Translations under genes and position numbers: made by a program | Shown here: in pieces, positions 1-35,756 of the stretch | How the letters are laid out: each line of letters begins with the position of its first letter | Position numbering within the stretch: the stretch's first letter is position 1 | Assembly: GCA_017438305.1 (NCBI GenBank) | Contig: JAFRVX010000044.1 | Location: 1-35,756, forward strand | Length of the DNA stretch: 35,756 nt | Source of the DNA: Lachnospiraceae bacterium | Lineage (GTDB): Bacteria > Bacillota > Clostridia > Lachnospirales > Lachnospiraceae | Direction: 5' to 3' | The notes under the pieces: model-generated | The model's input: only the letters and a program-made list of their open reading frames with translations | The model's database searches: none | What the model was told of the DNA's origin: nothing

Positions 1-1
1 G

Positions 2-469
2 ATCCGTTTTGAAGATATTCCCGAAAAAATGAATGACTTATACAACAGGACCCGCACCTTTGATTCGGATTACGATATCATCGTCGGCACGGATTCCCAG
101 AATCACAGCCAGACCAGGGTCGTCAACGTGATCTGCATTACCTGCAAGGGACATGGCGGTATCTTCTTCTATGAGATCACCAATGAACCGCTGATCAAAG
201 ACGTCCGCAGGAAGCTGCAGGTGGAGACGAACGAGTCCCTTATCACGGCAGCGAAGCTGGTGACCTGCCTCGAAGAGGATCAGAAATATGAAGAGATGTA
301 TCTCTCCTGCCCCGTCTCGATCCATGTGGATGCCGGAAACAGCCCCAGGGGCAAGACCAGGGAGCTTATCCCTGAGATCGTCGGCTGGATAAAGGCCTGC
401 GGTTATGATGTAAAAGTGAAGCCAGACAGCTTCTGCGCCAGTACCATCGCCGACAGGATATCCAAATGA
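2..469 (+). CDS. YkuK-type RNase H-like protein (DUF458), 5' truncated
   Basis: The reading frame is open to the left edge, so the true start probably lies outside the window. An ATG at 29 could act as a start but would drop residues normally present, and no clear ribosome site precedes it. The protein has the IIVGTDSQ strand-turn motif of the YkuK/DUF458 family, a predicted RNase H-fold group, followed by HVDAG and a C-terminal DSFCASTIADRISK stretch typical of these proteins. B. subtilis YkuK is about 170 residues and about 156 are visible here, so only a short N-terminal piece is missing. The acidic residues D22 and D101 (counted from the ATG at 29) would be candidate metal ligands. The cellular role of the family is not settled; nuclease activity is inferred from the fold only. 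Confidence 0.8.
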   Translation: MRFEDIPEKMNDLYNRTRTFDSDYDIIVGTDSQNHSQTRVVNVICITCKGHGGIFFYEITNEPLIKDVRRKLQVETNESLITAAKLVTCLEEDQKYEEMYLSCPVSIHVDAGNSPRGKTRELIPEIVGWIKACGYDVKVKPDSFCASTIADRISK

Positions 470-546
470 GGGTATACCGCCGGTATAGAGACAGCCATCC
501 GAAAAAATGATAAGATTTGATAAACACTGAAAGAGAGGTGAGAAAA

Positions 547-1206
547 ATGGCTGAAAGAATGCTCGTTACCCAGGCTCTTGATGAAAGAGATCTGCTTGTA
601 AAAAAGATTACCGATAAAATTGCGAAAGCCTCTTTTGTAGACACCGTGAAACCCAATGAAGACAAGGTTTATGAGAACCGGATCTCCCGGGAAGAATTCG
701 CGGAGCAGGCAAAAAGCGCTTTCCAGCAGATCAATGACCTGATCGACCGTTATCAGCGGATCGATGCCGCCATCGTGGCGTCGAACGCTGCAACTAAAAT
801 CACTACTTCCTACGGTGAATTCACCGTGGCCGGCGCCATCTCCTTAAGAAGCCGGTTAAGAGGCGATAAGCCCGGCAGCTCCGATACTGCTTTCGAAGAT
901 TGCCTTCAGAGAAAGATCCAGGCGGATCTTTCAAAGAAGCTTCAGTTAGCGGAACTGAAAAACAGGCAGCTTCAGGACACTGCCGAAACCATGCGGCTTT
1001 CGATCCTGGGCAAAGACAGCAAGGCAAAGGATGACAAACCTCTGGAGGTCGTGACTGCTTATGTCAGAGAAAACTCCACCGAGCTTGTGGATCCTCTGGA
1101 TGCTCAGAAGACCATTGACCGGCTTAAGGAAAAGCAGGTCACCCTGCTTTCAGAACTTGATACCCAGATCAAGGTCTCGAACGCGACCACCTTTGTGGAA
1201 TTCTGA
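547..1206 (+). CDS. Conserved helical protein of unknown function
   Basis: A 219-residue soluble protein. The ATG at 547 is chosen because a GAGAGGTGAG ribosome site lies just upstream; an in-frame TTG at 517 has none. The composition is charged and almost wholly helical, with likely coiled coils at about 8-30, 50-75 and 125-160 and no signal peptide or membrane segment. The N-terminal layout (ALDERDLLVKKI, then QQINDLIDRYQRIDAAIVASNAATKI) loosely recalls DIP1984-type small helical proteins, but the resemblance is too weak to name a family. It lies 77 bases after the YkuK-like gene on the same strand and may share its transcript. Function is not recognised. The gene itself is well supported by start signal, length and codon use. 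Confidence 0.8.
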   Translation: MAERMLVTQALDERDLLVKKITDKIAKASFVDTVKPNEDKVYENRISREEFAEQAKSAFQQINDLIDRYQRIDAAIVASNAATKITTSYGEFTVAGAISLRSRLRGDKPGSSDTAFEDCLQRKIQADLSKKLQLAELKNRQLQDTAETMRLSILGKDSKAKDDKPLEVVTAYVRENSTELVDPLDAQKTIDRLKEKQVTLLSELDTQIKVSNATTFVEF

Positions 1207-1306
1207 TCATTATTGATCATTCCCTGCCTGCAGTACGAAAACTTCAGACCCGGTTCCCCCGCAGCGGGGTCATGCTGCATCTTTCCAACCTTACATAAGT
1301 TGGATA

Positions 1307-1379
1307 TCAGGAATAGCACAGTTGGCAGTGCACATGGTTCGTGGACCGTGTTCCGCAGGTTCAAATCCTGCTTCCGTCT
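1307..1379 (+). tRNA. Degenerate tRNA-like sequence (anticodon GTG or CGT)
   Basis: Three arms of a tRNA are visible. The D arm is GCAC (1316-1319), a loop with TTGG, and GTGC (1328-1331). The anticodon stem is CATGG (1333-1337) with CCGTG (1346-1350). The T arm is GCAGG-TTCAAAT-CCTGC (1355-1371). Two things are wrong. The anticodon loop TTCGTGGA has eight bases instead of seven, so the anticodon could be read as GTG (His) or CGT (Thr). In the acceptor stem only GGAA/TTCC pairs, while the outer three pairs (TCA against GTC) fail. No CCA is encoded. It could be a decayed tRNA, a remnant left by recombination at a tRNA 3' end, or an unusual working tRNA. A covariance-model score would decide. 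Confidence 0.35.
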
Positions 1380-1439
1380 CACAATGCGAGAGCGGTTTCC
1401 AATAGAGTGGGCCGCTGAGACTGAACTGTTTTTCCTCTT

Positions 1440-1659
1440 TTGTTAACGGTTAACGGAAAACTGTAAACCGTATTTGCCTGAACGCTTTTCAGATAACAGA
1501 TAACCGTCCTTCAGGCACAGCGATGTGCCGAAATCCGCGAAACAGGTTAAGGCGCTGAACCGGTTGGCCGGAAGCAGTCCCCGCGGCTGTACTGCAGGCA
1601 TTTTTATATTATATGATACAGGTCTGATACCTGAAGAAAAGAAGATATCCCAAGAAGAC
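1440..1659 (+). other. Hairpin-rich non-coding stretch, possible structured RNA
   Basis: No convincing gene is seen between 1207 and 1936. Inside it, TGCCTGAA (1475-1482) can pair with TTCAGGCA (1510-1517). The GGCACA at 1514-1519 can instead close a GCGA tetraloop with TGTGCC (1524-1529). The two stems share bases and exclude each other. A further GCAGT/ACTGC pair follows at about 1573-1595, and a strong terminator ends the segment at 1691. The arrangement would suit a small structured RNA or leader transcript. No known riboswitch or housekeeping RNA is recognised. Confidence 0.25.
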
Positions 1660-1699
1660 GCCCCGGAAGAATCAGATGATCTTTCCGGGGCTTGTTTTA
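1660..1699 (+). terminator. Rho-independent terminator
   Basis: GCCCCGGAA (1660-1668) pairs perfectly with TTCCGGGGC (1683-1691) across a 14-base loop, followed by TTGTTTTATT. The transcript it ends must start upstream. Candidates are read-through from the 547-1206 gene or a non-coding transcript covering the tRNA-like and hairpin-rich stretch. Confidence 0.75.
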
Positions 1700-1705
1700 T
1701 TCAGA

Positions 1706-1796
1706 TATCCGTTTTTTTTATGTATCCGGTTCTCCCTTTTGCGGGTATCCGAATCCGTTTCTGCAGGTATACGGTTTTGTTTTTTACTTATATCCG
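1706..1796 (+). repeat. Degenerate array of TATCCG motifs
   Basis: TATCCG or TATACG occurs at 1706, 1723, 1746, 1768 and 1791, with steps of 17, 23, 22 and 23 bases. The motifs are separated by T-rich stretches. The array lies between the terminator at 1660-1691 and the promoter at 1812. It could be a decayed tandem repeat or a set of spaced binding sites. Confidence 0.4.
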
Positions 1797-1811
1797 GATC
1801 TGTTTTTTGAA

Positions 1812-1840
1812 TTGACAGCCACCGCCGTATCCAGTAAGAT
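1812..1840 (+). promoter_or_regulatory. Sigma-A promoter of the alpha/beta hydrolase gene
   Basis: TTGACA (1812-1817) is a perfect -35 box, followed after 17 bases by TAAGAT (1835-1840). The predicted start of transcription is near 1847, giving a leader of about 90 bases before the ATG at 1937. Confidence 0.6.
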
Positions 1841-1936
1841 AAAGATTATATCAAACCGAAATAATTCCGTAAATCATTTCGTAAATAATCTTGAAAAATC
1901 TTTTAAAAATCTTATCTCGGAAAGGAAAGCGCAATC

Positions 1937-2833
1937 ATGGTAAGCAGGGAAGCTCAGGCTGCGATCGACGGCATGTTTGCCCAGAAGGCAGCGAAAAAGG
2001 CCGCCGGCAGTCCGTCGGCAGAGGAAACCGTAAAGATCCGTGATATGTTAAGTGAACGAATGAGCGCGGTCCCGGTGCCTGAGGTCATCCGAATCGAAGA
2101 GATCTCAGACGGGGATGTAAAGGGCGAATGGCACCATTATACCGGTCCTGACAAGGATCATGAACATGTGCTTCTCTTCGCTTTTGGGGGCGGATTCGAA
2201 ACCGGCTCTGTCATCTCCCGCCGGAACGTCTGCGCCAATATCTGCAAGTACGGGAAATTCGATGCTTTTGCCGTCAGTTATTCCCAGTGGCCGGAACACC
2301 GCCACCCGGCAGCGCTTCTGGATTGTCTGACAGCCTTTTTCTGGCTGACGAGAAAGAAAGGCTATGATCCGAAGAAGGTCCGCATGTTCGGTGAATCAGC
2401 CGGTGCGATCCTGACCCTGACGACCATGCTGTGGCTTAAAGATCATGGTTTTGAGACGCCGGAACGGGTTTCCGTTTTCTCCCCTGTGGTGGATCTGACC
2501 GGGGAAGATACGCCTTCCCACATCGAAAATATTGACCGTGACCCCATGCTGACCAGTGCTTCGGACGTCCGCTTCTTTACCGAGGAAGACAAAAGGAGCC
2601 CTTACGCCGCCGCAAAATACGGCGATTTCCGGGGCTTCCCGAAGATCCTCGTGAACCTGGGGACCGAGGAGCTGCTGTTCGATGACTCCATGCTGCTGAA
2701 AAAACTTTGCGAAGAAGCCGGCGTGGATATCACCGTAAAAGCCTGGGAAGGCATGTTCCACAGCTTCTGTATCTTCCCCTGCCCGGAAACCGAACAGGTG
2801 TCTGAGGAGATCGGCCGCTTCCTGGCGGAATAA
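1937..2833 (+). CDS. Alpha/beta hydrolase, HSL-like esterase family
   Basis: A 298-residue protein of the alpha/beta-hydrolase fold-3 (hormone-sensitive-lipase-like) group, probably a cytoplasmic carboxylesterase; there is no signal peptide. The nucleophile elbow is GESAG with Ser154, and the catalytic His is likely H275 in GMFHSF. Two key places deviate. The oxyanion motif HGGG reads FGGG (about 83-86), and the usual Asp of the DPLRD segment aligns with Glu245 in TEELLFDDS, although D249/D250 are nearby. The start is fixed by GGAAAGGA about 10 bases upstream, and a good promoter lies at 1812. The substrate is unknown. The M28-like peptidase and MATE exporter genes follow on the same strand after about 200 bases. 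Confidence 0.85.
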   Translation: MVSREAQAAIDGMFAQKAAKKAAGSPSAEETVKIRDMLSERMSAVPVPEVIRIEEISDGDVKGEWHHYTGPDKDHEHVLLFAFGGGFETGSVISRRNVCANICKYGKFDAFAVSYSQWPEHRHPAALLDCLTAFFWLTRKKGYDPKKVRMFGESAGAILTLTTMLWLKDHGFETPERVSVFSPVVDLTGEDTPSHIENIDRDPMLTSASDVRFFTEEDKRSPYAAAKYGDFRGFPKILVNLGTEELLFDDSMLLKKLCEEAGVDITVKAWEGMFHSFCIFPCPETEQVSEEIGRFLAE

Positions 2834-2910
2834 CTCAGTCGTCATCCGGTTCCGGGATCATTCCAACATTATGGTGCCGTTCAGGCTTAACGATACCGGT
2901 CCGACATAAC

Positions 2911-2934
2911 GGTCCCGATCAGGCATCGGGTACC
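2911..2934. other. Inverted repeat after the hydrolase gene
   Basis: CCCGAT (2914-2919) and ATCGGG (2925-2930) form a hairpin with a 5-base loop, extendable by GGT/ACC past one unpaired base. There is no T tract, so it is not a typical terminator. Flanking it, GGTCCGACATAACGG and GACCCGACATCGCGG form an imperfect direct repeat. A second GC hairpin, CCGCC/GGCGG at 3009-3025, lies just before the ribosome site of the next gene. Confidence 0.3.
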
Positions 2935-3041
2935 GACCCGACATCGCGGCATAAGATATACAAATCAAACATATAAAAACGGCCAAGTACCATACGCCCG
3001 GATCTGAGCCGCCGGCTGAAGGCGGCGGAATGGAGATTGCC

Positions 3042-4829
3042 ATGAAAATAGATAAAACCTTATTGATGCAGACAGAAGAAGGAACTGCCTGGCATGAGTT
3101 CAAGGCTTCCCTGGGGCCGATCTACCCGGGCTATGAAAGTTTTGACGTGTTCCTGAACTGGGTGAAGGAAAAGCTGGAGGGATACGGCTGCACGGACACC
3201 CGGGAGCATCACTGGACCCATGAGACTTACCGGGTCGATGACTGGCCGGATCATGAATCCGGTGCTCTGGGGCTTACCATCGGCGGGAAGGAGATTCCCG
3301 TGGGGACCTTCCTCATGCTGTCCCGGTCCACCGGGGAAGAAGGCCTTACGGCTCCCCTGGTCTATTATGATCCGTCCGAAGGGGCTCCTGAAGACGATGC
3401 TTTCTCAGAAAAGATCGTTGTGATGGAGGAGCCGCCCATGCCGGAAAAGCCCTTCACGGAACGATTTCTGGAAAGCTTCGTGGCAACGGATACGAACTAC
3501 CGCTCCGGCCCGGCGCTCCCGGCAGAGATGTTTGAGATCGCGGATCCGGAAGTCAATAATTCCTGGAACACCCGCTGGTCCTTCGCCTCCTGGGGCAGCC
3601 TTGCCGAGGCTGCTTCAAAAGGAAATGCCGCAGGCCTGCTGATCGTGAGCCGGCTGACCTACGGCTGCCTTAAAGGCCTGTACGACCGTCAGATGAAGCG
3701 GCCCATGCCGTCTCTTGTCATCGACCGGATGAACGGCCGGGAAGTCCTGGAAGCGGCCCGGGAAGGAAAGACGGCCTGCATGAAGCTGATCAGCCGCTTT
3801 TATCCGGCAGATGCCTGGAATTTCGTGACCTTCCTTCCGGGAAAGGATTACGGAACGGACCGGGATCAATATGTCACCATCAATGTCCATGTGGACGCCA
3901 TGAGCCTTACCCAGGACAACGGCGCTTTAGGCGCTGTGGGGATCGCCCGGTATTTTTCGCACATCCCGCAGGCGCTTCGCGCCAAGACCCTGCTGTTCTG
4001 CATTGATTCCCGGCATTTCATCGAAGGCTTTGAATTCGGCAACTTTGAACACGATCCCTATCAGGTCTGGCCGGACCTTGTGCCGAAGGTAACGGTCACC
4101 GTCGGCCTGGAGCATATGGGGGAGATGGAAGGCGCCGAAGATTATGAGCATAACACCATGGTGCCCACCGGCCGTCCTGAATTTTCCTTCATGAAGGCCG
4201 ATGACAACGACTTCTGCGCGCGGATCCTGATCGAAGCAGCCATTGATTCGGGGCTGCAGCGGGCCGACATCAAGATCGACGGCCGCCCGGGGATCCACGG
4301 GGCTTATAAGGGACTGGTCCGGGCTGTCCAGGCCTCCTGCCACCGGCTGGACGTCTGCGTGATCGGTGAAGCCGGCAACTGGTGCGGCGCCCACACCCAG
4401 ACCTTTTCCGGGATGCAGTATTTCGGCCCCGACAAATTCAGGGATGAAGTCCATACCTGGACCCAGGTGGTTCAGGATCTGATGGATGCCGATGCCGTCG
4501 TTTATGACGTCAGCTGGTCGCAGCTGAACGCCTCTGTCCGGGAACTGAACCGGAAGGGCAGTCTTACTGCCCCAGCCCTGGAAGGGCTTCTGGAACTGAT
4601 CTCTGGCATCTTCCGGGAGGTGGAAGAAGGGGCTTATCGGAAAGCCCTGGAAAGACTGGAAAAAGAAGTCCGGCCTGTCCTGCTTCCGTTCTTTGAGGAG
4701 GCTTCGGAGGAGGAGGATAAGGAAGCGCCCCTCAGGGCTATGTTCGGAAAAAAACAGCTGCCGGTATCTGAAGCGCTGGATAAGGTCGTCCGGTGTCTCG
4801 GGACCCGGATCGAAACAGGAGGAAACTGA
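3042..4829 (+). CDS. Divergent M28-like zinc peptidase with PA-like insert
   Basis: A 595-residue protein without signal peptide. The ATG at 3042 is preferred because GGAG sits 6 bases upstream; the ATG at 3030 has no such site. Residues about 110-250 resemble a protease-associated (PA) domain. The C-terminal half has the M28 pattern: H283-V-D285 then D292-N-G, followed by LLFCID strand residues at about 317-322, and a late His451 in GAHTQTF. In classical M28 enzymes the strand after the D-N-x-x-G motif ends in a Glu-Glu pair giving the catalytic base and a metal ligand. Here it reads D322-S-R-H325, so these residues are missing or moved. The protein may be inactive, bind ligand only, or use another base. 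It ends 2 bases before the MATE gene, so the two are probably co-translated. Confidence 0.7.
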   Translation: MKIDKTLLMQTEEGTAWHEFKASLGPIYPGYESFDVFLNWVKEKLEGYGCTDTREHHWTHETYRVDDWPDHESGALGLTIGGKEIPVGTFLMLSRSTGEEGLTAPLVYYDPSEGAPEDDAFSEKIVVMEEPPMPEKPFTERFLESFVATDTNYRSGPALPAEMFEIADPEVNNSWNTRWSFASWGSLAEAASKGNAAGLLIVSRLTYGCLKGLYDRQMKRPMPSLVIDRMNGREVLEAAREGKTACMKLISRFYPADAWNFVTFLPGKDYGTDRDQYVTINVHVDAMSLTQDNGALGAVGIARYFSHIPQALRAKTLLFCIDSRHFIEGFEFGNFEHDPYQVWPDLVPKVTVTVGLEHMGEMEGAEDYEHNTMVPTGRPEFSFMKADDNDFCARILIEAAIDSGLQRADIKIDGRPGIHGAYKGLVRAVQASCHRLDVCVIGEAGNWCGAHTQTFSGMQYFGPDKFRDEVHTWTQVVQDLMDADAVVYDVSWSQLNASVRELNRKGSLTAPALEGLLELISGIFREVEEGAYRKALERLEKEVRPVLLPFFEEASEEEDKEAPLRAMFGKKQLPVSEALDKVVRCLGTRIETGGN

Positions 4830-4831
4830 GT

Positions 4832-6193
4832 ATGGAATTGACACAGGCCGATAAAAAGGCCTTTGATAAAGAACTGCTGGCCCTGGCTGTGCCGCTGGCG
4901 CTGCAGGAACTGCTGACCGCCCTGGTCGGCGCGTCGGACGCTCTGATGCTGGGAAGACTGACCCAGCAGTCCATAGCCGCCGTATCCCTGGCCAACCAGA
5001 TCTCCTTCGTCATGTCGCTCTTCACGGGATCCGCCGTGGGGGCTGCCGGCGTTCTGGCTGCCCAGTACTGGGGCAAAAAGGATTATAAAAACGCGAAGCG
5101 ATTTGCCGGCATGGCTGTCCGGTATTCCGCCGGGATCGCCCTGGTCTTTTTCCTGCTGGCCTTTTTCATCCCGAAAACCCTGATGTCCTTCTTTACGCCG
5201 GAAGCCGAACTTATTGAGATCGGCGCCCAGTATCTGCGGGTGGTGAGCTTTTCCTACCTGTTCATGGGCCTGTCCCGCAGCTATCTGATGATGATGCGGA
5301 TCTCGGGCTTTGTCTCCATGACCGTAAAGATCTCCGCCGTCACCGTCATCGTGGACATGATCGCGGACTTCTTCCTGATCTACGGCATCGGTCCCGTCCC
5401 GGCCCTCGGAGCGGTGGGCACCGCTTATTCCACCATTGTTGTGGAGATCCTGGCCCTGGTCTGGTGCATCCTCTGGACACGGAAAAGAGAGAACCTGCAC
5501 CTGGACAAAGACAGCCTCACCTATTTCTCGAAGGCTTATGAAAAGGATATCTGGAAGATCATTCCCGGCATGCTGGCCAGCGCCCTGGCCTGGGGGTTAA
5601 GCATCACCGCCCATTCCTTTATCATCGGTCACATGGGTACCGATGCCACCGCAGCCTATTCGGTGACCGCCGTTGCCCAGGGACTGATCCAATGCGTGAG
5701 CCAGGCCTTAGGCGCAGCTTCCGGCATCATGATCGGCCACCTTTTAGGAGCCAATGAACTGGAAAAGGCAAAGGCTTACGAGAAACGGTTCTGGAAGGTC
5801 TGTTTCCTGAACGGGGCGGTCAACCTCGTGCTGACGGCCATTATCGGTGTGCTGGTCTACGTCTTCTATAACCTGGAGCCCCAGGCAAAATCCTATCTGG
5901 TAAAGATGCTTCTCTTCATGGCGTTGTACATGGTCGCCTACTGCTTCAATACCATCTACACGGTGGGCATTTTCCCCGCCGGCGGAGACAGCCGCTACGA
6001 TGCCATCAGCGTCATTCTGGCCACCTGGTGCTTCGCCATCCCGCTGGCCCTCCTCGGCTGCTTTGTCTTCCACTGGCCGGTCATGGTGGTCTTTGTGGTC
6101 ATGTGCCTGGATGAGATCGTCAAGGTCCCCTTTATTCCCCTCAGGAATAAAAAGTATATCTGGCTGAAGAACCTGACCAGGGATGAGAACTGA
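4832..6193 (+). CDS. MATE family efflux transporter
   Basis: A 453-residue integral membrane protein with about 12 hydrophobic segments and the MATE/MatE pattern in two homologous halves (for example SDALMLGRLTQQSIAAVSLA near the N-terminus). Members export cationic or amphipathic compounds using a sodium or proton gradient; the substrate here is unknown. The ATG at 4832 has a strong AGGAGG site about 7 bases upstream. The gene follows the M28-like gene with only two intervening bases. It is the first of three MATE genes within 11 kb; the others are at 8748 and 13700. All three are clearly divergent in sequence, so they are not recent duplicates. Confidence 0.9.
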   Translation: MELTQADKKAFDKELLALAVPLALQELLTALVGASDALMLGRLTQQSIAAVSLANQISFVMSLFTGSAVGAAGVLAAQYWGKKDYKNAKRFAGMAVRYSAGIALVFFLLAFFIPKTLMSFFTPEAELIEIGAQYLRVVSFSYLFMGLSRSYLMMMRISGFVSMTVKISAVTVIVDMIADFFLIYGIGPVPALGAVGTAYSTIVVEILALVWCILWTRKRENLHLDKDSLTYFSKAYEKDIWKIIPGMLASALAWGLSITAHSFIIGHMGTDATAAYSVTAVAQGLIQCVSQALGAASGIMIGHLLGANELEKAKAYEKRFWKVCFLNGAVNLVLTAIIGVLVYVFYNLEPQAKSYLVKMLLFMALYMVAYCFNTIYTVGIFPAGGDSRYDAISVILATWCFAIPLALLGCFVFHWPVMVVFVVMCLDEIVKVPFIPLRNKKYIWLKNLTRDEN

Positions 6194-6241
6194 GAGGATC
6201 TGAGAAGATCCGACCGATGGGAAGCCAGGGACGATTCGAGC

Positions 6242-6342
6242 CTCAGAACGCGCAGAGAGCCGTAAACTCAGAACGCGCAGAGAGGCCGGAAACTCAGACC
6301 ATACAGAGATCCGTAAACTCAGAACATACAGAGAGCCGGAGA
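6242..6342 (+). repeat. Four-copy 25-bp tandem repeat
   Basis: Four imperfect head-to-tail units lie at 6242-6266, 6267-6292, 6293-6317 and 6318-6342. Each starts CTCAGAnC and contains CAGAGA and a CCGTAAA or CCGGAAA tail. Units 1 and 2 share AACGCG; units 3 and 4 share CATACA. There are no spacers, so it is not a CRISPR. It fills the gap between two converging genes. Confidence 0.8.
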
Positions 6343-6369
6343 CTGATCCGTAAGTGTCAGCCTCCGGCT
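6334..6369. terminator. Hairpin between converging genes, possible terminator
   Basis: AGCCGGAG (6334-6341) pairs with CTCCGGCT (6362-6369), with an inner CTGA/TCAG. It overlaps the last tandem-repeat unit. Neither side has a good T tract, so any role in termination of the MATE gene (+) or the SpoIIE gene (-) is only inferred from position. Confidence 0.35.
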
Positions 6370-6457
6370 ATATTCATGTCCTGTTCTGTGTTTTGTGTTT
6401 GTGTTTTTCTGTTTCTGATTCTGCTCTGTTTTATAATCTGCCTTGCTGCTGAACCCA

Positions 6458-7813
6458 TCACGCCTGCCTGTGCCACTCGAAACAGAGCATCGTGATATCG
6501 TCGAACTGCTCGTTGTCCCGGACAAAACCGTTCAGTGAGCTCTTTACCTTTTCGATGGTCTTTCCGGGGCTTTCCTCCGCGCAGTCCTTAAGGCATTCCA
6601 GGAGCCGGTCGTTTCCAAAGCTTTCGTTATCCTTCGTCACCGCCTCCGTGACCCCGTCGGTATACAGGAAGATCTTGTCTCCATCCTTAAGCCGCAGGCC
6701 TGTTTCCGAGTAAGCCATATTCTCCATGCCGCCCAGGACGAAGCCGCTTTTCGCTTTCATGAATTCCGGAACGCCGTCTCTGACCAGCACCGGGGGATTA
6801 TGTCCCGCGCTCACATAGATGAGTTCCCCGTTCCGGATATTCAGGACCCCTGCCCAGACCGTAACAAACATCTCCGCATCGTTCCCTCTGCACAAAACGT
6901 CGTTGGCCAGGGCGACCCCTTCCGCAAGATCCGGCGTTATCCGGACGCAGTTCTGAAGAATGACCTTGGAACAGGCCATGAACAGGGCTGCCGGGACGCC
7001 TTTGCCGGAAACGTCGCCGATCAGAAAGACGATCTGATCGTCGTCAATAAAGAATACGTCGTAAAAATCGCCGCCGACGGTCTTGGCCGCCTCCATCGAA
7101 GCGCTGACCTTCAGCTCCGGCCGGCCGGGATATCTGTCTGACAAAGCAGGCAGCAGGGAATTCTGGATAACATTCGCCACCTCCAGTTCCGACTTCATGC
7201 GTTCCCGCTCCAGAGTCAGCTGCCGCTGGTTGTCAAAGAAGTGCATGATGACCGTCATCAGGGCGATGCCGGCCGCATTGACGGTCACGAAGGGGATCGC
7301 AATCTGCCGGACGATGCCCCAGGCTGTCGAAAAGGGGGTTACCATCAGAAGCACGATGCCCAGGTGCAGCGATTCCATCACAGCGCCGATCAGCAGCACC
7401 CATCCGGACCTTTTCAGGATGTCCGGAACAGACACGGAGATGATGCCGCAGATGAGGCCGATGATGCAGGTCGCCACCACGCAGGCCTGGGCTGTGATGC
7501 CGCCCATCGAAAGCCGCTGAAAGCCGGCTATCGCGCCGGCAAGAAGGCCGCTTACGGGACCGCCCATCAGGCCGGACATCATCGGCCCTATATCCCGCAC
7601 CGAGATGACCGCGCTGTTTAAGTCAAAGCCGGAAATATTTCCGTAGATACCGAACAGGCCGCCCGCCAGACCGACAATGAGAACGAATTTCCAGGTCTTC
7701 CGGGCTTCGATCAGCTTCTTCAGCAGCTGGGTGCTGCCGATGAAGGCCGAGATCAGCAGGATCACGGCCAGGGTACCTATCAGTCTTGAAAAGAAGACGT
7801 ACATATTTTCCAT
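6458..7813 (-). CDS. Membrane SpoIIE-type PP2C phosphatase with LytS-like 5TM sensor
   Basis: A 451-residue protein. Residues about 8-192 hold several membrane helices matching the 5TMR-LYT sensor domain found in LytS-type proteins (motifs NISGFDLNSAVISVRD and GPVSGLLAGAIAGF). A short helix at about 195-215 leads to a SpoIIE/RsbU PP2C domain with metal-site residues D249 (VGGDFYD) and D267 (GDVSGKGVPAAL), and FDDITML near the end. Such proteins dephosphorylate Ser-phosphorylated STAS anti-anti-sigma factors. No HATPase domain is attached. The start at 7813 has an AAAGGT site on the minus strand. The upstream amidohydrolase frame would have ended 14 bases before this start, which suggests an operon with it and the MATE gene beyond. 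A natural STAS substrate in this window is the protein at 13399. Confidence 0.9.
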   Translation of the reverse strand: MENMYVFFSRLIGTLAVILLISAFIGSTQLLKKLIEARKTWKFVLIVGLAGGLFGIYGNISGFDLNSAVISVRDIGPMMSGLMGGPVSGLLAGAIAGFQRLSMGGITAQACVVATCIIGLICGIISVSVPDILKRSGWVLLIGAVMESLHLGIVLLMVTPFSTAWGIVRQIAIPFVTVNAAGIALMTVIMHFFDNQRQLTLERERMKSELEVANVIQNSLLPALSDRYPGRPELKVSASMEAAKTVGGDFYDVFFIDDDQIVFLIGDVSGKGVPAALFMACSKVILQNCVRITPDLAEGVALANDVLCRGNDAEMFVTVWAGVLNIRNGELIYVSAGHNPPVLVRDGVPEFMKAKSGFVLGGMENMAYSETGLRLKDGDKIFLYTDGVTEAVTKDNESFGNDRLLECLKDCAEESPGKTIEKVKSSLNGFVRDNEQFDDITMLCFEWHRQA

Positions 7814-7827
7814 AAACTTCTGTACCT

Positions 7828-7935
7828 TTACACGCTGTCCGAAAAACCTCCGGGCACGTGTTCATATAACCGCAGGGTGTTTACTCCGAGTATCAGTTCT
7901 TTCTCTTCATCCGTCAGATCAAGATTCCGGATTCT
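7828..7935 (-). pseudogene. Orphaned C-terminal coding remnant beyond an in-frame TAG
   Basis: After the TAG at 7936-7938 the same frame stays open for 35 more codons to a TAA at 7828-7830. It reads like the normal end of an amidohydrolase (LDLTDEEKELILGVNTLRLY follows RIRN). There is no ribosome site or start, so it would be translated only by read-through of the amber codon. Confidence 0.7.
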
Positions 7936-8685
7936 CTAAATATCTCTGACAGGATTGCCGAAGGGATAATCCGATCCGAAGGCGATCCTGCGGCAGCCGA
8001 TTTTTCTGAAAGCACGAACAGTATTTTCGTCTGATTCCCAGAAATCATCATGGATCCTGTGGATACATCTTTCACCAGTCACCGTAATGGACGTATCAAA
8101 GATGATATTCGGGCACGTTTCCGCTGCCCTGTATACAGTCTCCGGATCTCCGGCCATGAGATGCGTCATGACGAAGGGAATGCCGGGATACTGTTCCGCC
8201 GCTTTCATAAGGCACGGGATATCCGTATATTCATTCAGATGGACGCGGGATGTTTCACCGCAATGAAATGTGATTGGTATGCCGTATCTTTCGCAGAAGG
8301 CATACACAGGTCTTAATCCGGGATCGTCGGGAGCAAAATTCTGAATGCCGTTATGCATTTTTATTCCTTTTGCCCCCCGCCGGAACCAGCCGGCGAGCTT
8401 TTTTATCTCTATTCCAGGGTATACACTGACCAGCGGGATAAACCGCCGGAAGTTTTCCGCAGCAGCCAGCGTCCACTCATTGATCCTGTCGACGCTTTTC
8501 ACCGGTCCGAAGTTCGCCAGGACGGTATAATCCGTATTGCCGGCCTCCATCTTTTCAATCAGGTCCGGAACCGTTCCCTTTCCAAGAGAAGGCGTCGGTT
8601 CCATGTGATGCAGATCAGTAAAGGAGGAAATGATCCTTTCCGCATTCTTTTCAGCATAAACATGGGCGTGTCCGTCAATAATCAT
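7936..8685 (-). CDS. Amidohydrolase-2 family TIM-barrel hydrolase, truncated by amber codon
   Basis: The 249-residue product belongs to the amidohydrolase-related (PF04909-type) metal-dependent hydrolases. It has the N-terminal DGHAH metal motif (H6, H8), barrel histidines in TFHCGET and FVMTHLMAGD, and the final metal Asp in FGSDYPFG. All metal ligands therefore precede the break. The frame stops at TAG (codon 250), but 35 further codons in the same frame encode a typical family C-terminus. The ATG at 8685 is chosen; a GTG directly before it is the alternative, and the ribosome site is weak either way. It lies between a MATE gene and a SpoIIE phosphatase on the minus strand. The loss may inactivate or only shorten the enzyme, or may be a sequencing error. 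The substrate is unknown. Confidence 0.75.
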   Translation of the reverse strand: MIIDGHAHVYAEKNAERIISSFTDLHHMEPTPSLGKGTVPDLIEKMEAGNTDYTVLANFGPVKSVDRINEWTLAAAENFRRFIPLVSVYPGIEIKKLAGWFRRGAKGIKMHNGIQNFAPDDPGLRPVYAFCERYGIPITFHCGETSRVHLNEYTDIPCLMKAAEQYPGIPFVMTHLMAGDPETVYRAAETCPNIIFDTSITVTGERCIHRIHDDFWESDENTVRAFRKIGCRRIAFGSDYPFGNPVRDI

Positions 8686-8747
8686 CACTTGCTGCCGCTT
8701 TCTTCCGTTTCTTGATTCCTTCTGTTTTCCGCTTCTGTTCCCTGCTT

Positions 8748-10319
8748 TCAGGCTTCTGTTCCATCCGCCTCTTCTGCTTTTGCCGCTTCTTCAGCTTCTG
8801 CCGCTTCCAGCCTTCTCACGACACTCTTGTTCTGCCACTTGCCGAACTTGAAGTATATGAAGATCATCAGGGCGCCGCAGAACATCGAAATGCCCATGAC
8901 GTAGAACATGTACATGAAATGATTCGGCGCTGCGAGAACCGCCGCTGCCGACTGCTCGGCTTCCTCCAGGGTCTTGTAGGCGCCGGTGGCAAAGAGTTCC
9001 GATGCCTTTGCCGCAAGTTCCGGGCTCTTTGCGGCAAGGACCTGGGCAATCTCCGTCCTTAAGGGTCTGGCCGCCAGCAAGTAGGCCAGAGGGATACGGA
9101 TCAGGTTCGCCATAATGGAGGTGATGGCCGGAGCGATGGCCGCGCCTGCACCTCTCATGGCGCCGCCGGTGACGTGGTCCATGCCCATAAAGGCATAGCA
9201 GAAGGCCAGAAAATGGATGCCGGAAACACCCATCATCAGCACCTGTCCGTCCGCGCCGAAGGCCTTCATGATATATGGTCCCGAAAAGTACAGGACTACG
9301 CCCACGAATGCCGCCACAGCGATGGCCGTCAGCTGGCCGGCGTGCACGCCTTTCTTGGCCCGGTCGATCTTGCCGGCGCCGATGTTCTGGCCCACAAAGG
9401 ACGTGGAAGCCATGCCCAGGCCCATCATCGGCATCATGGCAAAGCCGTCTGTCTTCATAATGATCGTATTGGCCGCGATGAAGTTTGAGCCGAATGAATT
9501 CGCGAAGCTCTGGATCACAACGCTGCCCAGGGACATGGCCGCGTTCTGGATCGAACTTGGCAGGCCCAGTTTGAAGATCTGGGCCGCGGCGCTTTTGTCC
9601 GGATGCATGATATCCTTGATGTGGAGCCGGACCGGATAGGCACCGCTCTGGATTCTCCAGAGGGGGATCATGCCGCTTAAGAAGTGGGCGATGGTCGTCG
9701 CCCAGGCAACCCCGGCGACACCCATATCAAATTTGATGACAAAGAGAAGGTCCAGGACGATGTTCGTCACCGAACTCACCAGCATCGCCACCAGGGGCCA
9801 GCGGCTGTCGCCCATGCCGCGGAGCGCTCCGGAACCCAGGTTGAAGAAAACGTTGCCCAGGGTACCTGCGAAGATGATCATCAGATAGGACGTCGAGTTT
9901 TCGATGATATTGGCCGGCGTTTTGATGAGCTGCAAAAGGGGCTTTGCCAGCGGCGTGCCGACGATCGTGATGGCCGCGCCGATCATGATCGCCAGAGCGA
10001 TGGCCGTATTGGTCACGATCCGGAGCCTGTCCTCATCCTTCGCGCCGAAGGTCTGGCTGATCACGATCTGGGCGCCCATGGACGCCCCCATAAACAGCGC
10101 GTTGAACAGCATCATGATCGGAAACACCGCGCCGACGGCCGCCAGGGCATCCGTTCCGACGTAATTGCCTACCACGATGGAGTCCACCACGTTGTAAAGC
10201 TGCATACACAGATTTCCCAGGATCACCGGGATCGCGAATCCGATCAGCTTGGCAAAGATCGGGCCCTGCGTCAGGTCATTCCGGGAATTGGGTTTCATTT
10301 CCTTAATTTTATCCGCCAT
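8748..10319 (-). CDS. MATE family efflux transporter with extended loop
   Basis: A 523-residue MATE protein of the NorM/DinF-like type: LTQGPIFAKLIGFAIPVILG at the N-terminus, QLYNVVDSIVVG in helix 1-2, and GALRGMGDSRWPL. The ATG at 10319 is preferred because AAGGG lies about 10 bases upstream; an in-frame TTG at 10340 would add seven residues. Two features are unusual: an Ala-rich insertion of about 45 residues between the last two predicted helices (LAAKSPELAAKASELFATG region), and an acidic Ala/Glu-rich tail. It has a good promoter at 10398-10426. The amidohydrolase and SpoIIE genes follow on the same strand. Confidence 0.9.
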   Translation of the reverse strand: MADKIKEMKPNSRNDLTQGPIFAKLIGFAIPVILGNLCMQLYNVVDSIVVGNYVGTDALAAVGAVFPIMMLFNALFMGASMGAQIVISQTFGAKDEDRLRIVTNTAIALAIMIGAAITIVGTPLAKPLLQLIKTPANIIENSTSYLMIIFAGTLGNVFFNLGSGALRGMGDSRWPLVAMLVSSVTNIVLDLLFVIKFDMGVAGVAWATTIAHFLSGMIPLWRIQSGAYPVRLHIKDIMHPDKSAAAQIFKLGLPSSIQNAAMSLGSVVIQSFANSFGSNFIAANTIIMKTDGFAMMPMMGLGMASTSFVGQNIGAGKIDRAKKGVHAGQLTAIAVAAFVGVVLYFSGPYIMKAFGADGQVLMMGVSGIHFLAFCYAFMGMDHVTGGAMRGAGAAIAPAITSIMANLIRIPLAYLLAARPLRTEIAQVLAAKSPELAAKASELFATGAYKTLEEAEQSAAAVLAAPNHFMYMFYVMGISMFCGALMIFIYFKFGKWQNKSVVRRLEAAEAEEAAKAEEADGTEA

Positions 10320-10397
10320 AACAGTCTTTCCCTTCTTCAATTCTATTTTACGTACGGACAGAACAGACCGTCTCCGCCCGCTTTATATCTGATATCT

Positions 10398-10426
10398 ATT
10401 ATACAGGGTCCGCCCCATAATATCAA
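10398..10426 (-). promoter_or_regulatory. Sigma-A promoter of the minus-strand MATE operon
   Basis: Read on the minus strand: TTGATA (10426-10421), a 17-base spacer and TATAAT (10403-10398). Transcription would start near 10391, about 70 bases before the MATE ATG. This is the only strong promoter seen before the MATE-amidohydrolase-SpoIIE group. Confidence 0.7.
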
Positions 10427-10525
10427 AACAAAAATACAAAAAACCCGCAAAAACCCGGACCGCGGAAAAGCGCTGATCTCTTCTATAAACACAAGTTTAT
10501 CTGTGTATAAAAAACACTCATCTCC

Positions 10526-10616
10526 CGGGGCAATGATGCGCCGCCCAAACAAAAGGGACAATACATCGCCGGGCAATGATACGTCACCTGAGCACGAGGG
10601 ACAATACATCGCCGGG
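10526..10616. repeat. Two-copy 43-bp direct repeat
   Basis: Two units with a 43-base period. CAATGAT occurs at 10531 and 10574, and GGGACAATACATCGCCGGG occurs exactly at 10555-10573 and 10598-10616. The middle of each unit differs. The repeat lies in the 435-base gap between the MATE promoter and the symporter terminator; nothing else is seen there. Confidence 0.75.
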
Positions 10617-10649
10617 GTATGCGCCGGCAAAACGTGGCCAAACCGGAGC

Positions 10650-10679
10650 AAAGCCCGGAAATCTTTTTCTCCGGGCTTT
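10650..10679. terminator. Terminator after the glycine/alanine symporter gene
   Basis: AAAGCCCGGA (10650-10659) pairs perfectly with TCCGGGCTTT (10670-10679) over a 10-base loop. It lies 75 bases beyond the stop of the minus-strand symporter gene. The stem base supplies a short T run in both directions. Confidence 0.7.
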
Positions 10680-10754
10680 GTCATCTCCTTTATTCTTTAA
10701 TACATCTGTTATTTCCTTTATTTCTTCTGATATATCAAAAGTTCAGCCTGTTTT

Positions 10755-12266
10755 TCAGTCGGCGTCCTTCCGCTCTTCCTGCTCCTTCTGGATCTCCGGG
10801 AACACGGACAGCATCGGCTTCTGCTTCGGGTCCTTTTTCGTGATCTTGCGGTCGGAATAGTTCTTTGTCAGTTTTACCACCAGACCGCTTAAGCAGACCA
10901 CGCCGATCAGGTTGGGGATCGCCATCAGGCCGTTGAAGGTATCGGAAAGATCGATGGCCAGAGAGACGTCGATGATGGCGCCTACCGCGACCATGCCGAT
11001 GAAGATGACCTTATAGACCACCGTGGATTTCGTGCCGAAGAGATACTCCCAGGCCTTGGTGCCGTAGTAGCTCCAGCCCAGGATCGTCGTGAAGGCGAAC
11101 AGGCACACCGCCACCGCCAGGAAGACGCCGCCGAAGGTGCCGAAGGTCTTTGTGAAGGCTTCCGTCGCCAGACCCAGCTTGGAAGCGCCGGAAAGGGAAG
11201 CGCCGGTGTTGATGTCCACCACGCCGGTGGTCAGGATGACCAGAGCGGTGCAGGTACAGACGATGATGGTATCCGCGAAAACTTCAAAAATGCCCCACAG
11301 ACCCTGGACCACCGGCTCCTTGACGTTGGAGGCCGAATGCACCATAACAGAGGAGCCCAGGCCCGCTTCATTGGAGAAGACGCCCCGCTTGAAGCCCCAG
11401 GTCATGGCTTTGGCAATGATCGCGCCGCCCGCGCCGCCGGCGGCTGCCTTGATATTAAACGCACCTTTGAAGATCGCCCCGAAGGCTGCCGGCACCTTGC
11501 CGATATTAATGAAAATGATGATCAGGGAACCGATGATGAAGAACACCGCCATAAAGGGGACGATACGCTCGTTGGTCATCGCGATGCGCTTCAGACCGCC
11601 CAGGATGACCAGGACCAGCAAAACGATGATCACTCCCGCTGTCACCAGGTTTACGGTTTTGGAATCCGCGGGGACCAGGGTATTGATGCTTTCCGTAATG
11701 GAGGCCACCTGGCCCATGTTGCCGATGCCGAAGGAAGCAAATATCGCAAAGAAGGAGAACAGCACGGCCAGCACGCCGCCGATCACCTTTCCGTACTTCA
11801 TCCTGCCCACGCCGTCCTTTAAATAGTACATGGCGCCGCCGCTCCACTCGCCTTTTTCATTCCGGCGGCGGAAGAAGATGCCCAGCACGTTCTCGGAGTA
11901 GTTGGTCATCATGCCGACGATGGCGGCGATCCACATCCAGAAGACAGCGCCGGGACCGCCCATGGTGATGGCGTAGGCGACGCCGGCGATATTGCCCGTG
12001 CCGATGGTGGCGGACAAAGCGGTGCACAGGGACTGGAACTGGGAAATGGAATGGGCGTCCTGGCTTTTCCGGATCCCCTTATCCTTATTGAAGAGGCCGC
12101 CGATGGTCTCTCTCCACATGTGGCCGAAACGGCGGAACTGGAAGAATCTGGTCAGCACCGTCATCAGCACGCCGGTGCCGATCAGGAGGACCAGCGCAGG
12201 GACGCCCCATACGACGCCGTTGACGGCGTCATTAACAGTAGTGACAGTCTGGGTGATGTTATCCAT
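10755..12266 (-). CDS. Sodium:alanine/glycine symporter (AGCS family)
   Basis: A 503-residue, roughly 11-helix membrane protein of the AGCS/AlsT family, which imports alanine or glycine with sodium. Family features seen include GVPALVLLIGTGVLMTVLTRFFQF at the N-terminus, GTGNIAGVAYAITMGGPGAVFWMW and FSNEAGLGSSVMVHSAS. The start at 12266 has an AGGAAAGGA site about 10 bases upstream. Its leader holds a tandem glycine riboswitch and a transcription terminator (12301-12549). This directly indicates glycine as ligand and probably as substrate, and suggests that glycine turns expression on so it can be taken up as carbon and nitrogen source. Confidence 0.95.
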   Translation of the reverse strand: MDNITQTVTTVNDAVNGVVWGVPALVLLIGTGVLMTVLTRFFQFRRFGHMWRETIGGLFNKDKGIRKSQDAHSISQFQSLCTALSATIGTGNIAGVAYAITMGGPGAVFWMWIAAIVGMMTNYSENVLGIFFRRRNEKGEWSGGAMYYLKDGVGRMKYGKVIGGVLAVLFSFFAIFASFGIGNMGQVASITESINTLVPADSKTVNLVTAGVIIVLLVLVILGGLKRIAMTNERIVPFMAVFFIIGSLIIIFINIGKVPAAFGAIFKGAFNIKAAAGGAGGAIIAKAMTWGFKRGVFSNEAGLGSSVMVHSASNVKEPVVQGLWGIFEVFADTIIVCTCTALVILTTGVVDINTGASLSGASKLGLATEAFTKTFGTFGGVFLAVAVCLFAFTTILGWSYYGTKAWEYLFGTKSTVVYKVIFIGMVAVGAIIDVSLAIDLSDTFNGLMAIPNLIGVVCLSGLVVKLTKNYSDRKITKKDPKQKPMLSVFPEIQKEQEERKDAD

Positions 12267-12300
12267 GGTTTACGATCCTTTCCTGAGAAATTTAGGATAT

Positions 12301-12334
12301 AAAAAAGGAGAGTCTGCCGAAACAGCGCTCTCCC
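12301..12334 (-). terminator. Riboswitch expression-platform terminator
   Basis: On the minus strand GGGAGAG and CTCTCC close a stem with an inner CTG/CAG around TTTCGG, followed by TTTTTT. It lies between the glycine aptamers and the symporter start. Glycine binding is expected to prevent this hairpin, by analogy with known glycine-ON switches. Confidence 0.75.
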
Positions 12335-12375
12335 GATCAATACCCGTACATAAGTTCAAATCCATACGAAAGGAT

Positions 12376-12549
12376 CCTCACCTCTGTCCTTTTGCCTGAG
12401 AGATTAACCGCCTCCGCGGCTTGCACCTTCGGCCCCCGGGGAATAAGTCCCGGGCTTCTCCAGAGTGTCATCCGTATACAGTCCCACCGCCTGCGCGGTA
12501 CCTGAGAGTTTCGCTCCTTCGGCTATCCGTTAAGGATATTTCCTGCACA
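12376..12549 (-). promoter_or_regulatory. Tandem glycine riboswitch (two aptamers)
   Basis: Read on the minus strand, the first aptamer (about 12549-12485) holds GCCGAAGGAGCGAAACTCTC followed by AGGTA. The second (about 12470-12376) holds GGCCGAAGGTGCAAGCCGC and ends in the hallmark TCTCAGGCAAAAGGACAGAG. Spacing and order match the cooperative two-aptamer gcvT-type element. It lies in the leader of the AGCS symporter, between its promoter (12567-12595) and the terminator at 12301-12334. Confidence 0.95.
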
Positions 12550-12566
12550 CTTCATATAACCGGGAC

Positions 12567-12595
12567 ATTATACATTACAATGAAAAAACTATCAA
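12567..12595 (-). promoter_or_regulatory. Sigma-A promoter of the glycine riboswitch/symporter transcript
   Basis: On the minus strand: TTGATA (12595-12590), a 17-base spacer and TATAAT (12572-12567). The start would be near 12560, just before the first aptamer. Confidence 0.75.
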
Positions 12596-12635
12596 GAGTT
12601 ATTTTTCAAATTGCGCACAATACCGCCGCCGTCTG

Positions 12636-12644
12636 TGTTATAAT
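12636..12644 (+). promoter_or_regulatory. Extended -10 promoter of the small membrane protein gene
   Basis: TGT-TATAAT (12636-12644) gives a perfect -10 with the TGn extension. No good -35 is seen at the usual spacing (TTGCGC is 22 bases upstream). It diverges from the symporter promoter 40 bases away. Confidence 0.55.
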
Positions 12645-12701
12645 ACGAGACGCGTCCCGGGGGCCAAAGCTCCCGGAAGACTACCGCGTATGGAGGAATC
12701 T

Positions 12702-12956
12702 ATGGGAATTATTTTTGAGATTATCTTTGAACTGATCATAGAGGGGTCCGCGGAGGCTGTGGGACATAAGAAGGTGCCCATGGCGCTCCGGATCCTGGCA
12801 GGCGTCATCCTGGCCGCCATTTACGGTGGGATCGTCTTTTTCCTTCTGTATATCGGCATTACCGAAAAGAACTGGATCGTCGTTATCCTGGGCGTGTTTG
12901 TGGCCGCGGCCTTCGGTTTCTATATCATGAAAGCCATACGGAAACACCTCAAGTGA
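12702..12956 (+). CDS. Small two-helix membrane protein, unknown function
   Basis: An 84-residue protein. The ATG at 12702 is preferred because GGAGG lies 5 bases upstream; the ATG at 12690 overlaps that site and has none of its own. Residues about 30-52 and 58-77 are strongly hydrophobic and likely cross the membrane. A short amphipathic N-terminal helix (FEIIFELIIEGSAEAV) precedes them and the tail is basic (KAIRKHLK). Its own extended -10 promoter lies at 12636. No family is recognised. About 190 bases and a repeat pair separate it from the XRE-STAS operon. Confidence 0.75.
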   Translation: MGIIFEIIFELIIEGSAEAVGHKKVPMALRILAGVILAAIYGGIVFFLLYIGITEKNWIVVILGVFVAAAFGFYIMKAIRKHLK

Positions 12957-12972
12957 CCTGTCCGGGTCACGA

Positions 12973-13051
12973 TCCGGCTTTCGTTGAATAAATAGTCCGA
13001 TTCCGATTTCCTGATTCCGATTCCGGCTTTCGTTGAATAAATAGTCCGATT
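12973..13051 (+). repeat. Pair of identical 30-bp direct repeats
   Basis: The same 30 bases occur at 12973-13002 and 13022-13051. They begin TCCGGCTTTCGTTG and end AATAGTCCGATT, with a 49-base period. The end of the second copy also forms an inverted repeat TCCGATTTTGTCGGA (13045-13059). They lie 37-115 bases upstream of the -35 of the XRE-STAS operon promoter, a plausible place for regulator binding. Confidence 0.85.
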
Positions 13052-13087
13052 TTGTCGGATAATTTGTTCGAATTTCATCAAATAGTA

Positions 13088-13115
13088 TTGAATTTCGACA
13101 TTTTTGTATTATAAT
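13088..13115 (+). promoter_or_regulatory. Promoter of the XRE-STAS-MATE-formyltransferase-SpoIIE operon
   Basis: TTGAAT (13088-13093), a 16-base spacer and TATAAT (13110-13115). Transcription would start near 13122, shortly before the AGGAGG of the XRE gene. No other strong promoter is seen before the later genes. Confidence 0.65.
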
Positions 13116-13148
13116 AACCATGCTTTAGTGATTAAAGGAGGGTTCAAT

Positions 13149-13358
13149 ATGGCTGTAAGCTATAAAAAACTCTGGAAACTGCTGATCGATAAGGACATGA
13201 AAAAAAGCGACCTTGAACGCAGGTCGGGGATCACCCATTATGCCTTAGGCCAGCTTTCCCAGGGCAAAGACGTCTCTACCGAAGTGCTCGGCAAGATCTG
13301 TGAAACGCTGGGCTGCTCGATAGACGATATCATGGAATTCATTCCGGATGATGAATGA
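13149..13358 (+). CDS. XRE/YozG-like helix-turn-helix regulator
   Basis: A 69-residue protein that is almost entirely one Cro/C1-type helix-turn-helix domain: KLWKLLIDKDMKKSDLERRS, then ITHYALGQLSQGKDVSTEVL and KICETLGCSIDDIMEF, as in the short YozG/HTH_26 regulators. The ATG at 13149 has AGGAGG about 7 bases upstream; an earlier in-frame start has none. It is the first gene of a five-gene run, with 40 bases to the STAS gene. It probably binds its own promoter region, where the repeated 30-bp element is a candidate target; this is inference. Confidence 0.85.
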   Translation: MAVSYKKLWKLLIDKDMKKSDLERRSGITHYALGQLSQGKDVSTEVLGKICETLGCSIDDIMEFIPDDE

Positions 13359-13398
13359 ATAAAGAATTGAGATAAATAAGCGAAAGGAGTAAAGGACT

Positions 13399-13695
13399 AT
13401 GAACATCATTAAAAATATTGAAGGCAATAAACTGGAAATGGCTGTCGAAGGAAGGCTCGACACCAACTCTTCTCCTGTCTTTATGGACGCCTTTACCGAG
13501 GTTTCAGAAGGCGTTGAAGATTTCGTGCTGGATCTCGGCAAGGTGGACTACATCTCCTCCGCAGGGCTGCGGGTGCTGCTTTCCATGCAGAAGATCATGA
13601 ACAAGCAGGGCAAGATGACGATCGTTAACGCCACCTCCGATCTGATGGAGGTCTTCGATCTTACGGGTTTCTCTGACATTCTGAATATCGGATAA
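13399..13695 (+). CDS. STAS-domain anti-sigma factor antagonist (SpoIIAA/RsbV type)
   Basis: A 98-residue protein that is a single STAS domain. EGRLDTNSSPVF is the first conserved block, and the phospho-acceptor loop is D50-Y-I-S53-S54-A-G-L, with the conserved serine pair that partner kinases phosphorylate. The start has AAAGGAG about 12 bases upstream. It ends 4 bases before the MATE-HATPase gene. In RsbV/SpoIIAA systems the dephosphorylated protein binds an RsbW/SpoIIAB-type HATPase, and a SpoIIE-type phosphatase reactivates it. Both domain types are encoded directly downstream, but no sigma factor is. Confidence 0.93.
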   Translation: MNIIKNIEGNKLEMAVEGRLDTNSSPVFMDAFTEVSEGVEDFVLDLGKVDYISSAGLRVLLSMQKIMNKQGKMTIVNATSDLMEVFDLTGFSDILNIG

Positions 13696-13699
13696 TATT

Positions 13700-15451
13700 A
13701 TGGCAGCTAAAGACCGTTTTACCGGTCCCATGTTCCGCCGCCTCTTTATTCCGGCAGTGCTCTCCTCCTTCGGATGGGCCTTCAGCGATATTGCAGACGC
13801 GGTGGTCGTAGGCCAGAAGCTCGGCACCGTCGGGCTTGCGGCCATCAGCCTGATCCTGCCGGTCTACATGCTCAACTGCATGTTCGCCCACGGGCTCGGC
13901 ATCAGCGGATCGGTAAAATATTCCCTTTTTCTCAGCAGCGGAGATACCGGAAAAGCACAGGAAAGCTTTGCCGCTGCCTTCGGCCTGACCCTGATGCTGA
14001 GCATCGGCACGGCGGTACTGGGCACGATCTTTATCGATCCGCTCCTCAGGCTTCTCGGAACGACGCCGGAGGACGGAGAACTGTATAACGCGACGATCTC
14101 GTACCTGCGCATCCAGCTGCTTGCTACGCCGCTGTTTTATATTTCCAACGTTTTCAATTATTTTCTGCGGAATGACGGCAGCGAAAAACTTGCCGGCACC
14201 GGCTCGGTGGTCGGCAATCTGTGCGATATCTTTCTGAACTTCCTGCTCGTGATCGTCTTCAATATGGGGACGGGGGGCGCGGCTCTGTCCACGGCCATCG
14301 GCCAGGTGATCACGATCTCGATCTACCTGCCCGGCTTCTTCTCGAAAACGCATTTTCTTAAATTTATGCTTCCCGTGAAGGGATGGCTGAAAGATTCGGT
14401 GAAGATGCTCGTGAAGGGTCTGGCTACGTCGGTCAATTACCTGTATCAGACTATCTTCTTCCTCCTGTGCAATAATTTCCTGAAACGCCTGGGAGGAGAA
14501 ACGGGCATCGCCGTTTTTGACATCATTCAGAATACGTCCTATCTCATCCTCTATCTCTATGACGGCACGGCGCGCGCCATGCAGCCGATCCTGTCCACCT
14601 ATCACGGAGAGAGGAATGAGCCGGGCAAAAAGAATCTGCTCAGGATCGGCTTTACCGCGGGGATCATCCTGGGCTGCCTGATGATCATCCCCGCCGCAGT
14701 CTATCCGAAGTGGCTGTGCATGCTCTTCGGCATTGCGGGAAGTGCGGCGGAGCCGCTGGCCCATACCGCGATCAGGATATTCGTACTGGGCTCGTTCTTT
14801 GCCGGCATCAGCATGCTGCTGTCAAATTACTATCAGTCGGTAAACCGGGAAAAACCTGCGTTTCTGATCATGACGCTCCGCGGCGCGGCGGTACTGCTTC
14901 CGGCAATGTTCTTATGCCTTAAGTTCGGACTGTCCGGGTTCTGGTGGCTGTTCCCCATCACGGAGATATCGTCTCTTCTGATCGTTTCCGTGATCTTCAC
15001 GATCCTGAAAAAGCGCGGAAAATCTGACGATGAAAAAGCCGACGGCGAGCGCATCTTCCGGCGCACCATCCTGAGCAGCCAGAAGGACATCGGCTCCGCC
15101 AGCGAGGATCTCGACGAATTCTGCAGCCGCTGGAACGCGGCGCCGAAAAAGAAGTATTCCGTTATGATGGCGGTGGAAGAGCTGGGCCTCGCGATCCTTC
15201 AGCACGGCTTTGAAGGACGGGAAAACGGCTATATCCAGATTACCGTCATTTCCCTCGAAGACGGCGACTTTGAGCTTCATCTGCGGGACGATGCCAGGAG
15301 CTTCGATCCCTTCAGCCTGAAGACGCAGCGCGCGAGTTCCGCAGGCGACGTGGATATGGACACCATCGGCGTTCTGATGATCAAGGAACGCTCTAAAGAA
15401 TTCAATTACCGGCGCTATCAGGGTTTCAACACACTGGTTGTAAAGATTTAA
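13700..15451 (+). CDS. MATE transporter fused to degenerate HATPase-like domain
   Basis: A 583-residue protein. Residues 1 to about 440 form a complete 12-helix MATE transporter (FTGPMFRRLFIPAVLSSFGW; DIADAVVVGQKLGTVGLAAI). A linker at about 441-455 joins a soluble domain (about 455-583) with the layout of RsbW/SpoIIAB anti-sigma HATPases. The ATP-binding motifs are eroded: the N-box Asn aligns with Ala498 in VEELGLAILQHGF; G1, normally DxG, reads D530-D-A532 before SFDP; G2 keeps only Gly557 of GGLG. Kinase activity is therefore doubtful, while a binding role is possible. The frame is continuous and codon use does not change at the joint. It starts 4 bases after the STAS gene. A STAS-binding cytoplasmic domain that gates export is the simplest hypothesis. 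Confidence 0.88.
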   Translation: MAAKDRFTGPMFRRLFIPAVLSSFGWAFSDIADAVVVGQKLGTVGLAAISLILPVYMLNCMFAHGLGISGSVKYSLFLSSGDTGKAQESFAAAFGLTLMLSIGTAVLGTIFIDPLLRLLGTTPEDGELYNATISYLRIQLLATPLFYISNVFNYFLRNDGSEKLAGTGSVVGNLCDIFLNFLLVIVFNMGTGGAALSTAIGQVITISIYLPGFFSKTHFLKFMLPVKGWLKDSVKMLVKGLATSVNYLYQTIFFLLCNNFLKRLGGETGIAVFDIIQNTSYLILYLYDGTARAMQPILSTYHGERNEPGKKNLLRIGFTAGIILGCLMIIPAAVYPKWLCMLFGIAGSAAEPLAHTAIRIFVLGSFFAGISMLLSNYYQSVNREKPAFLIMTLRGAAVLLPAMFLCLKFGLSGFWWLFPITEISSLLIVSVIFTILKKRGKSDDEKADGERIFRRTILSSQKDIGSASEDLDEFCSRWNAAPKKKYSVMMAVEELGLAILQHGFEGRENGYIQITVISLEDGDFELHLRDDARSFDPFSLKTQRASSAGDVDMDTIGVLMIKERSKEFNYRRYQGFNTLVVKI

Positions 15452-15470
15452 TGAGAGGAGGCCAGTGGTA

Positions 15471-16289
15471 ATGGACATTATCTATTTCGGAACAGACGTT
15501 TTTTATTCCTGTTTCGACTATCTGTCAAAGCATCACAGGATCCGTGCGCTGTATACCTATCATAACGATGAGGACTATTTTACCGAATACGAGATCGTCA
15601 GGCGCGCGAAGGAACTGGGAATTCCCGTTCACTATGAGGCGGTCACGCCGGAACAGACAAAAGCGTATTTCAAAGACGGCGTTTCCGTCTATTTCAGCGC
15701 GGAGTACGACAGGATCATCGACATACCGGAGGACCTGCCGGAATTCAGGGGCATCAATATCCACAGCTCCGCCCTTCCCGAAGGCAGAGGCTATTATCCC
15801 ATCGAATCGGCAATGGAACGGGAGCTGCCGCGGACCGGCGTTACTGCACATAAACTGGTGCAGCGTTTCGACAGCGGCGATATCCTCGCCCAGAGAAGAT
15901 TTGACATTACGCCGGATATGGACAGCGTCGACGTGTATCTTACCAGCGCCGCGAACGCCCTCGATATGACAAAAGAGATCTTCTCTGATTTCGAGTCGGC
16001 CTGGAATATGGCCTCGGTCCAGAGCGGCAGAGGATCTTACTGGAAGCGCACCGCCAGAGAGAAGCTCACGCTGACCCACGAAATGGACGTCCGGGAAGCC
16101 CTGGAGATATTCCGCCGGTATAACGGGATGACGGAAGCCTTCATTAACGGCAGCGAATATTTTGTGACGTCGGCAGTCCGGGGACAGGCGCTTCTTCCCC
16201 GGGAAGAGATCCGGATATCCGACGATCTGTATCTCTACGCTGTCCGGGACGGACACGTGCGGCTTACCGTAAAACCGATCAATTCTTAA
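15471..16289 (+). CDS. Formyltransferase (Fmt/ArnA N-terminal type), substrate unknown
   Basis: A 273-residue cytoplasmic protein of the 10-formyltetrahydrofolate-dependent formyltransferase family. The catalytic triad appears intact: N96 and H98 in NIHSSALPEGRGYYPI, and D134 in QRFDSGDIL. The H-to-D spacing of 36 equals that of E. coli Fmt (H108/D144). The C-terminal 70 residues form a small beta-rich domain. The ATG at 15471 has GAGGAGG 9 bases upstream; a GTG at 15465 is too close to it. It is shorter than the usual 310-residue Fmt and lacks normal Fmt neighbours (def, priA, rsmB), so it is probably not the housekeeping enzyme. It may formylate an amino sugar or other amine that is exported or sensed by its neighbours; this is inference. 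Confidence 0.85.
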   Translation: MDIIYFGTDVFYSCFDYLSKHHRIRALYTYHNDEDYFTEYEIVRRAKELGIPVHYEAVTPEQTKAYFKDGVSVYFSAEYDRIIDIPEDLPEFRGINIHSSALPEGRGYYPIESAMERELPRTGVTAHKLVQRFDSGDILAQRRFDITPDMDSVDVYLTSAANALDMTKEIFSDFESAWNMASVQSGRGSYWKRTAREKLTLTHEMDVREALEIFRRYNGMTEAFINGSEYFVTSAVRGQALLPREEIRISDDLYLYAVRDGHVRLTVKPINS

Positions 16290-16301
16290 ACGGTGACAGA
16301 T

Positions 16302-18311
16302 ATGAAGAAAAGACACTTGCAGAGCAAACTGATTATCGGGCTGGTCATGATAGGCATCGTTCTCATGCTTGCGATGTCACTGGCTGTCACGAATATGTTC
16401 CGTGTGCAGATGGAACAGCAGTATTCAAGGACGGCTTTCGATAACGCGACCATTGCCGCTGCCATCATCAACGGCGACACCATAAAAAGATATCGTGAAA
16501 CGCTTCAGAAGGATGAATATTACGAAGAGATCCGGGAGAAGCTTGAGTCCATCCGCAGTACCGTGGGACTCAAATATCTGTACGTCGTCATTCCCGAAGA
16601 CGTACAGTTCTACATCTGGGACACCGGCGAGGAGGGCGATGAAGGCGTCTGCGACCTGGGCGATACCGATGAGTTCTACGGCGACGGCTATGAAGTCATG
16701 CATTCCGCTTTTTCACCGGACGCCGAGGAAACGATCCTGATCACCGACAACGCTGTTTACGGCTACCTGGCTTCCGCCTACGTACCGATCCTGGACAGCG
16801 ACGGCGTTCCGGCCGCCCTCGCCAGCGTGGACATCTCCCTGGACGAGATCAACAAGCAGATCGACAGATTTGTCCTGGTGGCTGTCCTCGTTACTTTTGC
16901 CGTCCTGCTGCTTTCGTCCGTGGGCTATTACTTCTATATACGGAATATCCTGATCAACCCCATCCGAACGCTCCATGACGATACCAAAAAGCTCGTATCG
17001 GACAACATGGATACCCTGGATAAATTTGAAAACCACGTGCATACGGGGGACGAGCTGGAAGAGCTTGGCACATCCTTCGAATTCATGACGCGGGAGCTGA
17101 ACGATTATATCCGGAACCTTGCCTCCGTCACCGCTGAAAAAGAAAGGATCGGGGCGGAGCTGAACGTAGCGACCCAGATCCAGGCCGATATGCTTCCGCG
17201 TATCTTCCCGGCGTTCCCGGAACGCTCGGAATTCGACGTCTACGCGACAATGACACCCGCAAAGGAAGTAGGCGGCGACTTCTACGACTTCTTCCTGGTG
17301 GACGACGATCACATCGCCCTTGTCATGGCTGATGTTTCCGGCAAAGGCGTCCCCGCCGCCCTGTTCATGGTCATTGCGAAGACCCTGATCAAAAACCACG
17401 CCCTGGCAGGGGAAAGCCCCTCCCAGATCCTCAGCAACGTCAACGACCAGCTCTGCGAAGGCAACGAAGCGGAACTGTTCGTGACCGTGTGGCTGGCGAT
17501 CGTCCAGCTGTCCACCGGCAAGGGGATCGCAGCAAACGCGGGACATGAGCACCCGGCCCTCCGGCGCGCCGACGGCAGCTACGAGCTTGTGGTCTACCGT
17601 CACTCTCCCGCCGTGGCAGCCATGGAAGGCATGCGCTTTAAGGAGCATGAATTCGAGCTTCATCCCGGCGACGGCCTGTTTGTCTATACCGACGGCGTGA
17701 CCGAAGCGACAAACAGCGAACTTAAGCTTTTCGGCACCGACAATATGCTCACGGCCCTTAACCGGGAACCCATGGCAGCACCGAACGTACTTCTGAAAAA
17801 CGTCCGGGAAGGCATAGATACCTTTGTGGGCGACATGGATCAGTTCGACGACATCACAATGCTGGGCTTCAGTTACTTCGGACCGAAAAGAAAAGCCCCG
17901 GAGGAACTGACCCTGGACGCGGCGGACGAGAATCTTGACAAGGTACTGGGTTTTATCAACGAACGCCTGGATAAGCTCGGCTGCGATCCGAAGATCCGGA
18001 AGCATCTGGACGTATCGGTGGAAGAACTGTTCGTGAACATCTCCCATTACGCCTATAAGCCTGATACCGGGAAAGCAACGATCCGTTTTGAATATAATGC
18101 GGATTCAGACACCGCTTTCATCACGCTTATCGACAGCGGCATTCCCTATGATCCGCTGAAGAAACCGGATCCGGATCTGACGCTTTCCGTGGAGGAGCGT
18201 CCCATCGGCGGACTCGGCATCTTCATGACAAAGCACTATGTCGATAACATCCGCTACGAACGGGATGGCGGCAAAAATATCCTGACCTTGGAGAAGAAGC
18301 TCAAAAGCTGA
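16302..18311 (+). CDS. Membrane sensor with HAMP, SpoIIE phosphatase and HATPase domains
   Basis: A 669-residue protein. A transmembrane helix at about 10-31 and another at about 190-215 bracket an extracellular sensor of about 155 residues, possibly Cache-like (YEEIREKLESIRSTVGLKYL; AYVPILDSDGVPAALASVDI). A HAMP linker (216-268) and a coiled helix lead to a SpoIIE PP2C domain with D326 (EVGGDFYD), D344 (ADVSGKGVPAAL) and D516/D517 (FDDITML). The C-terminal HATPase (about 540-669) is intact: N579 in the N-box, D611-S-G613 in G1, and GGLGIF in G2. One protein could thus both phosphorylate and dephosphorylate a STAS partner. The ATG at 16302 lies 12 bases after the formyltransferase; the ribosome site is weak, so translational coupling is likely. 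A terminator follows at 18404. Confidence 0.92.
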   Translation: MKKRHLQSKLIIGLVMIGIVLMLAMSLAVTNMFRVQMEQQYSRTAFDNATIAAAIINGDTIKRYRETLQKDEYYEEIREKLESIRSTVGLKYLYVVIPEDVQFYIWDTGEEGDEGVCDLGDTDEFYGDGYEVMHSAFSPDAEETILITDNAVYGYLASAYVPILDSDGVPAALASVDISLDEINKQIDRFVLVAVLVTFAVLLLSSVGYYFYIRNILINPIRTLHDDTKKLVSDNMDTLDKFENHVHTGDELEELGTSFEFMTRELNDYIRNLASVTAEKERIGAELNVATQIQADMLPRIFPAFPERSEFDVYATMTPAKEVGGDFYDFFLVDDDHIALVMADVSGKGVPAALFMVIAKTLIKNHALAGESPSQILSNVNDQLCEGNEAELFVTVWLAIVQLSTGKGIAANAGHEHPALRRADGSYELVVYRHSPAVAAMEGMRFKEHEFELHPGDGLFVYTDGVTEATNSELKLFGTDNMLTALNREPMAAPNVLLKNVREGIDTFVGDMDQFDDITMLGFSYFGPKRKAPEELTLDAADENLDKVLGFINERLDKLGCDPKIRKHLDVSVEELFVNISHYAYKPDTGKATIRFEYNADSDTAFITLIDSGIPYDPLKKPDPDLTLSVEERPIGGLGIFMTKHYVDNIRYERDGGKNILTLEKKLKS

Positions 18312-18403
18312 GCTGAAGCAAGTAAAAACCGGCCTGCTTCAGACCAGGATCGAATAACTATCGCGAGTTTCATAGACCAGCGGTATACCGTTCTGTCCAA
18401 AAA

Positions 18404-18436
18404 AGTTCCCGCCTGAAATGGGCGGGAGCTTTTTTT
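18404..18436 (+). terminator. Terminator of the partner-switching operon
   Basis: AGTTCCCGCC (18404-18413) pairs with GGCGGGAGCT (18421-18430) with one G-T pair across a 7-base loop, followed by seven T. It lies 92 bases after the sensor gene and marks the end of the operon. Confidence 0.9.
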
Positions 18437-18485
18437 CGGGGATCGCAGCCGGCCGGCACCGGTTCATGACCGGACAGCGCAGAGC

Positions 18486-19058
18486 TTACATCCGGCCGAT
18501 GCCGGGATCGATGCTGTCACACAGCCTGAAGAGAAGCTCTGCTGTCTTCTCCACGCTTTCCCGGTATCCGTTGTTCATCCATTCTATAATGATATACAGG
18601 CTGCCATACATCATAAAGGTGAGCACATAGCCGGTTTCCGTTTCGCTGCCGTATTCCGGAAGATCCGGCGCCATCACCTGCCGGAGTTCCGTGACAAAGG
18701 CCCGGCGGAACCGTTCGCTGTCGGTTCTTCCGAACAGGATTCTGAAGGCCAGGTCATTTTCTCTGACGTAAGCAAGAAAGGCGCTCACCAGGTCAGTGGT
18801 ATGCAGATCCGTATGAATATGCTGCATGGCCGTTTTCGTCTGCTCCAGCACGTCTCTCTCAATATCCTTCAGAAGATCCGTCTGATCCGTGTAATGCAGG
18901 TAAAAAGTCGTCCGGTTCAGATCCGCCTGCTCACAGATCTCCCGGATCGTGATCTTTGACAGCGGTTTTTCCTGCATCAGTTCCAGTAAAGCCCTTCTCA
19001 ACAGCTGTTTCGTCATCCGGCTCCGCCGGTTTTCTTTTTCGGCTGCTTTTCCTGCCAT
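18486..19058 (-). CDS. TetR/AcrR family transcriptional regulator
   Basis: A 190-residue protein. Residues about 14-60 are a TetR helix-turn-helix (TKQLLRRALLELMQEKPLSK, then ITIREICEQADLNRTTFYLH). The ligand domain (about 75-185) resembles the TetR_C group common in clostridial regulators (FRILFGRTDSERFRRAF; TFMMYGSLYIIIEWMNNGYR). AAGGAG lies 7 bases before the ATG. It is divergent from the GPH transporter and glycosidase genes, with a 317-base intergenic region holding a perfect palindrome (19137-19153). It probably represses those genes and itself until a sugar or glycoside-derived ligand binds. Confidence 0.9.
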   Translation of the reverse strand: MAGKAAEKENRRSRMTKQLLRRALLELMQEKPLSKITIREICEQADLNRTTFYLHYTDQTDLLKDIERDVLEQTKTAMQHIHTDLHTTDLVSAFLAYVRENDLAFRILFGRTDSERFRRAFVTELRQVMAPDLPEYGSETETGYVLTFMMYGSLYIIIEWMNNGYRESVEKTAELLFRLCDSIDPGIGRM

Positions 19059-19093
19059 TTTTCTTCTCCTTACTTCAACATTCGGAAGGTTTT

Positions 19094-19153
19094 TGTCGAT
19101 ATAACAACATAGTTCTGATCATCTGGTGATTGAAAAATCGACATAATGTCGAT
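19094..19153. promoter_or_regulatory. Likely TetR operator: perfect 17-bp palindrome plus half-site
   Basis: ATCGACATAATGTCGAT (19137-19153) is an 8+1+8 perfect palindrome. A TGTCGAT half-site recurs at 19094-19100. The palindrome lies 79 bases from the TetR start and 223 bases from the transporter start, as expected for an autoregulated divergent promoter region. Assignment to this TetR protein is inference. Confidence 0.6.
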
Positions 19154-19239
19154 AAATTAATAGCAGATATTTTCGTACTTGTCAAACCGCTGATCTTCTA
19201 ACAGTTTCCAGGCAGTTTTCGTTTCAGATCCCGATCAGA

Positions 19240-19322
19240 CTTTCTGCCGGATGCAGAGCGGAGTCTGTTTCAGGTTCCGGGCACAGGCTTTCTGCCGGAT
19301 GCGGAGCGGTTTCTGTTTCAGG
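19240..19322 (+). repeat. Two-copy 35-bp direct repeat (48-bp period)
   Basis: Units at 19240-19274 and 19288-19322 share CTTTCTGCCGGATGC, GAGCGG and TCTGTTTCAGG with few differences. A decayed partial copy (GCAGTTTTCGTTTCAG) lies at about 19212-19226. They end about 54 bases before the transporter ATG, so they lie in its leader or promoter. Confidence 0.65.
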
Positions 19323-19375
19323 CTCTGAGCAAAGACCTGGAGAATAAGATCACGGTAAAGATCAGGAGGTTTTTC

Positions 19376-20836
19376 ATGAAAGCTTTTCCCCTTCCCGCCG
19401 GGCGGGTGTCCGGCGAACACGTCACGAAAAAGGAACGCTGGCTCGGCTATCTGGCCGGCCCCTGCGGCGCTCTTCTTCTTAATGCCGTCCTCGGCGTTTA
19501 TCTGAACGTCTTCTATACGGACGTTCTGAAGCTGACCCACGTCTGGGGCGGCGTCTTCCTGATGCTGTTTCCCATCGTGTCCAAGATCATCGATGCTGTC
19601 ACCAACGTCATCATGGGGCAGATCATAGAGCATACCCGGACAAAAGAGGGCAAGGCCCGTCCCTGGCTGCTTTTAGCCTCTGTCCTGATCCCGGTCACCG
19701 GCATTCTTCTGTTTGCCGTTCCGAAGGCTTCCGACACGTTCCGGGTGATCTGGGTCCTGCTTTCCTATAATCTTTTCTATTCCATTGCCTTTACGATCTA
19801 CAACATGAGCCACGCCCTGATGGTGCCGCTTTCCATCCGGAATACAAAGGAGCGGGGCTCTCTGTCGGTATTCAACAACATCGCCTCCGTCATGGTATCC
19901 GGCATCATCGTCGCCCTGATCTTCCCCATGGTCATCATGCCGGTCCTGGGGGCCAGCCAGTCCCGGTGGCTCTTCACCATGAGCATCATCTCGATCCTGG
20001 CCTTCCCCCTGATCCTGATGGAATATTTCTTCACTAAAGAACGGGTCACGGAGGAGATCGGCACCTCGGAAGATCCGCATCCCGTCAGGGAACAGCTCCA
20101 TGTACTGCTTCATGAAAAGTACTGGGTCCTTATCGTTCTGTACTTCCTTGTCTATACCGTGGGCTCCGGTTTCAAGAATTCATCCCTGGTCTATTACTGC
20201 AATTACGTTCTCGGGACCTACAACGACGGCATCACCCAGATGCTGGTGTCCGTCATCGGCGGCCTGCCCATGGGGATCGGCATCTTTGCCGTCTGGCCCC
20301 TGGCGAAAAAGTTCGGGAAACGGAACGTCACGCTGGCGGGCTTCGTCCTCTATGCCATCGGCGGGATCATCTGCTTTATTGCCCCGAAAAATATGGCCGT
20401 GGTGCTGACCGGCCAGTTTATCAAGAATATCGGCGGTCTCCCCTGTGCCTATGTTTTCGCGGCGATGTTTGCCGACGTTCTGGATCATCTGGAGTGGAAA
20501 TGCGGCTTCCGCTGCGACGGTCTGTCCGCCTCCCTGAACTCCATTATTACGACGGTGGCCGTGGGGATCACCAACGGCATCCTGAACATCTGCATTTCCT
20601 CGGCCGGCTATAAAGCGCCGGAATTCATCGAAGCCACCGGCGAGACCATCGGCTTCGCACAGAATGCCGCAGTGCAGAACGTCTTCACCTTCTTCTTTGT
20701 GGGCTTTGAGATCATCACGGCCATTATCCTGATCGTGATTCTGAAATACCTGGACGTGGAAAAAAATATCGACCGGGAGCAGGAAGAGATCTGGAAACGC
20801 CGGGAATCCCAGGACGCCACAGCCGGAGCCGAATAA
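19376..20836 (+). CDS. GPH-family (MFS) glycoside/sugar:cation symporter
   Basis: A 486-residue, roughly 12-helix membrane protein of the glycoside-pentoside-hexuronide:cation symporter family. Family signs are the early [20 protein letters not shown] segment, the NVFYTDVL motif and [20 protein letters not shown] between helices 2 and 3, followed by [14 protein letters not shown] lies about 7 bases before the ATG. It is followed after 30 bases by a GH5 gene and then a GH78 gene. It therefore probably imports an oligosaccharide or glycoside that these enzymes, which lack signal peptides, cut inside the cell. Control by the divergent TetR is likely. Confidence 0.92.
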
Positions 20837-20866
20837 CAGAGATCTGAAAAACTGAAAGGAGTTATC

Positions 20867-22219
20867 GTGGAAAAATTATTTATAAAAGGGACTCGTTTTG
20901 TCACCGCATCGGGAAAAGAAGTGCTGCTTCACGGAGAAAATGTGCTTTGCCGGGACGCGTCCCTTCATCATTTTTATCCGGACTTTGAAGAAAAGGCTTT
21001 TCCCTATTTCAGGAAGATGGGCTTTAATTTTATGCGGTTCGGCATCTTCTGGGACGCGGCGGAGCCGGAACCGGGCTGCATCGACAGGGCTTATCTCAAC
21101 AGGGTGAAGCAGATCGTCAGAACGGCTGAAGAAAACGGCATTTATGTCGTCCTCGATATGCATCAGGATCTTTTCGCGGCTAAATTCATAGACGGTGCTC
21201 CGGACTGGGCCTGCCTGGATGAAGGCCTTCCTCATCCCGAACACTGTGACCTCTGGTATGAAGCCTATCTTTCCAGCGAGGCCATTATCCGGGCCGCGGA
21301 CAATTTCTGGGCCAATGCGCCGGCTGCTGACGGTACGGGCCTTCTGGATCACTATGAAAAGATGTGGGAAGCGATCTCCGAAACCTTCTCGGACTGTGAC
21401 AACGTCATCGGCTTTGAACCCATGAACGAGCCGTTTATGGGCAGCCTGGCCCGGGAATCCTTCGGAATGGCCGCCATGCATATGGCGGAAAAAGGCATTC
21501 CCTTTGACTTGTCCCACCCGGAAAACATCACGCCGGAAGCCCAGGTGGAATTTATGGGCATCGTCGCAGGACGTTTTCTGGAGTTTGACCGGACCGTCCT
21601 GATGGATTTTTACAGGCGGATGCAGAAAGCTGTCCGGAAACACTCCGACAAGCCCATCGTTACCGGCGGCAATATCTACTGCAGTACGGATATCCCCACC
21701 GGCATCGAAAAGCTGTCTGACGGACTGCAGATCTACGCCCCTCACGGGTATGATTCCGTGGTGGATTCCGACCGGTATGAATTATACAATAAAGACAACG
21801 TTGCCCGCCTCTTTGCCCATAAAAAAGAAGCCCAGGACAGGCTCGGGCTTCCCACGGTCGTCGGCGAATGGGGCGCCTTCCCCTCCCGGGATTTTACGAA
21901 TGACCTGATCCGTTTCATGAACGGCATCCTGGAAGAAAATCTCTGGGGAGATGCTTACTGCGAATACCAGCCGGGCCAGGAGCAGGATGCGAATTTCTCT
22001 GCCCTCTGCAGGGCCTATCCCATGGAGATCAGCGGCAGTGTGACTTCTTTCCATGCCGATGAAGCCTCCCTGACCCTGACATATGAGGCCGTTCCGGGAG
22101 AGAGCAGAGTCTTCCTTCCCTTTATCCCGAAGCATTACCCTTACACGGCCGTATCCGAAAATACCTGTATCTGTACCCTGCCCTCCGCAGAAGGGACAGT
22201 GCATCTTGTGATCGCTTAA
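20867..22219 (+). CDS. GH5 family glycoside hydrolase, endoglycoceramidase-like
   Basis: A 450-residue cytoplasmic enzyme; no signal peptide. The start is a GTG with AAAGGAG 7 bases upstream. The GH5 barrel includes RFGIFWDAAEPEPG and VVLDMHQDLF; the acid/base is E188 in EPMNEP and the nucleophile E334 in VVGEWGAF. The DMHQDLF and FEPMNEPF blocks are those of the endoglycoceramidase-type GH5 branch. Residues about 370-450 form a small beta-sandwich like the C-terminal domain of these enzymes. Family members cut glucosides, including ceramide and plant aglycone glycosides. Beside a GH78 rhamnosidase and a GPH importer, a rutinoside- or rhamnosyl-glucoside-type substrate is plausible. The exact specificity cannot be read from sequence. 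Confidence 0.9.
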   Translation: MEKLFIKGTRFVTASGKEVLLHGENVLCRDASLHHFYPDFEEKAFPYFRKMGFNFMRFGIFWDAAEPEPGCIDRAYLNRVKQIVRTAEENGIYVVLDMHQDLFAAKFIDGAPDWACLDEGLPHPEHCDLWYEAYLSSEAIIRAADNFWANAPAADGTGLLDHYEKMWEAISETFSDCDNVIGFEPMNEPFMGSLARESFGMAAMHMAEKGIPFDLSHPENITPEAQVEFMGIVAGRFLEFDRTVLMDFYRRMQKAVRKHSDKPIVTGGNIYCSTDIPTGIEKLSDGLQIYAPHGYDSVVDSDRYELYNKDNVARLFAHKKEAQDRLGLPTVVGEWGAFPSRDFTNDLIRFMNGILEENLWGDAYCEYQPGQEQDANFSALCRAYPMEISGSVTSFHADEASLTLTYEAVPGESRVFLPFIPKHYPYTAVSENTCICTLPSAEGTVHLVIA

Positions 22220-22314
22220 AGATCATCTTGTACAGGCTATCCCTTTCCGAAAAAGGATATTATGATAAGTATCCGAAAGACGTGTATTATAAGCACTGAT
22301 CAAAAGAGACTATT

Positions 22315-24978
22315 ATGAAAGCTATACGACTCCGCACAGAATATCTCGCCGATCCTTTGGGGATCGATATTCAGCACCCCCGCCTGATGTGGAACTGCGA
22401 AGAAGGACTGTTTCAGACCGCTTTCCAGGTCCGGGCGTATCGGAAGACCGATGATTCGGTTTCCGTTCTGTGGGACAGCGGCAGAACCGCTTCCGGATCC
22501 ATGGAAGCCGTTTATCCGCTGACGGCCGCTTCCCGGGAACGGGTTTACTGGCAGGTCCGCCTTTTTAATGAAGCGGATGTTCCCGGTGAATGGTCCGAAG
22601 AAGCCTTTTTCGAAATGGGGCTTCTGCATCCGGAAGACTGGAAAGCAAAATGGATCGCGGGAAATTACCGGCCGGACAGGCGCAGGCGTTATCCCGTGGA
22701 TATCTTTCACCGTGCTTTCCGGATGGAAGACATTAAAAAAGCCCGGCTGTATATCACTTCCTGCGGTCTTTATGAAGCCGTACTGAACGGAAAAAGGGTC
22801 GGAAAATTCGTCCTGGCTCCCGGCTATACGGATTACCGGAAGCGCATCCAGTACCAGACCTATGACGTCACGGACCTTCTGAAAGAAGGACTCAATGATC
22901 TTACCGTTTCCCTGGCCGACGGATGGTACCGCGGCAGCATCGGCGCCTGGGGCCTTCGGAACCAGTACGGCACGCAGACGAAGCTGCTGCTCCAGCTTGA
23001 GGTCACCCACAGTGACGGACACCGTTCCACCCTGGTCTCCGGTCCTTCCTGGAAGTGGACGAATGAAGGCCCTGTCCGGTTTGCAGACAATAAAGACGGA
23101 GAGATCGTGGACGCCCGGAAGACCGTCCGGTTCGAGAAAAAAACAGGCCACGCCTCCGTAAAAAAAGCGCTTACGGTATCCCGTCATCTCCCGCCGGTTC
23201 CGACAGCTTCCAATAACGTTCCCGTAACGGAACACGAACATTTTACGCCGGTCCTGATCCGGACGCCGTCCGGAAAACAGGTGCTGGATTTCGGACAGAA
23301 TATCGCCGGATATGCGGAATTTTCGCTGTACGCCCGGGAGAACGACCGGATCCTCCTCCGCTTCGGGGAAATGCTGGATAAATCGGGCGAGTTTACCCAG
23401 GACAATATCCAGTGTGTCCGGAAGGATAAACGGACGCCGCTCCAGAAGGTCGAATATATCTGCAAAGAGGGCCTGAATCATTATAAGACCCGGTTCGCCA
23501 TTTTCGGCTTCCGGTATGCGGAAGTGACGGTCATCCCCGCGGAAGCGGCTCCCTCCGGGAAAGGACCATCAGAACCGGGATCCTCTGCTGCGGAAATGAA
23601 AACCATCCCCCTCATCCCGGAAAACTTCACCGCCATAGCGGTCTATTCGGATATGGAGCAGACCGGTTTCTTCGAAAGCTCCAATGAGCTTCTGAACCGC
23701 TTTGTGGACGCCACCCTCTGGTCAGCCAAAGGAAACCACACGGATATTCCGACGGACTGCCCGACCCGGGAGCGCCACGGCTGGACCGGAGATGCCCAGA
23801 TCTTCTTTAATACCGCCGCCTATCTGTTTGACTACGCGGCATTTTCGAAAAAATACCTCCGGGATGTTTACGACTGGCAGAAGAAAAACGGCTGCCTGCC
23901 CCAGATCGCTCCCTATGGAGGCGTGGATTTTTACATGGCCCCCATGAACGGAAGCGTCGGTTGGTCAGATATTGGCATACTGCTTCCCTGGCGCTTTTAT
24001 AAGATCTACGGCGATAAAAGGATTCTTGAAACCATTTACGACAGGATGGCCCGTTATGCCCGTTTTATGATCTTTCGCTGCGGCCGTTACGGCGGTCCGC
24101 TGGCATCTCCGTTAAAAGGGATCCCCAAAGAACTGCGTAAATTCGTTGTGAACCGGGGTCAGAGCTACGGGGAATGGGCAGAACCCGCCGATGTGCATCC
24201 AAACGACTGGAAGGATATGGCCGCGCCGCATCCGGAAGTCTCCACGGCCTATACCGCTTATGTGCTGGGGATCATGGCCGGCATCAGTAAACTTCTCCGG
24301 CATGAGGAGGATGCTGCCCTGTTCCGAAGCTATGCCGAGGGCTGCAGAAAAGCCTATCAGGCGCTTGTCAGGGATTCCTTGGATACGGACCGTCAGGCCC
24401 TTCTCGTGCGGCCCTTATATATGGATCTCCTGGATCCGGAACAAACTGTTTATGCGAAAGAACGGCTCGTAAAAGCCCTGGATCATTACGGCTGGCGGCT
24501 GGGGACCGGCTTTCTCTCGACTCCGCTGATCCTGGACGTTCTTGCGGGCATCGATATTGAATACGCCTACCGGCTCCTTCAGAATGAGCAGATGCCCGGC
24601 TGGCTTTTCATGCCGAAGAACGGCGCCACCACCATCTGGGAAAGCTGGGAAGGCACCGAAGCCCAGGGCGGCATCGCCTCACTGAATCATTATTCCAAAG
24701 GCGCTGTTGTCGAATGGCTTTTCAGCACGATGTGCGGCATACGCATAGAAAAAGAGCGGCACTTTGCCATAGCCCCCCATCCCGGCAGAGATTTTACCTT
24801 TGCTGAAGCAAGGTATCACAGCATCTTCGGATGGGTCAGCTCCGGCTGGACAAAGGAAGGCCTTTTCCGGATATCCATCCCGGCCAACTGTACCGCCGAC
24901 GTTTACCTGCCGGACGGAAAGACCTTAAGTATCGGCCCCGGAGAGCACGAATTTGCCTGTCCTGTGCTCCTTGGCTGA
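22315..24978 (+). CDS. Alpha-L-rhamnosidase (GH78)
   Basis: An 887-residue cytoplasmic enzyme of usual GH78 length. In order: an N-terminal fibronectin-like domain (LADPLGIDIQHPRLMWNCEE), a jelly-roll carbohydrate-binding domain (ARLYITSCGLYEAVLNGKRV; LAPGYTDYRKRIQYQTYDVT), a linker sandwich, the (alpha/alpha)6 barrel and a C-terminal beta domain. The general acid is likely E486 in DCPTRERHGWTGDA and the base E776 in TTIWESWEG. It releases terminal L-rhamnose with inversion. The gene lies 95 bases after GH5 with a weak ribosome site (AAAGAGA); an AT-rich TGTATTATAA at 22283 may be its own -10. A strong terminator follows at 24999. Confidence 0.95.
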   Translation: MKAIRLRTEYLADPLGIDIQHPRLMWNCEEGLFQTAFQVRAYRKTDDSVSVLWDSGRTASGSMEAVYPLTAASRERVYWQVRLFNEADVPGEWSEEAFFEMGLLHPEDWKAKWIAGNYRPDRRRRYPVDIFHRAFRMEDIKKARLYITSCGLYEAVLNGKRVGKFVLAPGYTDYRKRIQYQTYDVTDLLKEGLNDLTVSLADGWYRGSIGAWGLRNQYGTQTKLLLQLEVTHSDGHRSTLVSGPSWKWTNEGPVRFADNKDGEIVDARKTVRFEKKTGHASVKKALTVSRHLPPVPTASNNVPVTEHEHFTPVLIRTPSGKQVLDFGQNIAGYAEFSLYARENDRILLRFGEMLDKSGEFTQDNIQCVRKDKRTPLQKVEYICKEGLNHYKTRFAIFGFRYAEVTVIPAEAAPSGKGPSEPGSSAAEMKTIPLIPENFTAIAVYSDMEQTGFFESSNELLNRFVDATLWSAKGNHTDIPTDCPTRERHGWTGDAQIFFNTAAYLFDYAAFSKKYLRDVYDWQKKNGCLPQIAPYGGVDFYMAPMNGSVGWSDIGILLPWRFYKIYGDKRILETIYDRMARYARFMIFRCGRYGGPLASPLKGIPKELRKFVVNRGQSYGEWAEPADVHPNDWKDMAAPHPEVSTAYTAYVLGIMAGISKLLRHEEDAALFRSYAEGCRKAYQALVRDSLDTDRQALLVRPLYMDLLDPEQTVYAKERLVKALDHYGWRLGTGFLSTPLILDVLAGIDIEYAYRLLQNEQMPGWLFMPKNGATTIWESWEGTEAQGGIASLNHYSKGAVVEWLFSTMCGIRIEKERHFAIAPHPGRDFTFAEARYHSIFGWVSSGWTKEGLFRISIPANCTADVYLPDGKTLSIGPGEHEFACPVLLG

Positions 24979-24998
24979 TAAGCCTCAAAGAAAAAGAC

Positions 24999-25041
24999 AA
25001 AAGGCCGGAAACCTGACAGCTGAGCAGGTTTCCGGCCTTTT
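24999..25041. terminator. Strong bidirectional terminator
   Basis: A 17-bp perfect stem: AAAAGGCCGGAAACCTG (24999-25015) and its complement (25025-25041), with a 9-base loop and T/A tracts on both sides. It serves the GH78 gene (+) and the converging M48 protease gene (-). Confidence 0.92.
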
Positions 25042-25084
25042 CTTTTCAAACTTCAGAAAAGCGGTATTTCGAAATGGAGTGTGT

Positions 25085-26728
25085 TTACAGCAGAACGAAT
25101 GTGGCGGCCAGTGCGGCGACGGCGAGGATCAGATAGAGCCAGCGGAGCACTTTATTCAGGCCGTAGGTAAAGACCTTCTTTGTCTTTCCGCCGACTTCCA
25201 TCGTATAGATCTCCACATAGGGGACCGGGCTTCTGCGGTACCAGCCGCGGATCACGGCATTCCGGTCCAGGTTCTGCTTTGATTTGAAAATGGCAAAGAT
25301 CTTGTTTAAGAGGAACAGCGGCTGATTATAGTCCAGGAAGATAATACCGGTGTCGTCCTCGATCACATAGTCTTCATTGAAGATACAGCCCGGATCGCCC
25401 CGGCCGATGATGGTGCCCTTCAGCTCGCAAGGGATGCTGCGGACGCCGGAGACCTTCGGCTCGGCCAGAAGGCCTGCCACCGTGGCCTCATGATACTCTT
25501 TGGACGGATGGGTAAAGCTGTACTTAAACAGGGCCAGCACTGCGGAAAGGATCAAAAGCACTGCGGAGATCCACATCTTCTCCATGTTCTGGCTGGCATA
25601 GAAGACCGCACCCACTGCCGCCGCGGCCAGGAAAGCCAGGATCGGCGCGATGCTGATGCCGATCTCGCGGAAGAAGTCATCCAGATAGGATTCGGGTTTC
25701 TGAAGATCAAACTGGACAAAGGGTGCCCTGCCGTACTTCGGCGCCAGTTTATCGATGGCCTGAAGACGCTTGGAGATCAGCGGATGGGTGGAATTGAGCT
25801 CATACCACTTGGCCCAGGTATTCCAGAGTTCCCATTTCATCGCGTTTTTGATATGCGCCTTGTCGATCTCGCCGTCTACGAAACAGTTGATGACCAGGGA
25901 TTTGGACGCCTTCGAATCGAAGATACCCATGGCATTTACCGAGTTCACGCTCATGCCGCGCTTCTTTTCTTTATTGCTTCTGGTATCAGCGTGGGTACTG
26001 AGACCGAAGCCGATCTGGATCAAGGCGCGGGAAAGGGCTTCCGGATCCCGGGTCACTTCCACGGCAAACTCATCGGCAAAATACTCCCTCGTCCGGGAGA
26101 ACCAGAGCACGAGATACTGGGACACAAGGTAGAGTATATAGGCCAGGGCCGCAACGCCTGCCTGGACCGCCGCAGAACTGCTGTCGTCACTGTCGCTTTT
26201 GGAGCTTGCGGTGGTGCTGTTCAGGAGGCCTCTGGCAATACCGTAGAGCACCATCGGGACCAGCTCGGCTACGGTCATCAGCAGCATGTCGTAATGGACC
26301 GCATGGCCCAGTTCATGGGCAACGACAGCCTTCACTTCATCCTCTGTAAGGAGCTCAAAGATGCCCCGGGTCAGAACGACGCGGGCGTTGTTCTTCGTAT
26401 GGCCGTAGGTAAAGGCATTGGGCGCTCCGTCATCTATGTAGCCCATCCGGGGATATTTCATGTTGTTCTCCCGGCAGACCTGTTCGATGAACGCCCGGAG
26501 ATAGTCCGGGATCTCGGCATTGAATTTCGTCCGATAGAACCAGCGCTGGGTCAGGTCCGTCAGGAACGGAGAGATCAGGAACTGGATCAGAAGGGCAATG
26601 GCTGAAGCGATCAGGGCGATGATCAGCGGAATGCCCACCAGTTCGAAAACGATCAGCAGGATCAGGACGAGCAGGCCGTAAAGCAGGGCCAGCGTCGTGG
26701 CTGATACGCCAAACAGAATTTTTCTCAT
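25085..26728 (-). CDS. M48-family (HtpX-like) membrane metalloprotease with C-terminal domain
   Basis: A 547-residue protein. Two hydrophobic segments at about 8-55 are followed by the M48 catalytic domain with HELGH (H138, E139, H142) and the third zinc ligand E215 in REYFADEFA. Another membrane segment lies near 190-210. After the catalytic part there are two hydrophobic helices (about 355-400), then a soluble domain of about 120 residues (GTIIGRGDPGCIFNEDYVIE; IIFLDYNQPLFLLNKIF) and a last membrane helix at the C-terminus. HtpX is about 290 residues, so the second half is an addition. HtpX-type enzymes degrade damaged membrane proteins. GAGGAAA lies about 9 bases before the ATG and a promoter lies at 26782. 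Confidence 0.9.
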   Translation of the reverse strand: MRKILFGVSATTLALLYGLLVLILLIVFELVGIPLIIALIASAIALLIQFLISPFLTDLTQRWFYRTKFNAEIPDYLRAFIEQVCRENNMKYPRMGYIDDGAPNAFTYGHTKNNARVVLTRGIFELLTEDEVKAVVAHELGHAVHYDMLLMTVAELVPMVLYGIARGLLNSTTASSKSDSDDSSSAAVQAGVAALAYILYLVSQYLVLWFSRTREYFADEFAVEVTRDPEALSRALIQIGFGLSTHADTRSNKEKKRGMSVNSVNAMGIFDSKASKSLVINCFVDGEIDKAHIKNAMKWELWNTWAKWYELNSTHPLISKRLQAIDKLAPKYGRAPFVQFDLQKPESYLDDFFREIGISIAPILAFLAAAAVGAVFYASQNMEKMWISAVLLILSAVLALFKYSFTHPSKEYHEATVAGLLAEPKVSGVRSIPCELKGTIIGRGDPGCIFNEDYVIEDDTGIIFLDYNQPLFLLNKIFAIFKSKQNLDRNAVIRGWYRRSPVPYVEIYTMEVGGKTKKVFTYGLNKVLRWLYLILAVAALAATFVLL

Positions 26729-26781
26729 GGATCAGTTTCCTCGTTTCTTTGTTTTGCCGGCAGCTTTACGCCGACTGAATA

Positions 26782-26809
26782 AGTATAACATGAAACAGGG
26801 TTTCCGCAA
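26782..26809 (-). promoter_or_regulatory. Promoter of the M48 protease gene
   Basis: On the minus strand TTGCGG (26809-26804), a 16-base spacer and TGT-TATACT (extended -10, box 26787-26782). The rest of the 373-base gap to aroD holds only the aroD promoter and a short ATTCCGGAG / CGGAATCCGGAG near-repeat at about 26932-26962. Confidence 0.6.
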
Positions 26810-27024
26810 ATTGTTTTTTTCACCAGTCAGGTGAATTTCTATTCGTAAGCTCTGAAAATACAGGTTTTTCCATTTCTTTCAGGAAAGGGTTTCTTCTGGC
26901 GCGGGCGCCGGTATAGAATTCCAGATCGCCATTCCGGAGTTTTTGTGCTTCGGAATCCGGAGCGGCGGGATCCTGCCTCGGAACTGTGCTGAGTAAAAAA
27001 CTCCGTCCTTCACAGACCGGACTT

Positions 27025-27053
27025 TTGACAAAGATGACCTAATCATGTATACT
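27025..27053 (+). promoter_or_regulatory. Sigma-A promoter of aroD
   Basis: TTGACA (27025-27030), a 17-base spacer and TATACT (27048-27053): nearly consensus. Transcription would start near 27060, about 40 bases before the ATG. Confidence 0.85.
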
Positions 27054-27101
27054 TTTACTGCGGAATACCCCTGAAAAAATACTCAGAATGGAGAATACAG
27101 C

Positions 27102-27869
27102 ATGATCACCGAAAAACCTGCTTTAAAGAATATAACCCTGGGAGAAGGAAGGCCTGCCGTTATCGTACCCATCGTCGAAACGACGGAAGAGGCGATCCTC
27201 GCCAAAGCCCGGGAGCTTGCCTCCCTGCCCTATGACATCACCGAATGGCGGGCGGACTTTTTCGAAGGACTGACCGATAAGGAAGCCGTCGTCCGCATTC
27301 TTGAAAGCCTTCAGGACATCCTGAAAGGTAAGGCCCTGCTTTTTACCGTAAGGACTAAAAAAGAAGGCGGCGAAGCGGACCTGGCCGAGGACGTCTATAT
27401 CGATACGCTGATCAATGCCGCTTTTTCCGGCCATGCTGACCTGGCGGACGTAGAGATGCTGAAGGAAGAGCCCATCGTCCGGGCCATCGTGGAGGCCTGT
27501 CACAAGGCCGGCGTATACGTCGTGGGCTCCAACCATGACTTCCACAAAACACCGGACAAAGCAGAGATCGTCCGGAGGCTCACGCTGATGGACCGCCTGG
27601 GAGCGGATGTTTTAAAGATCGCCGTAATGCCGGAATCCAAACGGGACGTCCTGACCCTTTTGGACGCTACCCTTACCATGGAAGAGCAGGGGTGTAAAAA
27701 ACCCGTTCTCACCATGTCCATGTCGGGCCTCGGTTCCATAACCCGGCTCACGGGAGAAGTATTCTCCTCCTGCGCGACCTTTGGTTCTGTGGGAAAATCC
27801 TCCGCCCCCGGGCAGATCCCCTTAGAGAAACTCATCACGGTGCTTGACACCATCCACGATTCACTCTGA
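27102..27869 (+). CDS. aroD: Type I 3-dehydroquinate dehydratase
   Basis: A 255-residue enzyme that removes water from 3-dehydroquinate to give 3-dehydroshikimate in the shikimate pathway (or, in reverse use, quinate breakdown). Active-site residues are all present: E48 in TEWRADFF, H145 in SNHDF and the Schiff-base K172 in DVLKIAVMP. The H-to-K spacing of 27 equals that of the E. coli enzyme (H143/K170). SMSGLGSITRLTGEVF is the usual C-terminal substrate-binding block. It stands alone with its own near-consensus promoter, not in an aro operon. After the stop an inverted repeat GGATATC/GATATCC (27881-27900) has no T tract. Confidence 0.96.
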   Translation: MITEKPALKNITLGEGRPAVIVPIVETTEEAILAKARELASLPYDITEWRADFFEGLTDKEAVVRILESLQDILKGKALLFTVRTKKEGGEADLAEDVYIDTLINAAFSGHADLADVEMLKEEPIVRAIVEACHKAGVYVVGSNHDFHKTPDKAEIVRRLTLMDRLGADVLKIAVMPESKRDVLTLLDATLTMEEQGCKKPVLTMSMSGLGSITRLTGEVFSSCATFGSVGKSSAPGQIPLEKLITVLDTIHDSL

Positions 27870-28084
27870 TCCTGAAAAGCGGATATCTTTCGTGATATCC
27901 CGAAACGGAATAACCCGGGAAGATTTGCTGCGAAAGACCGATAGGGCTGTTCCGGCGGGAAAGCCTGTTTCCGGTTTATTTGAGCTGCTCTTTTCATTTG
28001 ATTTATCTGGTTTTTTGTTCGTGGTTTATTATGTCAGATCATTCGTCATAATGATGATTTCGGTTACGGGAGGCTTACATCAGC

Positions 28085-29086
28085 ATGGACCAGGAAAAAC
28101 TGAAGACATTCTCGCTTATCTGCCCCTCCTGCGGAGGAAAAATGGTGCTGTCGGAGGACGGCGAAAAGGCCGTCTGCCCCTACTGCGGGCATACGATGCT
28201 CATCGATAAGGACGGCGGTGCCGAGGAAGAATACAAGCGGCGCATGGCGGAAGCCCTCGCCGAAGAAGACATCAAGGACCTGCAGCAGAAGCGGCAGCGC
28301 ATCCGCCGCCTTAAGGGCTGGCTTATTGCCCTCTGCGTCATCGCTGTGATCCTTCTCATCAATGTTTTCATCCCCGACTCACCCATGCATAAGCTCGTCT
28401 TTCCTGAGACGGCCGATCCTTTTGCCATTGTGAACGTCAGATTCTCCGGCATGTCCGGCGTGGGCAAAGCAGAGGTGCAGCTCACCGGCAGCAGCGATGC
28501 GGAATATGCCGATGCAAAACGTTTTGACATCACACCGAAGACCGGCCTTTCCAACGGCGACACGGTAACGGTAAAGGCAAAAGTCCTTCCCGGCTGGCGC
28601 TTTGAGCCCGCTGAAAAGCAGTTTACCGTTGAGGGGCTGACGGAATGGGTGGTGAGCACGGATCAGCTGACGGGGGACAACCTCGCCTCTGTCCACGCGC
28701 ACACCGAAAACCTGATCCGGAAAGACTGGGAAGAGATCGTCTCCTCTTCGCTGGCCAAAGATATGACCTTTACGCCTTACCGGATGTATCTGTTCATTTC
28801 CGACAGCGAAAACGTCTATGAGAAAAACGTGCTCTATGACACCTACGAAGTGAAGGTCACCCGGGAGGACGGCTCGGTCTTTAAGAGCTATGAGGCCTGC
28901 CGCTATGCGGACCTGAAGATTCCGGCGGACGGGGTGCTGACCGCCTCCTTCGAAAGCCTCCAGGGCTTTAATCTCGGCTACAGCTACGGCTTTTCCTACG
29001 TCCACTCCTTCTCCGGCTGGACCGACGCCGCCAAAATGGAGGCGGATCTCCGCCACGCCCGGGACGGATATCGTCTGACAGACTGA
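28085..29086 (+). CDS. Zinc-ribbon protein with one membrane helix and extracytoplasmic domain
   Basis: A 333-residue protein of unknown function. An N-terminal zinc ribbon uses C13-PS-C16 and C31-PY-C34. A charged helical linker (about 45-77), one membrane helix (about 78-96) and an outside region of about 235 residues follow. The outer part starts with a small beta domain (FAIVNVRFSGMSGVGKAEVQ; GDTVTVKAKVLPGWRFEPAE), reminiscent of DUF5011/Ig-like modules in clostridial zinc-ribbon proteins, and ends in a second domain rich in Tyr and Phe. The topology puts the zinc ribbon in the cytoplasm. GGGAGG lies about 10 bases before the ATG. It stands between aroD and a tandem repeat with terminator, apparently as a single gene. 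Confidence 0.85.
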   Translation: MDQEKLKTFSLICPSCGGKMVLSEDGEKAVCPYCGHTMLIDKDGGAEEEYKRRMAEALAEEDIKDLQQKRQRIRRLKGWLIALCVIAVILLINVFIPDSPMHKLVFPETADPFAIVNVRFSGMSGVGKAEVQLTGSSDAEYADAKRFDITPKTGLSNGDTVTVKAKVLPGWRFEPAEKQFTVEGLTEWVVSTDQLTGDNLASVHAHTENLIRKDWEEIVSSSLAKDMTFTPYRMYLFISDSENVYEKNVLYDTYEVKVTREDGSVFKSYEACRYADLKIPADGVLTASFESLQGFNLGYSYGFSYVHSFSGWTDAAKMEADLRHARDGYRLTD

Positions 29087-29114
29087 ATGTACGAAACAGC
29101 CTGCGCTTATGAAA

Positions 29115-29234
29115 AGATCGTTCTCAAAAGTCGTTCTCAATAGATCATTCTCAAAAATCATTTTCTAAAAGAATTCTCAGAAAATCATTCTCTAAAAGTA
29201 TTCTCAGAAAATCATTCTCTAAAAGTATTCTCAA
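29115..29234 (+). repeat. Three-copy 27-bp tandem repeat with degenerate half-units
   Basis: Units at 29154-29180, 29181-29207 and 29208-29234. The last two are identical but for the final base, and the first differs at two positions. Each unit is itself two near-copies of a 13-14-base motif like ATTCTCnnAAAA. Earlier decayed half-units (GATCGTTCTCAAAA, CGTTCTCAAT, ATCATTCTCAAAA) reach back to about 29117. The array lies between the zinc-ribbon gene and its terminator. Confidence 0.85.
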
Positions 29235-29235
29235 A

Positions 29236-29276
29236 AAAACACCGCAGGATATCAACTTATCCTTGCGGTGTTTTTT
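29236..29276. terminator. Bidirectional terminator
   Basis: AAACACCGCA-GGATA pairs with TATCC-TTGCGGTGTTT with a single bulged T and a 6-base loop (29237-29272), followed by a T run and preceded by an A run. It serves the zinc-ribbon gene (+) and the lipoprotein gene (-) that converge here. Confidence 0.85.
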
Positions 29277-29363
29277 CTGACAGCTGAACTCTGTTATCTG
29301 GATACTGTCATCTGGATACTGTCAGCTATACACTGAAGTCTGTATATTATGCCATGTTATGCC

Positions 29364-30077
29364 TTATTCATGCATCAAGGCTTCCAGCTCGGCTCCGGTT
29401 TTCCCTTCCAGCTCGCCCTCATTATAGAAGCGGGTCTGCAGCACGGCAATGGCTTTTCCTTCATAGGTGAAGACAAAGTCGTAATAACCGGCTTCCGCGC
29501 TGTCAGGATTCAGATAGAAGCTGCCCCACGTATAGTCCGACGGATCTTCCGCATCAGAAGGATAGTGAAGATCGCAGTAGGAAGCAAATCCGGGCATCAG
29601 ATCCGAGAACTTGCAGGTATTGTAGTATTCCTGATCGTCACGGTGTTTGATGACCCAGACACGCAGATAATACTCTGCATCGGTGTCGGGATAAAAATCG
29701 ATCCACTCGTTCATGATAAAAATGCAGCGGACATCGGTGAGGGAAGACGCTTTGCCGTTAATGTCCTCCGACGTACCGACGCTGTTCCCGACGATGCGCA
29801 CGCCGCGAAGAAAGGAAGGATCCCGGTCGTCAAGCTCGATAAGGCTGAGCTTTCCCGTGAGTCTGGCCGGCTCCGCTGTCTTGCTGCCGGAGGTCTCTCC
29901 TTCCGTTTTGTCCTTATCGTCCGTCTTCGAAGTGTCGGCATCGGTCTTCTGCTCCTGGCCGGAAGCCTGTTCCGAGCCTGAGGATTTCGTGGTGTCGTTT
30001 CCTTTTCCGCAGGCTGCAAGGCTGATGATCATCAGCGCAGCGAGCAGGAAACAGATGAATCGTTTTCTGTTGAACAT
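29364..30077 (-). CDS. Putative lipoprotein of unknown function
   Basis: A 237-residue secreted lipoprotein. The ATG at 30077 is chosen because GGGAGG lies 5 bases upstream; earlier in-frame ATGs would break the signal peptide pattern. The signal peptide is MFNRKRF plus a hydrophobic core ending in the lipobox SLAAC, giving a lipid-modified Cys near residue 23. A low-complexity Ser/Thr/Lys/Glu linker (about 25-65) follows, then a folded domain of about 170 residues rich in aromatic and acidic residues (IFIMNEWIDFYPDTDAEYYL; SAEAGYYDFVFTYEGKAIAV). No family is recognised. It converges with the zinc-ribbon protein gene, whose product also has an outside domain rich in Tyr and Phe; a shared role is speculation. 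Confidence 0.85.
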   Translation of the reverse strand: MFNRKRFICFLLAALMIISLAACGKGNDTTKSSGSEQASGQEQKTDADTSKTDDKDKTEGETSGSKTAEPARLTGKLSLIELDDRDPSFLRGVRIVGNSVGTSEDINGKASSLTDVRCIFIMNEWIDFYPDTDAEYYLRVWVIKHRDDQEYYNTCKFSDLMPGFASYCDLHYPSDAEDPSDYTWGSFYLNPDSAEAGYYDFVFTYEGKAIAVLQTRFYNEGELEGKTGAELEALMHE

Positions 30078-30110
30078 AAAACCTCCCATAAAAAACTTAA
30101 CGAAAAACAC

Positions 30111-30300
30111 CTGAAAAACTTCGTCTGAAAAGCTTCTGAAAAAGATGAGAAACGCTTCTCAAAATAACGCAAATCTTCTGAAGAATAGTCAGAATAAGAC
30201 CGGAATCAATTCGGACTGCAGTTTGAAATATCCGAGTTATCTTCAGAAAAAAAAAGAATATATTTATGAAATATATCTTTATTAACAATAAGCTATAGAT
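30111..30300. repeat. Short CTGAAAA repeats and AT-rich upstream region
   Basis: CTGAAAA recurs at 30111, 30125 and 30136, with related CTTCTnAAAA and TTCTGAAGAA variants to about 30185. An AT-rich stretch with A9 and ATATATTT-like motifs follows at 30245-30295. It is the likely promoter region of the minus-strand lipoprotein gene, but no single promoter can be chosen. The motif resembles the TCTCAAAA/TCAGAAAA units at 29115-29234 on the other side of the same gene. Confidence 0.5.
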
Positions 30301-30336
30301 GAGGGAACTGTCAAGTCTTTAATTCATATTCACTTC

Positions 30337-31572
30337 TTATTTTCTTTCAGTCCGACTGATGCTCTTCCCGGTTATAACCACCGCCAGGATCCCGCCGAAA
30401 ATGGCGATGCCCATCGCTGTATAGAAGTTGGCGGTATATCCTGCTGTTATTGCGGCCCCCTCAGCCGAACCGCCGAACCGGTCGATGATCACGCCTCCGA
30501 TCACGGGACCTAAGAACATTCCCACACCGTAAAGAGCCTGATAAATGCCCATTGCCGCGCCGCGCCGGGCATTCGGGACGGTCTCGATGGCACTGGCCAT
30601 GGTCAGGGGCATGATCAGTCCGACGCCGGATCCCAGAAGGGCCTGCACGGCCAGAAGAGACCCCATTGACCGTGTCTTCGGATACAGTAAGCAGGCCGCA
30701 GCGATGGCGGCAAAGCCGGCGGCGAGAACCGCCTTCCGCCCGAATTTCGGCGCAAATACCGTCCCGGAAAAGCGGGAAAGTACCGTATTCGGCAGCAGAT
30801 TCGCCACGGACAGAAAGCCCAGCTGGGCGGTGGTCATGCCGATAATATCCCTTGCCCAGTTCTGGACAAAGCCCTGCACCGTAGTCCAGACCACCAGCAT
30901 ATAGATCATGGCCAGGACAGTCCCGCAGATAAGCTGGCGGTTCCTGAGGACCTCCAGGAAGCCTTTTACGGTCAGCGGTTCCCCGGTGGGAGGCTGCTCT
31001 TTCACCCTGGACATCACGATAAGTCCCGCAGCTCCCGCCGCCGCTGCCAGAAGAAAGGCCCATAACTCGCCCACGGCTCCGGCGATCAGCGCGCCGGAAA
31101 GCATCGCCAGGATCTGGGAGCCGCACTGGGGCACGACGATCCGGCTCATGGCCACCGCCGCCTCATCGTCCCTGTAGCTGGAAGCATACAGGACGGAGAA
31201 ATTCACCCAGGTGGCCGCCATCATTCCCGACATGCCCCGGAAAACGAGGACGGCATAGGCCAGTCCCTCCGGGATCTTTTCCCGGCCGGCGATCAGCGCG
31301 GTCACCGAAAGCCCGGCCGATGCGATGATCGAAAGCATAAAGCCGATCATCACAAACAGCTTCCGCTTTTTCAACGCATCCGACGCGATGCCCAGGGGGA
31401 TCCGCAGGATCATCTGGGTCAGGCCGTAGCTGCCGACGATCATCCCCGCCAGGGTTTTTGTAGCCCCAAGGGTATTCGTCGCGTAGGTCGTCAAAAACGA
31501 CGGATAGGTATAGACCGAAAACCAGAACAGGAAAACCGCTGCCAGTAAAAAATGTTCGTTCTTCTTTTCCAT
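30337..31572 (-). CDS. MFS transporter, probable hexarate/sugar-acid uptake
   Basis: A 411-residue, 12-helix major facilitator. Visible features are the helix 2-3 loop GIASDALKKRKLFV and a large central loop at about 195-215. The ATG at 31572 is preferred over an in-frame TTG at 31599; neither has a strong ribosome site, so coupling to the upstream gene is possible. It is the last gene of the minus-strand operon and starts 80 bases after the glucarate dehydratase stop. By position it likely imports glucarate or galactarate, although the sequence is not recognisably of the GudP type. No terminator is seen directly downstream. Confidence 0.85.
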   Translation of the reverse strand: MEKKNEHFLLAAVFLFWFSVYTYPSFLTTYATNTLGATKTLAGMIVGSYGLTQMILRIPLGIASDALKKRKLFVMIGFMLSIIASAGLSVTALIAGREKIPEGLAYAVLVFRGMSGMMAATWVNFSVLYASSYRDDEAAVAMSRIVVPQCGSQILAMLSGALIAGAVGELWAFLLAAAAGAAGLIVMSRVKEQPPTGEPLTVKGFLEVLRNRQLICGTVLAMIYMLVVWTTVQGFVQNWARDIIGMTTAQLGFLSVANLLPNTVLSRFSGTVFAPKFGRKAVLAAGFAAIAAACLLYPKTRSMGSLLAVQALLGSGVGLIMPLTMASAIETVPNARRGAAMGIYQALYGVGMFLGPVIGGVIIDRFGGSAEGAAITAGYTANFYTAMGIAIFGGILAVVITGKSISRTERK

Positions 31573-31652
31573 AATTAACAACTCTGAAGGCCGATCCAAA
31601 ACACCTGACCGGCTTTGACGTCATATCTCACAGCTGGCCGGCGTCAGCCATT

Positions 31653-32990
31653 TTATCTCACCATGCAGGGTTTCTTATTGTCGAATTTCCAGCCTGGGAT
31701 CAGGTACTGCATGGCGATGGCGTCGTTCCGGGCGCCTTTTCCGAAGCACTTGTCCATATAGAGGGCATAAGCCTTCTCTATCTGTTCCCGGTCGGCTTCT
31801 ATGCCGAGACCCGGCTTTTTGGGCAGGTCGATGCATCCGCCCACGATCTGCAGGGGTTCCTTTGTCAGCCGCTCCCGGCCCTCCTGCCAGATCCAGTGGG
31901 TGTCGATACCGTTCATCTTCCCGGGGATGGCCGCCGCGCACTGGACCACCATGGCCAGGGAGATATCGAAATGGTTATTGGAATGGCAGCCCCACATCAG
32001 GCCGAAATCATTGCACAGCTGACCCACGCGGACCGAGCCCTCCATGGTCCAGAAATGCGGATCCGCCAAGGGGATGTCCACGCTCTGCAGGGCAATGGTA
32101 TGGCACATCTGCCGCCAGTCGGTGTTGATCATGTTCGTGGCGGTGGGCATCATCGTCGCCTTGCGGAATTCCGCCATGACTTCACGGCCGGAGAAGCCGT
32201 CCTCGGCGCCGCAGGGATCCTCCATATAGGCCAGCACCGGCTTTAAAAGCGGCGCGACTTCCAGGGCTTCCTTCAGGCTCCATGCGCCGTTCGGGTCCAG
32301 GTTCACCCGGGCGTCGGGAAAGGCTTCCTTGATGGCCGCCACAGCCTTCGCCTCCTCCATGGGGGTGAACACGCCGCCCTTCAGCTTGAAATCCTCAAAC
32401 CCGTACTTCTCGTGGGTCGCCCTGGCCTGGGCCACGATGGCCTCCGGCGTCAGGGCCTCTTCATGACGGATGCGGTACCATTCGCAGTCCGCATCGGGCT
32501 CTTCTTCGTATTCAAGATCCGTCTTTTTCCGGTCACCGACATAGAAAAGATACCCCAGAAACCGGACCCGCTCCCGCTGGATCCCCTCTCCCATCAGGGC
32601 CGCGGCAGGCACATCCAGGTACTTTCCCAGAAGGTCAAGAAGCGGCGCTTCCACCGCAGTGACCACATGGACGCCGGTGCGAAGGTCGTAGGTCTGCAGG
32701 CCCCGGACGTCGTCCTTGATATGATCCTTCAGCCACCCGCGGATCGCATTGAGGGTCTGCTTGTAATCTGCGATCCGGGTACCCACCACCAGGGATTCCA
32801 CCGCCTTCAGGGCGTCCGTGATCTTCTCCCCGCCGGGGACCTCTCCCACGCCTTCTGCGCCGGAAGAGTCCGTCAGGATCACCACGTTGCGGGTAAAATA
32901 GGGCGAGTGAGCCCCGGAAAGGTTCAGTTCCATGCAGTCGTGCCCGGCCACAGGGAACACTTCCATTTTGGTAATGACAGGAATTGCCAT
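31653..32990 (-). CDS. gudD: Glucarate dehydratase
   Basis: A 445-residue enolase-superfamily enzyme that dehydrates D-glucarate (and often L-idarate) to 5-keto-4-deoxyglucarate. All expected residues align with E. coli GudD at a constant offset of -3: K202-x-K204 in FKLKGG, metal ligands D232 (LDPNG), E257 (MEDPCG) and N286 (ATNM), and the D310/H336 dyad ([14 protein letters not shown]). Length and N-terminal capping domain are also standard. TAGGAG lies 8 bases before the ATG. It lies between a DHDPS-family gene (78 bases upstream) and the MFS gene downstream, a classic glucarate catabolic arrangement. Confidence 0.96.
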
Positions 32991-33068
32991 ATACTATTCT
33001 CCTAAGAAATATGTTTTTCGACTTATCTTATTGAATGTATTTTGATGTAATAATGCTTTTTTCCGTAA

Positions 33069-33968
33069 TTAAATCAGTCCCGCCTCCTGCATCGCCTTCC
33101 GGATCTTCTCAAGCACCGGGCCTTCGGAAGTGGGCAGGTTGGGAAGATAGGGATCGCCGACGTCCAGACCCCTTAAGTTCGCCATATCCTTGGCCGCCAC
33201 GGGGAAGGAGGCCGCGTCCATGCTCAGCCGCACGGGGTTCAGCTTGAACTGGGCTTCCAAAGCGCCGGCAATGTCTCCCGCCGTATATTTCTTGTAAATA
33301 TCGCCGATGAGCTCCGGCATGAAGTTGCCGGCCGTGCACACGCCGCCCACGGCACCGATGCACAGGCTCACGTACAGAAGCGTGTCCTTGCCGCCGAAAA
33401 CCTTGAAATCCACGTCACGGTTCTGACGGACGACTTCCTCCGTGAGTGTCATATCCCCGGAGGTATCCTTCATGCCCACGATATTATCGACCTCATGGGC
33501 CAGCCGGTGGATCAGCGCAGCGCTCATGCCGTAGCCGACCCGTCCCGGGTTGTTGTAGAGCAGCACCGGCGTATCCGGCACCGAACGGGCGATGGAGGAA
33601 AAATGCAGAAAAAGTTCTTCCTCCGTGGGCTTTAAAAACATCGGCTGCAGGATGGAAATGGCCGACGCGCCGTTTGACGCTGCCATCCGGGCCAGCCGGA
33701 TGCACTTTTTCGTATTGATGGCGCCGATGCCGAAATACACCGGGACACGGCCCGCGGCCTGGTCCACGGCGATCTTCAGTCCCCGCTCCATCTCATCTTC
33801 TTCCACCTGGTAGAACTCCCCGTTGGAGCCGAACACCAGGATCCCGTGCATTCCGCCGTTAATGACATAGTCGATCTGGCGGCGGAAACGGGCCTCATCG
33901 ATCCGCTCCTCTTCATCTATGGGCGTCAGGATGGGAACCACCACGCCCTTTATAAAATCTGTATTCAT
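33069..33968 (-). CDS. DHDPS-family lyase, probable 5-dehydro-4-deoxyglucarate dehydratase
   Basis: A 299-residue TIM-barrel enzyme of the dihydrodipicolinate synthase/N-acetylneuraminate lyase superfamily. The Schiff-base Lys is K167 in GMKDTSGD and the catalytic Tyr is Y138 in LLYNNPGRVG. The GTTGE loop of true DapA reads GSNGE (47-51). Next to gudD the likely reaction is 5-keto-4-deoxyglucarate to 2-oxoglutarate semialdehyde plus water and CO2 (KdgD), or an aldol cleavage to pyruvate plus tartronate semialdehyde. DapA itself is unlikely in this context. AAGGAG lies 6 bases before the ATG. It starts 13 bases after the MBL-fold gene. No semialdehyde dehydrogenase or tartronate semialdehyde reductase gene is seen in the window. 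Confidence 0.9.
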   Translation of the reverse strand: MNTDFIKGVVVPILTPIDEEERIDEARFRRQIDYVINGGMHGILVFGSNGEFYQVEEDEMERGLKIAVDQAAGRVPVYFGIGAINTKKCIRLARMAASNGASAISILQPMFLKPTEEELFLHFSSIARSVPDTPVLLYNNPGRVGYGMSAALIHRLAHEVDNIVGMKDTSGDMTLTEEVVRQNRDVDFKVFGGKDTLLYVSLCIGAVGGVCTAGNFMPELIGDIYKKYTAGDIAGALEAQFKLNPVRLSMDAASFPVAAKDMANLRGLDVGDPYLPNLPTSEGPVLEKIRKAMQEAGLI

Positions 33969-33981
33969 TAATTCTCCTTTT

Positions 33982-34857
33982 TTATAACGTCGGGATCGTG
34001 CGCACCAGGTCCGGATATCTGTCCGGATAATAGCTCATGACCTCTTCCGCCCGGTTGACCAGCATGTCGTGCCAGGAGTAATCGGCCACGAACCAGGTGT
34101 AGTCGTTCGTGTCCTCCGGCATGTTCTCGTCCACGTTGGTCTGGTTCAGATGGCTGGACATATTGATATCGATGGGCATATTGCTCATCTCCAGGCAGTC
34201 ATTGATAAAACGGACCGCGTCGTCCGGCGTGTTCAGTTCCCGCTCCATGGCCACGGAACCGGGTTTCAGCTGGCCCGTCCCCAGGCCGCCGTGCATCGCG
34301 CAGCGATAGGTCTTTCCGGTCTCTTCATCCGTATCCTCAAAGAAGAAAGAGGTAGCCCCTTTAGTATGGCCGGGGGTCAGCCGGGTGCGGATCGAGAAGC
34401 GGCCCAGGGTGATGGGCGTTTCGGGATCATAGAAATTGGTGACTTCATAGGGAAGCAACGGCATCGGAACGGTGTCGTCCTTTGTACGCTGATGATTCAC
34501 CTCGTCCTCCCGGGAGAGCCAGATCTCTGCCTTCCGGCCGGTAAGTTCGTAGATCAGACGGACCCCCTGGGAATGGTCGCCATGGTAATGGCTCAACAGG
34601 ATCTTTTTGATATCCCGCGGATTGAAGCCCAGGCTCCACATCCGGTCGATCAGCAGATACAAAGTCGCTTCATAACCGGTGTCGATGAGGATCAGCCCCT
34701 CGCCGGTATCCAGAAGATAGGCGGCTACATCGTCCTGGCCGGCAACGTTCCACACATGAGGCGCCACCCGGTAGGCAGGCTCGGTAAAGTTCCAGCGGGT
34801 GGACAGATTTCCCCCGCAGCGGGGTTTGGGATTCTTATACTGAAAACGCTTTTCCAT
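33982..34857 (-). CDS. MBL-fold metallo-hydrolase heading the glucarate operon
   Basis: A 291-residue soluble protein of the metallo-beta-lactamase fold with the full metal motif SH90-Y-H92-G-D94-H95 and the later TPGHTKG block, plus DTGYEATLYLLI after strand 2. The general plan recalls subclass B3-like hydrolases, but there is no signal peptide, so a beta-lactamase role is unlikely. As first gene of the gudD operon it could open a sugar-acid lactone (glucarolactone) to feed GudD; this is inference from position. The ribosome site is weak and close (TAGGGAAA before the ATG at 34857). A promoter with an overlapping palindrome lies at 34909-34950. Confidence 0.88.
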   Translation of the reverse strand: MEKRFQYKNPKPRCGGNLSTRWNFTEPAYRVAPHVWNVAGQDDVAAYLLDTGEGLILIDTGYEATLYLLIDRMWSLGFNPRDIKKILLSHYHGDHSQGVRLIYELTGRKAEIWLSREDEVNHQRTKDDTVPMPLLPYEVTNFYDPETPITLGRFSIRTRLTPGHTKGATSFFFEDTDEETGKTYRCAMHGGLGTGQLKPGSVAMERELNTPDDAVRFINDCLEMSNMPIDINMSSHLNQTNVDENMPEDTNDYTWFVADYSWHDMLVNRAEEVMSYYPDRYPDLVRTIPTL

Positions 34858-34908
34858 TTTCCCTACCGTATTAATTTCAGTCCTTTCTCGGGTTTATTTT
34901 TTCGCACT

Positions 34909-34950
34909 GCATTTAAGAAAATTATACCATCTGTATAAGCTTTAATGCAA
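34909..34950 (-). promoter_or_regulatory. Glucarate operon promoter with overlapping palindromic operator
   Basis: On the minus strand TTGCAT (34950-34945), an 18-base spacer and TATAAT (34926-34921). An inverted repeat TTATAC-CATCT-GTATAA (34922-34938) covers the -10, and outer arms GCATTTAAG / CTTTAATGC (34909-34917, 34940-34948, one mismatch) widen it. The inner site resembles GntR-type operators. No regulator gene is adjacent. Nothing else is seen from 34951 to 35080. Confidence 0.65.
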
Positions 34951-35083
34951 CCGGGAATGCTTAGAAAAAGGCTTTTCCGGCAAAGCAGCGATAAGAGGAC
35001 TTTGATATCTGCCGCCGATTCTGATACTTACCCGAAAACAGGAAATATATTTTATAAATTCACACACATCGGCAATAATCCTG

Positions 35084-35092
35084 TGGTATACT
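35084..35092 (+). promoter_or_regulatory. Extended -10 promoter of the short lipoprotein gene
   Basis: TGG-TATACT (35084-35092) without a clear -35. It would give a leader of about 140 bases before the ATG at 35242. The leader shows no recognisable structure. Confidence 0.4.
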
Positions 35093-35241
35093 GATATAGT
35101 ATTCATCAGTGAGGCATGAGTACGTCTTTTATAGAGGATTTTACAGGGCAGATCTGCTGCAATGAGATTTGACGGAAAGTCAAGCTCAGCGAAGGCCTGA
35201 ATGATGACGGAAGGTTAAAACTATCCGAAACGGCAAAGGAA

Positions 35242-35640
35242 ATGACATCTTTAAAATGGTTTATGGTTATAGTATTATGCTGTTTTTCTCTGGCGGGATG
35301 CGGCGGAAAGAAAGACGGCAGCTATGCCGGCTACAGCAAATATATTGCTGAAAATCCCCCGGCCGGTGATGATAAGGCATCAGTCAGAGTGGCGGACACC
35401 GATTCACCGATCTTCAATCTGACCGTCAGAAACAACTCAGAGGAACCTCTCACCTTCCGGTACAGTGATCTGAGTCTGTGGAAACTCGACGGAACCGAAG
35501 AAAAAAATGAATGGACAGAATCCCCTGTTCCCTATAAATTTCTTCCGGGCGCCATGGGCGACTCTCCGATTACGCTCCCTGCAGGCACAGATTATTCTGT
35601 CCAGCTTGATAAGAAGGAAACCGAAAAAGGCACCTATTAG
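35242..35640 (+). CDS. Short putative lipoprotein, possibly C-terminally truncated
   Basis: A 132-residue lipoprotein. The signal peptide MTSLKWFMVIVLCCFSLAGC ends in the lipobox LAGC, giving the lipid-modified Cys20. The mature part is a small Ig-like beta domain (FNLTVRNNSEEPLTFRYSDL; ITLPAGTDYSVQL), the kind of module seen in BsuPI- and DUF4352-like extracellular domains. It stops at TAG directly after LEKGTY-like residues (ETEKGTY), where such domains usually continue with one more strand. The frame stays open for 14 more codons (NVIKLTRLIFHPVL), so the end may be a recent loss. AAAGGA lies very close to the ATG. Function is unknown. Confidence 0.75.
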   Translation: MTSLKWFMVIVLCCFSLAGCGGKKDGSYAGYSKYIAENPPAGDDKASVRVADTDSPIFNLTVRNNSEEPLTFRYSDLSLWKLDGTEEKNEWTESPVPYKFLPGAMGDSPITLPAGTDYSVQLDKKETEKGTY

Positions 35641-35657
35641 AATGTAATTAAATTAAC

Positions 35658-35686
35658 TAGACTAATATTCCATCCTGTGTTATAAT
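35658..35686 (+). promoter_or_regulatory. Promoter of the last, partial gene
   Basis: TAGACT (35658-35663), a 17-base spacer and TATAAT (35681-35686) with the TGn extension (35678-35680). An AAAGGAG ribosome site follows at 35701-35707. Confidence 0.7.
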
Positions 35687-35716
35687 GTATCTATCACCTT
35701 AAAGGAGTTAGAAACA

Positions 35717-35756
35717 ATGGCAAAAGCACAGGCATTAACGTTAACTGAAAGCGATC
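35717..35756 (+). CDS. Start of a gene cut by the window end
   Basis: The ATG at 35717 follows AAAGGAG by 9 bases and a good promoter. Thirteen residues are visible (MAKAQALTLTESD), too few to identify the product. Confidence 0.7.
   Translation, partial: MAKAQALTLTESD

Follow-up and report, generated by a model that had tools for sequence, protein, structure and literature searches.

Partner switches are textbook controllers of transcription, the best-known examples being SpoIIE/SpoIIAA/SpoIIAB-sigmaF and RsbU/RsbV/RsbW-sigmaB, and MprF combines a lysyl-phosphatidylglycerol synthase with a flippase. Partner switches with other outputs are also described. According to excerpts of two papers, SiaC, a STAS-like protein, activates the diguanylate cyclase SiaD in Pseudomonas aeruginosa (PMC7647112, PMC8457831), and excerpts of two others describe SypE/SypA of Vibrio fischeri, in which the STAS protein SypA is under kinase/phosphatase control (PMC8256260, PMC10120452). 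The non-sigma outputs named in this excerpted literature are the diguanylate cyclases SiaD and HsbD, with the target of SypA given as unknown, and one of these sources adds that SulP/SLC26 transporters carry a STAS domain in cis (PMC8256260).

The operon analyzed here (Table 1) lies in a window of 35,756 nt, by which we mean the whole stretch of DNA examined. No published description of such an operon was found among CC-licensed PMC papers. All five annotated genes of the original prediction were confirmed in the ORF list at the positions given earlier, and intergenic gaps of 40, 4, 19 and 12 bases hold when translation is taken to start from ATG at 15471 and 16302; the list also contains the two alternative GTG starts shown in the table. 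The claimed domain content was confirmed as well: every Pfam domain in the five proteins scored above its curated cut-off. A plausible promoter and, 3' of the operon, a hairpin with a T-run are present, but the scan detected three promoter-like sites versus a mean of 4.9 in shuffled sequences, i.e. no excess. The XRE gene is present as predicted, but a search with a one-sequence profile, which is a weak test, detected no XRE relatives at related loci besides that of the window. It was dropped as a core component for lack of a second match and, judged from sequence, is probably peripheral and outside the conserved set.

Table 1. Features of the operon and its flanks in the 35,756-nt window.
Feature	Position	Strand	Basis
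Promoter-like site TTGAAT-16-TATAAT	13088..13115	+	consensus scan
XRE-type regulator, 69 aa	13149..13358	+	Pfam HTH_26 4.5e-20
STAS protein, 98 aa	13399..13695	+	Pfam STAS 5.2e-15; TIGR00377 above its cut-off
MATE-HATPase fusion protein, 583 aa	13700..15451	+	Pfam MatE 6.9e-35 and HATPase_c_2 3.9e-10
MATE transporter domain, BH2163-like	13700..15055	+	Pfam MatE; closest solved relative BH2163 3.3e-32
C-terminal HATPase (HATm) of MATE protein, ATP motifs degenerate	15056..15451	+	
Formyltransferase-family enzyme	15471..16289 (GTG alternative 15465)	+	Pfam Formyl_trans_N 5e-12
Sensor-SpoIIE-HATPase protein	16302..18311 (GTG alternative 16293)	+	Pfam SpoIIE 2.1e-44 and HATPase_c_2 5.2e-21
Membrane sensor region of phosphatase	16302..17282	+	sub-threshold sCache_3_2 and HAMP only
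SpoIIE (PP2C) phosphatase domain	17301..17867	+	SpoIIE 3.8e-45
HATPase kinase domain (HATs)	17919..18296	+	HATPase_c_2 4.1e-22
Terminator-like hairpin and T-run	about 18406..18436	+	read by eye; scan scored minus-strand form only

The set of relatives comprised the best 80 of 85. Before counting, L198 and L199 (MATE without HATPase) and the duplicate records L054-L057 and L103 were removed; L191 ends before its HATPase. A SpoIIE gene was found at all 47 MATE-HATPase fusion loci, whereas none of 20 ordinary MATE loci had a match to STAS, SpoIIE, kinase-HATPase, formyltransferase, LPG_synthase_C or sigma factor. An intact HATPase was located within 6 kb at 33 of the 47 loci. The repeated co-occurrence anticipated earlier holds for SpoIIE but only in part for STAS, which was within 6 kb at 24/47. 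In a single-contig genome, the operon STAS and HATPases had no non-sporulation partners above cut-off except each other. Repeated co-occurrence, the clean negative control and this partner survey support the proposal that a partner switch without a sigma factor is wired to the exporter.

Bacteria that encode the exporter together with the switch genes are scattered and for the most part anaerobic. The genome containing the window is a metagenome-assembled genome (81% complete). The operon is unlikely to be a contaminant, because the neighboring symporter is 92% identical in a genome of the same genus (G154) and the GC content (0.538) agrees with that of seven other stretches of the window's own genome (0.524-0.542). 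The operon is missing beside that symporter gene in G154, and a close orthologue was found in only one of 15 genomes of the genus, the one analyzed here; its distribution is therefore patchy.

The STAS protein has a predicted phospho-acceptor, Ser54, in the motif YISSAGLR (codon 13558-13560). This residue, which we take to correspond to the acceptor position of SpoIIAA/RsbV, was conserved in 44/44 stand-alone STAS proteins of related loci. In the SpoIIE domain, five conserved Asp positions, presumably metal ligands like the sixth, were found in 72/72 sequences, and the sixth in 71, with one gap. HATs has an intact N-box (EELFVN) in the window, and its Asn was present in all 51 sequences with a residue at that position (52 aligned); this domain is fused behind the sensor-phosphatase in the window and is encoded separately in relatives. 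The exporter domain scored 120.6 bits with MatE (PF01554, cut-off 24.9) and 141 bits with TIGR00797, slightly below the cut-off of 147.4. Its Asp33 (13796-13798), which aligns with the TM1 Asp of BH2163 and shows at least 90% conservation, is presumably the MATE coupling Asp.

The C-terminal domain of the MATE protein had been described as RsbW/SpoIIAB-like. Its HATPase_c_2 match and predicted fold, compared by VIA re-ranking within Foldseek's first 1000 chains, agree with this and show the fold of a STAS-binding domain; a kinase role does not follow, as Ala498 (15191-15193) occupies the N-box Asn position. The corresponding residue of SpoIIAB, Asn50, is given as the Mg-chelating N-box residue in an excerpt of PMC10345196. 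The Asn was absent in 80/84 operon-linked exporters, which have A, V, S, L, T, F or D instead. Its loss maps to one clade and so cannot be counted as independent of operon linkage; an independent-pairs test of the two had only 3 usable pairs (median p of 1) and no power. HATm is probably not a working kinase, given that the operon-linked clade has lost the Mg-binding Asn throughout, whereas the sensor-attached or stand-alone HATPase retains it; from its sequence, HATm looks like a receiver for STAS.

We assign a probability of roughly 0.55 to the reading that this operon is a sigma-less partner switch with the exporter as its output. HATs would phosphorylate STAS on Ser54, and the sensor-controlled SpoIIE phosphatase would take the phosphate off. 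Unphosphorylated STAS would then dock on the MATE-attached pseudokinase, as SpoIIAA does on SpoIIAB, and would alter exporter activity, most likely turning export on, as SiaC does with SiaD. If STAS controls the exporter in this way, an external signal would regulate export with no need for new transcription, and phosphorylation of a protein may be a direct gate on export in these cells. As for the cargo, the best PDB match of the formyltransferase is the ArnA formyltransferase (1e-10), and the N, H and D residues that we take to be its catalytic triad were intact in 57/57 sequences. The formyltransferase gene was present at 37/47 fusion loci, often together with an LPG_synthase_C-type transferase (28/47), and a biosynthetic product is therefore the likely cargo. 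It would most likely be a lipid or small metabolite that the formyltransferase produces or modifies, together with the LPG_synthase_C-type transferase where that is present.

Several observations argue against the exporter as output: no STAS within 6 kb at 23/47 loci, no intact HATPase at 14/47, four operon-linked exporters that keep the Asn, and fusions without a partner-switch neighbor, three of them in the window's own genome. A permissive profile search of the 24 loci without STAS detected three strong STAS proteins just beyond the neighborhood rule: that of L131 shares the strand and is about 6.8 kb upstream, and those of L175 and L181 are on the opposite strand. All other matches had E > 1.

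A transporter-attached HATPase could work in either direction, and HATm, although degenerate, has retained a STAS-binding fold. It is possible, if unlikely, that the exporter is the sensor, with HATm reporting substrate flux or load by binding or releasing STAS and free STAS acting elsewhere; for SypA, likewise a STAS protein, a role downstream of its kinase is proposed in the excerpted text of PMC10120452. However, the phosphatase already has a membrane sensor region of its own, homologous forms of which adjoin SpoIIE at 47/47 loci (its ligand domain gave only sub-threshold Cache/HAMP matches), no recurrent further STAS target was seen alongside, and G273 has no further non-sporulation HATPase_c_2 above cut-off.

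At L182, L193 and L104, STAS and an NRPS condensation domain form one protein, and the genes next in line are an NRPS gene and that of the MATE-HATPase; STAS-APH fusions and NRPS, GH3 or AMP-binding neighbors occur elsewhere. Such arrangements would suit a STAS-HATPase pairing that serves as a docking device, bringing biosynthetic enzymes to the exporter, with phosphorylation setting the assembly. We regard this as improbable, as STAS is free-standing in the window and in most loci that have one.

That HATm still works as a kinase without the Asn, making the exporter a second kinase input to an output elsewhere, appears quite improbable. Among 112 HATm sequences (L072 and L181, whose HATPase ORFs lack a MATE part, are not counted), the catalytic-base Glu, matching SpoIIAB Glu46 in the alignment, was kept in 112/112 and the G1 Asp in 107/112, and because of these HATm may bind nucleotide or have residual catalysis. 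However, in addition to the non-Asn residue at the Mg-ligand position, the DxG Gly was kept in only 9/112 and the first and second G2-box Gly in 3/112 each, versus 52/52 at each position in HATs.

The earlier statement that no sigma factor is present was correct: all 16 Sigma70_r2 matches of the genome are on contigs other than the operon's (C162), and a sigma factor in cis was therefore rejected for the window. A sigma factor in trans as the target, with the exporter as passenger or membrane anchor, is highly improbable even though STAS and HATs are encoded apart from the exporter in G506, G349 and G146, given the tight co-occurrence with the exporter, a single sigma-like gene in 47 loci (L141; searched with 10 of the genome's 16 sigma ORFs), and the finding that the HATPase beside STAS and sigma genes in G273 and G046 belongs to a separate SpoIIA-type set.

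Returning to the exporter as output, we tentatively suggest a joint reading, in which an exporter family captured a partner-switch kinase domain and made it a pseudokinase receptor for STAS, STAS phosphorylation decides the assembly of a synthesis-export complex (including a STAS-fused biosynthetic enzyme in some lineages), and the cargo of the main form is a lipid or small molecule, aminoacylated and/or formylated, that the LPG_synthase_C and formyltransferase pair makes; the whole would be a split, signal-gated analogue of MprF. If true, direct control of an exporter, for which the fused kinase domain without its Mg ligand is the marker, would extend partner switching to membrane transport and provide access to a product exported by anaerobic bacteria, which often come from the gut. 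The prediction is sharp, as it concerns two small proteins, a single serine and a single receiver domain.

With the SpoIIA and Rsb switches the operon shares a STAS protein with a conserved-loop Ser, a PP2C phosphatase and an intact HATPase kinase; it differs in having no adjoining sigma factor, in the second HATPase, which is degenerate and part of an exporter, and in the transferase genes that belong to the set. SiaABCD, as far as the excerpts describe it, is likewise one operon with a sensor phosphatase, a kinase, a STAS-like protein and a non-sigma output, and the sensor-phosphatase of the window matched NCBIfam SiaA at 2.6e-20, although far below the cut-off (72.5 of 700 bits). However, the output here would be a HATPase-bearing exporter and not a cyclase (no cyclase domain was among the Pfam matches of the five proteins), and the STAS acceptor is Ser here and Thr there. 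The likeness to MprF is an LPG_synthase_C-type transferase near a flippase-superfamily membrane protein in 28/47 relatives, whereas here the genes are separate, MATE replaces the MprF membrane domain, and LPG_synthase_C is absent from the window operon (Pfam, five proteins). In SypE/SypA, STAS is also the downstream component, and here the receiver-like domain fused to the exporter suggests that the latter is the target of STAS. In SulP/SLC26 proteins STAS is inside the transporter, whereas here STAS and transporter are separate genes (13399-13695 and 13700-15451) and it is the HATPase partner that is fused to MATE.

The five operon genes were recovered as originally described, by ORF listing and Pfam matches. 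The original prediction also gave them a shared promoter and terminator; a good hairpin with a T-run lies 3' of the operon, whereas the promoter call was no better than in shuffled sequences. In a one-sequence profile search, the XRE gene was found only in the window operon, with no second copy in related loci.

To collect relatives, an alignment of five exporters (A1) was scanned against one genome per species (84,980 species), yielding 85. The best 80 of these gave 79 distinct loci, from which L198 and L199 (MATE genes without HATPase) were dropped; the window and two loci from the order-level sample (L101, L102) were added, giving 80 loci. L191 was left out as its sequence ends before the HATPase, and 79 loci remained. 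Partners were counted if encoded less than 6 kb from the exporter and in its orientation: SpoIIE in 75 loci, formyltransferase (FMT) in 59, intact HATPase in 47, LPG_synthase_C in 44, STAS in 39 and a sigma-like gene in one. Among the 47 flank-complete loci (5 kb or more of sequence upstream, 4.5 kb or more downstream), FMT was present in 37, LPG_synthase_C in 28, one or both in 44, and intact HATPase in 33. The predicted association with SpoIIE held (47/47 versus 0/20 ordinary MATE loci), and sigma-like genes were scarce (1/47, with 10 of the genome's 16 sigma ORFs as queries), but STAS occurred in only 24/47. The ordinary MATE genes came from three operon-bearing genomes (six from G273, six from G012, eight from Hungatella hathewayi); none had STAS, SpoIIE, HATPase, FMT, LPG_synthase_C or sigma matches in about 5 kb of flanking sequence in either direction (contig ends truncated two).

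Two gene orders were the main recurrent layouts. The window has the first: STAS, MATE-HATPase, FMT, sensor-phosphatase(-HATPase). In the second, MATE-HATPase comes after (STAS), FMT and LPG_synthase_C and before sensor-phosphatase(-HATPase). In some loci the kinase HATPase is the C-terminal part of the phosphatase protein; in others it is a separate small gene. The gene immediately preceding the exporter, at a gap of -60 to 100, was LPG_synthase_C (31/79), STAS (13/79) or a single FMT-LPG_synthase_C frame (4/79). In three loci, STAS and an NRPS condensation domain form a single protein, and the genes that come next encode an NRPS and the exporter; these are L182 of Selenomonas ruminantium, L193 of a Veillonellaceae MAG and L104 of G432. 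The STAS loop of the fusion is YISSAGLR in L182 and L193 and YTSSMGIR in L104. Other neighbors were GH3 (L059), NRPS-reductase with APH (L071) and STAS-APH with AMP-binding (L175). These fusions and neighbors tie STAS and the exporter to biosynthesis. Short GGG-motif peptides resembling leader peptides lie near the operon in L164 and L190, and L164 also has an apparent peptidase-type ABC transporter (labels by eye).

Coordinates of features in the window and related loci
Feature	Sequence	Positions	Strand
Hairpin and T-run downstream of operon, read by eye	window	about 18406-18436	+
Second SpoIIE group	window	6458-10340	-
MATE gene adjoining this group	window	4793-6193	+
SpoIIE-HATPase/STAS group	L023	5091-10673	
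141-aa HATPase gene	L028	5700-6125	
STAS-NRPS condensation fusion gene	L182	2715-4310	
STAS-NRPS condensation fusion gene	L193	2694-4292	
STAS-NRPS condensation fusion gene	L104	155-1774	

In the alignments, STAS, phosphatase, FMT and the MATE domain keep their conserved residues. Ser54 is present in 44/44 stand-alone STAS proteins of the 79 loci (preceding Ser, 43/44), five SpoIIE Asp positions in 72/72 (the sixth in 71, with one gap), and the FMT Asn, His and Asp in 57/57. MATE Asp33, at least 90% conserved, aligns with the TM1 Asp of BH2163, a residue with a coupling role.

Member families, per record titles, are Lachnospiraceae, Oscillospiraceae, Selenomonadaceae and Synergistaceae. Close orthologs were rare; counting the own genome, they were found in 5/150 genomes of the family sample (E <1e-30), 5/392 of the order sample (E <1e-40) and 1/15 of the genus sample. 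The operon is widespread yet patchy, also within the genus, since the same-genus genome G154 has the neighboring symporter (L315, 92% identity) without the operon beside it.

Several other arrangements were observed. In the second SpoIIE group of the window, the gene for a phosphatase (5TMR-LYT and SpoIIE, no HATPase match) shares its strand with an ordinary MATE gene and one for an amidohydrolase; another MATE gene adjoins the group, a MATE-SpoIIE adjacency without STAS. An own-genome locus (L023, contig C63) encodes SpoIIE-HATPase, STAS and a STAS-APH-HATPase fusion, with no sigma gene seen there by eye. MATE-HATPase fusions without partner-switch neighbors form a large group (28 rows, e.g. 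L058, L060-L070; C17, C18 and C160 in the own genome); 23/28 keep the N-box Asn and 23/28 have DxC instead of DxG, and they are perhaps active kinases. MATE-HATPase proteins of L063, L107, L111 and L118 have 884-889 aa, that of L063 with a C-terminal HD-CE domain in a domain scan. In two genomes (L028, L280) a 141-aa anti-sigma-like HATPase gene adjoins iron-sulfur and hydrogenase/Nuo-like genes (labels by eye).

Genome G273 (3.1 Mb, one contig) has three STAS matches: a SpoIIA-type protein beside HATPase and sigma genes, a sulfate permease and the operon protein. Its HATPase_c_2 matches over the cut-off were SpoIIA-type, the sensor-phosphatase HATPase (HATs) and the exporter HATPase (HATm); four more fell under it. 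SpoIIE matches were the operon protein and one with SpoIIE_N. Thus, the over-cut-off non-sporulation partners of the operon STAS are HATs and HATm only. H. hathewayi has four STAS proteins (SpoIIA-type, SulP, two at the exporter locus). Where STAS or HATs is missing from the operon, it is found elsewhere in the genome: in G506, STAS and HATs genes lie side by side on a different contig, and G349 and G146 encode HATs with an intact N-box apart from the operon.

The most parsimonious reading makes HATm the receiver of STAS and the exporter the output of the switch. The proposal that STAS phosphorylation gates export was partly supported and sharpened, with the exporter as probable output and HATm as probable receiver. 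STAS-HATm binding, the direction of control, any dependence on nucleotide and the nature of the cargo are inferred. STAS is absent from 23/47 of the flank-complete neighborhoods. A serious rival is that the exporter acts as the sensor; against it, a homologous sensor region is carried by the SpoIIE protein in 47/47 flank-complete loci. Literature searches limited to CC-licensed PMC papers listed no description of a MATE exporter within a partner switch. Precedents of non-sigma outputs are SiaC-SiaD (PMC8457831, PMC7647112), HsbA-HsbD (PMC7647112) and SypA (PMC8256260, PMC10120452).
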